From Protonemura montana (taxonomy: Eukaryota; Arthropoda; Insecta; Plecoptera; Nemouridae), in the NCBI GenBank assembly GCA_947568835.1, contig OX387605.1:3472001-3536000 (forward strand): a stretch of DNA of 64,000 nucleotides, read 5' to 3'. Made by a program: the position numbers and the translations under genes. Shown here in pieces: positions 1-64,000 of the stretch. The first letter of the stretch is position 1, and every line of letters begins with the position of its first letter. The notes beneath the pieces are model-generated. The model did no database searches and was not told the origin of the DNA. It saw nothing but the letters and a program-made list of their open reading frames with translations.

Positions 1-1186
<1,186 letters not shown>

Positions 1187-1205
1187 GATTTATTGAAATG
1201 GAATG

Positions 1206-1211
1206 AATAAA
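1206..1211 (+). terminator. Poly(A) signal of RpS11
   Basis: AATAAA lies 20 bases after the RpS11 stop codon, giving a very short 3' UTR as is usual for ribosomal protein genes. Confidence 0.8.
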
Positions 1212-1270
1212 CACCATGTTTCATTCAACATTTACAAAGTGAACTATCCCTTTTCATCCTTGATTGATTT

Positions 1271-1682
1271 ATTATTGGGGTTGAATGATGCACTGTTTTG
1301 ACGACAGTTCTAATGGCATTGATGAATGAGAGGTTGATGATGAACTTATGATGAACTTAACATAGCCTAAAAGAGAGGAGAGAAACCTGGTGTTGGCTCG
1401 TAGCCTACTCCTGTCGAAGAGCACCAAGGGTAACACCGGCTTAACGGCCCTTCCGAAGGAAGTCGCAACTCGAACAGTAGGATTTTTCCACAAATCCATG
1501 CCGTTGAGAGGTTAATAAGCAAGGAAAATGAAGTTTCTGTACTAACTTTCATCCCTCCAGCCTCTCAAACAGAACTGGTCCTGTGCATGATGGTCACCCA
1601 TCCAATACCTGACTTGGTGCTGTGTAGATCAACTTAAGTGATCTTACAAGAACCGGTGTTGCCAACATGCCAAACCGTTCGG
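1271..1682 (-). mobile_element. 5S-rRNA-derived SINE, copy 1
   Basis: Read on the minus strand, the element starts with a 5S rRNA-like head (about 1573-1682): GGTTTGGCATGTTGGCAACA, then CACCGGTTCT, a decayed GATCAC block, and GGATGGGTGACC, which matches the 5S box C region. The body of about 300 bp is shared with the copies at 3621-4043 and 12488-12910 (GGATGAAAGTTAGTACAG, GACAGGAGTAGGCTACG). The tail is CAGTGCATCATTCAACC. Compared with the + strand copies, the part corresponding to box A of 5S is degraded, so this is an old copy. 5S-headed SINEs are classed as SINE3. The exact ends and any target-site duplication are not resolved. Confidence 0.85.
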
Positions 1683-1686
1683 TCTT

Positions 1687-3620
1687 CTCATCCTTACACG
1701 CGATTGTTATTGGCTGGGCAGTAGGTACATGTATAGTAAGTGATCACCAATTTTGTTTGATTATAGCAGAGAAAAAAGATAAGACTGGAAATAATAAATG
1801 GTAAAGGATTATATGGAAATGGGGGCCGCAAAAGTGAAAATTAAGAGTTGTTTGGGTTAAGAGAAAAGGTTAACCTGATCTCTGCTTGAAGAGAGGCTTG
1901 TTATTTCGTATATTTAAGCGTTTATGTGAGCCAGCTACCATATTCTTCCCATCTTGAGTGAAAATCGGTTTTACAGGAAGGAATTCAAATGCTGCCATGA
2001 GCCGCGTTCTTATTGGCCTCCTTCGCACCCAATCAAAATGCATCAAAAAGCAAATGGTGGCTGGAAATTCTGAAGGAGTGTCAGTTGTGTCGTATTGCTA
2101 AAAATTTGCAAGTTGGCGACTGTTAGTGCCGATTAGACTCAAAAGAATAAAAAAAGAAAGGTAATTCAATTTTCCAGTGTAATTTTATGTACTTTCTAGG
2201 TAATATTTATTACGAAATTAAGTTTTTTTTACGAAAGCCAACATAGTTGAGGAAATAACTTGGGTTATAGTGTGCTGTCAGAAATAGGGTTTAGCAAATG
2301 TTTCTGTCTATGTAAATTATATTTGTGCATTTCTCTTTAGTTGCATTTAAGAAACCGGTCACTTCTCTTGATGAATTCTCTCTGACAGGTTTGTTTAGGA
2401 AATTGAATTGGCGGCAATCTCAGTGACATGCTCATGTTGAGGCGACCAATTACCTAAATAGGTACAATAATAATAACACACGTAAATATTGCGCCAAGAA
2501 GCTCAAAAAACTATGGGATGAAAAGTGAACTGTCGTAAAAAGTAAACACAGTACATACCAATTTACAAAACATTAAAAAGTCAAAATCCAATCAACAGTC
2601 GTAATCTAGCTTTCCTGTACGAACACAATACTACACTAAATTAATTCTTGTTAAGAAAAATCTCCATTCTTTGCAGTGTACAGTTTATCTGCTCCAAGCC
2701 AGTCCTATTTCTGCTTCTTCCTTATACTCAAGGTAAAGATTTTGATTAACTTGTGCATGACACCTTAATATTGGTGGTCTTATTATAATTGATTGTAATC
2801 ATAGTAATAATTTGATATTATTCAATCGATTTTATGATATGAATGTGTTAGTATTTATAAATGATCAGATGATACATTTAATAGTGACATATATGATTTT
2901 ATACTATGCCAAATCAATCAATTGATTGATTTTTGGAAGTAGTAGGCCTATAATTTGAATTACAACTGCCGTGGGAACATACGTAAGCATCCGCAAGGCA
3001 ATGCACTAGGTACTTTATGTTGTACTAGGTGAAATAAGTGAAGGTCTTTGAATTGGGTTCTTAAAGTGGGTAAGGGTGCACTTGCATTTGACCGGAAAGT
3101 ATACAGCCCCTTTTGTAATAAATAAAGAAAGTAATAAAGAAAAATATCCTATGCAGTCGCTAATTTTTAAGGCCACCTTGGGTTATCCAGGTTGAAATTT
3201 GTGAAAGAACCAGCAACTGAAGTTCTGAGTTACAAGGTCTTTTCCCAGAAATTCCTCTCAAATACAGAGGTCCAATTTAGCAGCTACTTTTGCATGCCAA
3301 TGGTCAATTTTTTCTGTTTAACAGGATCTAGGAAGATGAGCTTTGTTAAAAAGTCTGTTTTTTTAATGCGATGAAATGTTCTATATTTGAAGGTAATTTC
3401 TCGTGTGTGCAAATTGCAAGGTCAATGCTCGGTCTTAGTTAAACCTCGTCTGTTTTGAAGCTTCACGAATACTTCATACTTTCCCTTCAACTGTGCTATG
3501 ATTTAGTCTTTTAACATCATATATTTTTTATTTTCTCTGGTGCAATAATATACTTTTTTATTGAATGTCGAATGTCGGAATAATTATAATACACACGGTA
3601 TGAAAGTATCATTTCATACC
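1687..3620. other. Gene-free spacer
   Basis: AT-rich DNA between two oppositely oriented 5S-SINEs. The ORFs here are short and show no recognisable domain. No RNA gene was seen. Confidence 0.6.
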
Positions 3621-4043
3621 GAACGGTTTGGCATGTTGGAAACACCGGTTCTCGTTAGATCACCGAAGTTAAGCAACACTGCGCTGAGTCAGGTATTGAA
3701 TGGGTGACCATTATACACATGACCAGTTCTGTTCGGGAGAGAGGTTGGAGGGATGAAAGTTAGTACAGCAACTTCATTCGCCTCGCTTATCAACCTCTCG
3801 ACAGCATGGATTTGTGGAGGAATCCTGCTGTTCGAGTTGTACCGTCCTTCGGAAGGGACGTTAAGCCGGTGATCCCCTTGGTGCTTTTCGACAGGAGTAG
3901 GCTACGTGCCGGCATTGGGTTTCCCCTCCTCCCTTCTAGGCTAGGTTAGGTTCATCATCATCCTCATCATCATCCACTCATTCACCGACGCCATTAGAAT
4001 AGTGCCGCATGGCCAGTTGTCAAAACAGTGCGTCGTTAAACAC
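3621..4043 (+). mobile_element. 5S-rRNA-derived SINE, copy 2 (best preserved head)
   Basis: The first 110 bases resemble 5S rRNA closely: CATGTTGGAAACACCGGTTC, then GATCACCGAAGTTAAGCAAC (box A region) and GAATGGGTGACC (box C region). The unrelated body continues with GGGATGAAAGTTAGTACAGC, CTCGACAGCATGGATTTG, TTCGGAAGGGACGTTAAGCC and a TCATCATCATC microsatellite. It ends CAGTGCGTCGTTAAACACC, followed by AAT repeats and a T run. The head keeps the internal RNA polymerase III promoter layout expected of a 5S-type SINE. ORFs crossing it are chance. Closely matches copy 3. Confidence 0.9.
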
Positions 4044-4049
4044 CACAAA

Positions 4050-7000
4050 TAATAATAATTTTTTTTTACTAAAACTGAGTGGTTGTCATAAATCTTGCCA
4101 TGGAACCATTTCTAGGAATTTACATTTTATGAAAGTGCATCAAAGAGAACCTTTCTTTAGTGAGTTCTTAATTGAATTTAAATGTGCTGAGACTGAGACG
4201 AGATTCTTGCCACAGAATACGACTAACCCAGAACTCCATAAAACCTTGTACTAATTACTACCGCACTTTATGACTGTAGCTGCTGGTCTAACAGACATGA
4301 GAAGCAGTTAGGTGGGAATGTGATGTCCTTCCTTGCTTGGTTAGGAGTGTCAGGGTCTAGGCTTGCACCGACCATTCTTGCCCATACAAAATGCACTAAA
4401 AACATAATACTGCAAGTGTGGTTTGGGCTAAGGTTTGGGTATCTAGTTTCCTCGGACATGGAAATGGTCGAGTAATAATAGCAGTACCCTTTAATACTCT
4501 GACCCTTTATGAACGTACCTGCTGCTTGTTTTCATTGCAGACTAATGGTATTTTCATCTCGATTACCTATCTTTGCTTCAATTACAAGGTAGATACAATA
4601 CCGTGGTTTTGCTCTCTCTGACAGCATTATCATCATTATTCATTTTTTCAGACGGTCACTATCTGGTGAAAAGGATCTTTGGAATAAGCTACACGTTTCA
4701 CAAACAATGGTTTAGGAATCGAAATGTCAAGCTATGTGTATAAAGATTGCTTGCTAAGTACGCATTCAGCGAATTTCATACAAAACACGTAAAAAATTGC
4801 CTCCCACCTTTTCCAAAAATAGCACACAATCGCAACCTATCGATTAGCTTGCACGTAATAGCTACCTGTGATTTGATTAGCGGCATGCATGAATCGAAAC
4901 CTGATGAATGAATTCATTGAAAGCTGCTTATAAATAACTAGTAAATGATAAATTAATAACGTTTACAGGTTCCACTGATATTAATGAAAGAGTATTTTAG
5001 TAGAAGGATTTATTTAACGCGGTCAAAACAGATGAAATCACGATCTCGCTGGACGCTTTATTTTCCCTCGAGGGATTCCCTATCCGTCAACAACTCTGAC
5101 ATGACTGAATCTGCTGCGTGCAGACCTCCAAGTTCACAGCGCCTCAAAGCGAAATGGAAAACAATGTCTCCTATTCTATGATTCTACGGTAGCCGTCAGA
5201 AAGTTTGGTTCACAGCAGCCCTGCATTTGGTCATACCATATTCAAAACCAAAACCTCGAATACGAAGTATGTACTGGTCCACCAAATCGCTGCAGTGTTC
5301 GCTAGCGAAGCAGCCTGAGCAAGAGTAGTTGTTAACTCAGCTGTTGGGAGGGTTGTGAAAGTCAATTGACTGTCTCGCAGGACTGGAACGTTCAGGTACC
5401 CCATACCTACGCTATCCCTGCACACGAGTGTACAGAATCGAGCCCATAGGGAACCGAGCCGAACAATTCGCCAATACTTGTTACGACGCTCAATTTATTT
5501 CCTTCGACAACTTTCTGCAAACTTTTGCTAAATTAACGCGCATTTGTAAAGCTGGAAACTTTTCAAATCCTCTCGCCCCGACCCTCTCGGCGACTGAATG
5601 CTTTAGCGCCGTGACGCCATTGCACCAATTAAGCGGGAATGAGTTGGTGGGCTCGATCCATGGGCTCGATCTATGGCTCGATCCATGGTTATCGATGGCT
5701 CGAGGATGTGTGTGTAAGGACCCTGTGCCCGTGCCACGCTGGTATCGATTGTTAGGGCCTCGATGGTGGTACACCTCTGCTAGGGCGGCCATGCACCCGC
5801 ATTCTACCTAACAACTAGAGCCGCGGTGAGAGTTGATGGTTAATCCATGGCATGTTGTTGGGTCTGTAAACCACAGCCACTTTTACACAGGAAACCAATT
5901 AAATTTGAAATTGATCGCTAGCCTCTATTGGCTGTTGTGGTGATGTTCATTGACGCCCAGTTTTTACATTTTATATTTAAATTGGTAAAAAGTTGACTGC
6001 ATAAAATGTGGGCTCAAAATGTGATGTTCTCTAAATCAATGCTATTTTGCAAACGTCAAGTCAATGTAGACAACACATTTAAAACGGAAAGAATGCTCGT
6101 GAATGTGATTTTTATTTATTTTTTGGTTTGGTTTATTGTCTTAAAGAGCATGAAATGTTGTACAGACAGTCATTAAGAAACATATAAGAAAAATAAACAA
6201 GATGCCACTGACTCAGGTTCTTACACATCTTTTTAATCTTGGAGAATGGAGATACAAGATTACTGTACAAATTACTGTTTCTTCCCTCGACGTGGGTTGG
6301 CGACAAACACTGCAATTTAGCTTTTCGAAACGCAATTCTGCTATTATTTTAAATCTCTAATGCGTGATTTCCCTCAGCCGACCTTAATGAACGCATTTCT
6401 GGCGGCCATGGCCACTGCATTATTGCCTTCAAGAACATCGGTCATACCGTGCTAATTGTGCCTCTCACGGGAGATGACGAATTAGCCAAACAAATGGCCT
6501 ATGCTGAGTGCGACATAATCTGTACACAACACCGTCGATGTTGTTGCCCCCTGCCGCCCTCTTCCCGTGGTCGGTACTCACTGATCGTGCATGTCTAGAC
6601 CTGGAATCGATGTCAGGACCGCTTGCAACTGTCTGGCTGCTCCCTCGGGATTGCTCCGGAGTGAGTCCTGGACCCGTGTCCAATGTACCGGAGATAAAGG
6701 GTTCACTTCCCAACCGGAACTGCTTCTGTTTATAGTATCGATAAAGTTTAGAACCGACACTCGAGTGACTGTAGTTCCGGGTGCGTTCACATGTATAGGG
6801 TAGGTGTAGGGTGTCATGCTGATGAGAAGTTTGCATGGCAGACGTGGCAACTAGAACCTGGAAAAAATGACCTGGATTTCACGGGGATTTTCTTTTACAG
6901 AGAGATTTTATTCGTGCTGTTGTCGCCCCCCACACATCCCCCCCGATTGCACCCAAACATACCTCTGTGCAATCACATTTAATTAACTATTCAAATTCTA

Positions 7001-10000
7001 GTGTTCGTTTGAATGTGGTCCGCTAGTTTTTTCTGTGCACCTCCCTCTGTGTTTGCGCCATGTATGCTTGCGTGTTTTAATTCCGATCAGTTATTCATGG
7101 CGGTAGCGCGGCGATGGCGTTGTCTGCCATGAAGGCACGGCGGGCACGAAACTAATTTTCCGCGAGGTTTTCCAGCGGTGCCGACGTCCGCGAAGCCAAA
7201 AGTTGCAGCTATGGTTCGGAAATCCTTTGCAGTGAAACTACATGAAATTGTTTAGAGATGTAAAGTGTAACGAAGTAACCTGTCAGAGCGGGTGGTGCAG
7301 CCTTGTCTGCGTATTCAAATTATAGGATAGCATAATTATTTAGCTTTATTCCATGGAAGGCGAATTTAGAAGATCCCAGATTACCACACATGTGCAGTTG
7401 TGTTCATGATAGGTCCCATGCTAAGCGTTTGATCCAACCTTTCCCACCTGAACCCACACAGAAAGCGGTGTGACAATACTGTGTCAACGTCCAAGATGTC
7501 AGCATGCAAACACGGACGTGATTCACCACTGGTCTCGGGCCTGCGAAGCGAGAGGCGCCGTCAACGCCGCTGTGGAGAGGTGGCGTCGTTTAGAGGTGAT
7601 GAAGGTGGAAGTCAGTGATCCACCAGTAACTCTAGCAACAGCTCGGCCCCGGGGCGTAGGGTGAGATCTCTCTTGTTTGCTCTGACAATCTGTTTGGGAT
7701 TCACTTGACGCTGTTTCAAGTGTTAAAGTCATGGTGAGAGATGGAAGGAAGTTTGAAGTCGGGACAACGTTGGTGTTAACCAATTGTTTTTCTTTTAAAC
7801 ATGGACTGGCGACTAGAGATTGTATTAAAGTTTGCAGATTGCTAGTCTTGTGGAGTCAGTACACAACGATCTGTTGTGCTTGTTTGGACGGTTCCTGTGT
7901 TGCGATAATAAAGCTTTGAGACGCGGGTAAACTCCTCGTTACTCAATTGCCTGCAATGACCTGCTCTGTTCCGACGGGGCCGAAGCGAGAAACGGTGTCG
8001 AGGTAGAAAATGAAGCGGAAATTGAGGAAGAAATTGAAATAGTTAAGATGAGATTGACAAGTATTGCAAGGGAAAGGAGATTTAAAATGGGAAGAATTGA
8101 GAAAAAGAGAAAAATTACAGGTTAGTATATTTATTTCGGTGGGTTATTTGATTAATCCATGATAGTTAATCTACACACCTAACTGGTCCTAACCTAAGAT
8201 GGAAAAGATGGCTAGAGATCGTGGATTGATTAAAAATGACAGTTACCTACATAATATATACCTACATACGCACGTATAAGGTGCAAAATAAATGAGAAAA
8301 AAACTTGAAGTTTTAAGGGATTGGAATTTGGGAATGGGGTCTTGTGGAGTGGAATGGGTGACGTTAAAGAATAACGAAATGACGAAAATTGTTAAGTCTT
8401 AAAAAATTGTTGAAAGCGATTGTGTGGAAATGCTACGGAATGCACTTGTAACATACAGGCTACACAGAAAACATATCTTTTAGCATAAAGATATCACGAT
8501 TTTCACGCGCTTTTCCTCAAGTCACATCAGTCAACGTCTGTTTGAAATACCGCGAGCGCCTGTTGCATTTTCACGAGCCACTCATCATCGCTCGTCATCA
8601 TCTTTCCCGATCACGCCAAACATGTTTGCACTTATCACAACTGAAATCTCTTGATCACCAGATTTCCCCGCGCGGAAGAAAAGTTGTTTCTTTGTTTTTT
8701 GACAAATGGCACGGAAAATTTCTCACAAGTGGAATTATTGATGACGCTTGGGCTTTCGGGCGCTGGAGAAGAAAATTTTGTGAGCAACATGCACTGTCCG
8801 TGGTCTCGGTCGATAAGCAATCTGAACTTTGTTCTGTGCTAGCTGAGGCTACAAGTAAATCTTCTCGGCGGCCGATCACGGTGTTTCATGCCCACAGACC
8901 AGAGCATGGTCGCCCGTCAGGCGGTGTAGCCATTGGGTAGCTAATTAACCAAGAGTCACAGTGCTTAAGTTAAACATTCTGTTAAGAAAACGAGCCTCCG
9001 ACCCGTGGTAACGGTTGTGACCACGCGATAGCGCGCGCGGCTGTTCTTTTAAGCAAACCTCAACAAATAAATGATTAGTTTCCTAATATCGATGAATGTA
9101 AATCAGTCGTTGAGGTTAGCATTAATAAAGATTGATTTATCGTAGAATAGTCTTAAATGCGAGTAATCTTTGAGAAATAACTAATTAATTTTGTTAGCGA
9201 CAGTGGCTACCTCTCGGTTACTACCATTGTCAGTCTATTAGTTATCGGTAGGTGATTTTCGCGAGGTCAGAGGTTGACCCCTGAAAACCCAAAGGTATAC
9301 AGCGAACCACCACGCCGTTCAATGCTCTTGCGTCGCATAAAACCCGGTGGTTGGATGTGCGCAAAAAACGAGCATGCAAAAAAGAAAGACGCCCTCGAAA
9401 CAGTGTGATTTATTTGTCCTTTCGACCCCAAATTCCCTCACAAAATAAGCACGAATTTCATCGCTAAGAGCCTGTGACGACGCCGAATTTTCCTTTTTTT
9501 CGCGCAACCAGCATAAAGCAAACCGAACGAAAACCTCCGCAACTGGTTCCCTCTGTCATTTCGTGGTATTTTCATTAGAGTTTGCATCCTATATGGCATT
9601 AAATCGCTTATCCCTGTTCGTCCAGGAGCTATGATATAACCGAACATCGTAGCATCTTTCTTCCCGGTTTAATCCCAAATCGGCGGCCAGGACTCTTGGT
9701 GCGGTTGCCGTCCAGGTTTAGCGGGGCGATCATGCGATGCGAGACATTGTTTGCTGGGTTGTCTATTTGCTGTAGACGGGCTTTTTGTCTCTTCGCCTCC
9801 GCCTTAGTTTAGTTGAGTCGCGGGCGCAGTCGCCACGGCCGAGGTCGGGACGATCCTGCGGGTGTGATTCAGAAGGTGGCCGATCGATGCTCGGTGAGGT
9901 CGCCTCGAGTCCATGCCGGGCAGACTGGCGGCCGCGTGGCTTTTGGGCGGATCAACGTTTCAGCTTCGTGTGCATTTCGAAACGCAGCGGAAATTAGCTG

Positions 10001-11160
10001 TCAAAAGCGCGGCCCCGGCGTCACCGAAAGGCGTCCAAATTGATCTAGACAGAAGCCAGACGGCGTCCAACGTGTCGCTAGCTCAAAGACTTAATATTCT
10101 ACGACTTGAATCAGGGAGGAACGTTGCTTTGTAGAACAGGGGACATTGGCTGTAACCAGGGTGGGGTTTGTGGGTGGGGTAGGTAGGATAATAGCCAAAA
10201 TCCTTCCCAATAGCTCGGACTGTGGAACTAAAATTACTTTCAATTCATTTTTTCGATAGCTCTCTATAGTGCATGAGTGAATCGGCGTCCATTGTATTGG
10301 CAAGTTGCCGCTGGTATAGAGAGGCTGTAGGAAAAGTAAGGAAATGTACGGTAAAATAAACCCAACTAAACTATGCCACTTCAAGCGCTTTGCACCTCGC
10401 GCCTCTCGGCGGAATGCGATGACTGCACTCTGAGAGATCCTCAACGCAAATCGTGCAACTCATGCAGATAGCGATGACGTACATCGGCTCGGTAATGACG
10501 TCATCTCAAGTGCATGTTACGCACTTGCAGCTGGCAGCAATGATCTCATAGTAAATGAGGATGTCATTGCAAGGCTTGTGCTTGTGGCCCCTGAACGCAG
10601 CCCGCAGAGCATAGACGGGCGAAATTGTTTTTTTTTGCTGCTAGCAGCGCTTTCAAAATTTATTGCCCTGTGATTTAAAAGAGTTAATTGTTGTTTTAAT
10701 GTTGTGTGTCCACGTTGTGGGATGTGCGTCGAGTAGTAAATCGGTGTCCATCTGCCCGTGACGTTGACGTCGAATCCCAGCATTGTCCTCGCCGAACAAT
10801 TCACGGCTGTATCTGAGAATTCCGGTTCCCGAGTGAGAATGTACACCTCGCTAATGCACCCCAAGCTGCTTGTCGATTGACCCACGTCGTCGGCACTCAA
10901 CGGAATCGAGGTTGACGGCCACCCCGCGGCGCAGGCGGCAGGTTGCGAGGGAAAACAATCCGTTGAACCACTTTCCTCCTGTCATAATATTTTTCTTCTC
11001 CACTTTGCCGCTCTATTACGACTTAAATTTAAATCCAGCGACGTAGTTAATTACATTCGATCAAAATCCCTTTGATCTCGCGTCGTCGGGACACAACAAC
11101 AACATTTGTTAATTTTAAGCCGGCGCTTTTAATAGCCGGCTTCTCTCTGCGAATCCTGGC
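4050..11160. other. Gene-free spacer, no recognised gene
   Basis: Seven kilobases without a supported gene. All ORFs are under about 135 codons, unlike any family I know, and without matching splice sites. The stretch is AT-rich to about 5 kb and mixed afterwards. It holds one short tandem repeat (5650-5704). Confidence 0.6.
5650..5704. repeat. Short imperfect tandem repeat, GGCTCGATCCATG unit
   Basis: Three consecutive imperfect copies of a 13-14 bp unit (GGCTCGATCCATG, GGCTCGATCTATG, GCTCGATCCATGG) are followed by a partial one (ATCGATGGCTCGAGG). Confidence 0.8.
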
Positions 11161-11741
11161 GCCATCCTCGCTTGGCGTTTCATCGGATTAGCGCGCCTTC
11201 TCTTTGGAATTCGGACGTGATACCTTCCCGAATCCCGCCCGCCCTGGGAGCACCCGGCTCTGGAGCAAAAGCCTCCACATACACACACATGGTGTGCACC
11301 TCATGGTGTGCACCCACCGTCAAGTGTCCCCGACTAGACTCGCCGTGTGGATACGCTCGCGAGATCGACGCCGCCGCAGCGCCAAGGGTGGGTTCCGGCG
11401 TGCGGCGCGATCAATGGCAGTTTGCGAACACACGATCCGACGACTCGGCGCTTGCCACCGCCGCGACGCCGACGCCGACGTCGACGTCGAATGCCAGCCG
11501 GAGGGTAGTCGGCTATCCCAGCGCGACGCCGCACTCGCCTCGCCGGCACTGTCGAGCTCAGTCGCACGTTACCGCCCTCCCCCCGTCGACTCTTCCTTCC
11601 AAAATCCGCACTTGCACACTTTGGTTTTCTGCGCCTTCACGCTGCTCCAGTCGTGTTCTGTTTCGTGAGTGCCTCCCTCAAAGTGCGCGAAGGTGCTTTT
11701 GAAAATTGCCAGGTTTTCTGTTGAACAGAGCGTTTCTAAGA
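11160..11741 (+). promoter_or_regulatory. GC-rich segment; candidate promoter and first non-coding exon of Snap25
   Basis: A CpG-dense stretch stands out from AT-rich flanks and lies 8 kb upstream of the Snap25 start codon. Near its 3' end are an initiator-like CCAGTCGTG (about 11649) and a good splice donor (AAGA|GTGAGTAC, donor at 11742). The acceptor that joins the Snap25 ATG exon is at 19733, so an untranslated exon must exist upstream. This is the most plausible place I see, but it is inference only. A 176-codon open frame here is a by-product of high GC. The segment also contains a GACGCC-type repeat (11463-11489). Confidence 0.3.
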
Positions 11742-12487
11742 GTGAGTACTAACACATTGTTATCCCACTGACTTGCTAACTCACTATGACTTTCTTTGTT
11801 TGAAAGAATACAGTGTATCCGTCTCCATTCCTCTGGCTCGCTCGGTTCTTATTGGTTTGATATGCGTGACGGCCAAGTGCCTTGCCGCGTGCGACCATCC
11901 CGCCGAAACGAGTGGCTAACACTGTTACCCGCGAAAGTTTACAATGTGTACCGGCTATGCACTATCATAATACCTGACATGGGTACAAATAGGGGGCTAA
12001 TTAACTACCGTCTAGGCGTCGTGGAATGGGTACGCGGGTTGACGTCAAAAGAGCGTGACATCAGGTGTGCAATCGCCCCACGCGACCCCCCTATCTCTTG
12101 GCGTTGTCCTAGATTAATGTCCTTGCCACGGTCCGGTGATTCGCGGGGTTGGAGGATCCGATTGGTTTCTGGCAAGCAATCAAATATTGAGCGAGTAATT
12201 AGCATCGAGAGCTTATCATGTACTGTATCCGTGCAGTGGCCGTCGATGCAACCGAGACGGGACGAGATTGATATTCATCGGCGTGCACCGACGTCCCGAG
12301 GGATTGCGTGGAACCCCAGAGAAAGGAAAAAGTATTTTCGCTTGCAATGAAATGCTGGCAACCATGCCGTGAGATATTATTTAAATTTCAAATGCTGGCT
12401 ATATTTTATTACTTGAAACACTAATAACCACTCAAAAATTGGTTGCCTACTATGTCGATTGTCAACACGTCATCAAACTAGCTCTGA

Positions 12488-12910
12488 GTGGTTTGGCATG
12501 TTGGCAACACCGGTCCTAATGAGATCACCAAAGTTAAGCAACACTGCGCTAGGTCAGGTTTTGTATGGGTGACCACCATACACATAGCCAGTTCTGTTTG
12601 GGAGAGAGGTTGGAGGGATGAAAGTTAGTACAGCAACTTCATTCGCTTTGCTCATCAGCCTCTCGACAGCATGAATTTGTGGAGGAATTTTGTTGTTCGC
12701 GTTGTACCGCTTTTCGGAAGGGACTTAAGCCAGTGGTTTTTACAGGAGTAGGCTACGTGCTGACGCCGGGTTTACTTACCGCATCTCTTCTAGATTAGGT
12801 TAGGTTCACCATCATCCTTATTATCATCCTTATTATCATCCACTCATTAACTGGCGCTATCAGATGAGTGCCTCAGGGACCGTTGGCAAACAGTGCGTCG
12901 TTAAACCTCT
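12488..12910 (+). mobile_element. 5S-rRNA-derived SINE, copy 3
   Basis: Same family as copies 1 and 2. The 5S-like head (12488-12600) includes GGTTTGGCATGTTGGCAACA, GATCACCAAAGTTAAGCAAC and GTATGGGTGACCACC. The body carries GGGATGAAAGTTAGTACAGC and CTCGACAGCATGAATTTG. A small deletion relative to copy 2 follows the TTCGGAAGGG motif. The ATTATCATCC repeat precedes the 3' end CAGTGCGTCGTTAAACC. It lies between a possible Snap25 first exon and its coding start, so it may be intronic. Confidence 0.88.
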
Positions 12911-15900
12911 GGAATAAATCAATAAAACTAGCGTAGAAGATGAAAGCACATGCTCGTCGGTAATTATGATTTCTAGACCCATGTCTACTTTATCTGAGCT
13001 TAGCACTAGTTATGAAAAAAAATACTATTTAAAACTGGGTTTTTGCATGGTAAGTAAAAACTAATTTTCTTGATGTTTCGCAATTTATACCTGTTACTTG
13101 ATTTAGGGTGAGAGCAGTTCTGACATTTTCCCGATAACAAAAGAACCACAAGAAATTAAACAATCACCTTGTCTAGGCACCCTAGATGTTTGATGTATTT
13201 AGAGTTTCATTGAGGGCAACTCACTTTTCTTTTGTTTTCGAGCCAGAACTGCTATCCCCCTTGATGAAGTAACAGGCATAAGTTGCGAAACATCGGGAAA
13301 ACGAGTTGTTTTCCTTAGCATTCAACCCCCAGCTTTAAATAGTTTCATCATGCTCTTTTGCGTCTTAAAAATCGACTTCTGTCGTTTTTACAAATTGTGC
13401 TCCACAGATGTTAAGAAAGACGTTTCTGCTTGAGAGGGAGTTTTCCAGGTGACTTCGATGATGTCGGTAGTGCTTCACGGTTGAGATTCGATGATGCTCT
13501 CTTCACGAAATGGGATACTGTTTGCACTTTGTCTGCCTCCCAGATGTTTCTCCCTGACACTGTCTTCTCCACTGCTTTGTAATTGACATCCCAGTCGCAA
13601 GCTCTTTGTCTTTGTTTTGTGGAGCGATAAGAGAGATATCATGTCGTTATTGTTATGAAATGCGGTGGCAGATTCAGCCGGTGTTGACAATTACTCGGCG
13701 TCGGCGCCGGAGTGATTATTTCTTGAACTACTCCGGTATCAAACAAAGAGTCTTTCAGGTGGCGCTGCTAATGGTTAGAGCGAACTAGTTCGGGTATAAC
13801 AAGTCCCGATGTCACTTAGAATAACGGGACGTTGGAATTGGCATTGTGTACGTTTAATTTCAGTTTGTTTTGTGGTTCTGCACACCAAATTCCCGTTGTG
13901 TTCAGTCGCACCTCCAATGTACCTGAACGCATTGTTTTCAAACGCATTGGCAAATGCAAACGAAAGATATTGCAAAATATTGACCCATTTTTGACTTGGC
14001 TGAAAGCCCTGGCTTTACTATAAGATTTTGGTCGTCAAGATACAAAATGTTACCCTTTGGCGTAGTAAATAAAAGCTTGGGAAAGTCACCTCCCTCGGTC
14101 TCACGTGGAGCGAAACTGGTCGTACCGAAAATCGATCTCGCCAGACAAAACGCATCACATCGCGCATTCCCCCCTAAAAAATAAAAGCAGTATCGTTCCA
14201 GCCCTTGAACTCACACTGATCGAGCTTTCAATCTAAATAGTGTTTTATTATGCATCCAACCAACCACGCTGTTGGTTAGAAGGGCAGACGTCACATTCCG
14301 TGCAGAAATATTAGCGCAGTAAATTCGCTATCTCTTGGCGTACTATAAATACTCGGTGCTCGTAAACGATCCGAGAGCATGGACTTTCTATCGACGCATT
14401 GAATTGCTCGTGGTGTAGGTACTTACAGGCTGGACTACATGCACGTTGGCCACCTGTCAATCAGATCTGACCGATACCAGCCAGTGAGCGATTGACGACT
14501 ACTTGTAACATTCGGGCCGTACGATACGAAGTCAAGTGTAAACAATCTGCGCACCATCACACATGCGAGAATTCTTTGGCTGATATCCACGCGTTTCATA
14601 TGCCAGTGACTTCCCATATGCCTTCATCAATCTTGGCTCACCGCGAGCGATGGCTCGGCATGACGTGTTATATGGATCCAAGTTACATTCCCATTGGTGC
14701 CCACCCATCCTATCTTTTTCGTTCAGAGAGCTGCAGCATTAATCTTTCTGGTTGGTGGCTCATCGCTTTTTCTCGGCGCACAATGCCGGTTTCGCCTCTT
14801 TATTTAACCGCTCAATTGATGCGGCCTCGGGCAGACATGACTCGGTGCTGTGTACCTCTCACCACTCGCACGGTAAGCGTACCTCGAGGAACAATGCCGC
14901 TGTCTGGCTGCAACTAGGCCATGGACTCCGAATCCTGGTGGTGCGCCTTCAGGATGAGATTAATTCAGTTCTGATGTCAGCTCGCACGGAAGTGTCCCTG
15001 GGGAAATCTGGGGTGAACTTGTACGGCTGACGACCCAGGAGTGAGGCAAGAGTAACAGGGATACTGTTAGGGCAAGTGTCTTGGGCACTGCAAAAAGCGT
15101 TCGCTTGAGATATTTTCTGCCCGCGTTCAATAACTTAGCGGTTTTGCTATTGTTTGACCCCCGTCGGCGTTCGCCTGGTGAATATTTATTATTTCTTCAG
15201 GAGTATTGAAAGCATCGTGGCTCATTTTATATTGAGCTGCATGGCGTTTTATTGAATGTCTTGAATTATTGATAGTTCGTGTGAATGGCAGAGTACTTGG
15301 CGATTTGTCTTCTGATGCAATATCTTTAGTACCTACGGCTCTAGATCGAATGGTTTGCCACCCTCTTAGGAGAATATATACCGGCAACTTTTGCTATTGC
15401 TGTTGCCTAGCTAACGAAGCGTTAAATCTGTGAGCGTTACACGAGAGCGTTAAATTTCGCGTTGATGCACACCTTTCCCCATATGAACAATTAATTAGAG
15501 TGGCAATTACTTGTCGTTACTTGGAATGTTTCTCGGTGCACCTTGTGTCATGTTCAATGAATAGTTAATCAATCCTGAATACGACTAATCACCGATGTTT
15601 CGTCAACCAAGCGCCCTCGATGCACTCCGTACTTCACTCACCACATAGACGCTCCACATCGGCATATAGCGGACTTGTTTTTGTACTCTGCAGAGCATGT
15701 TTTCCCTTCCAAACCACTTCTCGTTTCCAAAAACTAAGTTCCAAAATGAGATTTCCAGAAACGTGTACTATTGCGCCACTTTTGCATTCGTAGCAGGATG
15801 GTTTGGTAAAGTAATTTAGTTGGAGAACATCGTTGTCATTCAGGTTGTTGTCTGTAACTGAGCAAGTGTGTATAGCATATCGTTGGGAGGTAAAACAAAC

Positions 15901-18900
15901 CCGGTCTTGTATATGTTGTTGCTAGGTCAGCCATGTTTGTGGGCTTCCATGTTAGTGAGCTCCCAGTTAATTTTTGGAACGCCCTCGTAAGACCAGATTG
16001 ATGGAGATTTTGAAAAATCCATGTTCAGAAAACGTGCTGATTTAGTTAAATTGACTCAAATTCTTGCCGATACATATATTTTGATTGACTTCCACTACAT
16101 ATGTGGAAATCAGCTGATCTATTGATCGCAATATCTCTCTATCTACGTATCTCTTTTCTTTTGTTGCAAGCATCTTACCATCCAGGTTATGATGCAATGC
16201 ATATATCGTAGTCTTGCTCTCAGGATTCAAGACATCGCTCATTAATCTTCTCTCTCGAAAAGCTCATCAGATCTTGTACAATCCTGTCTACAGTAAAAAC
16301 CGAGTAATCATTTCCCGGCCTTGTTCCCACGAGCGAATTCCCCCGCTCGGGCTGGCAAGCGCGAATTTGCACCGCGCTCCCGATTAATTAGCGGCCGTTC
16401 GCGCAGCATTAGCGTCTGCTCAATCTAAATAATTGTTAGGGGCCTAGCGCTCCTCATCACGTTAGAGTCCAACGACGCCGACCTTCACGAGTGCTTTCGT
16501 ACCGAGCGGCTGAATATTCTCTCATCTTTTTCACTTCGCTGAAAACGTTTTCTAGTGAAACGAGCGTTGCTAATTTGAATTAGCAAAGAGCTGGTGGAAG
16601 CTGGCAAGAATCCCTTTGAAAGTTCGCCTTGCTACAGAGCTATGTATGCATGTTACCTACACTTCACTTTACAGTCTTCTATTTGATTGAACTGATGATG
16701 TGAACTATGCCCATGAACCAATCGGGCGCATATAAATTGCTGGCGCACAATTAGGAAGTCACTTTTACCGGATGTTGTGATTGCTCGCCACGTGCAAATA
16801 AAATGTCTTTCTTCTGTACAGTTAAAACGGTTCGTTCTCAACATTTTATTATCCACATTCCCACTTTTGTAATGCAAAGAAAATTCCGCTTGAAAATCTG
16901 CTAATGCAATCCAGGAAAAGTTTCCGACAGCTTAATCTAGCGAAACTGTGCGTTTTGTTTGCTTTTTTATCGAGTTAAGCAAGTTTCATTCATTAATTTC
17001 AACTCATTCATCGGAGTCCAGCGTCTTGCGCGCTCGTTCCACTCACGGTGGTCGTCATAGGCACACTTACCTGTACTACGCCATCGAGTACGTGAATAAT
17101 GAATGCGCTCGGAGTTTGCCCAATTGATTCCTTTTTGATGAGCACCGAACCTTGGCGCTAAAATCGCTCGACGCCCACATGCATTCGTGATACGATGTCG
17201 AGGACTTGATTCACGATAATAATATACACATGCCTCGATAATGATATGATGATTTGCGTACATATCGACCGAGGTTTATATCGTCGCGTGTCCCGTTATC
17301 AATTCGATACAATTGCTATCTGAATCGTGGTAGTGGCTTCATTTGTTTCAACCTATCGACTGATGCAATGCTGTTGATAACTCGATTGTGGGGACATGAA
17401 CATACTGCAAATGTACTTGCACCTTCACTTGCACGCAAATGCATTAGTGTTTCATTATATGTTACGGCTGTCGTGCGTGTTGCGTGCTGGCCTGTGCGTA
17501 CACGCATTGTTTTGTAAACTTCTGATTCATCTCGTCTGGAAAGTTCAAATACAGCTGTGATTTGATGGCGTTTTTTTTATTGTTTTGAATGACATATTTA
17601 AGCAGATTCGGTGAATCCTTGGTGCTGTTTGAAAAGAATTGAAGTTAAATGCAAAACAAAACAAAAAATATCGTTATGACTTGGAATGAGGACGGTGGCA
17701 ATTGCGTGAATAAAACGCGCTGCGTATTTGCACTGGTTTGAATTGCAGAAAGGGCGCTAGGTGTGAGGGAAGCATTATACATTCCACGCTTTTGACGCCT
17801 CTAAATAATGTTTTCCCACACCCCTAGCCGTAATATTTGTGAAGAAATTCTGTACATTACATGGAAAAAAATTGCCATGAAAAACTCTGAGATAACATTG
17901 TATGATGTGAATTCAGCGTCAGTCGAGCGTGAAATAGGTGTATAGAAATAAAACGAAATACGAGGGAAATTAACGCAGGAGCGACTTTAGAGTCAAAGCG
18001 CAACAATGTGCTAGGCTAACACCGCCGTCTGGTGCAGCCCAAAAAGGAGGCAGGGAGGCGGGAGGCACCCTGCAGCGGCTATGTGCCCTTGCATGGCTAG
18101 TTATTGATTTTCACGTTGCCCATGACGGCGCCCCGAGCCGGCCGACGCGTGCCCATTTTGGCCTTCGCTGCAGTCAATGTAAGCCGCAGTGCATACGAGC
18201 CTCACCGAACCCAAAATCTTGGGCCAAAACCCCACAGCCCCGAACTCATTCGGACACTTGTTACTACTGTTGGTCCAGTTGTTGCTTGGTCATACGTCTT
18301 CTGCTGCTCAAGTGGAGAAACTCACTTTGCATATTATGTTAAGTCTTGGCCATGGCAATGTCAATGTGTGGCATCTACAAGATTTTCTCACAGTTTATTT
18401 ACAAACTTGCGTTACGTTGCGATTTGCATCGCAGACGACGACGTACTTGGTATTTGAGTAGCGTCCCCGCATAGTGAATGTGTAATGAAAACTAGCGGTG
18501 ACGGGAAATGCAAGTGTGTACTCCGCACATCCTCTCCGTAGCTACACTATGTTGTCGGCTTCTATGGCTTTGTCTCGATGCAGGGTGGTTTACGCTGGTA
18601 GAAACCCGCAGTGGAGGAGGGGCATTTATTCCTGTCTGGATCCCGGCTATTATCCTGAGACGCACGTACCTGTGAATTTTACTCCTGGAAATGCTGCTTT
18701 ATGACCGGGTTTCAGACAACACGCAGAGATGCTCGGCGACCAGTAGCCGGGATAGAGTTGAGGAACGCTTTGGGAGACTATGCTATAGACCTGGGAGACC
18801 TGCTATAGCACTAGCAGGGGCGCTGCAATCCTGGCTACCTGACAGTGGCGAAGGAACAATTGAAATTTAGCTGCGCTTATTTCGATGGCAGGGTTTTCGT

Positions 18901-19733
18901 TTGAATGTACCCAACTGCCTGTAGGAAAACTTGTAATTCACGGGTCGCGCACTTTCGTACATCCCGTGGCAGCTGCCGAGAATGCGATGTTTACTTTACC
19001 ATTAGCCACCAGAATGGGAAACTTACTGATTGTTCAGAATGGCCAATAATATAGTAAATCACCTACGACACCAGTGCGACTAGGAGTTGGCAGTTAGTGC
19101 GTCGTTACACAGCACTCAATTAAATTGCTCGTCTGGCTTCGTTCATCGCCCCGGACGGCAAAGCTTACTTGTTTTTCCAAGCTTACTTGGAGCCGCCATC
19201 TACTTCAAGATGGGGTGGGAGTGTTTGCCCAAGGATCAACTCCTCCATCCGCGTTGCCGTCAGCTGATGGCCGATATTGAATAATGATCATCTTCATTGG
19301 ATCCTCGTTTGATTATCGGATCTGAAAGGATGAGAGAGTGGCCCACTCGGTCTTGCATTCCACAGCCTTCCCTCGCCTTAGTAACTTCCGTCTCAACGAA
19401 TTCTTTTCCTGAGTTGTACCCCATTGATAAGTTGGCAAAATATCTGGCCAGACCCTGTTACAGTATTCTTCTGCTGTCTGGCACGTCCTTCGTTATTTGT
19501 ATGACATTAGGGGAAAGTTGTTACTGTTTAATTCGTGTTGCGCTAAGAAACAAGTAGTTTGTTGAACACTTTTATTTGACGCTATGTATATCAATCCAGT
19601 GACCTCCACTTACACGAGCGAGTCTTTTGTTTCTAAGGCAGCTAAGGTTTCTAAGACTTTGACTTGATTGATGTTCCCGGCTTACCTTTTTTGTCTTATC
19701 TAATCGAGTGTGTGTTATTTTGTTTGGCTGCAG
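12911..19733. other. Gene-free stretch upstream of the Snap25 start codon
   Basis: Apart from the fold-back repeat at 13024-13343, I find no gene or RNA here. ORFs are short and random-looking. If the first exon near 11.7 kb is right, all of this is the first intron of Snap25. Confidence 0.5.
13024..13343. mobile_element. Fold-back repeat with opposed hammerhead-like motifs, diverged copy
   Basis: The left arm, 13024-13122, is the imperfect reverse complement of the right arm, 13244-13343, around a spacer of about 120 bp. Matching blocks include AGCAGTTCTG/CAGAACTGCT at the inner ends and ACTATTTAAA/TTTAAATAGT at the outer ends. The right arm carries TTGATGAAGTAAC, then GTTGCGAAAC (13261-13291). 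This resembles a hammerhead ribozyme core, with stem II formed by GTAAC and GTTGC. The left arm has a decayed version on the other strand. The flank AGACCCATGTCTACTT is shared with the copy at 44852-45066, so this is a dispersed family. Penelope-like retroelements carry such motifs; no reverse transcriptase is present here. Confidence 0.65.
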
Positions 19734-19744
19734 AGTGATCGAAG

Positions 19745-22700
19745 ATGCCCGCCCCAGCGCCAGCCGCCGTCCCCGAGAATGGGGGGCCCCCGAAGACCGA
19801 ACTCCAGGAACTCCAGCTCAAGGCGGGACAGGTCACCGATGAAGTGAGTACCATCTTTTCAATACTTCATGGAGTCGATGTCTAGGTCGTCAATCGACGG
19901 GAACAGGGACACAGGATTCTTGGTGGGGTCTCGTTGAAAAGGATCTTAGGTTCTAAGTCAAAAGGGGAGCGAGGTTTATCATATTCACCACGACGATTCT
20001 GGGTTTTCTGGGTTGACGGGGCAGGCCCACAATACTGACAATAAGAGGTTAAAATCCTGAACGGCATTGTACTTCATGATGTCGTCTGAAAATGTAAATA
20101 TGGACATATGTTGCAAATTCTTTCAATTACAATAATGGGCTTTCAAATTGGCGGCGGATTGTGAGTTTTTTTAGTGACATTTTTTTCGGGTAATATTCTT
20201 GTGTAAATCTAGGGCGAGATATATAAAGATTTTCAAGATCCCACAAGACAAAATGGTACATTTTTTCTTAAGACTTAGATGGGTTTGGGTCGTGGGTTCT
20301 TGACGAATGGTTCGATTCACAGTAAGCCTGTGCAAGAACTGCTAAATGTTCCAGTCAGACTTGAATTATAACTTGGACCGCGCCTGGTCTGGGACTGGGG
20401 CTTGCGGGAAGAAGACAGGGAAAAGGATTGCAGTTCTCAGTTACCTTTGACCACCAGCATAATTTATCACACCTGAAGCTTGCATTGAAGCTCACGTAAT
20501 GAATGGTAACTTTTAGTGTCATTTTCGTGCTGTAACGTAATTAAATTTCATTGACGACATGACAGCTAATTTCTAAAAAAAAAAACAAAAAAAAAACGGA
20601 AAAACTTTTGTCTTTTGGATATATAAATGTCAACTTTGTTGTCTGGAACGGGCTTGTTCAATTAAAGTGAAATGCCTGAACCGCGACGGAAACAAATTAA
20701 AATGTCGAGTGATCATAATGGAGCTCTCTGCAAAGGAAACTTTTTTTTAACAATTCAGTTCAACATCTAACTTTAAAAGAACGAAAATGATTCCGGTGTC
20801 GCGAGCCTGGCATTGTGTTACAAAATCATGGGGGGGGGGCGACTGACAAGGGACGACATCACAAATTTCCAGCTCCGTTCATTGTCGCTCCGCCCGCGTG
20901 TAGTCACTCAATAATCAATCATAACGCTGGCAGACCGAAAATAGGTCAGGGAAGATTCGTGTTAAATACAATATTTTGAAAGGAAGTCGAAGTCAGGGTG
21001 TGCTTTCTGGTCGCGTGCCGGGCTGTACAGTGAATGCGAGCGTGCGTGTACCCACACCACGTATTTACACGCAGAGAATGTGTCGATACACCGGCTTACA
21101 CCTCGCTAGCCTTAGGAGGTTCATTTGGTTCTCGACTCATAAGGTGATTAATAATGTGTGGGGGGTGTTTTGCTGCAACCCCTTTCCGGATGCAAGAGCT
21201 CCGTGCGCGGAGCTTTGTTGCTGGCTCGGCTTTTGTGGTCCGTTGCCGGGGGATGCTGATGAAGATGAATTCGAGATGATGCGCTAAAGCTCGCCTGACA
21301 GGAGACTGCGGACGAGCACCGATTAGAACTATGCTACATATTTCACAACATGCCTGGCATGGTTTTGTGTAGCGGTATGTTGTGCCAGGACTGTTTACGA
21401 ACACAATTTGACAACATTTTTGGCTATAAACTTGATGGAGTATCGATCATTCGTGTAAATTTAGTAGTGAAGCAACTTTGTAGATGCAAATTTGGCAATT
21501 CATGAAACGAGAGGTTTGCATTTTAACTGCACTTGAGTATACCGCACCCGAAACGGCGGCCGCTTGGTGTTACTTGATTTAACGAGTAACATTTCTGGAA
21601 TATTACTCGGTGCCACTTGACACAATTTAGCTGATGAGTTGTTAAATGAGCAGATTTCGTGGTAGCGCGAAGACAGGTCTAAGTTTAACCCGATTCCGCG
21701 AAAATCGCGAGCACTGCGTCACGCTGATTGGCTTGGTAGAAGGCTGATCCACTCGAAACGCCGACTGCAGCACTTCGCAAAGTGGCTAATGATCACCTGC
21801 AACCATCGAGAGGGAAGATTGGCAGCTATTTCCAGGCTGACCCCAAGGCCCCCTACTCTACGCGGCTTAGCGCCAATCGATGGCAACACTCGCTGCAAAG
21901 TTCTTACCGCGAGACACAAAAAGCGACAAGTAAATACATCTTTTGGACTGACACTAGCAGACAATTCAATTAGACGCAAGAACATAACGAATTAAAATTG
22001 GGTTAACCTTTCTTCTCTTCTAAACCTACTTGTGGTCGAGAGTGATTCGGAATAAATATTTAGATAATTGCTTTGGAAATTGTTGATGTTGACAAATGGT
22101 TCCTGTTATTCGTTTTTTCCCTTCGAATCGCGTGCCACAGCCGGCTGGGACTGTGTCAACATTACTCGCAACAATGCATCGCCGTGAATTAGTGGAATTT
22201 AATGCCGCCAGCGAGCGAGTACAGCAGGCAAACACTTTTTAGAATGTTTCTCAATGAAGCCATAATGCCTCGATAATGTAGGACAAGCTGCATCGCTATA
22301 ATGCAGCTATGCACTCTCTGGCACATGATGCATGCAAAGCGTTTGTGGGTTACACGATAAATGGTTACCTGTAAATGTGTTGATTCCTACTTGTTGTAAT
22401 TGTTGGCGGTGGCCCCTCCTGCCCGACCTCAGGAATCACCTTCTCGAAGTCGTGGCAGACGCCGACTGGCTGCGCGCTAAACTCAAGGCCGTTATCATTG
22501 ACCTTCAAACTTTCCTGCTTCTCGCCGGCCGCTCTGCTCCGTTCGTCCCCCGGTTTTTCCCGACTATTTCTGGACTTGCGTTTTCTTCAGGGAAATGCGC
22601 GTATAATTTTCTTGCACCAAGGACGCACTGAGCGACCTATCGACCTCCGACTCCAAGATACGCAGGTCGCACCGAACGATTAAAAGAGCGACACCACATA

Positions 22701-25700
22701 CGCAATTCAATTAACTCTGCAAAATGATAAAATTGTTATGCCGAGGGCAGTTTGAGATCGGTTTTTATCCCCCTTATATCGCAGCAAACCATTTTTTTTC
22801 GTGCAGCATCGTTCAACGGCATCGACCCAACAGGTATTTTTATAAATGTGCACATTTTTAGGCCTACACATTCCCTCGTTCACAACGGCGTCGTCCAACA
22901 ACGATATGACATCGAGCACCCCTGGCTCCATGGAGTGAGCACCGAACATTGTTATGAGTGGAGAGAGCATAGCAGGCGCCTGTCCGTATAGCAGGTGCGT
23001 AGAGCACCATAGAGCGTGCTACGGGCAGATTTGCATACAGGAGGTGCTACCGCCAGGGCTATCCTGCGCCCTCCGGCCAGCTGGGCTCGTGATATGCGTG
23101 TTAACTCGACGGGCATTCTTCTGTCTCTCAACGTCGCCCTTGTCGGGGATCGATCCCACACACTCTGGCCCGCGTTGGGCAGGGAACGGCTCATTTGACT
23201 CTGTGCATTCATTATCTCATGGAAAATTGCCGCCTAGCCATTGGATACCCGACCGTGTAATACGGTAAATGGAAATAGTAAATTACTTTGCATTGGGGTG
23301 TTTTAGCGGAAGGAATTACCCATATTTCGTAATATATATAAATTAACAACGTGTACACGAGAGTGGTATTTATGTGCGAGTTGGGACAGATATGCTGGTC
23401 GAGTGGTCGACTCGATTGAGCAGTGGAGTTGGAGCTGTCATAAGCTGCCACATCGCCACCTGATCGAGTTCGGTCGGGCAAATATCTCTGCTCTCTCCAG
23501 GAGCCGGCTCTAGAACGTAGAAGACACGCCTGGTGGCGCCAAGGGGTTCAGTCAATTTGTGCAAATGACTGATTGATAGCCAAGGGCCCGCGCATAAGGG
23601 AACCAAATTATATCGGCGGTGTCAGAAGTCAAGTAGGCAAAGCAGCGCTGGGATGAACATTCAATTGATGTTTGTTGCTCGCAAAGTCTGGTGGTTTTTG
23701 TTCGCACGCAATTAAATGAAATATGTCTAAACTCCGCTGCATATGTCCAAGTTTGGTCTGAACCCCACAAGTTACTTTTTCCTCGTAATTTTGTTGTTCC
23801 CACAAATAAAAACTCGCTGAAAACTTGAAGTATTCCCAACACCTGAACTAATTTCCAGTCCCTGTCTTGCGAAATGCAGTTTGCCGTTTGGCCCCGTGCC
23901 TCCCCGCGCCATCGAAGGCCAGAGGTAGGGGCGGCGGGGAAAGGACCGAGGAGGGGTACCCGTCGCCGTTTTATCGTGTTATCGATTGCCGCGCTCGGCG
24001 CTTGCCCCTCCTTATCACGACTTCGCGACGCCGACGCCGCCGGGTTGCGACGACGCCCGCTAGAGCGCTCTGTATAGCGGCGAACGTTAGTTATGGGCGT
24101 CGCCGCTCGCGCGCGTGGCAGGTGCTGCCATCTGGCAGAGCTCGCCGGAACGGTTATCGGCATTTCCCAGACAGTGCCAAAGTTTCCCGCTACGACTGCT
24201 AGGCACTAGAGACGGGAAAATTGTCCGGAAAGTTGCCATGACCTTCTTGTTCAAATCGCAACGCTTTCCCAGTGATGTTTGGCAGCATCTCAACAGGCTT
24301 TTCTCAGTCGCTAGGCCAGGTTTTGATTTATCAACCAACTAGTATTTCTATATTGCTTTGAATTTCACTTAAATTGAGTCAAATAATAGCCCATGGTTAG
24401 CCATTTTAAGAAAATTGTTTACTTGTTTTTACTTGGATCCGTCGATGCGTCAAAAGACAGAAAATCTTGATTGTGGAGGTGCCAGGTCCCAGAAGACGGC
24501 ACCTCCACTTCACGGTGAAAACTGTGTTTTGTTTTATGAGAGCCGATTCGTGATCGCCACTAGCTTCCGGTCGGCAATTACGGGAAAACCACACAATTAA
24601 TTTGAATTGAAGATCGCAGTATGCTCAAGGCAGCCCTGTCAGCCAGACAAAATAATAATCCTCTAGCACAGCGCGCGTGTTCCAGAAATATAAGGGTCGC
24701 CAGACGCGGACATCTTTAATAAACCGGCATAGAAAGTTCGCTATCATACATTCATAGCTATCTAATTGAATTGCCCCCTCTACCCTCCTTCTCTACCCTC
24801 CTTCTCTCCCCCAGCGTCGGTCGACCCCCACGCAACGCGGCTTGCAAGACCTAAATACCTTCCTAACGATAGGCATACGTGACGACGCCGACGCCGTCGT
24901 GATGAGGCGCCGAGCTCGCGGCGTCCATGTCCGCTCTGTGCACAGGGGCCCGTGTCGAGGATAGCTTACTCTGGGTGGTACCGGACTTGGCTGTGAGATT
25001 ATCATGCCTAGCCAGGCTAACGTAAGCCCACCTCCATGTATGGGGCTATGGATGGTCATATGGCAAAATCGGGGCCGGACAATTTTCTCTTTGCTGGCAC
25101 CTATTTCCCGACAAGCCTCCAAGACTTGTCTGAGTCATTTTGAAGGCTAAAGGTTTTTAACGATTGGGGTTTTCGTTGTGACAAAAATTCCCTGATGTTT
25201 TAATGGTACATCATTTTGAGGGGTGTTTGCTTGTACTAATGAAAAGTGACAGAACACGTTTCCATATGCTGGCACCGATTTACGTTTGCAATAAAAACAC
25301 TCGGTTGCATCTTGGGTTTTCCGCCGTTTTGTAAGTGATATATCGGTGACAATTCAAGCGGCAAACAATGTGGGATCACTGAAAAGAGTGGGTGGCATGT
25401 GGATTGCCAAACAACTCGACCCAATAAAGTTCCTGGCAAAGCACTTCCCGTCACCTTTATCTCGGCACGGCTGCCGTTGGGCGCAGGAATTACCAACACT
25501 TTCAAGCGTCTGGAGAGCTCGAGTCTATATCGACGCCGACGCCGCCGCCGCCGCGACGCTGCAATGCTCGGCTGCATTTCAATTCGAAGCCCCATTCATG
25601 AGACGACGCGACGCATTTCGCCCGACGTCGGTGGCGTCGCGATGCTTGTGAACCGCCTACGCTTGGTTCGCATCGGGGGTGCGCGACGACGGTCAACGGG

Positions 25701-28700
25701 GAGCTCGAGGACGGGAGAGGGTTCGAAGATGAGGAAATGGGTGACCCTGTCGATCCGAGTTGGATCATAAACTGGACGTAGAAGACTAAAGGGGGCCGAG
25801 TTGTAATAAATCTTGGAATCATGTCGGTTGTTTCTGCAAAAGAAACTACGCTAAGTCGTGTGTACCCCAAAATCGGCCCCAATTTCCGTTACGCGCTGGA
25901 TCCTGAGCACTGTCCACTTCTTCCCACAAGACAGTCAACCTCTTAACCCGACTCAGGGACAACATACTTTCAGACCACGAGTGTCCATCATCCAAACGGT
26001 GTAACACAACGAATGCATCAACTCATATGATTCAAGTTCGTTTCCTAGAAAACACTACTTCCCTTTGACGAGCGCTCCGCTTATTAGAATAAAAATCTAA
26101 ATCTCAACCCCATCGTTGGTGGTAGCATTAGGTCATCAACTATTCATTGAAACTTCATGAAGTGATTCAAGTTTCTCTGTGGGTTCTTAGTTCAAAGTGA
26201 AGACAATTTTCCTTAAAAAGCCTTTAAGATGCCAGCATGTACTTTGTCTCGACCTTGAAGCGATTAGTTCAGGACCTATGTCCTGGTTCAATGTACTCCA
26301 AGTCAGGGGCTTCCCAGTGGCTATCAGAAGGACAGCACGTGTACGACCCTAAGAGCTTCCCCTTCCACCGAACGCATACCTCATCTCGGACAGATCGACA
26401 GCGATACCGCACGGGCGTACGGAGTGTAGGCGAGGTTGCCATAGGTAACGGCCCGGGCGTCGGTCATGTCCGTCACTGGTAGACGCCGTCGTCGGCGTCG
26501 GCGTCGTCTCGCGCGGCGTCGCGACGCGCCAGCTGGCAGTGACGGCCAGGACACGGTCAGGAACGCGTCGGCACTCCGTCCTCCCGCCGTTAACGCCGCG
26601 TCACACTAGTCTTCCCAACGGACCGACCCTCTGGAACCCGTCGCTGCCACCGGTTCTTTGATAGCGCTTTTATTTGCTCTCAGGTTTATATCGTAGTGCG
26701 TAGCAGTTCGGTCTGTTCGGGCTCGGAGAGAGGTCGGTGGTATTTGGGATCGCACGCGTACAAAGTGACGGTGTTGTCCCTTGAAGTGCGCGGGGTGGTG
26801 GGCGCCTTGTGAGACCCGTCGGTGTGGGCGAGTGGGCCTTTGACGGGCGAGTGATTGACTCTGGCGGGCGAGTGTGCGACCGGCGACCTAGGATTAGGCG
26901 TGCAGCGGGGCCCCGAAATGTGCGAGCGGCGAGGCGATATCCTGTCGCCCGCCGTCAACGCCAAGGAAGTCGAGGTAAAGTCCAAGTCCTAGCAAACCTT
27001 TGCCGAACCAAAGCTGTGCCAAGCCGGTAGGCGTTAACTCGAAACGAGCGAGTAACCGCTGCGGTTTCTGTTGAATAAAACACGCCAGCGAGTTGTGGTA
27101 GAGTGAATTGGTCCCCTCTCATCAGCAATTAATCGGCAGCATGTGGTCGTTGTTTTCAAGCTAAAAACACAACGGTCTGTTTAGTCTGTCACTGTCAACC
27201 AGGCGATAGGTCCTAGCAGCCGTGTCGGGCTACGCTGGCGCAACGCCGAGTCGAACACCGTTTAGCACCCGGTGTTAACACCGCGTTAACGACTGGCAAA
27301 GCACTTGTCGGTCCCGTTTACCTCGTGTCTGACAAGAGGTCGCTCGACGGACATTGCTTCCAGCGACAACACGCCCAAGTCACGGCGCGTGAGTCGAAGG
27401 GACGCTGCCGATGGCGTCGCGGCGCCCACTTGTAGCTCGCTAGCGGGCGGCGTCGTGACCCTTTTGAATCCGCGGGGCTTGAATTCGACGCTCGGTGCCG
27501 GGGGCTTGTTTTTTTTTGTGCGTGTGGTTGATATTGTTTTTATTGAAAGGCACAAATAGTTTCGCGTTCTGTTGGACTCGTGATTTCTACATTTCCTAGC
27601 AGCGACATGTACAAAACACAGCAAGTACGTGTGCCTACACTAAAAATCATATTGCTGTGTTGACGGTGTCGTCCATAGGGAGGACGGTTCATATGAGGAG
27701 ATGTGAAAACATGCAGATTTCGAGGGAAACTCTTGTTTATTTGATGGGAACGCAATCAACCCCTGTACAACTCTGCGATTTGCTCGGGGAGCTGAGGCCG
27801 AGCTTGTGTGGGCGCAGGGCAGGGCCGGGCACCTGCTTGGCGCTACAGGTGTTGCCCGCCTACCCGGCGGCACCGCGCGTACATGAACACCACATCGTCA
27901 TCGCCGTCATCAGATATTACCATTACCCATATGATGTACACGTCGGCCGTGAGCCGACACGCGAGTCGGTTCTTCGAGGAAACGCAGAGAAATGATGTCG
28001 TGCGCTTTCAGTAATATGTACTTCAACTCGGTACCAATCTGCTTATATTATGTGCTCGTTACTTTCTGTACTTCCTCTTCTTGTTGAACATTGTTATCAG
28101 TTTCTAGCATTGGCAACTGTTCTGCGTGCAATTGCAGGTCGGAAAATTAGTGATGCACGCTCAATTATTTGCAGCGCACAAATGTCGAAACACGCTGGTA
28201 AATTATGAAAATCAGCTTTCAGCTCGCGGTCACAGAATACGGTGATAAAACTCGGGCGCGAGGATCGAAATCCTTTCAATTACGCCGTTTGCCGCCCTTT
28301 TCCCGTTTTAGCGACGCGGGCGCCTGGTTTTTTTTTTTTTTTCAAAACACGCGGACGCCACGTCACGCCACGCTATGTCTCCAGCGGCGACCGGGACGTC
28401 TAAATAATGCAACGTACTAACCGGTAACAACTCAAGTACTGGCGCTTGCTCAGCATCGCCGTCGTCATTGTGAAACGAATTGCTTATAATAATTTTATAG
28501 TATACAATAGTGGAGAGTTTTCTCAGCAATACTAGCGCTCACAAGAGTGGTCATGCCAAACTGCTCCTTTCCTTTTTTTGCAAACGGCAATAGCTCTGTG
28601 CTACACGTTCGGTTTAAGTTGTTTACTGCTCACTGGACCGCCACATGAACGGGAGGAATTATTTATTGGTACTCGGCATAAAGTCTGGACCGAGTCTGCT

Positions 28701-31700
28701 GTCCAGACTCAGGTTTACATTTCATTTGCTATTATCCTGACACGATCCCTAGCTCGGCGATTGCGTGCTGCTGTTCCCAGTGTTTTTGTCGGGAGACACC
28801 GACGTCCAACGCGAGTGCGTGGGACGACGTCCTTTCATGACATTACTAACGGGTGAGATGCGATCTCGTACACAGGCGTATAAATACACAATGCTCGTCA
28901 CAACCACTTCCACACTTTTAATCACGCTCACATGTTTCATTTGGTCAAATCGAAACGGGTTGATACGGAACTAAAAATATATAATGCTCTTTTGAGGCGT
29001 CTGACGAACGCGACGCCGACGTCAACGCCGTGGCGTCGGCGTCGGCAAACTTGTTGCTGGCCATGCTTTGCTTGCGACGCGTGAAGTTGTTCGGTGGGTC
29101 AATGGGATGGGTCTGGGCCCACCTGGTCCCCCACTGAGTGCGTTCATTCGACAAATTGCTCCCATAATTTTTCAAACGGCGCCCACAGACCGACCCCCTC
29201 CTTAAAATTGTTTTATTCATATTAATACATTTCCTTTCTACCTTTCTTTCATCTTGGATTCAGAACAAAGACTGCCTGACGTGCGGTTGATGGCGTTTGT
29301 TCCGTTTCGTTTTTCTATTCATGAGTCACGACGGGGCCGGGAAATTCGGAGTCCGAAGTTTGCCGAGTGGAGACGAACGCAAAGAAAACGAAACATTCTC
29401 GTATCGTCTTAGATTCTAATTGGGTCATTCATTCAACGAGTGCGTTTTCTTTTTTCCATCAAATATTTATTTCCAAGATGACGTGAATTGCCGTTCGGCA
29501 TGGGAGCTTTCAACGCGCCGCTTTGACAGTTCTATCGAATACAAAAAGAAGCCCCTCGTGTTTTCTTTATATTTCGCCACTTGACGTCATTGCCAACAAA
29601 ACAAATCAAACCGGGATCAAGCGACGCTCGGACACCGTCGCGACGCTCGCGAGGTCCACCTGATTGACCGCGGCTTATACCTACCTACCGACGCCGCGTC
29701 GTGTCGTTTCGACGCCGACGAGGTCGCTGTATCGAGCGACAGTGGGGCGATTTATCGCACGACGAACTATTGACTATCGGTACTACAAGGCGATATGACA
29801 TCCCGGCCAATTACCAAGGGGTCTTCGTCCCCCCCTCCCCCCTATCAGGTCGGCTCGGTCAGACAAATTGCATATTAGCGATCGCCTGAGCAGTACCAGC
29901 CATGGGTGTCCCTTGGGCTGCCGACATGCAAGCTATTTGCTTACCACGGCTGATGCTTCTGCCGGGATCAATGCTAGGCCAGCTTGCCTCTTCAATCGAT
30001 GGCCATCGTTCAGGTTTCTTTCTATGCCGTTTTTCAATCCCTGGTTAAACAATTTAAAATTCGATTAGTCAAGAGCCGCGGTGCACTGAATTGCAGTTGA
30101 CTTTTAAAACTGTTGAACTCAGTCCCGTTGGGAGGCTCGTTTTCTCGGATCTAGCCAGTAGCTTGCTGTCACGATACCGTTACACATTAAACCGCATAGA
30201 AGTGGAGGAGCCGCTTCTCACACCCGTATCCCCATTAGGGAAGTGCCGTGCCGTCAAATTCCACAAGCCGAGTGCTGTTAAGGGGAACTACACCTTGCTT
30301 TTCTGGGAGGGCCAAGGTGACTCCCCCGAGTTTTGAATCCTTTCCGCCGCCGGCGCCCCGAGGAGAAAACGAGTTTCCATCGTCTCTCTGGCAACCCGAG
30401 AGCTCTCGAGGAGGGCGCCTGGTGTCAGGTCGGCCAGACAGTCGGGGTCGCCTTGCATCTCTTGGACTTGATGCCGCACGACGCCTCCCCCTGTCCCGAT
30501 GTAAAGCCAAGTTTTACTTTTATTCCAGAGCGTTGCATCACTTTTGGCGCATTCACGCCAACGCACAAGTTCTCTGTGAGCCTCAAGGGCTCTGCCAAGT
30601 AGTTGCCTCTCGTTGTGTTACATTGTTATAAATGAATTATTAATTAGACTACTCTGCGATATCTGATCGACGCGCGCGCTTGCCGGGGCTGCTTGGACCG
30701 GATGGGGTGTAACTCTGTTCGTCGACACACTTTGACATTTTGCCTCGACGTCGTCGGCGTCGGTGGCGTCGGCCGACAGAGGCTGGCTCGCAACGAGTGA
30801 GGTGTATACACCGTCTTCCTCATGGGAGTGTTGTTATCGTATTTCCTGGAATATGAAAAAAAACACACACAGCGTTTCGCCTGACAAAGGCTTCGGCAGG
30901 GGCGCCGTGGGGAATCGAATTGTGGTGTGCTTTCTGCTTCGAAAACAGTTTCAAGTCGACGCCCGAAAATCATGTTTGACACAACAATAGGTAACCTGCC
31001 AGAGCTTGCTAAGTTACTTCTGTCTACTAGTGAACCCCGCGGGATTTAATTATTTTATAGAATTGTATTCTGTTGGTTGAATGATGGACGAGACTGCAGT
31101 TCCGAGTATACGTCAACAATGAATTCAAGGAAAAGTCGACGTATTTTCCCCCCCGCTCAATCTCATTCGGGACGTCGGGAGATTCAAGCCCGTATCTTGT
31201 TTCAAGATATCGTGTTTTCTTTTTCTCACGGGACTTCTTGGAATTCAATCAAACTTGAATGCAAAATGAGGTGGAAAATAGAAGCTGGCGCTAGAGGCTC
31301 GCGATCCTTGCAACCGCCTTTCTGTTGGTGAACATCTACACCCCCGGGCCATCGTGCTTTCGTTTATGGATCGGCGGATTTTTTTACAAATTTCTTTGCT
31401 ACAACTCGACCTGTACTGCTTTTCCATTCGATATCGAAATACGGATCCGTTTTGTTGGTATCTCATATCTGGTTACAGAATTTTTACATGATTCACCGTA
31501 CGAGTAACACATTCACGTTCCTATTTCAAGAAACGTTGGGAAATCACATGCACTCATTTGTCTTCACGATGCATTTTACTCGTGCTCAGTTTGCGCGCTA
31601 GGCGACGCTTGGGGATGCAGTCCTTTCAGACAAGTTCCCAATGCACCGCTGCTTTTACCAGGCACGACTCGAGTTGCAATTTACAACCCGTAATGAGCGC

Positions 31701-34700
31701 CTTCTGTCCCCTTGCAAGCACGCTCTATTCGCGGCCGCTTTATCGTTGCGTTCGGATGACGAGATATACAATATTGTTTTAGTTTCGGTGTTTTCTGCTC
31801 AAACTTGACATTGGCAACGAGCGGTTTGGTTGGAAGGAACCGAAAGACAAATTTTGTTTACAATCATTGCCTATAGTTGTTACGTTTCACAAAATGCTCT
31901 GTGGTATAATAACGTGGTGTCGGTGTAATATTTTTGTGTTTGGTTTTCATTATATGCATGGTTTTATTTGATTGAAAAATGGATCGTTTGTTGCCCTCCC
32001 CTGCGAGTCGCTACACGTGCCAAGGAGCAATTAACTGATTGTCCCCCCTCCCCCCTTCTCGCTGTCAGAACATTGGTTTGCGCTTCAGATGAATTCCCCG
32101 CGACTGTGTACCGGAGAAACCGGAGTAATTTTCAACAACCTGCATGTACAGGTATACATATATTTCGGCAAACATAACAATAATTACCTGGCTCGGCATT
32201 GTCAGTGCCCAACAGTCAACCTAGTACGAACAATTCGACGCCAGTTTGAATGTCAGCTGGCATGCAATCGTGGTTAACCATCTTTGTTGTATGATAATTA
32301 GTCTGTGTACTTATTACTTCACTTGTAATCACGAGTAGTCGTTTCACTGTGAACGCTCCACTTATCAGATTGAACGATCAAATAAGATGCCATTCAAATA
32401 ATATGCATTGCATTGCGGATAATTAATTGCAAGATTGAAAACAGTACGGATTGGTGTATAAGTAAACGGTACAGTCCTTTAAGATTACAGTTCATTTCTC
32501 ATCTTATGGAAATATTGTCATGATTGGAAATCAGCTACGTGTAGCAACGCACGTTGTGTTTAAAGTACGCCCTATACCCATCTCTGGTACGGCGCTTGGT
32601 AAACGTTCGTCGTACACCAGATCGGTCTTCCATTGACAAGTCTTGGAACACGAGATGATGGGCTCCCATCCCTACTATCGCTCACCACATCGGCCAACAG
32701 GTCGAATTCGCGTACCTCGCATGACATATTGACTATTAGCATGCGTCCCTCGGCGTCCTCCCGGCAGGGGTGGGGTGTCAGTGTGTCGCCACCGAAGCCG
32801 CCACCTGCAACCTCCACGAGGCAGCCGTGTCGAAATTGCGGTCGGCGCACAGCAGAGGCGACGGCGTCCCCGAAATGTCAACGGGTCGTCGCGCACGTTG
32901 CCCTAGCGGAACCTCGATCGCCGCGCATCTCAACGTGACACACACACATTTTCCGCTTCCCTCGTTGAACGCCAACACATGCCGGGGATACCGCTGTTAT
33001 GTTTCGGTGTTTCATGTTGGTGGGATAACTTTTTTATTTGTTTTTGAATAATTACTTTCTCCATGTCCTGGTTCATGTATGCCATTACGTTTTACCGCAC
33101 CTCGTTTTTGCGTTCATGTTGTTACGGCAGTACCTTGTTTATCACAGAAGAGCAACGATGCAATTCACGCTAATTACCACAGACTAGGAGCCTTCCAAGC
33201 AAAATGCAAACTCTATGGTGCGATATTATTTGGAGTCTTCTGGACCTCGCTGTCCTCGTATGCTGGAGCTGGCACTCAGGACTGCATGGTCTAGACTGCC
33301 TATAGGCGTATCGCCTCCGTTCTAGGATCGTTCGAGCTCTCTGATGGAATCATGTGCAACGACGGGAAACTAGGCAGTGTGGTGTCGAGGTGGAGGGGTG
33401 GAGGGCGACGTGGAATTGACCTCACAATTCAATCATCTGTTCCATGGAAAGTTATGGACGAAACTTCATGTACGTGCCGTCAAAATTTAATGGCTCGCTT
33501 AATCCACGTGTCGTTAATCTTTTTATCACTCTGAATTAAATTGACGTGCTGATTACTTCGCGTCGCGTTTGCTGCGCTAAAGTGTCGCCGAAACTCGCGG
33601 ATGCGATCAGGATGTGCACGTGGATGTTGGAAAACATGTAAAACCAAGTACCTACCGAAGTGTGCGCGTCTCAACCACGCTTCGAGTATTGATTGATTAT
33701 AGACTTTGCATTTATGATGGAAAGTTGGAAAGTTTGCCACCGGCGCTAACCAGAGATATTGGGGGAGTGTTTTTATTGGAACATATTTATTTCTTACTAA
33801 TACAGTGCTTTCTTATTCGTGCCCTAGGCAAGTTGTGCCCAAAGCAAGTTGTACCCTACGTTTGTCTGCACCAACGCTAACGTCTGTGTGTCTTTCTGTT
33901 TCAGTCATTGGAGAGTACCCGGCGCATGATAGCACTATGCGAGGAGGTGAGCGATTATTCCAACCTAACGACCCTCCGTGACCCTAATTCTGACTTGTTG
34001 TTATGAAATCCATGTCCTGGGCCTGAAAGGGTCCAACTCGCTACCCGCTTTACCATATTGACCCGAGATTGATCCGTTGGTTGGATGTATTTCTTAAATT
34101 GAATGTTTATATACCGTGCTGTTTCGGCTGCCTCATTAGGTTGCATCATTATATTAGAATGAGAGTACAGGCCACGTTCGTTCCCGATTCCGTTCGTGGA
34201 GTTGTGAGTTAGCATTTGACCTTTCGCCTCGTGGCTTGTCCAAAGTCGGTTCATTTTTCCACGACTCCGAAGCGACTTGAATTCCTCATGAAATGAATAA
34301 GTAATCATCTCGGAAGGAACACTTTTGTCCGTTTCCCAGGCGCGGCGCTCCGTGACGCGCCTGGAAAAGAATATCAGTTCATCAGACGATAATACGGAAA
34401 ATTGTGAATTGTAGCCGGGCGTGAGGTGCGCGCGGGGAAAAAAAAAAAAAAAAAAACACGCCCGTGTGCAATTCCGCTCGTTACCCCGCTGCGAGTGACT
34501 TACTTCCATTATACATTTTATGATGGAGCTAAATTTTTAATCGGCTGAAAAAGAATGAGCGCTGCTAACTTGTTAGAGCGCGCTCATTTCCAGATGTTGT
34601 AAAGTTGTACTCCAGATGTGCAGTGCTCGCGAGCCGACTAGCGGGCGGGCAAGCGATCCTACCTGCCAGACAGGAAGATTACAGGATTATGTTATTGTTC

Positions 34701-37700
34701 AGCGCGACCGCATCAGCAGGTCAAGCTAATGGTTTTACCTCCATGGCGTGTTCATCGTGATCGCATTGCTTTATTTCGTGTTTGCACGAGGGAGTAGCAA
34801 GCTTATTGAAACGGACGGCTTCTGTCAAAGAGCGTAAGCTGCTTTTCATCTCTCGGCTGGTCAATTTCCCCGACCCAAAGATTTGAGCGCAGAATTTGCT
34901 TTTAATTAGTCTAATTGGAGTTAATTAACAATTGATAGGGCGATGAGTGGCGACGAGCAGACCCGATACACCTTTGAACGCCGGCGGTCGCTGATGAGAG
35001 TTTGATCGCTGCGCCATGTCGTTGACTGACAATGACATGTCGTCGTCGTAAATAGAGAGTCGAGTTCTTGGAAGCGTCGTCTGCCTGCGAATCGATGGCG
35101 CGTAGAGAAAACGAGACTCATCACCTAACGCTTCTGATTTCGGGAAATATGTTTTCATCATATTTTTCTATGCGCAGGGTTTTTTTTAGAAATGCATGTA
35201 TTTTTTTTTTAGAATTGAAAGGTTAGGTATCTTTTCACAAACTGGAACATCACTCAAGTTTTCTTTCACATGCGGCTATGAAAAATAGATGTATTTGCTG
35301 AGAAATGGCTCGACAGGTTTTGGAATCTCGAGTGAAAGAAAGGTGGAGTCTCGGTTTCTAGTGGAATCTTCAATACTTCTTGGTCAAGGCCTCTCCTGGT
35401 TACTGATTTTTGAGGTCAACCAGAGCCTGCTTACTCACTGAAGCTCTAAATTCCCCGTCGTACGAATCTCTGCACAAGGCCACAAGCTAGTCATAACACT
35501 CCTAAACTTGTAAACGCTTTAAAACACCTTTCACCGCTAATAAGCGAGGATGACAGAATTCAGAAATGCAAACGCTGATTAACGTTCCTGGCTTTTCTTT
35601 GACGTAATTTTAATGATGCCCTTTGCTGTCCCGGGACAGTCATAGACCCCATCAGGGTTTGGGAATGTTCACGCTCTGCCTGGTCGCGTCGGGCACGTTC
35701 AACGCTCGACGCGGCGCTGAAAAGAACCACGCCGTGATCGAGACTTGTCTTGGTTCTCCACCCTCCCCACCCTCCTGTATAATTGTGCTTTCTGACGTCA
35801 TCGCCTCGAGTGCGACGTGCTGATGACATCGCCGATTGGAGAGCATCGAAAGAAGTCCTGCTTTTAATTGACTACTGAAATTAGCAGTCGATTGGTGCCC
35901 ACGCGCGTCAAAGTGCCGACTATTCTTTGGGAGGCGTCCTCGCGGGTTTCTCGTGGCTCGTGGGTGTTGCTTGATGAGACAGGATCAAGGGTTAAAGAGA
36001 ACGATTTTCGGTTGCTTTTGCCGACACGAATGCAGCGAGGCAAAGTAATCAGAGCATCCAACATAACGAATCAATCTCTAAACAATATGGAACGTTCTAC
36101 CGCTTTTATTAAATTATCTAGCCCCCCGTCCCTCCCACAAATATGACTAAATAGATTCACAAGTTAATTTTAATCTAGGATTAGTATGTGCTTGTGTAAT
36201 ATTTGTATCCATTTTACCCACTGATGTATTCTCGTGATTGATCTCTCATCTTGTCTGTGTACTTTCTTCACGTCGTGTGTACTATTTGTGTCTCACTCTT
36301 AAGTCTCACTACCTATACTTACCTTTTACATGCCGATGCAATGCCGACTGGACATGCGCTGTCTCACTCTTGACCCTGTTGTCTCAATGTCTCACTCGAT
36401 GTCGTCTTCATCTCGCTGTTATCAGTGTTTAATGTGGCACCTCGTCTCTTCTTATGTCTTCACGTGGGAAGGGAAATGGTTGTCCCCTGTTTTAGGGCCT
36501 ATCGACCGTCGCTCTGTGTGTTCGCCCGCCCTCCCCTTTTGTGTGATGCCGTGCATTTTCAGGGTTGATTGCTGAATGTTCCGTGGATTGCCGGGCAGCC
36601 CTGCATTTGTGTGCCCTTCACCCCACTTAAATGTGATTGCACCTTCTTGTGACCTTGTGGCCTTGGCACTCTCGTGGAGCCCCTTGTCCGATTCACTGCA
36701 AACCGTGTTGATTTAAAATTGAAATATCAGGCTTTCGTTTGTTTCGGACGCACTTTCTCTTGTTATAACGTCGTCTATTTATTGAGGGGGGGTGTTTTCA
36801 TTTATTCACCCCGTTTCGTTGGGGGATTTAAATTATTTTCCGTGTCAATTGTTAGGTAACGTGTAGATTCATTGTTCTGTTCGCTTGTATTTTTAAACAC
36901 GTTTACTATATTTGTGTTTTGACCAATAGCGTTGCGAAGTTTCGCTCGGGCTTACGAAATAAAATATAAATTAGCAACGTGGTTTTAATTACTCCGTTAA
37001 ATTTCATAAATTTCAATTCTAGGTTACATTTTCCCTGGAGACTTAGAGAGGGTACCGTCTGTATTCCCCCACGAGATTGCGGTTTAACACCTATATTACC
37101 GTAGGGTAGTTAGCGTTAGCGATTAGCGATTGAGACAGCCTGCTGTCGATGCTGACTCAGCCGGTGAGGTTTTGTTGCGATGATAACGAGGTAAGATCCA
37201 CGCTTAGCGCTCCGTTGGCCGAGACATCGAGACTGGATGCCCAGCGACCACCGCTGCATGCCTGCCAACCTGTACATAATCGCACGCCTCAATCACTGTT
37301 GGTTGGCCCAGGGATGCAAAAAAATTTAGCTGAAATTTTAACAAAGCTAGATTCATAATTGGTAATGCGTTCGTATAAAAAAATCGGGAATAAAGTTTGG
37401 TGCTGTTTTAAAGCGTGGTAACGATGCTCTGTCCCTGGGAGCGGAACGGACGTTCAAAACAAACGGCGTTCGCCAGCCACAATGATCGAGGCAGCTCACA
37501 TCCAACTCCAGTCACTCAGAGACCCACCCTGCGTTTGTTTTTAAGTAAACCATGGAGAGAACTTTCGACACTTTTTACTGCAAACAACGGTTACGAATAA
37601 TTAACGTGTTCAGCATGTTTTCAAACTGTCTTAAAGTCCTGCAATGACAGTGAAACGTTTCCACGTGTGCTGGTTCCAATCTTGGCAGCCAGAATGCAAC

Positions 37701-40700
37701 GTAAGCTGACTAACTCTGTCGAGAGCGAAGTTGCTGTGATAGTGCTCGGCTTAAATGCTTACAGACGGCTCACGTGAGAGCTGCAGGCAACACAATTACC
37801 TCTGAACACTGAACGAAATGTCAAAACAAAGATCTTGCAAACTATAAGGAAAATTAATTATGGATCGGCTCCACTTTTGTTATTACAGCTTTCAACTTAA
37901 ACTTAACTTGGCACGGATGGAAATTTCAATTACAGAAACCGTGACTCAGTATCGAAGTTAAAAGTTCTCTCTTAATGCTTAGCTACAATAATTAGGTTCA
38001 CTCAACGGTCTCCTCCCTATCTCTCTCGCTCTATCTCTATCTCTCTGTCTCTGTCTCTTCTCTATGCTTACGTATCTCTTTATTATTTTCTCTCTGTGTG
38101 TCAGCTCTGGCCGGCTTATCTCTGTTATCTGAATTGTTGTGCATTTTCTTCTGTGTAGGTGTTTAATTACCAAAAAAAAAAAAATAAGGTTTTGTTGTGC
38201 CCAAAACAACACCTTTCTAGTGGCTGCTGTATTACTTTTAATTTTGATGTCTTGTGTGTACCATTCACTCTATGTTATCTTGACTCGATCCCTACGGAAT
38301 CACTGTGTCACTGCCAGCTAGGCTAAACCAACTACTGTACTTTCTGTCTTGTGTACTGTAATGTAATGTGTTGTTCTTCTTGTGTCGTACGTTCTATGTG
38401 TCAATGTCCAACACTCGTTCCAAAATTGGCGACTTGGAAGCGTTTATGAGTACGTGTTTGCATGCGCAGAGCAGGGGCGTTTATGTGATACATGGAAGGT
38501 GACATACATACACACTCCAGACACCCTGAGGTTGAAAATATAACTAATTATGTTTGTTTTTCCGTTCGTTACAACTTTTTTTTAACATCTTCGGGAGACA
38601 GCGCTACCCGGAGTCTGAACACAGTGGAGTTAGCTAGAGAAAAACACCGAATCGTCATATGTCAACACCTGTCGCATTTTCTTTTACCGAACAGAGTCAT
38701 TCCTATGCTAAGAACTCATCATCATTCACTCGCGAGATGTCACAGAGTACACCGGATGGAGGAAGACACTTCGCGCACAAATCACACACGGCGGCCGTTT
38801 TTCCTGGACGTACGCATTGGGCGTTGTCGCTTTTTTTAAAACATTTTTGCTGAAATTATTTTTGTTGTCTCCAGGAGAAATGGTGCGTCCAACGACACAC
38901 TCGACGTCTTAAATCCCAAACCTGAAATACGTAATTTTTTATCTTTATGTAAACCAATTATTGGAAACTACTTGACCCACACACACACACACCTGTGAAA
39001 CTCAGCATTGTGCCAACAGTTACGCAACATCAGTAGTCCAACTCGTGGTTCTGTTTAATTTTGCCTCGAGAGGTTAGGGAAAACTAAATATATGGATGTG
39101 TTCTTTTTCGTGCTGCTCAGAGCAAGGAAGCTGGCATCCGCACCTTGGTGGCCCTGGACGACCAGGGAGGTGAGTTGTCCTACCCAACCAGTCGCCCACC
39201 TACAATCTCCCTACTCCAGAGTCACTCGTGGCTCAATCAGGACCGACGCTTTCCAACAGCAAATTTATCGATTTGGCCGCTGTTAAAGCGGCCAGCAATG
39301 ATTTTGTGTTGACAGTTGGTTTCTGATTGCGTTTCCTTTGCACATCTTGACCAAGCTCCTACCTGGGTCCCAGCCTCGTGCGATCACCACAGACTAACTG
39401 CTGAGATCATTCCTACATTAGTCACCCTACACACTATATCTCATTGCACATTACACTTTTAAGTTGTCTTTTCTACATACATTGCATGAGAATACATGGC
39501 TGCTTTTATTTAGGTACCTACTACTTAGTTTTAGTTGATATGTTTCCAATAAGCAACACCAATAGTGCAAAACCCACGTGCTAAAATATCATCCATCTTC
39601 ATAACATTCGTATATTAAAATGGTTCAATTTAATAAATACAAGTATTAAAATGTGATAATGGTACAGACCTTTTGTTCAACCACAGGCATACTAATCAAT
39701 ATCAATCGTAAGTTCGTAACTAAAATATATACACCGAGTCACACACATGAACTGCAGTTAGTTTTCAGTATTGAAATAAAATTGCAACAGATTTTCAAAT
39801 TGAAGAGAAACGAAGTGTTTGGTTACTCAGCACCTCCCCAAAGTCAACAGAGCACACCCACGTGGCAGCATGGACTCTCCATAATGCCATGCCGACATGC
39901 AATCAACATATTATTTCTGCGAGCCAACCCTGCTGCATGTTTGTGTCGATATGATTATCATTTCTGGTGTAAATACGTTGACAGTTTTTTCCGAAGTGAC
40001 GTTGATGTTTTGGCAAGCTTAATGCGGCTCGTTCGTTGGTTCGTTCGTTGGTTCGTTACGTGCAAAGTAAATGTGCTCTCGTTTTGCAGTCTTGCCTTGG
40101 TCTTGCCGTCCGTGCTTCATTGCTCTCGCTCTCAGCCGGTTGCGACCAGAAACTGAGACGTCTGACGTTGTGTTCTCCAGATCAGTTTTCACGATTCACC
40201 TCAAGTGTGTGGAACCAATTACTTGCCGGATCAATCGATGGCTTGGCATTTTTGTGGAAACCACTTTGGCCGTCACTGTCAGCAGTTCAATGAGAACGGA
40301 CATATCAAACCAAGCGCAAATTGATTGCCCCTGGCCCTCTGCTTCCAACGTTCACATCCCATTCCTCGGCATCCTAGGAAAGGGTGTTGGTTCATTTTTT
40401 GGAACTTTATCTCCATTTCAACTTCATGCTTACAGCAGTGTACGCTTCTTATTTTCGTTCACTGTTTAGGGGTTGTATTACATTTTCCATCTTTTATTTC
40501 CTTGTTTCTCTGTAGGCATAAACATTTTTTTTTTTTTTTTTTCTATCCCTACATCTTTTCCTCTGTGTGTTGATTTTTGTGTTTTGCCATTTCGAGCTAT
40601 GATTTATTTTGTTACTTTTCCCGTCCGCCGTAGAGTGAGGAGGTCGGCGGGCAGACTCTGAAAAGCTTGAACCACCAAGGGGGTAAGATATTGATGCGGA

Positions 40701-43700
40701 TATTGACGGCCGTCACCTGCCCTTAGGGCGTGCGTTTAGCTAGCTTTGCCCACCCGTGCCCCGCAACCATCCACCACTAACCAGTGCTCTAACCATTAAC
40801 TTCTTCTAGGATCGGTCACCAAGTTGGCACTTGTGGATTCTGGGTTGCTATATCGTACGGACGTAACATAGCTTGCTCTCCAGTTTGGTGGCGTTTTTCC
40901 TACGACACCCAGCTATTTATTCTCGCTAACAGGAGTTGCAGGCCGAGCAGCCAAATTGTGTTAATCATAATTGCTCGTAGTTAGTCACCCAATGTAGATT
41001 AGAAACTAGTTAGTCGATCAATTAGTGCAATCGGTTGGTGATTGGTAATACGCAGAGATCCGTCAAGTTGCAGTGTATTTTTAGGGAGTTTTATTATTTA
41101 CTAACTTTTGTAGCATGTAGCCATTTTATATACCGATTTACTTGTGTTTTTATGATTTGTTTCTTTGACCATTTACTGTTTTCTGTTGATTCCTTGGTTC
41201 TCTGTGTGAATAATTTCTGCATGGTGTTTTGTATTGTTTGTACCGCTCGGAGACTCTTACGCAAGCAAGAGTGCGCAAAGTGGCGTGACAGGCGGTCCCT
41301 GATTCTGGGCCCTGGTCACGGTCCAGCCTAGGGGTGGGGCATTCTAGCGGGAGGTGCTCCATAGGTCCGCCAGCAATTTTGTTCATACTCCTGTTACTAT
41401 TTTTGTAGAGCCACGAAGTCGGAATGAAAACCCTAGTGATGTTGGATGAACAAGGGGGTAAGATTTCAACCATTACTGTTTGAAAATTACCGTACTTTGT
41501 TCTATGTTGTGCAGCCTACATAAATGTATTTTATGTAGCTTTGTTTTTGACAATGTCTCTGATCACTGGCATTCATGGCTGTTGACGTAATAAGCAACAA
41601 CAAAAGAAAAGAAATATTACTCAAATATTTCAATTTTACGTACTTAAACATTTTAATTTAAAAACACATGAAATTTGTGAACACATCAGAATCTACAAGA
41701 CATAATTGTGCACATATTTCGTCAGTGTGTGGCTGACTCGATGTTCACCTAGAAATCTTGGTTTTCCCAGAAAGTCAAAACGGCTCTGCCATCGTGCGTC
41801 ATTGTGTTCTCTATCCAAACGATTCGATGTCGCAGATTTGAAGTCGGCTCAATTTCTCATCAAATTTGGTCTGGGAAAGCCAAGAATTTCTTGCGATTGC
41901 GTTAGGGCAGGTTTGAGAACATGTCGATCAGTTCTGTGTGCATGCATTAATTCAAAGCTGTCAGCAATAATCTTTGAATTAAAAAAATAAACACATAAAC
42001 AGCAGTACTTTTTTTATGTGCCCTCTGCAAGTTATAAATTAAAAAATATAATAATTGGGAGGAATACAGCTGAAGAATTGCAGCTACTGTAGGAAGTAGA
42101 TTTCAGTGTTGTTTTAGCTTGAGAATTTTGTGTTTGTGTTGGTGGTGAACTGTACTAACACCTGGGGGGTGAATGACAAATTAGATTAGAGATAATTAGT
42201 GGTAACTTATTATGCATGCACTGGCTGTGGTCAATTGGTGACGTTGAATATTATAATATTATCTGTTTTAAAGGAATCCCTCTTAAAGTAACAACTAATC
42301 TATTATCTAATAATAAAAATAACATTTTGTTACACTTCCAACATCTAAGACACAGCTTCCAAGTGTTCATGAACTGTAAGTGGTATAAAATACGACACCA
42401 TTATTTCCATTCAAGTTTAAGCATGAGAGTTCTTATTTTGATTCATCGTAGTGAACCATAGAAGTTTTTGCACATTCCAAACGAAACCTATACCTTAACC
42501 TACATCTACCTTACAACCATCGTATCCAACAAACATTACTTTTTAAAACCAACTTGAAAGTGACGTGCCTCAATCTGCACATAATGGCACAAGAATTAGG
42601 TACAAAATACCGATCAACACCCCAACATGATTTGGACATCTGTTTTAAAAATTAAACATCGTGATTCATGACTCATAAGCATGCAAAAACTTGAAACTCT
42701 CACTTAAAACTGCTTTAATTAAAATATCTTCAGTCAAGTTAACAAGAAACCCAGGCACTTTTAAACTCAAATTCCAAAATACGTAGCTGAACCCTCCAAT
42801 AGGGTCTTGAAAGTCACAGGACTGTGATCTAACCGTGGTTGCTGTGTGTGGTGTTTAGAGCAACTGGACCGCATCGAAGAGGGCATGGACCAGATCAACG
42901 CGGACATGAAGGAAGCGGAGAAGAATCTCACGGGGATGGAGAAGTGCTGCGGCCTGTGTGTACTGCCGTGCAACAAGTACGTTCCTCGAGAACACGCAAC
43001 GCTCGCTGATTCAGCCACATAATTCTGCAGTTCTCTGTGTTGTTCAAGAATATTTCAGTTATTTTCGTCCTTATCTTTGTCTAAATTTTTTATCAGAAAC
43101 TAGCCGACGGTCTGCACGGTAAAATATCAATCAAACCTACGAAAATATGTAAGAAAATAAATAGGCCGGGCTCAGGGAAGAGTCTTCTATTTACATTATT
43201 TCGGTCAATTTACGGTATTTCTTTTGCGTATTATTTTATTCGGACTTTAATTTTGACGTCATAATATAATTGTCTGTGCACTTCTGCGTCGACACTATAC
43301 GGAATTTCTTTCCAGGTCAGCGTCTTTCAAGGAAGACGTGGGAACTTGGAAGGGCAACGACGACGGCAAGGTAGTCACCGGGCAACCGTCGCGAGTCATG
43401 GACGACCGGAACGGACTTGGACCGCAAGGCGGCTACATCGCCAAGTGAGTCGGACGCAGAAATTATAAGTTGTCTCAATATACCACGGGCTAGAGATGCC
43501 AGATTTAGGACTAGGATTCAAAAGACAGGCTTTGCTATGTTTATGGGATGAAAGAAATTATTTTTCTCTTAATTGGAGTCGAAGAACAAAGTTTACGATA
43601 TTCCTCAGCTGACTTACCTTGAGCAAATTTTTGTAAAGTTTTAATGTCTTGTAAGATACAACCAATCTGTGAACCATGCCATGCCCCAGCTTTTTCTGCA

Positions 43701-45308
43701 AAGTCAATCGTGACTTTCCTGGTCAATAACAGCTGAATCATAATCAAAATCAAGATCTAAATCGAACTGCCGGTGTTCCAAATAAGAGACTTAACGTAGT
43801 TGTCTATACCGTACGAGCTGGCCACTACAACACGGATCTCTAACAGAGCCGTACCTCGCGTCACGACTAGTTTGCCAGGCTTACGAGACGTTTGATTTCA
43901 GAATCACAAACGACGCTCGAGAAGACGAGATGGAGAACAACATGGGTGAGGTGAACACCATGATAGGTAACCTGCGCAACATGGCCATCGACATGGGTTC
44001 CGAGCTGGAGAACCAGAACCGGCAGGTGGAGAGAATCAACCGCAAGGTAGGTCATACTTGCCATCTGTTGGCGGGACCTCTTGGTGGCCGACTCGATGAA
44101 AATTTGATCATTGTGTTTTCAAATGCCACAAGGACCTGATAAAAAGCTGCAAATTGTCCAAACGTATTTTTATTTGGCACTTCGGGTCAATCTTATCGTA
44201 TTAAATTTGACATTTGAAGGAAAATAACTTTTCTTTCAAATGTAACTCAGTGGCTGTGGCGATGTGTTCTTATTGCCATAAGAAATACTAATATGTATGA
44301 AAAATAATTGCACGGGAATATATTGCGTAAAGAATTAACTGTAGAAGTGCTAAATCAAAGCATGGATTGTTACTTAATTCAGTCCTTGATAACTCTTTGT
44401 TGTTAGAATCTATTGCATGTTTTGTTGGGGATTTTAAGAAATGTGTCAATCTGCATTTGTTCATTCCACCTAATAATATTTTCCTGGTTAAAACTATCAA
44501 CCTCTATAATTCCATTGATCAAATAATTGCTATTGCATCCCTTAATGGAGCAAATATATGAATTGTGATCTATAGTAATCAGAATCCTTCCCATTTCCGC
44601 CACATCCTGTATACTCCTGCAAGTTTGGGGTTTTCTTGTAATTGATTTATGCCACCAAGAAACAGATGCCAAGAAGTAACAACGTACTTTTAAAAACTTG
44701 AAAATATTCTCATCGCTCCTCATGTATAACTTTACGGTTTGTTCAACACGGTCAATGCCTATGACTTTCCACACATATGTAAGCGCAATGAATGACATTT
44801 TTATGATGGTTTTTAGACTCATGTCTACTTGAATAATCCTTAGCACTAGTTTTAAGAAAAACTATTTGAACTGGGTTTTGAATGCTAAGTAAAGGGCTAC
44901 TAAATTTCCCGACGTTTCGCAACATATACTAGTTACTTCTTCAGAGGTAACTAACAGATGACTGCTCAAACCTCTGAAGAAGTAACTAGTATATGTTGCG
45001 AAACGTCGGGAAATTTAGTAGCCCTTTACTTAGCATTCAAAACCCATTTCAAATAGTTTTTCTTAAATGAAATTTTTAGTTTGTGATACTCTTGGCGCAA
45101 AGACCTCACGTTATTGAAAATTGGAAAAAACACAAATGCTATGAATTTGAACGTTTTGGTTGCACTTCTTGGTGGCAGTCATTGACTTGGTGGCGAGTGG
45201 CGTCGGTGTGTGCGTAATATGTTGCTTGTGTGTGCCCCGAAACAGGGCGAGTCCAACGAAACCCGAATAGCGGTCGCCAACCAGCGAGCCCACGAACTCC
45301 TCAAGTAA
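19745..45308 (+). CDS. Snap25: SNAP-25, t-SNARE of synaptic exocytosis, with alternative exons
   Basis: Supplies two of the four SNARE helices (Qb and Qc) that pair with syntaxin and synaptobrevin to fuse vesicles with the plasma membrane. Coding exons: 19745-19843, 33905-33946, one of 39121-39169 / 40634-40682 / 41409-41457, then 42859-42976, 43316-43444, 43902-44046 and 45246-45308. All joints are in phase, giving 214 residues, close to the family length. The start ATG is at 19745 ([14 protein letters not shown]), 11 bases after an acceptor. The Qb helix holds [14 protein letters not shown] and zero-layer Gln62. The palmitoylation linker is CCGLCVLPC (93-101). The Qc helix has [20 protein letters not shown] and zero-layer Gln184, ending QRAHELLK. 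A second last exon at 45818-45958 gives a 240-residue form. The 49-nt and 118-nt exon sizes match my memory of vertebrate exons 4 and 5. Certain as to family; isoform use is untested. Confidence 0.97.
24776..24812. repeat. Pyrimidine-rich tandem repeat
   Basis: Two direct copies of a CTCTACCCTCCTT unit are followed by CTCTCCCCC, within the large Snap25 intron. Confidence 0.7.
26450..27510. promoter_or_regulatory. CpG-dense block inside the Snap25 intron
   Basis: The longest GC-rich patch of the intron, about 1 kb. It begins with an array of GGCGTCGGCGTCGTC type (26482-26530). A donor-like GTCGAG|GTAAAG occurs at 26974. The block could be an internal promoter or enhancer for Snap25 or for a non-coding transcript. 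No TATA box or initiator stands out, and I assign no gene. Confidence 0.25.
29011..29044. repeat. GACGCC inverted repeat (hairpin)
   Basis: CGACGCCGACG (29011-29021) is an exact inverted match of CGTCGGCGTCG (29034-29044) around a 12-base loop. It is one member of a dispersed GACGCC motif set seen in both orientations across the window. Confidence 0.8.
33947..39120 (+). other. Snap25 intron before the exon 4 cluster
   Basis: A 5.2-kb intron without a recognised gene. It holds homopolymer runs (A18 near 34439, A12 near 38171), a CT-rich microsatellite (38005-38070) and a short CA run near 38980. Confidence 0.7.
38005..38070. repeat. CT-rich microsatellite
   Basis: Imperfect TCTCTATCTCTCTGTCTC repeats in the Snap25 intron. 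Confidence 0.8.
39121..39169 (+). CDS. Snap25: Snap25 exon 4, version a (canonical)
   Basis: This 49-nt exon encodes [16 protein letters not shown] plus one base, flanked by tgctgctcag and gtgagt. It enters in phase 0 and leaves in phase 1, exactly as required between 33946 and 42859. The sequence is the usual insect SNAP-25 version and carries SNARE layers -4 (Ser48), -3 (Gly52), -2 (Thr55), -1 (Leu59) and 0 (Gln62). Confidence 0.93.
40634..40682 (+). CDS. Snap25: Snap25 exon 4, version b (alternative)
   Basis: This 49-nt exon encodes [16 protein letters not shown] plus one base, flanked by ccgccgtag and gtaaga. Length and phases are identical to version a. The layer residues S, G, T, L and Q are all kept. 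The positions between them change (K to E, A to V, I to G, R to Q, V to K, A to S, D-D to N-H), so charge and surface differ while the core should still pack. It is the most divergent of the three. An inactive relic is possible, but intact splice sites and frame argue against it. Confidence 0.8.
41409..41457 (+). CDS. Snap25: Snap25 exon 4, version c (alternative)
   Basis: This 49-nt exon encodes [16 protein letters not shown] plus one base, flanked by ctatttttgtag and gtaaga. Phases match versions a and b, and the S-G-T-L-Q layer residues are unchanged. LVMLDEQG is the wording found in vertebrate SNAP-25, so this copy is under clear protein-level constraint. Because the exon length is not a multiple of three, joining c to a or b would shift the frame. 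Confidence 0.88.
41458..42858 (+). other. Snap25 intron after the exon 4 cluster
   Basis: A 1.4-kb AT-rich intron between exon 4c and the exon starting [12 protein letters not shown] see no further exon 4 copy with proper splice sites and frame. Confidence 0.6.
44047..45245 (+). other. Snap25 intron hosting a fold-back repeat
   Basis: A 1.2-kb intron before the canonical last exon. Its only recognisable content is the inverted repeat at 44852-45066. Confidence 0.7.
44852..45066. mobile_element. Near-perfect fold-back repeat with two opposed hammerhead-like motifs
   Basis: Arms 44852-44947 and 44971-45066 are 96 bases each and match as reverse complements at 95 of 96 positions, around a 23-bp spacer. 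Each arm contains CTGAAGA (44974-44980 on the right arm), a five-pair stem GTAAC/GTTGC (44982-44986 with 44995-44999), then GAAAC and GTC (45000-45007). The order CUGANGA, stem II, GAAA, NUH is that of a hammerhead ribozyme, with one extra base before stem II that could weaken it. The left flank AGACTCATGTCTACTT is shared with the copy at 13024. Penelope-like elements carry such motifs, so this may be a non-autonomous derivative. The two arms are far less diverged than those of the first copy, which suggests recent formation or gene conversion. Confidence 0.75.
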
Positions 45309-45817
45309 TTTGTCGCAGATTGCACGCCCAGGGCTGCGGTGGCGAGCTCTGGCATGCGCTCTCGCCGCGGAAAGTGCTTAACTAATTTTATAACAAGATA
45401 TTATTATTATTATTGTCTCAAATCCTATCATCGGCCAAGTCTCAGATAGTTGTATGCGATTTTCAATTTGCTTCCAAAGCATTTTTTTTTTAATTATTTA
45501 TTTAAAGATTAAATGTAAATTTAGACAAATTCGATCATTTGAAAATACGATATCTTTTTTCGTAAGATAAGCAAAGATAAAATAATGCTGTTTTATGATC
45601 CGAATCTGATCGGGGGTGCTTAATTGTTTTTGGCCGTTATGAGAATTTGCTTAAATTGTAATGCTTTCGTTTGCGCCCAGTTATTCGTAGTTTTTTCCTC
45701 TGTTGATGTGAGCTTTCTCTTTGCGGAGTTGTTTACCATTTGCACGGTGCTTTGTTTTTCAAGAATCTGGCCATATCCAATGTGTTTTTTAATCGTATCA
45801 TTTTGCATCTCGTGTAG
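45309..45817 (+). other. Snap25 region between the two alternative last exons
   Basis: AT-rich. It is 3' UTR when the first last exon is kept and intron when it is skipped. I see no canonical AATAAA before 45817, so the short form probably uses the distal poly(A) site or a weak variant. Confidence 0.5.
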
Positions 45818-45958
45818 GGAATGTCTAATGAAATTCGGATTCAAGAAGCCGGCAAGAGAACAGAGAAGCTTCTCGACAGTAAAGAGAAAGACAACGATTC
45901 AAGCAGCAAGATGCAAATGCCGAGCGCTACAAGTATGGCTATGAAATACGTAACGTAA
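45818..45958 (+). CDS. Snap25: Snap25 alternative last coding exon
   Basis: An acceptor (gcatctcgtgtag) at 45817 opens a phase-0 frame of 46 codons ending TAA. It starts GMSNEIRIQEAGKRTEKLL, which aligns residue for residue with [19 protein letters not shown] of the exon at 45246-45308. SNARE layers +3 to +8 are kept (G, N, I, A, then T in place of A, then L). A hydrophilic tail of about 26 residues (from DSKEKDNDSSSK to MKYVT) replaces the short canonical end. Used instead of the first last exon, it would yield a 240-residue SNAP-25. The poly(A) signal at 46573 lies downstream of both. It could also be a decaying duplicate, but the open frame and layer pattern favour a working exon. Confidence 0.82.
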   Translation, partial: GMSNEIRIQEAGKRTEKLLDSKEKDNDSSSKMQMPSATSMAMKYVT

Positions 45959-46572
45959 CACTGTGACGTAAAACGCATCTACTTATCATTATTTTTCCTA
46001 TTATTATTATTATTTGTATACAAATTTGGAGGCTTATAAGCAATGCTCTCACAGGGAGAAAGGTTCACCCACAAAGTTACTGTCATAAGAACTATTCACA
46101 AACTCTGCTTATGTACTGTACTTAATGTAAAATACTAAATGCAAAACATAAACAATATAAATGTTAAGTTAGATATTTAACTTGATAAGTTTAAAAATCA
46201 AGTTTGGTTTTTTCATAAGGTTTCTTTATCCTTGACTAATCATTGTAAGGGGAACTCCAAGAAGTTTCACGTCTCTCACGGAATGTCTGTACAAAATGCA
46301 TACGTCACCACTACAATAGTTTGGTGAATTCGATTTTAAGCCGAAGAAATGCTTCTGAAGTTTGATGAAATTTTGCTGCGCCATGAAATTACTAACTAGC
46401 TTCTAGCGGAACCTATGTGGTAGCGTTACTGTAAATATTTTGTACATAGATTATACTATAGTTACAAATTGCATTTATTATCACGTCAAAGATTTTCTTT
46501 CAGATTTACTTGTTGAGTTCTCGAAGCTACCTGTGTCAAGCGTTGCAATGTATATAGTAGTATATGCATTCC

Positions 46573-46578
46573 AATAAA
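46573..46578 (+). terminator. Poly(A) signal, Snap25
   Basis: AATAAA lies about 600 bases after the alternative stop codon, in an AT-rich 3' UTR. Confidence 0.6.
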
Positions 46579-48283
46579 ACGTCGATAGCTTGTTATTTAA
46601 TAGTTCGGCGCAAGCAAATTTAATATTAAATCATTAAATTTTAATATTATTACAAATTGTCTGTTAAACGAAGCTGGAGTTAAAGATTGCGTGCTTTGAT
46701 AGTAGGTTTACTCGATCATTAGTTCATATATACATTTACTAGAAGTACGATAGCATGTTAACTGAATGATTACACTTATGTGGTCTAGAGAGAAGAATTG
46801 GACTAATTTTTATATCAATGTCATGTCTTGATTACTGCAAATGGTAGCTCTATCAAAACTATTTGCTTCCAAGATGATAATTATCCTCGTACTTCTCGTG
46901 TTTTCCCCTGAATTGGTTGTTGCTTGTTTTCATATTTTGAGAGTTTATGCGTGTTAACACAAGAGCTGGTTTAAAATTGTCGGCATGATCGTCATGTAAT
47001 GGTTGACTCCATTACAATTAGGCCTATTTATTGCCTAGATTTGCTGGTTTTATTTCCTACTCTTCCTTGAGTGTGGAACTAGTTTTAATTACGAGGAACT
47101 CTTTATCACATGCTCCAAAAAAATATGTAATTAATATTATTATTGCATAGGTAGTGGAAGAAAATTTTAAAATTGTTTCCCCAATTCCCATTGTTGAAGT
47201 TTGGCCTGAATGTGGTAGAAATTTTCTTTTTCCAGTTTTTAGATTTTTGATCGTCAAATTCAAAACTATACGTGTATTTTGGTACTGAAATTAAAATTTA
47301 CCTGTACCAAATTATCTTTGTGTAATTACTCATTGTCATTGAAGTTTCTTGTAGTTTCATATTGTAGTCTGCAAGTGCATGCTATTTGTGGACATCCTGA
47401 GTCAAAATTTACAATTGGCTCAGGAGGCAGAGATAGTGTTGCCATTGTGTGATATGCAATTGTAAAATCTGCAGGTAACAAAGAAGATATTGAGGTGTAG
47501 AAACTATGTATTATCAGGTAATTACATTTGCAATAAAACTAGCTGTCCTGGAGCCAGCTGATTCAATTCAAACAATGTTGAATTACCTAGTATTTTTGTA
47601 TTAGTTACAGGCGCCTAATTCAGAAAAAGGTATCCCGTTTAAAAACTTTACCTATTGATTCGCGGAATCGTGAACTGTTAAGAAATGATTTCTTACGATG
47701 ATACGATGCTTTTGTGTTCTAAGGAATCTTAGCGGTATCATTGCTAGCTCAGGAGCTGTTAGCTTATCTGCATTTCTCGAAAGATGGACAGTATCATCGT
47801 TTTATATGCTACTGAAAGCATTATATATGCAACATAGCAAAATTATGAATGATATTTGAATGAAGTGAAGGATTCGTGACAAATTGTAAGTGTACTTATT
47901 CAACGGTATAATTATTGTCACTTTCATTCAAATCCTGAGAATTCACAGTAACATATTTTTAATTAACTTTAACTTACAAACAAACAGATTTCATGCTAGC
48001 GTTTTTGTCAGTTGTCCCAGATTTAGCTGTAGCCGTAATTCAAATCTGAAGATCATATTCCCTATCCATAATGAATTTGAATGTTTTTAACTATGCATGG
48101 ACTAGTTTGTATCTGATATCCTATCTATGTAGTATAGTTATCAATACCAAATGATTAAACTAGACCATTACCATAGCTGATGCTTTGTTAAATTTACTTG
48201 CCTCTCGGGGGCTGTAAATTATTCAACATTTTTAATCACCGGTAAAAGTAAGCTTTCTGTGCTTGTTCTTTACACAAAATTGT
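46579..48283. other. AT-rich spacer between convergent Snap25 and AK7
   Basis: The 3' ends of Snap25 (+) and AK7 (-) face each other here. I recognise no gene, RNA or repeat family. Confidence 0.6.
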
Positions 48284-48289
48284 TTTATT
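48284..48289 (-). terminator. Poly(A) signal of AK7 homologue
   Basis: TTTATT on the + strand (AATAAA on the minus strand) lies 54 bases beyond the stop codon. Confidence 0.65.
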
Positions 48290-48342
48290 TATTCTCAAAA
48301 CAGAACTTAAGCATCAACTAGCAAAAACTCTACATTGCTTAG

Positions 48343-51300
48343 CTAAATATTTCCAGGCTTCAAAAAGTCTTCAACTTTAGGTATGGATTGAATTTTTTGT
48401 AGCGACTCTTGCAACAATTGAACTGCTTCCATAAATTCTTCGGCAACAGCGGAATAGCTAGGCTGAAACATCTTACCTTCAGGGTTTTCCTTGAACAGAA
48501 AGTGTGCCTGCAACCAAGAACGATATTGGATCAGATACTGTTGAATCATGGTTGAATCTTGTCAGCATATGGAACCGTATGCTAGACCAGATAACGATTT
48601 GTATTAAATGCAACATTTTTCTAAGTTAATATTTTAAATAGGTAGGAAGGCTTCACTCAAGAAAAAAAAATTTGGAACAAAAGGAAAGACTTGAGAAATT
48701 TCTACTAGCAAGAAAAAAATCCCTTGGAATCATTGCAAATTTGATGTTGAGTGGATGTGCTTTTGACATAGAAGGATGACGGCATACCAGGAAATCCACC
48801 GGATTCTTAGGCCGGGCCTGTGCAACTTCGGCCAGCCCCTTTGTCAGCGTAGGTAGGACGTACTGAATGAGATAATGGCGCAGCGGCATGTTGTCCAGGG
48901 CAATCATTTGCTCCTCGTCCACTTTCAATGAGTCCCACTGGCTCATCTGAAGAATAATATTACATTTTTTTCACAAAGTTATTGCTTTGAAATAATTTTA
49001 AAGGAAATGCAGCGTAAATATTTTGGTTTTACCCATTCCTCCATGTTGTTGTGGAGAAGTTCTTCGGCCAAACGTCTTTTCTCTTCGGCCATTTGCAGAA
49101 AATCGGCTTCTCGATCCAGCATCCGTTGCTGATCTCTTTCAATACTAGCGAGCTCTTCATCCGACAGTCCTGCAAAAGGGCAAAACAAGCGTTATATTAA
49201 AAAACTACTTACACGAAGCAATATTGCGTCGAAAATGTATGCGTACCAAAGTTGCAAGGTTTTCCGACTCGTTCAAGCACAGCATTGAAGGAACCGTCCA
49301 TTGTTGGCGTAGTGTCATTCTCTACTTTTAGCATCATCGGGTGGAACTCCAGTTCGTCAAAGAAGTCGAGGACAGTATCAATGTCGCCATTATTTTCCCT
49401 GCACAGTTAAACGTTGTACATTGCAAAAAACTAACTTTCAAGCAACCAAGATCACACATTAGAACTACCAGTCAGTCCAAATCTTTGCTAAATTACAGAA
49501 AAAAATCTTTACTAACATTTAGATGTTCATTTTCTTGTTGTTCAAAACATTTATCAGATGTTTATCAACTAAAATCTACAGAGGCAGTTTTCAGTAAACT
49601 TCGTATTAGGCGTAAGGAATAGCACTGTAAAATCCCCTACCTGAATCTCGCCAATCTTTCGGTAAATATGACTTCGTCGTATCGCGTCCCATGAATTTCT
49701 TTTTCTGTCAAACTCATCATTCTATTTTTGAGGAACTTGTCACTTGCGAGTAAGCTGATTATATGATCTGAAACGAATCACATCCATAATATGCTGTTAC
49801 TTATTTCATTATCAAACTGGTCAATAAGTGAAGGATTTTGAAGACTAGTGACATAAAATACATTTGAGAAATAAATTGTATTCAATGGCTCTCAATTCCA
49901 AATATGAAGTGTAACGCTGATGGCTGGCAAAGTGCCTACTTCTTCTCACCTGGCATGATCTTTGCGTCGTACCCTCCCGGACCTTTGTTCTCTCCGTCCA
50001 TGTCCTCCTCCTCCCCGGCTTCTTCCTCGTCGTCGTCTCCCTCTGTGCCAAACAAGGCCCTTGCTTGGTCTAACAGCTTGGGGTAGTTGACCAGCACGTA
50101 ACCCTGGTTCTTGCACGGCCGAGAGTTCAGCCGCTCTTTGAAGATCCTGCCATGAACGTCGTCCACCAGTAAGTACCATTTTTGTAGTTGATTTAAATTC
50201 TGACATTAAAAACTTGTGGTTTTAGAACTTATAGGTTCTTAAGGCATCAAAACAAGTAAATTGCTGAGTACAGTAGCAAGAGTCTTAGTTTTGGAAGGTC
50301 TCGTGGTTAGATCCTGGGGAAAAGATATCCTACAAACCAGGCAAACAATAAGGTAGTTACGACTGCTTTTCTCAATTGATAACCCTACATAATGTACAAC
50401 ATACTAGGAAATAAATTATTTTAAAGTCACTTGATTAGAAATTCTTCGTCAAGTCTTCCGTCATTTTCAGCCATATTTTCCAAAATCTCCTTCAACGCTT
50501 CTTTGATCTCCTCTTTTGTCTCTTCGACTGTTTCGTCTTCTTCTTCTTCTTCGGCTTCTGCTTCTTCAGCTTCCGCTTCCTCCTCATCTTCCTTATCCTC
50601 CTTCTCAGATTCTTCGAGAAGAGCTCTTTCTTTTGCTTCTATCTTTGCTATTTTGGCTTTCTGTATTCAATTTGAATAGTAAAATGTCATGTATTATTCA
50701 CGTATAGTATGTTCCTCAACCTAAAGTTATTTATTTCCAGTTTTTTTGTAGCATTTAAAAACCATTGCCAAATATTACCATTTCTGCGATTGCATAATCT
50801 ATGACTTCGTTTGTTCGCAGATAGTGTAACTTGTAGTGCTGTGCCAAGCGTTTTCCCAAACGAGCTTTACCAATCCCCGGTGGCCCATGGATATAAATTT
50901 TTATCGGCTGTAACCAATAACAAATTTACTGTTACGAAAACCAATATTCACAATTTTTCTGTTTTTGCTCTTCGTAAACAGATTTTGAGGCAATGAATAA
51001 TCCTTTACATAAAAAAATTAAAACTAAGCTTATAAGACTTTCAATTTTGAGTAAAATCAAAAAATACTTTCCTTTAGTCCGCGGTCACTTTTGTATTCGT
51101 TTACTAGCCCCTGGATGTTTTCTGCAAAAGCTCCCTCCGAAACCCAATTCATCTCGATGTTGTCTATTACGTAGCCAGGTTCCATGTTTAAATTCACGGT
51201 CAACTTATCGTAGATGTCGTGCTGAAAGGTTTTCCTTGTCAAACCAGGATCTTTACATATTGTCTATAGACTGTTTGCATATCAAGTATAATCTTTATGT

Positions 51301-53368
51301 ATACACTTACCGTCACTGCGGGATTGAGAAATGCCTCTTCTTTTGTTATTTCTTTACATTGTCCGGAGCCCAAAGCTTTGCTTATTGACTGCACAATGCT
51401 TTTCAATCTATTGACATGTGGCTCTATAGCAAAAATATATTTGCTGCTTGGAGGGAACCTCTCAATGATTGCATTCACCAGCCTGGAAAGTATTTCATAA
51501 GGCATTTGGGTTGCGTTAGAGTCACAAAAATACAAAAAAATACTACCTAGTGCCTAGTAGTTAAACATCAACGCACTTACGTTGCCAAGTTATGAATGTT
51601 CATTAATGGAATTTTATTCTTTCCCTTCAAAAAGATTGGCATCTCTGGATCATTTAGCCATGCTTGCTTGAATAAAAAGTGGAGTGTCTCTTCTTCGCCA
51701 CCATAAGTAATACCAGAACAAAGAATAGTTGTCTTCAATTGCTCTTTAAACTATTAATAGGAAAGTATTTTTATGTTAATTTTCCTCCACATTTCACATA
51801 TTGTCACAAGCAGGTTGAACCTAAATTTAAAAGCTTACCAGTTTTCCAACTCTTGCCACCTCTTTTTCAAAGATAGCATGTTCCTTGAAATTTGGGTGAG
51901 GTTTTCTTTTACGGTAATCAGCTTCGGTAAACGGCAGGTCTGGATCATCCTGTTGCGGAACGTTAACTTTAGTGTGTTTAAATTATTCGACAACTAAAAT
52001 CTCCAGAAATGATCGTAATGGAAATACAGTGTAAATAACTCTTGGAGTAGTGACAGTATTTAAGAGACAAACAACGGAATTTGAAGTAGAGCAAACTGGT
52101 TCTTACAGGATCTATCGGTTTGGTTAGAGCCCAAGTCATAACAGTCGATAGCAATATGAAATGTCTTGTTTCTCTCATTTGCTTGAATGCTTTTGGATCT
52201 TCTTCTTTCAGTAACGCCAGTCTCTTCTCAATTTCTAAAACCAAAAACAGTTACAGTATCTATTTTCCCAGAATTACAAAGCCCAAACTTTCCATTGTGA
52301 AGACGGTGGAAAATTTCTCTATAATCCTACACTGGAATATCTTTGTCACTTGAACAAAACTATACTCACCATGCAACACAAATGCAGCTTCTTCTATCTG
52401 AGATAAGTCATTTCCAATATCATAAACAATTACCCCACACTTCATGATTTCATCCATGAACTCATCATTATTTGTTGGCGAATTTGTAGAATAATGTATC
52501 ACGTGTTTGATTTCTTCAGGAATTTTGTACTAAAATCAGAAAGTGTTGTTGATCTTTTTAAACAGACGTTTATTTTCAAGCACTTTCTGCAAACGTGAGT
52601 TAAGGATTGCATGGCCTTAGGGCTGCCTATAAAAGTATTACCTTTCTACCCTTCAGAGTTCCAATAATCTCGCGTTTTGAAAATGGTATTCGAGCATTTA
52701 ACGGGGGTTCATTTTCATAGTTTGTTTCTTTAATCTCTTCTTCATCCTCTTCACCATCTTCATCTTCGTCTTCTTCTTCTTCAGCAACTTCCTCTGCCTC
52801 ATCAATGTCTTGGACTGGGTTTATTGTTTGGTTTGCTAAGAACTACAACAATAAGAATTAATTTTTCGCTTAGATCCAGCTTTGCGATTCTAAGATTTTT
52901 TACCGATGACAAAAATTAAATTTCGATTGATATCTACCTACTGTTAATTGAAATGGAACAAATGCAAGATTATCAAACAAAACCATCAAGCAAAATACCA
53001 GAAATGCTTCACTGGTTTAGCTTTCTAGGTATTATTATATATGCTTCAAAAGTTAGTACAAATAGTGAGCCCTTATGTCTATAAGTTTTGTGCAGCTGAG
53101 CTGAAATATGAGTCTTGATAAACCCACTGAGATTGTAAACATGCATTACCTCTGAAATATGCTTCCCATGAAAACCATCTATATGATTGATAAATATTCT
53201 GTTAGGGTAGAAAGTTGGTTCTGGTTCATTGGGATCCGGCAAAAACTTTGCTTCTTCAAGTTTTCTCTTTGCTTCGTTAAAGCCAAGCAATTCTTCCAAG
53301 TCTAAAGATACTCTTTCCGACAACTCAATGTCCTGTTCTGTTGATGGTTGTAAGAAAGACTCCTCCAT
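48343..53368 (-). CDS. Ak7: Adenylate kinase 7 homologue (ciliary type), 16 exons, probably inactive kinase domain
   Basis: Minus-strand exons, 5' to 3': 53150-53368, 52642-52842, 52370-52529, 52107-52234, 51839-51949, 51581-51750, 51311-51482, 51072-51221, 50779-50907, 50431-50660, 49950-50146, 49641-49767, 49247-49398, 49033-49169, 48788-48946, 48343-48507. They join in phase into about 868 residues; human AK7 is about 720. The start (MEESFLQPST) follows an in-frame stop. The N-terminal part is the AK7 nucleotide-sugar-epimerase-like domain, with RHFILLSTVMTWAL and DLPFTEADYRKRKPHPNF. The adenylate kinase domain begins IKIYIHGPPGIGKARLGKRL. The C-terminus is a Dpy-30 motif, LRHYLIQYVLPTLTKGL to NPVDFLAHFLFKENPEG. 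Acidic linkers occur in exons 2, 10 and 11. The P-loop Ser/Thr is Ala452, and the usual DGFPR/K reads VNYPK (576-580), so phosphotransfer looks lost. The intron after 51072 lacks a GT donor. Family function is in ciliary and sperm axonemes. Confidence 0.93.
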
Positions 53369-54598
53369 TTTTCTGCTGGTTCATAAGGTCAGAGTGGTGA
53401 CTAATTGGACTGGTTTTAATGATACAATTGCCAAAAAAAACAGCCTTTTTGTCTTCTGCCTGCATTAGCTGTTGTCAACTTTTAAACAGTGTACACATAT
53501 TCAATTGGGCCCTGGTTATTCTTCAGTTAATTGCTGTACTTTTGTTTCATATGATTTGAAATTCATTGAAGACGAGCAGATCGAGGAAAAGCTGAAATGT
53601 ACAGAAAACATTCCCATGGAGAGTCGGTCCATGCTAAGTTTAGCTAAGTTTACTGCGTACAAAATGTTAAATACTACTGGCTAACTAAAAGATTGGCCAA
53701 CATGAGTATAAACTTGTTCAAATTGATGTCACTCTTAAAACTTTTTGATTAAAAATACTCTTATTTAAACTAAAATCCTCACCAATTCACAGCAAATATT
53801 ATGTCATGTACTTTAAACCACATTGTTATAGTTAAATTTTCAAAATTATGAGAAATATGTCTGAAAATATGTACAAAATTCCATCGCCGGACATGCGTTT
53901 CTACTTTCTAGCTTTAGGAACGACTAAACTGAACACTTTTTTTTGTATTACAGTATTATTACAGTATTGCTTTTTGTATTCTTACTTTAATACCCCGCAG
54001 ATTGCAAGCATTTACAATTTAAATACGATTTCAAATAAACTGAAAACTCTTTTCATTGGTGAGAAATTTGAACAATGTACTTAAACATTAGTTAGTAACG
54101 AATGCAAGATAATTTTGGACCTTTGGCACACTGGAGGGTGAGCAACTTATAGTAGGTCCACCAATTAACAAAATTAAAGATATTAATCATCCTTTATGGT
54201 TTACACAGACAACTCTCTGATGATTTACCCTCCTCCTCTGATTGCAATAAAGAATTATCTGTCAAACAATCACATACCCAATATTCAAAGAATCCCTACG
54301 CCAATCCGCAACTCAACTGAAATTGTGTTCGCAAAGCCCTAGTATTTTATTTAAACAATGAAAACACCGGTAACTATTAGCACCAACAATAAATAATATT
54401 ACCGTCAAGACTCCACAACCATCCGCCATGCTTTTTGTTTGAAGTTTTACTTGTTGAATTTAAAATAGTGAGTGCTATTTCCATAGTACCGATTGTACAT
54501 TGTACTCGTCTTAAATATTAATTTCATAAACAAAAAGTGTGTTGGTTATCAAGTTGACATAGTAACCAACTAGTGATATTTGCATACATGGTGCAAAT
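53369..54598. other. Divergent intergenic region between AK7 and the next gene
   Basis: A 1.2-kb AT-rich spacer between two diverging genes, probably holding both promoters. One RFX X-box-like site is seen at 54553-54566. No other gene is recognised. Confidence 0.6.
54553..54566 (+). promoter_or_regulatory. X-box-like site (RFX family) upstream of the unknown gene
   Basis: GTTGACATAGTAAC fits the RFX X-box layout of two half-sites around AT, with one mismatch (A where a pyrimidine is preferred). It lies 32 bases before the start codon at 54599. RFX factors drive ciliary genes, and the divergent neighbour is AK7, a ciliary family. A 14-base near-match can occur by chance. Confidence 0.3.
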
Positions 54599-55945
54599 AT
54601 GGTTCTGCCAAGAATATGCGTGCTGTATGGTAAGATCTCTTGTCCAACATACTTGTTCTCAAGAAATTTTTATTTCTAGACGTCAAATGATTCAAGCAAG
54701 TGGCGTTTTTGCTAAGATATTTCATGAAGCCCTAGTGGTCATTACCCAGTCTCATTTAGGTTCGGCATGAGGCATACCACAAATGTTTTTGACGTGCAAT
54801 GTTTTGAAATGGTATCGTGTTCCAGCACTTGTGGCGTGGGCTAGCAGTGCACTGGCAGCGAGACAAGAAATTCCTGAGGTAACCATTCAAACCAATGCTT
54901 AGGATTCAACTTTTTTGTTCTGATGTACTAACTAATTCATGTTAAGTGGAGAGAGTTTTGCTAAGTGGGCAATTAATTTTTTACATGGTGACATAGTTAC
55001 AAGTATGGATGCTTTCCCCAGCAAGCCAAGCCCAGGGTTGAATATGAAGAAGAACGGAAGGGAAGTCTGGATGATTTTGCCCGAGGATGGAGGGCAGTAA
55101 GGACGGAAAGCATGGGTAGGCTACACAAAACAGCTGAATTACACATTTTAAAAACCTCTTGCTTTAAAATCTCTTAAAATAAAAACAAATAAATGAAAAC
55201 TTTGAATGGAGAATTATTGCAAATGCACTTACTTCTTACACCGTATGCTCAATAAGTGCATTTTTACATTTTTTAACTTAAAAGAAAAACATATTAGACA
55301 TATTAGAAAACTTGCACAAGAAACAAACCAAAGGTATTATTTTGTTTGAAATGAGATAACTGATGTTGCAGAATCTTTGTGGAAATATTAAATACCACAA
55401 GTAAGTTAATTCAATAAAGATAGGTGAATCAAAGTAATGACTAATTATTCTCAAGTCCCACTAGGTCAACATGTGAAAATCAGTACACCAGACCTCGTCA
55501 GGAGGAATTTGGCGGCGGTCCATAAATCACCATGTCGCACAGATGGCATTCGGAAGCCCATGTTGGGGCAACGGAAGCTGACTGCTAATGCCAAGTCTTC
55601 AAAAAGGAAAGTTAACCCAAGCAGAGCATGCTTGGAACATGAAGACCACCACAAATTGCCACATGATGTTTCTAATAAATGCTCGCTTGCTAAGAAGGAA
55701 AAGATGAAGGTATTGAAACACTTGGATCTTTCTATCTTTGTTAGAACATAAGAAACTTGGATAAGTTCAAGAAAATAAGTTTTAAGTATAGATTTGTTAT
55801 CAGTGTGATGCCTTTTTTAATTTCACTATGGCCCCAGGCTAAAGACATACAGACGAAGCACGGGGAGCTGGCAGAACCCCCGGCCAAGAATGGGGTGGCG
55901 AAAGGGTGCGGAGATGCTACCAGCTCAACGACAACCTTGCCTTGA
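54599..55945 (+). CDS. Unrecognised five-exon gene with N-terminal signal-like segment
   Basis: Exons 54599-54629, 54826-54878, 55022-55115, 55465-55709 and 55838-55945 join in phase to about 176 residues. An in-frame TAA precedes the ATG with no other ATG between. Residues 1-22 (MVLPRICVLY, then ALVAWASSALA) look like a cleavable signal peptide or membrane anchor. Next comes an acidic-basic stretch RVEYEEERKGSLDDFARGWR, then a Lys/Arg-rich middle with NAKSSKRKVNPSR, and a tail ending TSSTTTLP. I do not recognise the family and assign no function. All joints use GT-AG. A possible 29-nt extra exon (55372-55400) would introduce an early stop (ESLWKY). The first exon is short and its start is the least certain part. 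If the start is elsewhere, the signal peptide reading falls. Confidence 0.6.
55372..55400 (+). other. Possible cassette exon with in-frame stop in the unknown gene
   Basis: An acceptor (tgatgttgcag) and a strong donor (gtaagt) bracket 29 bases. Joined after 55115 it reads ESLWKY then stop, so inclusion would truncate the protein after 65 residues. AATAAA at 55413 (ttcaataaag) could even end a short transcript here. Confidence 0.3.
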
Positions 55946-56190
55946 GGTTTCATCCGTGCCTGCCGTTGCAACTTTCGAACATGGCATTGGAGGGCTCCAT
56001 TGTCCGACCATCAAAAGGGCATTTGCCCAAACAACCATTAAAAATAAAAGTGTGAACCCCAGAAAAAGTGGGTTATATCTAAACATTACACCTCAATTAA
56101 TTTTACAGTAAAGTGTGGCAAAGCTGAATTATTGATTTGTCATATAACACTTAACCATGATGCCTCATAGCCAATTCTCATTTGATTTTG

Positions 56191-56196
56191 AATAAA
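56191..56196 (+). terminator. Poly(A) signal of the unknown gene
   Basis: AATAAA about 245 bases after the stop codon. An earlier AATAAA at 56043 is an alternative. Confidence 0.5.
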
Positions 56197-56552
56197 AACA
56201 TGAGTTTAAACAGTTATTTTTCATCTCTAGAAATATGATTGCAGTCCTCTCTCTCTTTCTTAATGCAGTCAATTGGCAGGAACAATCGTTTTATTTTGAT
56301 TTCTACTATTGATGGAACCCTTTTAAACCCTTTTTCCCCGATTTTTTGACATGCGAATAGCGAGATTAGTCATTTCGATTTTCGTTCCCGCAGATAATCG
56401 TATAATCTTTGGTAGTGTGGCAGCACTGCGTCTGTGAGAGAAACGTCATGTGATTTGTAGAAAAAGTGGGATAGGTCCGTCACAGCTACATTTAGTGGAT
56501 TTTTGATAGGAATTCGTGCGTTTACTATTTAATAGTACAAATCTCATAAGCC

Positions 56553-57450
56553 ATGGGTGCATCTGCAATACCTGTTATTGTTTTTACTCTTCTGTGGGGA
56601 ATCGTTGGAATAGTACTACCTTTTGTGGTACCAAAAGGACCGAATCGAGGGTAAGGTCACAATATTTTGGCTACCATTTATTTCCAGTATTTCCATTCAG
56701 ATTTTAAATTGGGATTTAGAAATATGTTTTAGGCTTTAATGCAATGGGGTTTAATGCAATGATGATGTACCTCTGTGTATTGATGTAGCTGATGATGTAC
56801 CTTTCTTACATTACAGAATCCTCCAACTGATCCTCATGCTGGTAGGAGCTACGTGCTGGTTGTTGTAAGTATAATTACAACGATTTTGGCAATCAAATTA
56901 TTATCGGCTATAATATTTATAGAGGGAGCTTTAATACAGAGTGATGTTGCACTGGCTGGAAGATTAGCGAACATGTCCATGAGTGGTGAGTGGCTGGACA
57001 ATATTTAGCCAGAGCCACAGCCTCGTTTGCAGTGTGGGTGAATTCGGACAAGAAATAGTCCCTCCAAAACTTGCACTAGGTGTGGAGAATTCAAGCTGCC
57101 AAAGGTTTACTCTTTGTAATTGTAACTTCCACATGAATCATGGCAACTTGTTAGTGCTGGCATTGAGCTTATGAGCTCCAAGGAATCTGTATATTAATCC
57201 CTTTAATTGAGATTGAGTGGATATATTACCAGTATCTCAATGTTTATGTTGACAATTGCTGTTTTACAGCTGGCTCTGCTGCTACATGGCACAAATGAAC
57301 CCACTTATTGGGCCAAAACTGTCCAATCACACATTGCTGTTGATGGCCAGGGAATGGGTAAGATCAATTTCTTGCATTTTTCGATAATTAATCTTGTATT
57401 ATTTTTGTATTAAATGTATTATTTTGTTTCAGGGCACGCCTATCGAATAA
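56553..57450 (+). CDS. VhaM9.7: V-type H+-ATPase membrane subunit e (M9.7)
   Basis: Small membrane subunit of the V0 sector of the proton pump that acidifies endomembranes. Exons 56553-56650, 56817-56864, 57270-57357 and 57433-57450 join in phase to 83 residues, matching the family size. The protein starts [19 protein letters not shown]. It has the signature [10 protein letters not shown] after the first hydrophobic helix, then a second helix [20 protein letters not shown] and the conserved [11 protein letters not shown]. The short end is REWGTPIE. The small last exon of five codons plus stop is supported by the acceptor tttgtttcag. An exon-like stretch near 56940-56985 has a good donor but does not fit the protein, so it is not used here. 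Confidence 0.95.
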
Positions 57451-57871
57451 TCCACTTGGCTGTAAGCGCTATCCGAACGGAGAAGATATGTTAACATTTT
57501 CTGAAAGTCATTCCAAGAGAACTCTCAATTTATATCTGTCACTTACTGATGGAAAATGTATTTAATGTGCTCGGTACTTGGTGTAAATAGTGTAGATCTA
57601 GCTATGATCGTAGATAATGAGGTCTCTTCTTGAAAAGTAAGTTTAACTAAAACACCCTTGATAGGTAATGATCTTACTCTCTCGTGGCCTATCCAGCGAT
57701 ATTAATGTAAAATTCATTTTTAAATGTATCGTTTACTTACCGAAAAATCTCCGAAATGATCTGATGTAACTAACTACATGATACATGTCAACGAATAGAT
57801 TTTTTTTTTTGTTAATAGTTTCATTTCAATTATCATCGTGCATTGTAATTTGTATGCAGAATTCGCACCCA

Positions 57872-57881
57872 AATAAATAAA
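57872..57881 (+). terminator. Poly(A) signals of V-ATPase subunit e
   Basis: Two overlapping AATAAA hexamers lie about 420 bases after the stop codon and about 180 bases before the Sufu start codon. Confidence 0.7.
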
Positions 57882-58058
57882 AATGTAAATTTGTTTAAAT
57901 GGAACAGGCGTTTGGATTTGAACATATGGCCGTCATGGCATTCCTAAGACAGTCTCTACAAGTATCAGTAGAGGGCGCCATGGATCCAAGGTCCCAGTTC
58001 CTTGTTGCTCGCGGAGATTCTCTAGCAGCCTAGCACGCCTAGCAGTAGTCACTTAAAA

Positions 58059-61000
58059 ATGGAAGAGGATGGTGGTCAAAGTTCTCGGTGTGGCAGTGTT
58101 CCCGTCACTGTGTTCCCTCCAACGCCTCCAGGATTAGAGGCGTTGTACTCGCAATGTCGCGGCATATATCTGGATCAAGTGAATCCTCTGCAAGTCACAG
58201 CTCTCGTGAAATACTGGTTTGTAATAATTTGATAAAGGCCGTCTAACTTTCTCGCACTCAGACAGCACTAACAACTTGTTTGTCTGATTTGATATCAGTC
58301 GCCTCTTGTTGAAATGAAATTCCTTTTTCGTCTGACGTTATCAAAGCAGCTGCAGCGATGCTGTGGCCCACTTCACTTCCAAGATGTTGTCACTCGGTTT
58401 TTCAGTCATTGATCCGTACGTCTGACCGCCACTTGACAAATGGATGCTGGCCAGTGCTCCAGCTGTAAGTCCCGTTCTTTGTGATTGTGGTCACTGGTCA
58501 CCCCACCATTTTTCTGTACTATATAATGACACCGAGCTATAAACTTTACTATAAGTCAAGTGCGGGGAATTTTGAGCTGGGAATTAGACGGTAAAGACTA
58601 AAGTCTTCAATAATCCGAGGCCTCTTAAGGGTTCACAGTAGACGAAGTCACGGCATTTGGAAGAAATACCTTGGGGGTAGGGCGACAATAGTATCCAACC
58701 CGACCCACGAGATAGCTACCTCTATGAACGGCATGGTTCTGTGGTGTTTTCACACGGCTAGGACGGAAGTATACTCGAGCGCAAAGAGGCGAACGACATC
58801 GGATATTTTTAGGTCGCGTTGTACAGCGTCTACGCCAAAAATATACTTGCGATAGGTGCGGGACGGATATGAGGGTGACAGTGACCCCGCCTTGAAACTT
58901 CTTCAGTCTAATTTAATTCCAAGAAGTTACCCCTTTTAGCGCCCCATGGGGCCCGTGCCCTTCCTTGAAAGGGACATATATCCGCTCACTCTTTCCACCA
59001 AGTGCTTGATGAGTCACAACTCTCATTAAAAATTCGCGTGCGCAGAAATAATGGAAACAGAAACCACCTGTTGCAAGGGACAAAGTTTTGCTTTTTGACA
59101 CACTCGCATTCTTCGTTTCCCCGAATCGACGTTCTGCGTAACGCCTGCACGAACGATTTCCGCGTTGCTTGTTTTTGCCGTGTTCCCCCCGCATTACGCC
59201 GAGTCCTCATGACGCCGAGCCGCCGGTGCCACATGTCGGGGCGACGTTTGGCACGTGAGCTGCTGGGGGCCTCCCCTTTTCCTGCCCCGCTCCTGGAGGA
59301 GCCGTGGGAGCTCGCTGGGAGAGCGCGCTTCTGAGTGATCACGCACTCGTCGTTTTTGCCACTTACATCGGCGGGCATGACAAATCCACATCTGGCATGC
59401 TTCTCAGTAAATTGAGGAACCATTGGGTTGACATTCTTGAGCGTTAAATAACGATTAACGAGACTTCCTGGATGTGGCAGTCTCCACCTTGTCGGAACCC
59501 ACTAAGGAGGATCGATGTGAAATAACCAGAAATTCTTTCAGATGAGATTTAGAAGGTATTCACCCGTCACTCCGTAGAATCAATTCCGATCAAATCAGTT
59601 AACTCATCCTAAATAGTTTTACTCGTTAGTTTTTTATCTTTCCTTGGTAAGCCTGGCATTGCCTTGTCTTGATGACGTCCGTAGCATGCCACCCACCGTC
59701 GTCCATCGGCCCTCCGCCCCGGGATTTAACAGCCTGACCTTGCCATGTGCGTTCCCCGCCACTGCCTGGGTGGCCCGTGACAGTCAAGACGCGGCGATTA
59801 AAAGCGGAGGCCTCCCGTTAATTGACGCAATAACAGCCCAAGACAGACGTACTTTATTAGCGAAACAAATGCTACCCGTTCCTCGAATGCTCATTGCCGC
59901 CGCTCTAGCCGTAGTTAATAGCCGTCCGAACCCCCCGGCGCGTAGGTCTGGGTTCGAATTCCGACGAGCTAATTACCGCTCACGGGCGGAAAGATAACGA
60001 AACGTTGAAGATTCCGCGGCGGCGACTGCTGCCGATTACCTACCACAGCGCATGTGCTTGATGGGTCCAAACAGGTTGGGTGGTCCGGACCCTCTCGACT
60101 ACATCAGCATGTACACAAACGCCGGGCTGCCGGAACGCGGCATCCCCCCACACTGGCACTACATCAGCTTCGGCTTGTCCGACCTGCACGGCGACGGCCG
60201 CGTCCACGAGACGGCGACGCCGACGCCAGGCCGCGACGCCGCCAGCGGGTTCGGCTTCGAGCTGACTTTCCGGCTGAAACGTGAGCCGGGAGAAACGGCG
60301 CCGCCCACATGGCCGGCGGCTGTGATGCAGTCCCTGGCCAAGTACGTGTTCCAGTCGGGGAACACCCTGGTTGTCGGTGACCATGTGTCATGGCACTGCG
60401 CTCTGGACAACAGCGAGTCGCGGATCCAGCACATGCTGATGACCGCTGACCCCCAGCTTGGGGTGGCCACCACACCGTTCGGGCAGGTGCACTTCGTGCA
60501 GATCGTGGGCGTAACCACTGAGGAGCTGCAGGCAGCCCAGCACTGGAACGGTCCTGGGGTGCTGGACATCCTCAAGCGACTGCCAGGGTGAGCATTGCAT
60601 CCTGGAATTCTGGCACCGGTTTTTTATCATTTTCATCGCATTGTCCAAATCACAACAGCCTGAACTGAACTACCATTTTCGTTTTTTGAATGACAGCAAA
60701 ATAGGATCATCACAATTTAAGCATTTCAGCTTTCCAGAGTTGTAATTGCACCTAACATTATCTAATCTTATGACCATAATAATACTAATAATTATAGCAC
60801 ATTTTATTATCTCTTTGATCAGAAGATATAAGATCATCAAGATAATAAAAGGATACAAAGCAGACAGAAGCATGGGACAGTCTACAGTTTCCTGCAATTC
60901 CCTCCTTATATGGATTTTGGCATATGTTTCAAATAAAATTCTTCTTTCATCCAGTTTCAAAAACTTAAGATCCATAATTTAGTGTCACAATTATTTTGCA

Positions 61001-62840
61001 GGTGATAGGTTTTCAATGTGGTCTTGAATCAGACTAAGCTCACATGTCAACTCATGCTATTAAAAGCTATAGGCTTTCCATAGTGATTTTTGCAAACTTA
61101 TAATTCGATTTTCCAAGTCAAGCCATTTGATACACCCCTCCCAACATTTGACACTTTTACATTACCTATTATTCTGCACTAACCTTATGGATCTTTAATT
61201 TTTTTAATCTATGGATTTCGAAAAAGTCCATACATTTTGTCTTCAATGTCGTTGCTTCTCATTGCAGAGCTGGAGGTGCCTGGCTGTTGACTGACATGCG
61301 GCGAGGTGAGAGCATGCTGGAGCTGGATCCCGCAGCGGGAGATCGCGTGGAGCGGGGAATCGAGACCGAGGGTTCTAATCTCAGTGGCGTGAGCGCTCGT
61401 TGTTCCTGGGCCGACGCCGACCTCGACGCCGACGCCACCCCACGAATCTCCGAGCACGACTCGCGCCAGATCAAGTCGGCACTCAAGAAGGGGCTCATGC
61501 ACTCGAACCCTGAGCTTTCCCCGACAGGGCGCTTGGAAAACCTGGATGAGTAAGTCTCTGGCAGTGCAGTGGCTTTGTTTGAAGGTGTTGCTATTGGCTG
61601 GACTCTATCTGGGGGAATGGCTTGCCATGTTGCTGAGAGAAGTAGTCATTCACATAGTAGAGCTGGGTTACCAGTACCATGGAACTCCAAACTTGATGAC
61701 GTTATCCCAAAAATAATAATCAAAATGATACTGAATTGAAAATGATTTGACGAATATCAAAAGATAAAAGTATTATTGCCCGTAATTATGTTCCAATTTA
61801 ATTATGTTCCAACACATTTCATTAATTAACTGCGTTGTTTTCACAGCAATGACAACTCTAACCGGAAGAATTCCTATGACAGCAATTCGACGACAACAGA
61901 AGGAGGATTACTGGAATCCACTGAATTGCTGCGCACAAAAACACTTGAAAGCCTTCACCTTACCTTCAACCTGGAATCAGGCGGCCTTCTACCCTTAGCC
62001 ATAAGGTCAGTATTCAATAATCACAAATTGGAAAGGAAATTCTTAAACAGGAGACCTTTTTGTGTTTAAGTGTTCTCAAGTACTTGAATCATGTAACAAC
62101 GAATGGACATTTTAGTTTAAATACTGCAATACTGAGGTGCCTAATAAGTAATTAGTATCTGACACAGCTCAGCTGTAACTTCTAAAATATACCATCAACT
62201 TGTGCGTCGGAACTAACAACCACCTCTGATTGCAGAGGGCGCGTGAGGCATGGCCGGCACTTCACGTTCAAGTCTGTGCTTGGAGACTCGGCGATCACCG
62301 TGGTCTCTCCGTCTGTGACTGGCACGCTGGTATCCGCAGAACGACCTTACGTGGCTCATGGACCGTGGCTGCAAGCGCTTGTGCCAGATCGGCTTGCACT
62401 CGACATGGCCGAAGCACTCGAGGTGCTGACCGCCCCTGAACAGGTAGGCTCGCAGCTCGCTAGCCATGTACTCCGCCATTTGCAACCCATGAGAACAATG
62501 TATGCACTATTGGCAATTGATAATTCATTTAGGACTCATTCTTGGCTGGCAGAGCGCCAATAAGTAGCTCAATTTGTGACCAAAATGTAAAATGCTTGCT
62601 TACAGATTACAATTTTAACTAGATTTAGATAGAATTGAAAGAGAAACGAATTAGTCACATCATTAAATGTGAGTGACTTCAATTTAGTGTTTGCAACCCT
62701 TGTTACTTACTTATCTCTCAAATGAAGAATTCCTTTTCAAGGTGCTGACACTCTCCATTTTGTTTCAGCTGGTTCTTCCAAAGACTTTCAAATGGCCTGA
62801 ACACAGGCTAATGATCACGATAGCGGAAGACAAATTGTGA
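58059..62840 (+). CDS. Su(fu): Suppressor of fused, negative regulator of Hedgehog signalling
   Basis: Binds Ci/Gli transcription factors in cytoplasm and nucleus and restrains Hedgehog output. Exons 58059-58216, 60075-60587, 61268-61549, 61847-62005, 62236-62443 and 62769-62840 join in phase to 463 residues (fly about 468, human 484). Exon 1 gives PPGLEALYSQCRGIYLDQ and NPLQVTALVKYW. Exon 2 gives LGGPDPLDYISMY, HWHYISFGLSDLHGD, GFGFELTFRLKRE and NSESRIQHMLM. Exon 3 gives LLTDMRRGES and GIETEGSNLSGVSA. Exon 4 gives LESLHLTFNLESGGLLPL. Exon 5 gives GRHFTFKSVLGD and AHGPWLQ. The split of N-terminal and C-terminal Gli-binding lobes is intact. Two variable stretches differ from other SUFU proteins: ATPTPGRDAA (100-109), and ADADLDADAT (272-281) in the disordered linker. 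Both are encoded by GACGCC repeats. The first intron is 1.9 kb; the others are short. Confidence 0.96.
58217..60074 (+). other. First intron of Sufu
   Basis: A 1.9-kb intron with a GC-rich part (about 58.9-59.4 and 59.65-60.0 kb). ORFs on both strands here lack recognisable domains. A GGGTTCGAATTCC at 59949 resembles a tRNA B box, but no tRNA or SINE body surrounds it. Confidence 0.6.
60207..60246. repeat. GACGCC repeat inside Sufu exon 2
   Basis: GGCGACGCCGACGCC and CGCGACGCC lie in the coding sequence and specify ATPTPGRDAA, where other SUFU proteins have a different, slightly shorter stretch. Confidence 0.7.
61410..61438. repeat. GACGCC repeat inside Sufu exon 3
   Basis: GCCGACGCCGACCTCGACGC, continuing CGACGCC, encodes ADADLDADA in the acidic, variable linker between the two SUFU lobes. 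Confidence 0.75.
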
Positions 62841-63448
62841 ACGGGTTCCTCAAAGGTGTTGCACTGTAATCTCCTTCCTTATTTATGTTATTTAAGAATC
62901 TTTTTGTACAATTTACTGTACAGCTCCTCACTTTTTCTTCTATTCTTTTCATATATTTTTTTTTGTTTTTATTACACCTATGTATGTATATTTGGAGGTA
63001 TGGCCATTAGCATTTGCTAAAACTACAAAGAGCTATGCCTGCCTTTCAATACTGTTTGGCACCTACGTATGGGCTGGAAGAGGATAGTATTTTTACTTGT
63101 TTTGTACAGATGCATACAAATAACATTAAGTAGGGTTTGGTAGGTATGATTCTCGATCAACGTAGCAGAACATGCTATCATTATATCGAGCAATATTTTT
63201 TGTTCTGCATAATTTCATCACAAGTGAACATTGCATGTAATAGTTGGATGCAATTGAAGCAAAAAGAAACAAGACTGATGGGAAAACATGGCGGTTATCC
63301 CTTTTATTGTATTGATAACAAACAGGACATACTCAGAGTCTCGGACATAAAAATGTATGAGGGGCAGAAACCGATCTGCTTCATTTGGTACGATGTTACA
63401 TTTAAGTTAAAATTATATTCGTAGAACACATACTATTTAACAATCATG
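62841..63448. other. Sufu 3' UTR and spacer
   Basis: AT-rich sequence between convergent Sufu (+) and the HECT ligase gene (-). The 95-codon ORF at 63137-63424 has no recognisable domain. I did not find a clear AATAAA for Sufu. Confidence 0.5.
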
Positions 63449-63454
63449 TTTATT
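63449..63454 (-). terminator. Poly(A) signal of the HECT ligase gene
   Basis: TTTATT on the + strand reads AATAAA on the minus strand, about 310 bases past the stop codon. Confidence 0.6.
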
Positions 63455-63760
63455 TCTTGTACATATGACCATAAATTAGAAATCATGTGTAGTTGACAGC
63501 TGCTGATAGCTTGCAAAAACATAAATGTCAATCAAAATCCGGTCGTATTAGACATAAATTAGTGCAAGATCACATTAAAAAATCACAATCAATTGAAAAT
63601 TCAACGTTGGGCATAATTACCCTCAGTAACATATAAAAGCGACACACATTTTTCATTTGATATCGTTTCTCTCGCACGATAATTAAAATGTTTATCACCG
63701 AAACAAGTCTGTCGTCGTCACTTGCACTGTACGCCCACAACGACTTGGCATTGTCATCAC

Positions 63761-64000
63761 TCACTCGAGCCCGAATCCCTCAGCGTTGCTGATAGCGATA
63801 GTGAGCTTCTGTCTTAGCAAGTCCATGCTATCATATGTTGGCAATACAAGCTGGTTGAAACACGTGTGGGCCTCAGGCAAGTTTTCTGGTTTGTTGGTGA
63901 CTCGCGTGATCTTGAAGGTCATCTCCCCCATCCCACCGACGGGAACTCGGTCGCTCCCAGTGGTAAACAGCAGGAACTTTTTCTTGAGATCGTCTGACAG
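63761..64000 (-). CDS. HECT-type E3 ubiquitin ligase, C-terminal exon (partial)
   Basis: Eighty codons, including the stop, read from the window edge. The frame gives SDDLKKKFLLFTTGSDRVPV, GGMGEMTFKI, then LPEAHTCFNQLVLP and the end ISNAEGFGLE. This is the C-lobe of a HECT domain, which accepts ubiquitin as a thioester and passes it to a lysine of the substrate. The catalytic cysteine is the Cys in HTCFN. The TGSDR..P..GM wording and the EGFGLE end are closest, from memory, to the HECTD2/HERC group rather than the Nedd4 group. The upstream part that would name the gene lies beyond 64000. It is convergent with Sufu. Confidence 0.93.
   Translation of the reverse strand: MSDDLKKKFLLFTTGSDRVPVGGMGEMTFKITRVTNKPENLPEAHTCFNQLVLPTYDSMDLLRQKLTIAISNAEGFGLE

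What the first reader, a model, noticed from the sequence alone, without database searches (positions are those of the whole stretch)
39121..41457. Three tandem, mutually exclusive versions of SNAP-25 exon 4, the zero-layer exon of the first SNARE helix
Three 49-nt exons at 39121, 40634 and 41409 each have an acceptor and a donor, enter in phase 0 and leave in phase 1. They encode [32 protein letters not shown] and [16 protein letters not shown]. The layer residues (S, G, T, L, Q at -4 to 0) are identical in all three, while most surface positions differ. Because 49 is not a multiple of three, including two copies would shift the frame, so choice of one is enforced. Vertebrates duplicate the following exon (5a/5b, 118 nt) for SNAP25a/b. 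Here the preceding exon is triplicated instead, an independent route to SNAP-25 diversity. I do not know whether this is described for insects.
Basis: partly seen in the sequence, partly recalled or inferred. Interest (0 to 1): 0.88.

Follow-up and report, generated by a model that had tools for sequence, protein, structure and literature searches.

The report
Three-way exon switch in SNAP-25
An insect gene for SNAP-25, a core part of the machine that releases neurotransmitters, carries three interchangeable versions of one small exon, and similar sets in other insects and in ticks suggest that arthropods use splicing to reshape the SNAP-25 surface that in mammals faces the calcium sensor synaptotagmin.

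Summary
Confirmed. The window holds one Snap25 gene with three 49-nt exon-4 copies at the stated coordinates, all with GT-AG sites and equal phases. A profile scan of 378 open 49-nt splice-bounded slots on both strands found just these three. One copy gives a full open frame; skipping, or joining two or three, gives an early stop. Two alternative last exons also exist, not in the finding.

It is not private to this genome. Among 189 listed SNAP-25 relatives the types recur: a ([20 protein letters not shown]), c ([20 protein letters not shown]) and variable b. Several species have isoforms letter-identical except exon 4 (a stick insect and a wasp: a, b, c; ticks: a plus an alternative). Seven paper searches found no description, though public gene models already hold the isoforms.

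New reading: exon 4 encodes K40, V48, D51 and E52 of the mammalian synaptotagmin-1 interface. Copy a keeps it (E52 as D), c loses K40, and b carries E40, K48, N51, H52 with core layers intact. K40E and V48F are human SNAP25 disease variants. I propose a splice switch that tunes or uncouples SNAP-25 from synaptotagmin. Anatomy and conservation are shown; expression here and function are inferred.

The parts
19745..19843 (+). Snap25 first coding exon, coding part ([33 protein letters not shown])
33905..33946 (+). exon 3, constant, [14 protein letters not shown], ends in phase 0
39121..39169 (+). exon 4a, [16 protein letters not shown], keeps the synaptotagmin-interface residues (E52 as D)
40634..40682 (+). 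exon 4b, [16 protein letters not shown], interface residues replaced (E40, K48, N51, H52)
41409..41457 (+). exon 4c, [16 protein letters not shown], of the interface residues only K40 replaced (H)
42859..42976 (+). exon 5, constant, 118 nt, [12 protein letters not shown]...CN; counterpart of the duplicated vertebrate exon 5
43316..43444 (+). exon 6, constant, linker
43902..44046 (+). exon 7, constant, second SNARE helix
45246..45308 (+). last exon version 8[21 protein letters not shown] and stop (coding part)
45818..45958 (+). last exon version 8B, GMSNEIRIQEAGKRTEKLLDS plus a 25-residue tail and stop (coding part)

Best explanation
A three-way mutually exclusive exon cluster in the Snap25 gene swaps the stretch of the first SNARE helix that runs up to and includes the zero layer. 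One copy is used per mRNA: only single inclusion keeps the frame, and skipping or double inclusion gives an early stop, so wrong products are expected to be lost by mRNA decay. All copies keep the residues that pack inside the four-helix bundle, so each isoform should still build a SNARE complex. What changes is the outer face that in mammals docks the synaptotagmin-1 C2B domain (K40, V48, D51, E52): a is fully coupled, c partly, and b largely uncoupled. Cells would thereby choose how tightly fusion is clamped and triggered by synaptotagmin. Shown: exons, frames, conservation of the types, isoforms in relatives. Inferred: use in this species, decay of wrong products, the effect on synaptotagmin. 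Not found: the signal that chooses the copy.
For: Exons and frames. Conservation (distinct exon-4 peptides from 188 of the 189 listed proteins plus the window's own three; P0090 dropped because its exon 4 is missing): a 4 distinct, c 7, b/alternative 79. K40 kept in 4/4 a, 0/7 c, 1/79 b. Acidic residue at 52 in 4/4, 7/7, 7/79. V48 in 4/4, 7/7, 18/79. The five layer sites in b average 0.95 conserved; 6 of all 4368 sets of five sites do as well, that set included. Isoforms identical outside exon 4: Bacillus rossius a/b/c, Copidosoma a/b/c, Thrips palmi, Planococcus and Cotesia typhae b/c, Arctopsyche a/b, the ticks Dermacentor, Ornithodoros and Amblyomma a/alternative. Interface residues K40, D51, E52, E55, Q56, D166: PMC8967716 (passages). 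Mutant K40A/D51A/E52A/E55A/D166A designed to break it: PMC9811660 (passages). V48F in the hydrophobic patch, with raised spontaneous and reduced evoked release: PMC10911398 (passages). K40E listed as pathogenic, in the Syt1-interface group, perturbs evoked release: PMC10102358 (passages).
Against: No RNA data for this species could be examined. K40E alone did not raise spontaneous release, and in-silico work cited there put K40E among changes that weaken interactions within SNAP-25. Copy b has lysine, not phenylalanine, at 48, so it is not V48F. V48F and D166Y effects were not explained by loss of Syt1 coupling alone. SNAP-23 carries K40Q and V48T, yet the authors carried the same interface over to the airway system that uses it, so loss of K40 may be mild. 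All interface data are mammalian. No RNA element for choosing the copy was found.
Confidence: 0.66

Rival explanations
1. The exon choice is real, but the changed surface serves another partner: alpha-SNAP (disassembly), complexin, Munc18/Munc13, or a different synaptotagmin or syntaxin in non-neuronal secretion. Synaptotagmin-1 is then not the main target.
For: The review reports that V48F and D166Y are predicted to impair interaction with alpha-SNAP. The scorpion and horseshoe-crab alternative peptides SQDVG[IA]KTL[VI]MLDEQG share Q40 and K45 with SNAP-23 (SQDAGIKTITMLDEQK), the mammalian form of the airway system.
Against: The residues replaced in the window's b are all four exon-4 positions named for the Syt1 primary interface (K40, D51, E52; V48). 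The scorpion/horseshoe-crab peptides are not clearly closer to SNAP-23 than to squid SNAP-25 (bootstrap fraction 0.52).
Confidence: 0.3
2. Copies b and c are mostly a regulatory device: joint inclusion or skipping lowers Snap25 output by nonsense-mediated decay, and the b protein itself hardly matters.
For: Skipping and every multiple inclusion give stops at codons 64 to 77. b is the most variable type, mean pairwise identity 0.56 against 0.91 (a) and 0.80 (c) over distinct peptides; b pools insects, crustaceans and chelicerates.
Against: b keeps the five layer sites 0.86 to 1.00 conserved over 79 distinct peptides. 24 b/alternative proteins with ordinary SNAP-25 ends come from contigs under 5 kb, which points to spliced mRNA (tables; ends checked; a 25th, P0146, has an odd end).
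Confidence: 0.1
3. Chelicerate and insect alternative exons arose by separate duplications, so the system is convergent and not arthropod-old.
For: Tick alternatives are closer to crustacean b than to chelicerate a in only 0.30 of bootstraps, and insect c closer to crustacean b than to a in only 0.16 (hand-picked representatives). Only 16 residues carry signal.
Against: Crustacean b is closer to scorpion/horseshoe-crab alternatives than to insect a in 0.999 of bootstraps, with the shared string SQDVGAKTL in Daphnia and a scorpion.
Confidence: 0.3
4. 4b and 4c are dead exon copies that gene predictors pick up.
For: None beyond the lack of RNA data here.
Against: Intact splice sites and frames in the window. 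The c peptide here is letter-identical to c in 12 listed proteins, among them bees, beetles, butterflies, a cricket and a stick insect, and isoforms recur across orders.
Confidence: 0.02

Closest known systems
Vertebrate SNAP-25a/b, mutually exclusive exons 5a/5b
   Different: The neighbouring exon 4 is multiplied, three copies and not two, in arthropods; the changed stretch includes the Syt1 interface residues K40, V48, D51, E52
Arthropod mutually exclusive exon clusters such as Dscam (PMC5740500 passages)
   Same: Tandem homologous exons; joint inclusion causing a frame shift is a known way such clusters are kept exclusive
   Different: Not described for Snap25 exon 4 in the papers I could search; no RNA pairing beyond composition-matched shuffles in the three intron pairs re-tested
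Human SNAP25 disease variants K40E and V48F (PMC10102358, PMC10911398, passages)
   Same: Copy b carries E40 and a non-valine (K) at 48 as normal sequence
   Different: Human variants are single constitutive changes; here several changes come together and as one of three options
SNAP-23
   Same: Q40 and K45 in scorpion and horseshoe-crab alternative forms as in SNAP-23
   Different: SNAP-23 is a separate gene; overall similarity does not favour a common origin

Membership tests
Mutually exclusive exon cluster | Neighbouring homologous internal exons of equal length and phase | tested here: met
   three 49-nt exons, phase 0 in and 1 out, 8-10 of 16 residues shared pairwise
Mutually exclusive exon cluster | Joint inclusion or skipping destroys the frame (one accepted ground for exclusivity) | tested here: met
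   stops at codons 64, 65 or 77
Mutually exclusive exon cluster | Splice-junction reads for each single choice, none in-frame for two | not testable with these tools
   no reads for this species; relatives have isoforms differing only in exon 4
Mutually exclusive exon cluster | A physical cause of exclusion (common but not required): U12 incompatibility, introns too short, or competing RNA structure | tested here: inconclusive
   all sites GT-AG and U2-like, introns 1464 and 726 nt, so the first two do not apply; intron pairings not beyond local shuffles in 3 of 6 pairs re-tested, intron 3 only from 38000
SNAP-25 | Pfam SNAP-25 domain, two SNARE helices, Cys-rich linker | tested here: met
   PF00835 E 3.6e-21; [10 protein letters not shown] linker; alignment over residues 16-213 to solved SNAP-25
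SNAP-25 | Zero-layer glutamine in the first helix | tested here: met
   Q in the window's three copies and in 79 of 79 b, 4 of 4 a, 7 of 7 c distinct peptides
Synaptotagmin-1 primary interface | K40, V48, D51, E52 in exon 4 | tested here: inconclusive
   window a meets all (E52 as D), c meets 3 of 4, b meets none, by sequence only; binding not measured
Vertebrate exon 5a/5b system | Duplicated exon 5 | tested here: not met
   single exon 5 at 42859-42976; one match in the assembly

The most novel reading that the evidence does not exclude
Arthropods carry an ancient splice switch that uncouples SNAP-25 from the synaptotagmin-1 primary interface. Exon b builds in, as normal isoform sequence, changes at the very residues whose mutation causes human SNAP25 encephalopathy, so a healthy nervous system would use as a release mode what is a disease state in humans.
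Probability: 0.4. Interest if true: 0.87.

Novelty: new variant of a known kind. Interest (0 to 1): 0.7.

Why it matters
SNAP-25 isoform switching has been presented as a vertebrate step toward complex neuronal function (PMC2581893, passages). A three-way switch in the preceding exon, recurring in insects and ticks and with two types listed for crustaceans, would be a separate and possibly older solution. It would offer natural variants of the synaptotagmin interface, making it possible to ask in flies or bees what fusion does with the interface full, partial or absent. It also bears on how the disease variants K40E and V48F act.

Tried and rejected
Competing RNA structure: 74 inverted-repeat pairs in 38900-42870 (25 shown, no control). 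Of six intron-intron pairs (intron 3 only from 38000), two gave a best duplex beyond all 12 whole-intron shuffles (a-b with b-c introns -35.5 against -32.7; intron 3 with b-c -33.7 against -33.6) and one tied (a-b with c-5, -32.6). Shuffles that keep local composition reached these in 20 of 60, 24 of 60 and 5 of 40, so no pairing is claimed; the other three pairs were not re-tested. The GC-rich stretch upstream of 4c gave one match in the assembly. U12 sites and too-short introns are excluded by sequence. SNAP-23 likeness as common origin: not supported. A bacterial promoter scan was irrelevant. Searches used some exon borders off by one or two; one search replaces them.

Limits: each protein search lists 120 of 2114, 2142 and 2012 matches, clustered at 90%, so absence of a type (e.g. 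c in crustaceans or alternatives in spiders) shows nothing. Tachypleus a and alternative proteins differ throughout and may be different genes. Type labels come from my regular expressions, and b pools all that is neither a nor c. Seven literature searches found no description in their listings. PMC9741552 (passages), on tandem exons in human and D. melanogaster, does not name SNAP25 in its main text; supplements could not be read. Hatje and Kollmar 2013 is not held and may list Drosophila Snap25.
Full report
What is there. The window carries a Snap25 gene on the + strand. A search of the assembly (258.48 Mb, 34 contigs) with a draft of the protein finds no second close copy: six of seven matches fall in this locus, colinear, and the seventh is a weak hit (E 1.8) with a stop (that search scores only its best candidates and did not list 4b or 4c). 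Exons with GT-AG borders join into an open frame: 19745-19843, 33905-33946, one of 39121-39169 / 40634-40682 / 41409-41457, then 42859-42976, 43316-43444, 43902-44046, and one of 45246-45308 / 45818-45958. All six combinations are open, 214 or 240 residues.

Is it more than chance. A profile built from exon-4 peptides of relatives was run over all open slots of 49 nt between AG and GT or GC: 170 on + and 208 on -. The three copies score 36.4, 37.6 and 46.1 bits; the best other slot scores -10.9. For the last exon, 45246 scores 57.2 and 45818 31.8; the best other is -5.6. The a and c peptides are identical to members of the training set, so their scores are no surprise; b has no identical relative in the set. 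No fourth exon-4 copy scores near these in the window.

Frame enforcement. Skipping exon 4 gives a stop at codon 64. Joining a+b or a+b+c gives GAG-TGA directly at the junction (codon 65). Joining a+c or b+c gives a stop at codon 77. So only single inclusion can make SNAP-25. That mRNAs with these stops are destroyed is inference from general knowledge of nonsense-mediated decay. Frame shift with decay is one of the mechanisms invoked for human clusters (PMC5740500, passages).

Relatives. Three protein searches listed 189 different proteins out of 2114, 2142 and 2012 matches. By my labels 65 are type a (4 distinct peptides), 24 type c (7 distinct) and 100 type b/alternative (79 distinct, one of them, P0090, an artefact). 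Cloeon, a mayfly, has a and c entries identical outside exon 4 and a b form in another entry, which suggests that all three types were present at the base of winged insects. In Daphnia an a form is listed for D. magna and b forms for D. pulicaria and D. pulex. In the midge Sitodiplosis two exon-4 types (b, c) and two last exons appear in all four combinations, so the two choices are independent there. 24 b/alternative proteins with ordinary ends and 2 c proteins come from contigs under 5 kb (tables; ends), as spliced mRNA would; the coding exons here span 26 kb. These sources are unnamed, so this is an indication, not proof.

Age. Scorpion, horseshoe-crab and tick alternatives suggest that at least one duplication may be as old as arthropods. 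With hand-picked representatives, crustacean b is closer to scorpion/horseshoe-crab alternatives than to insect a in 0.999 of column bootstraps; the other comparisons made range from 0.16 to 0.77 (ticks against crustacean b 0.30), so this stays open. The horseshoe-crab forms may lie in separate genes. The named spiders listed show only a, which proves nothing given the capped lists.

What changes in the protein. Mapped on human numbering by alignment, layers -4 to 0 (assignment recalled, as in the finding) are S39, G43, T46, L50, Q53. In b peptides these are 0.86, 0.97, 0.97, 0.95 and 1.00 conserved, against 0.23 to 0.82 elsewhere except G54 at 0.99. Papers put K40, D51, E52 (exon 4), E55, Q56 and D166 in the synaptotagmin-1 primary interface (PMC8967716, legend passage) and V48 in its hydrophobic patch (PMC10911398, passages). 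K40 is kept in 4/4 a, 0/7 c, 1/79 b; an acidic residue at 52 in 4/4, 7/7, 7/79; V48 in 4/4, 7/7, 18/79. The window's b reads E40, K48, N51, H52. K40E and V48F are listed human pathogenic variants of the interface group that perturb evoked release; V48F also raises spontaneous release, K40E did not significantly; variants of that group did not significantly change SNARE complex stability (PMC10102358, passages). V48F and D166Y were not explained by loss of Syt1 coupling alone. This fits the idea that b spares assembly but drops synaptotagmin coupling. It is a prediction from mammalian data, not a measurement.

What is not explained. How one copy is chosen: sites are all U2-type, introns are long, and no RNA pairing stands out against composition-matched shuffles in the three intron pairs re-tested. 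No expression data were available here.

Literature. Seven searches (listings) found the vertebrate exon 5 duplication (PMC2581893) and general work on mutually exclusive exons, but no account of a multiplied exon 4. The library lacks most subscription journals and Hatje and Kollmar 2013. Public gene models already contain the isoforms, so the exons are annotated even if undiscussed.

Verdict. Most likely a conserved three-way splice switch that varies the synaptotagmin-facing surface of SNAP-25.

Noticed in passing
window 45246-45308 and 45818-45958: Two alternative last coding exons; 8B replaces the end of the second SNARE helix and adds a 25-residue tail. Alternative ends also occur in listed proteins of cockroach, sand flies, mosquitoes and gall midges.
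   Followed up: partly
window 44862-45056: Near-perfect fold-back repeat between exon 7 and 8A; 80 matches in the assembly, about 40 places seen on both strands (40 of 1146 candidates scored), so probably a fold-back (MITE-like) transposon.
   Followed up: partly
window 41753-41771 and 41870-41888: A 19-nt inverted repeat, 89% complementary, in the intron after exon 4c; not tested against controls.
   Followed up: no
window 60052-60591: Open frame encoding a SUFU (Suppressor of fused) domain, Pfam PF05076, E 3.6e-42.
   Followed up: no
P0001 (Timema tahoe): Gene model with a partly repeated exon-5 stretch (second ...[16 protein letters not shown]); either a model or assembly artefact or a duplicated exon 5 in a stick insect.
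   Followed up: no
P0093 and P0101 (Copidosoma): Isoforms differing in length by one residue after position 39 of the part downstream of exon 4, at the exon 5/6 border: may be a shifted (NAGNAG-type) acceptor.
   Followed up: no
P0037, P0087, P0100, P0106: Gene models that contain the a peptide, then other residues, then a b or c peptide; they look like prediction errors and not true double inclusion.
   Followed up: no
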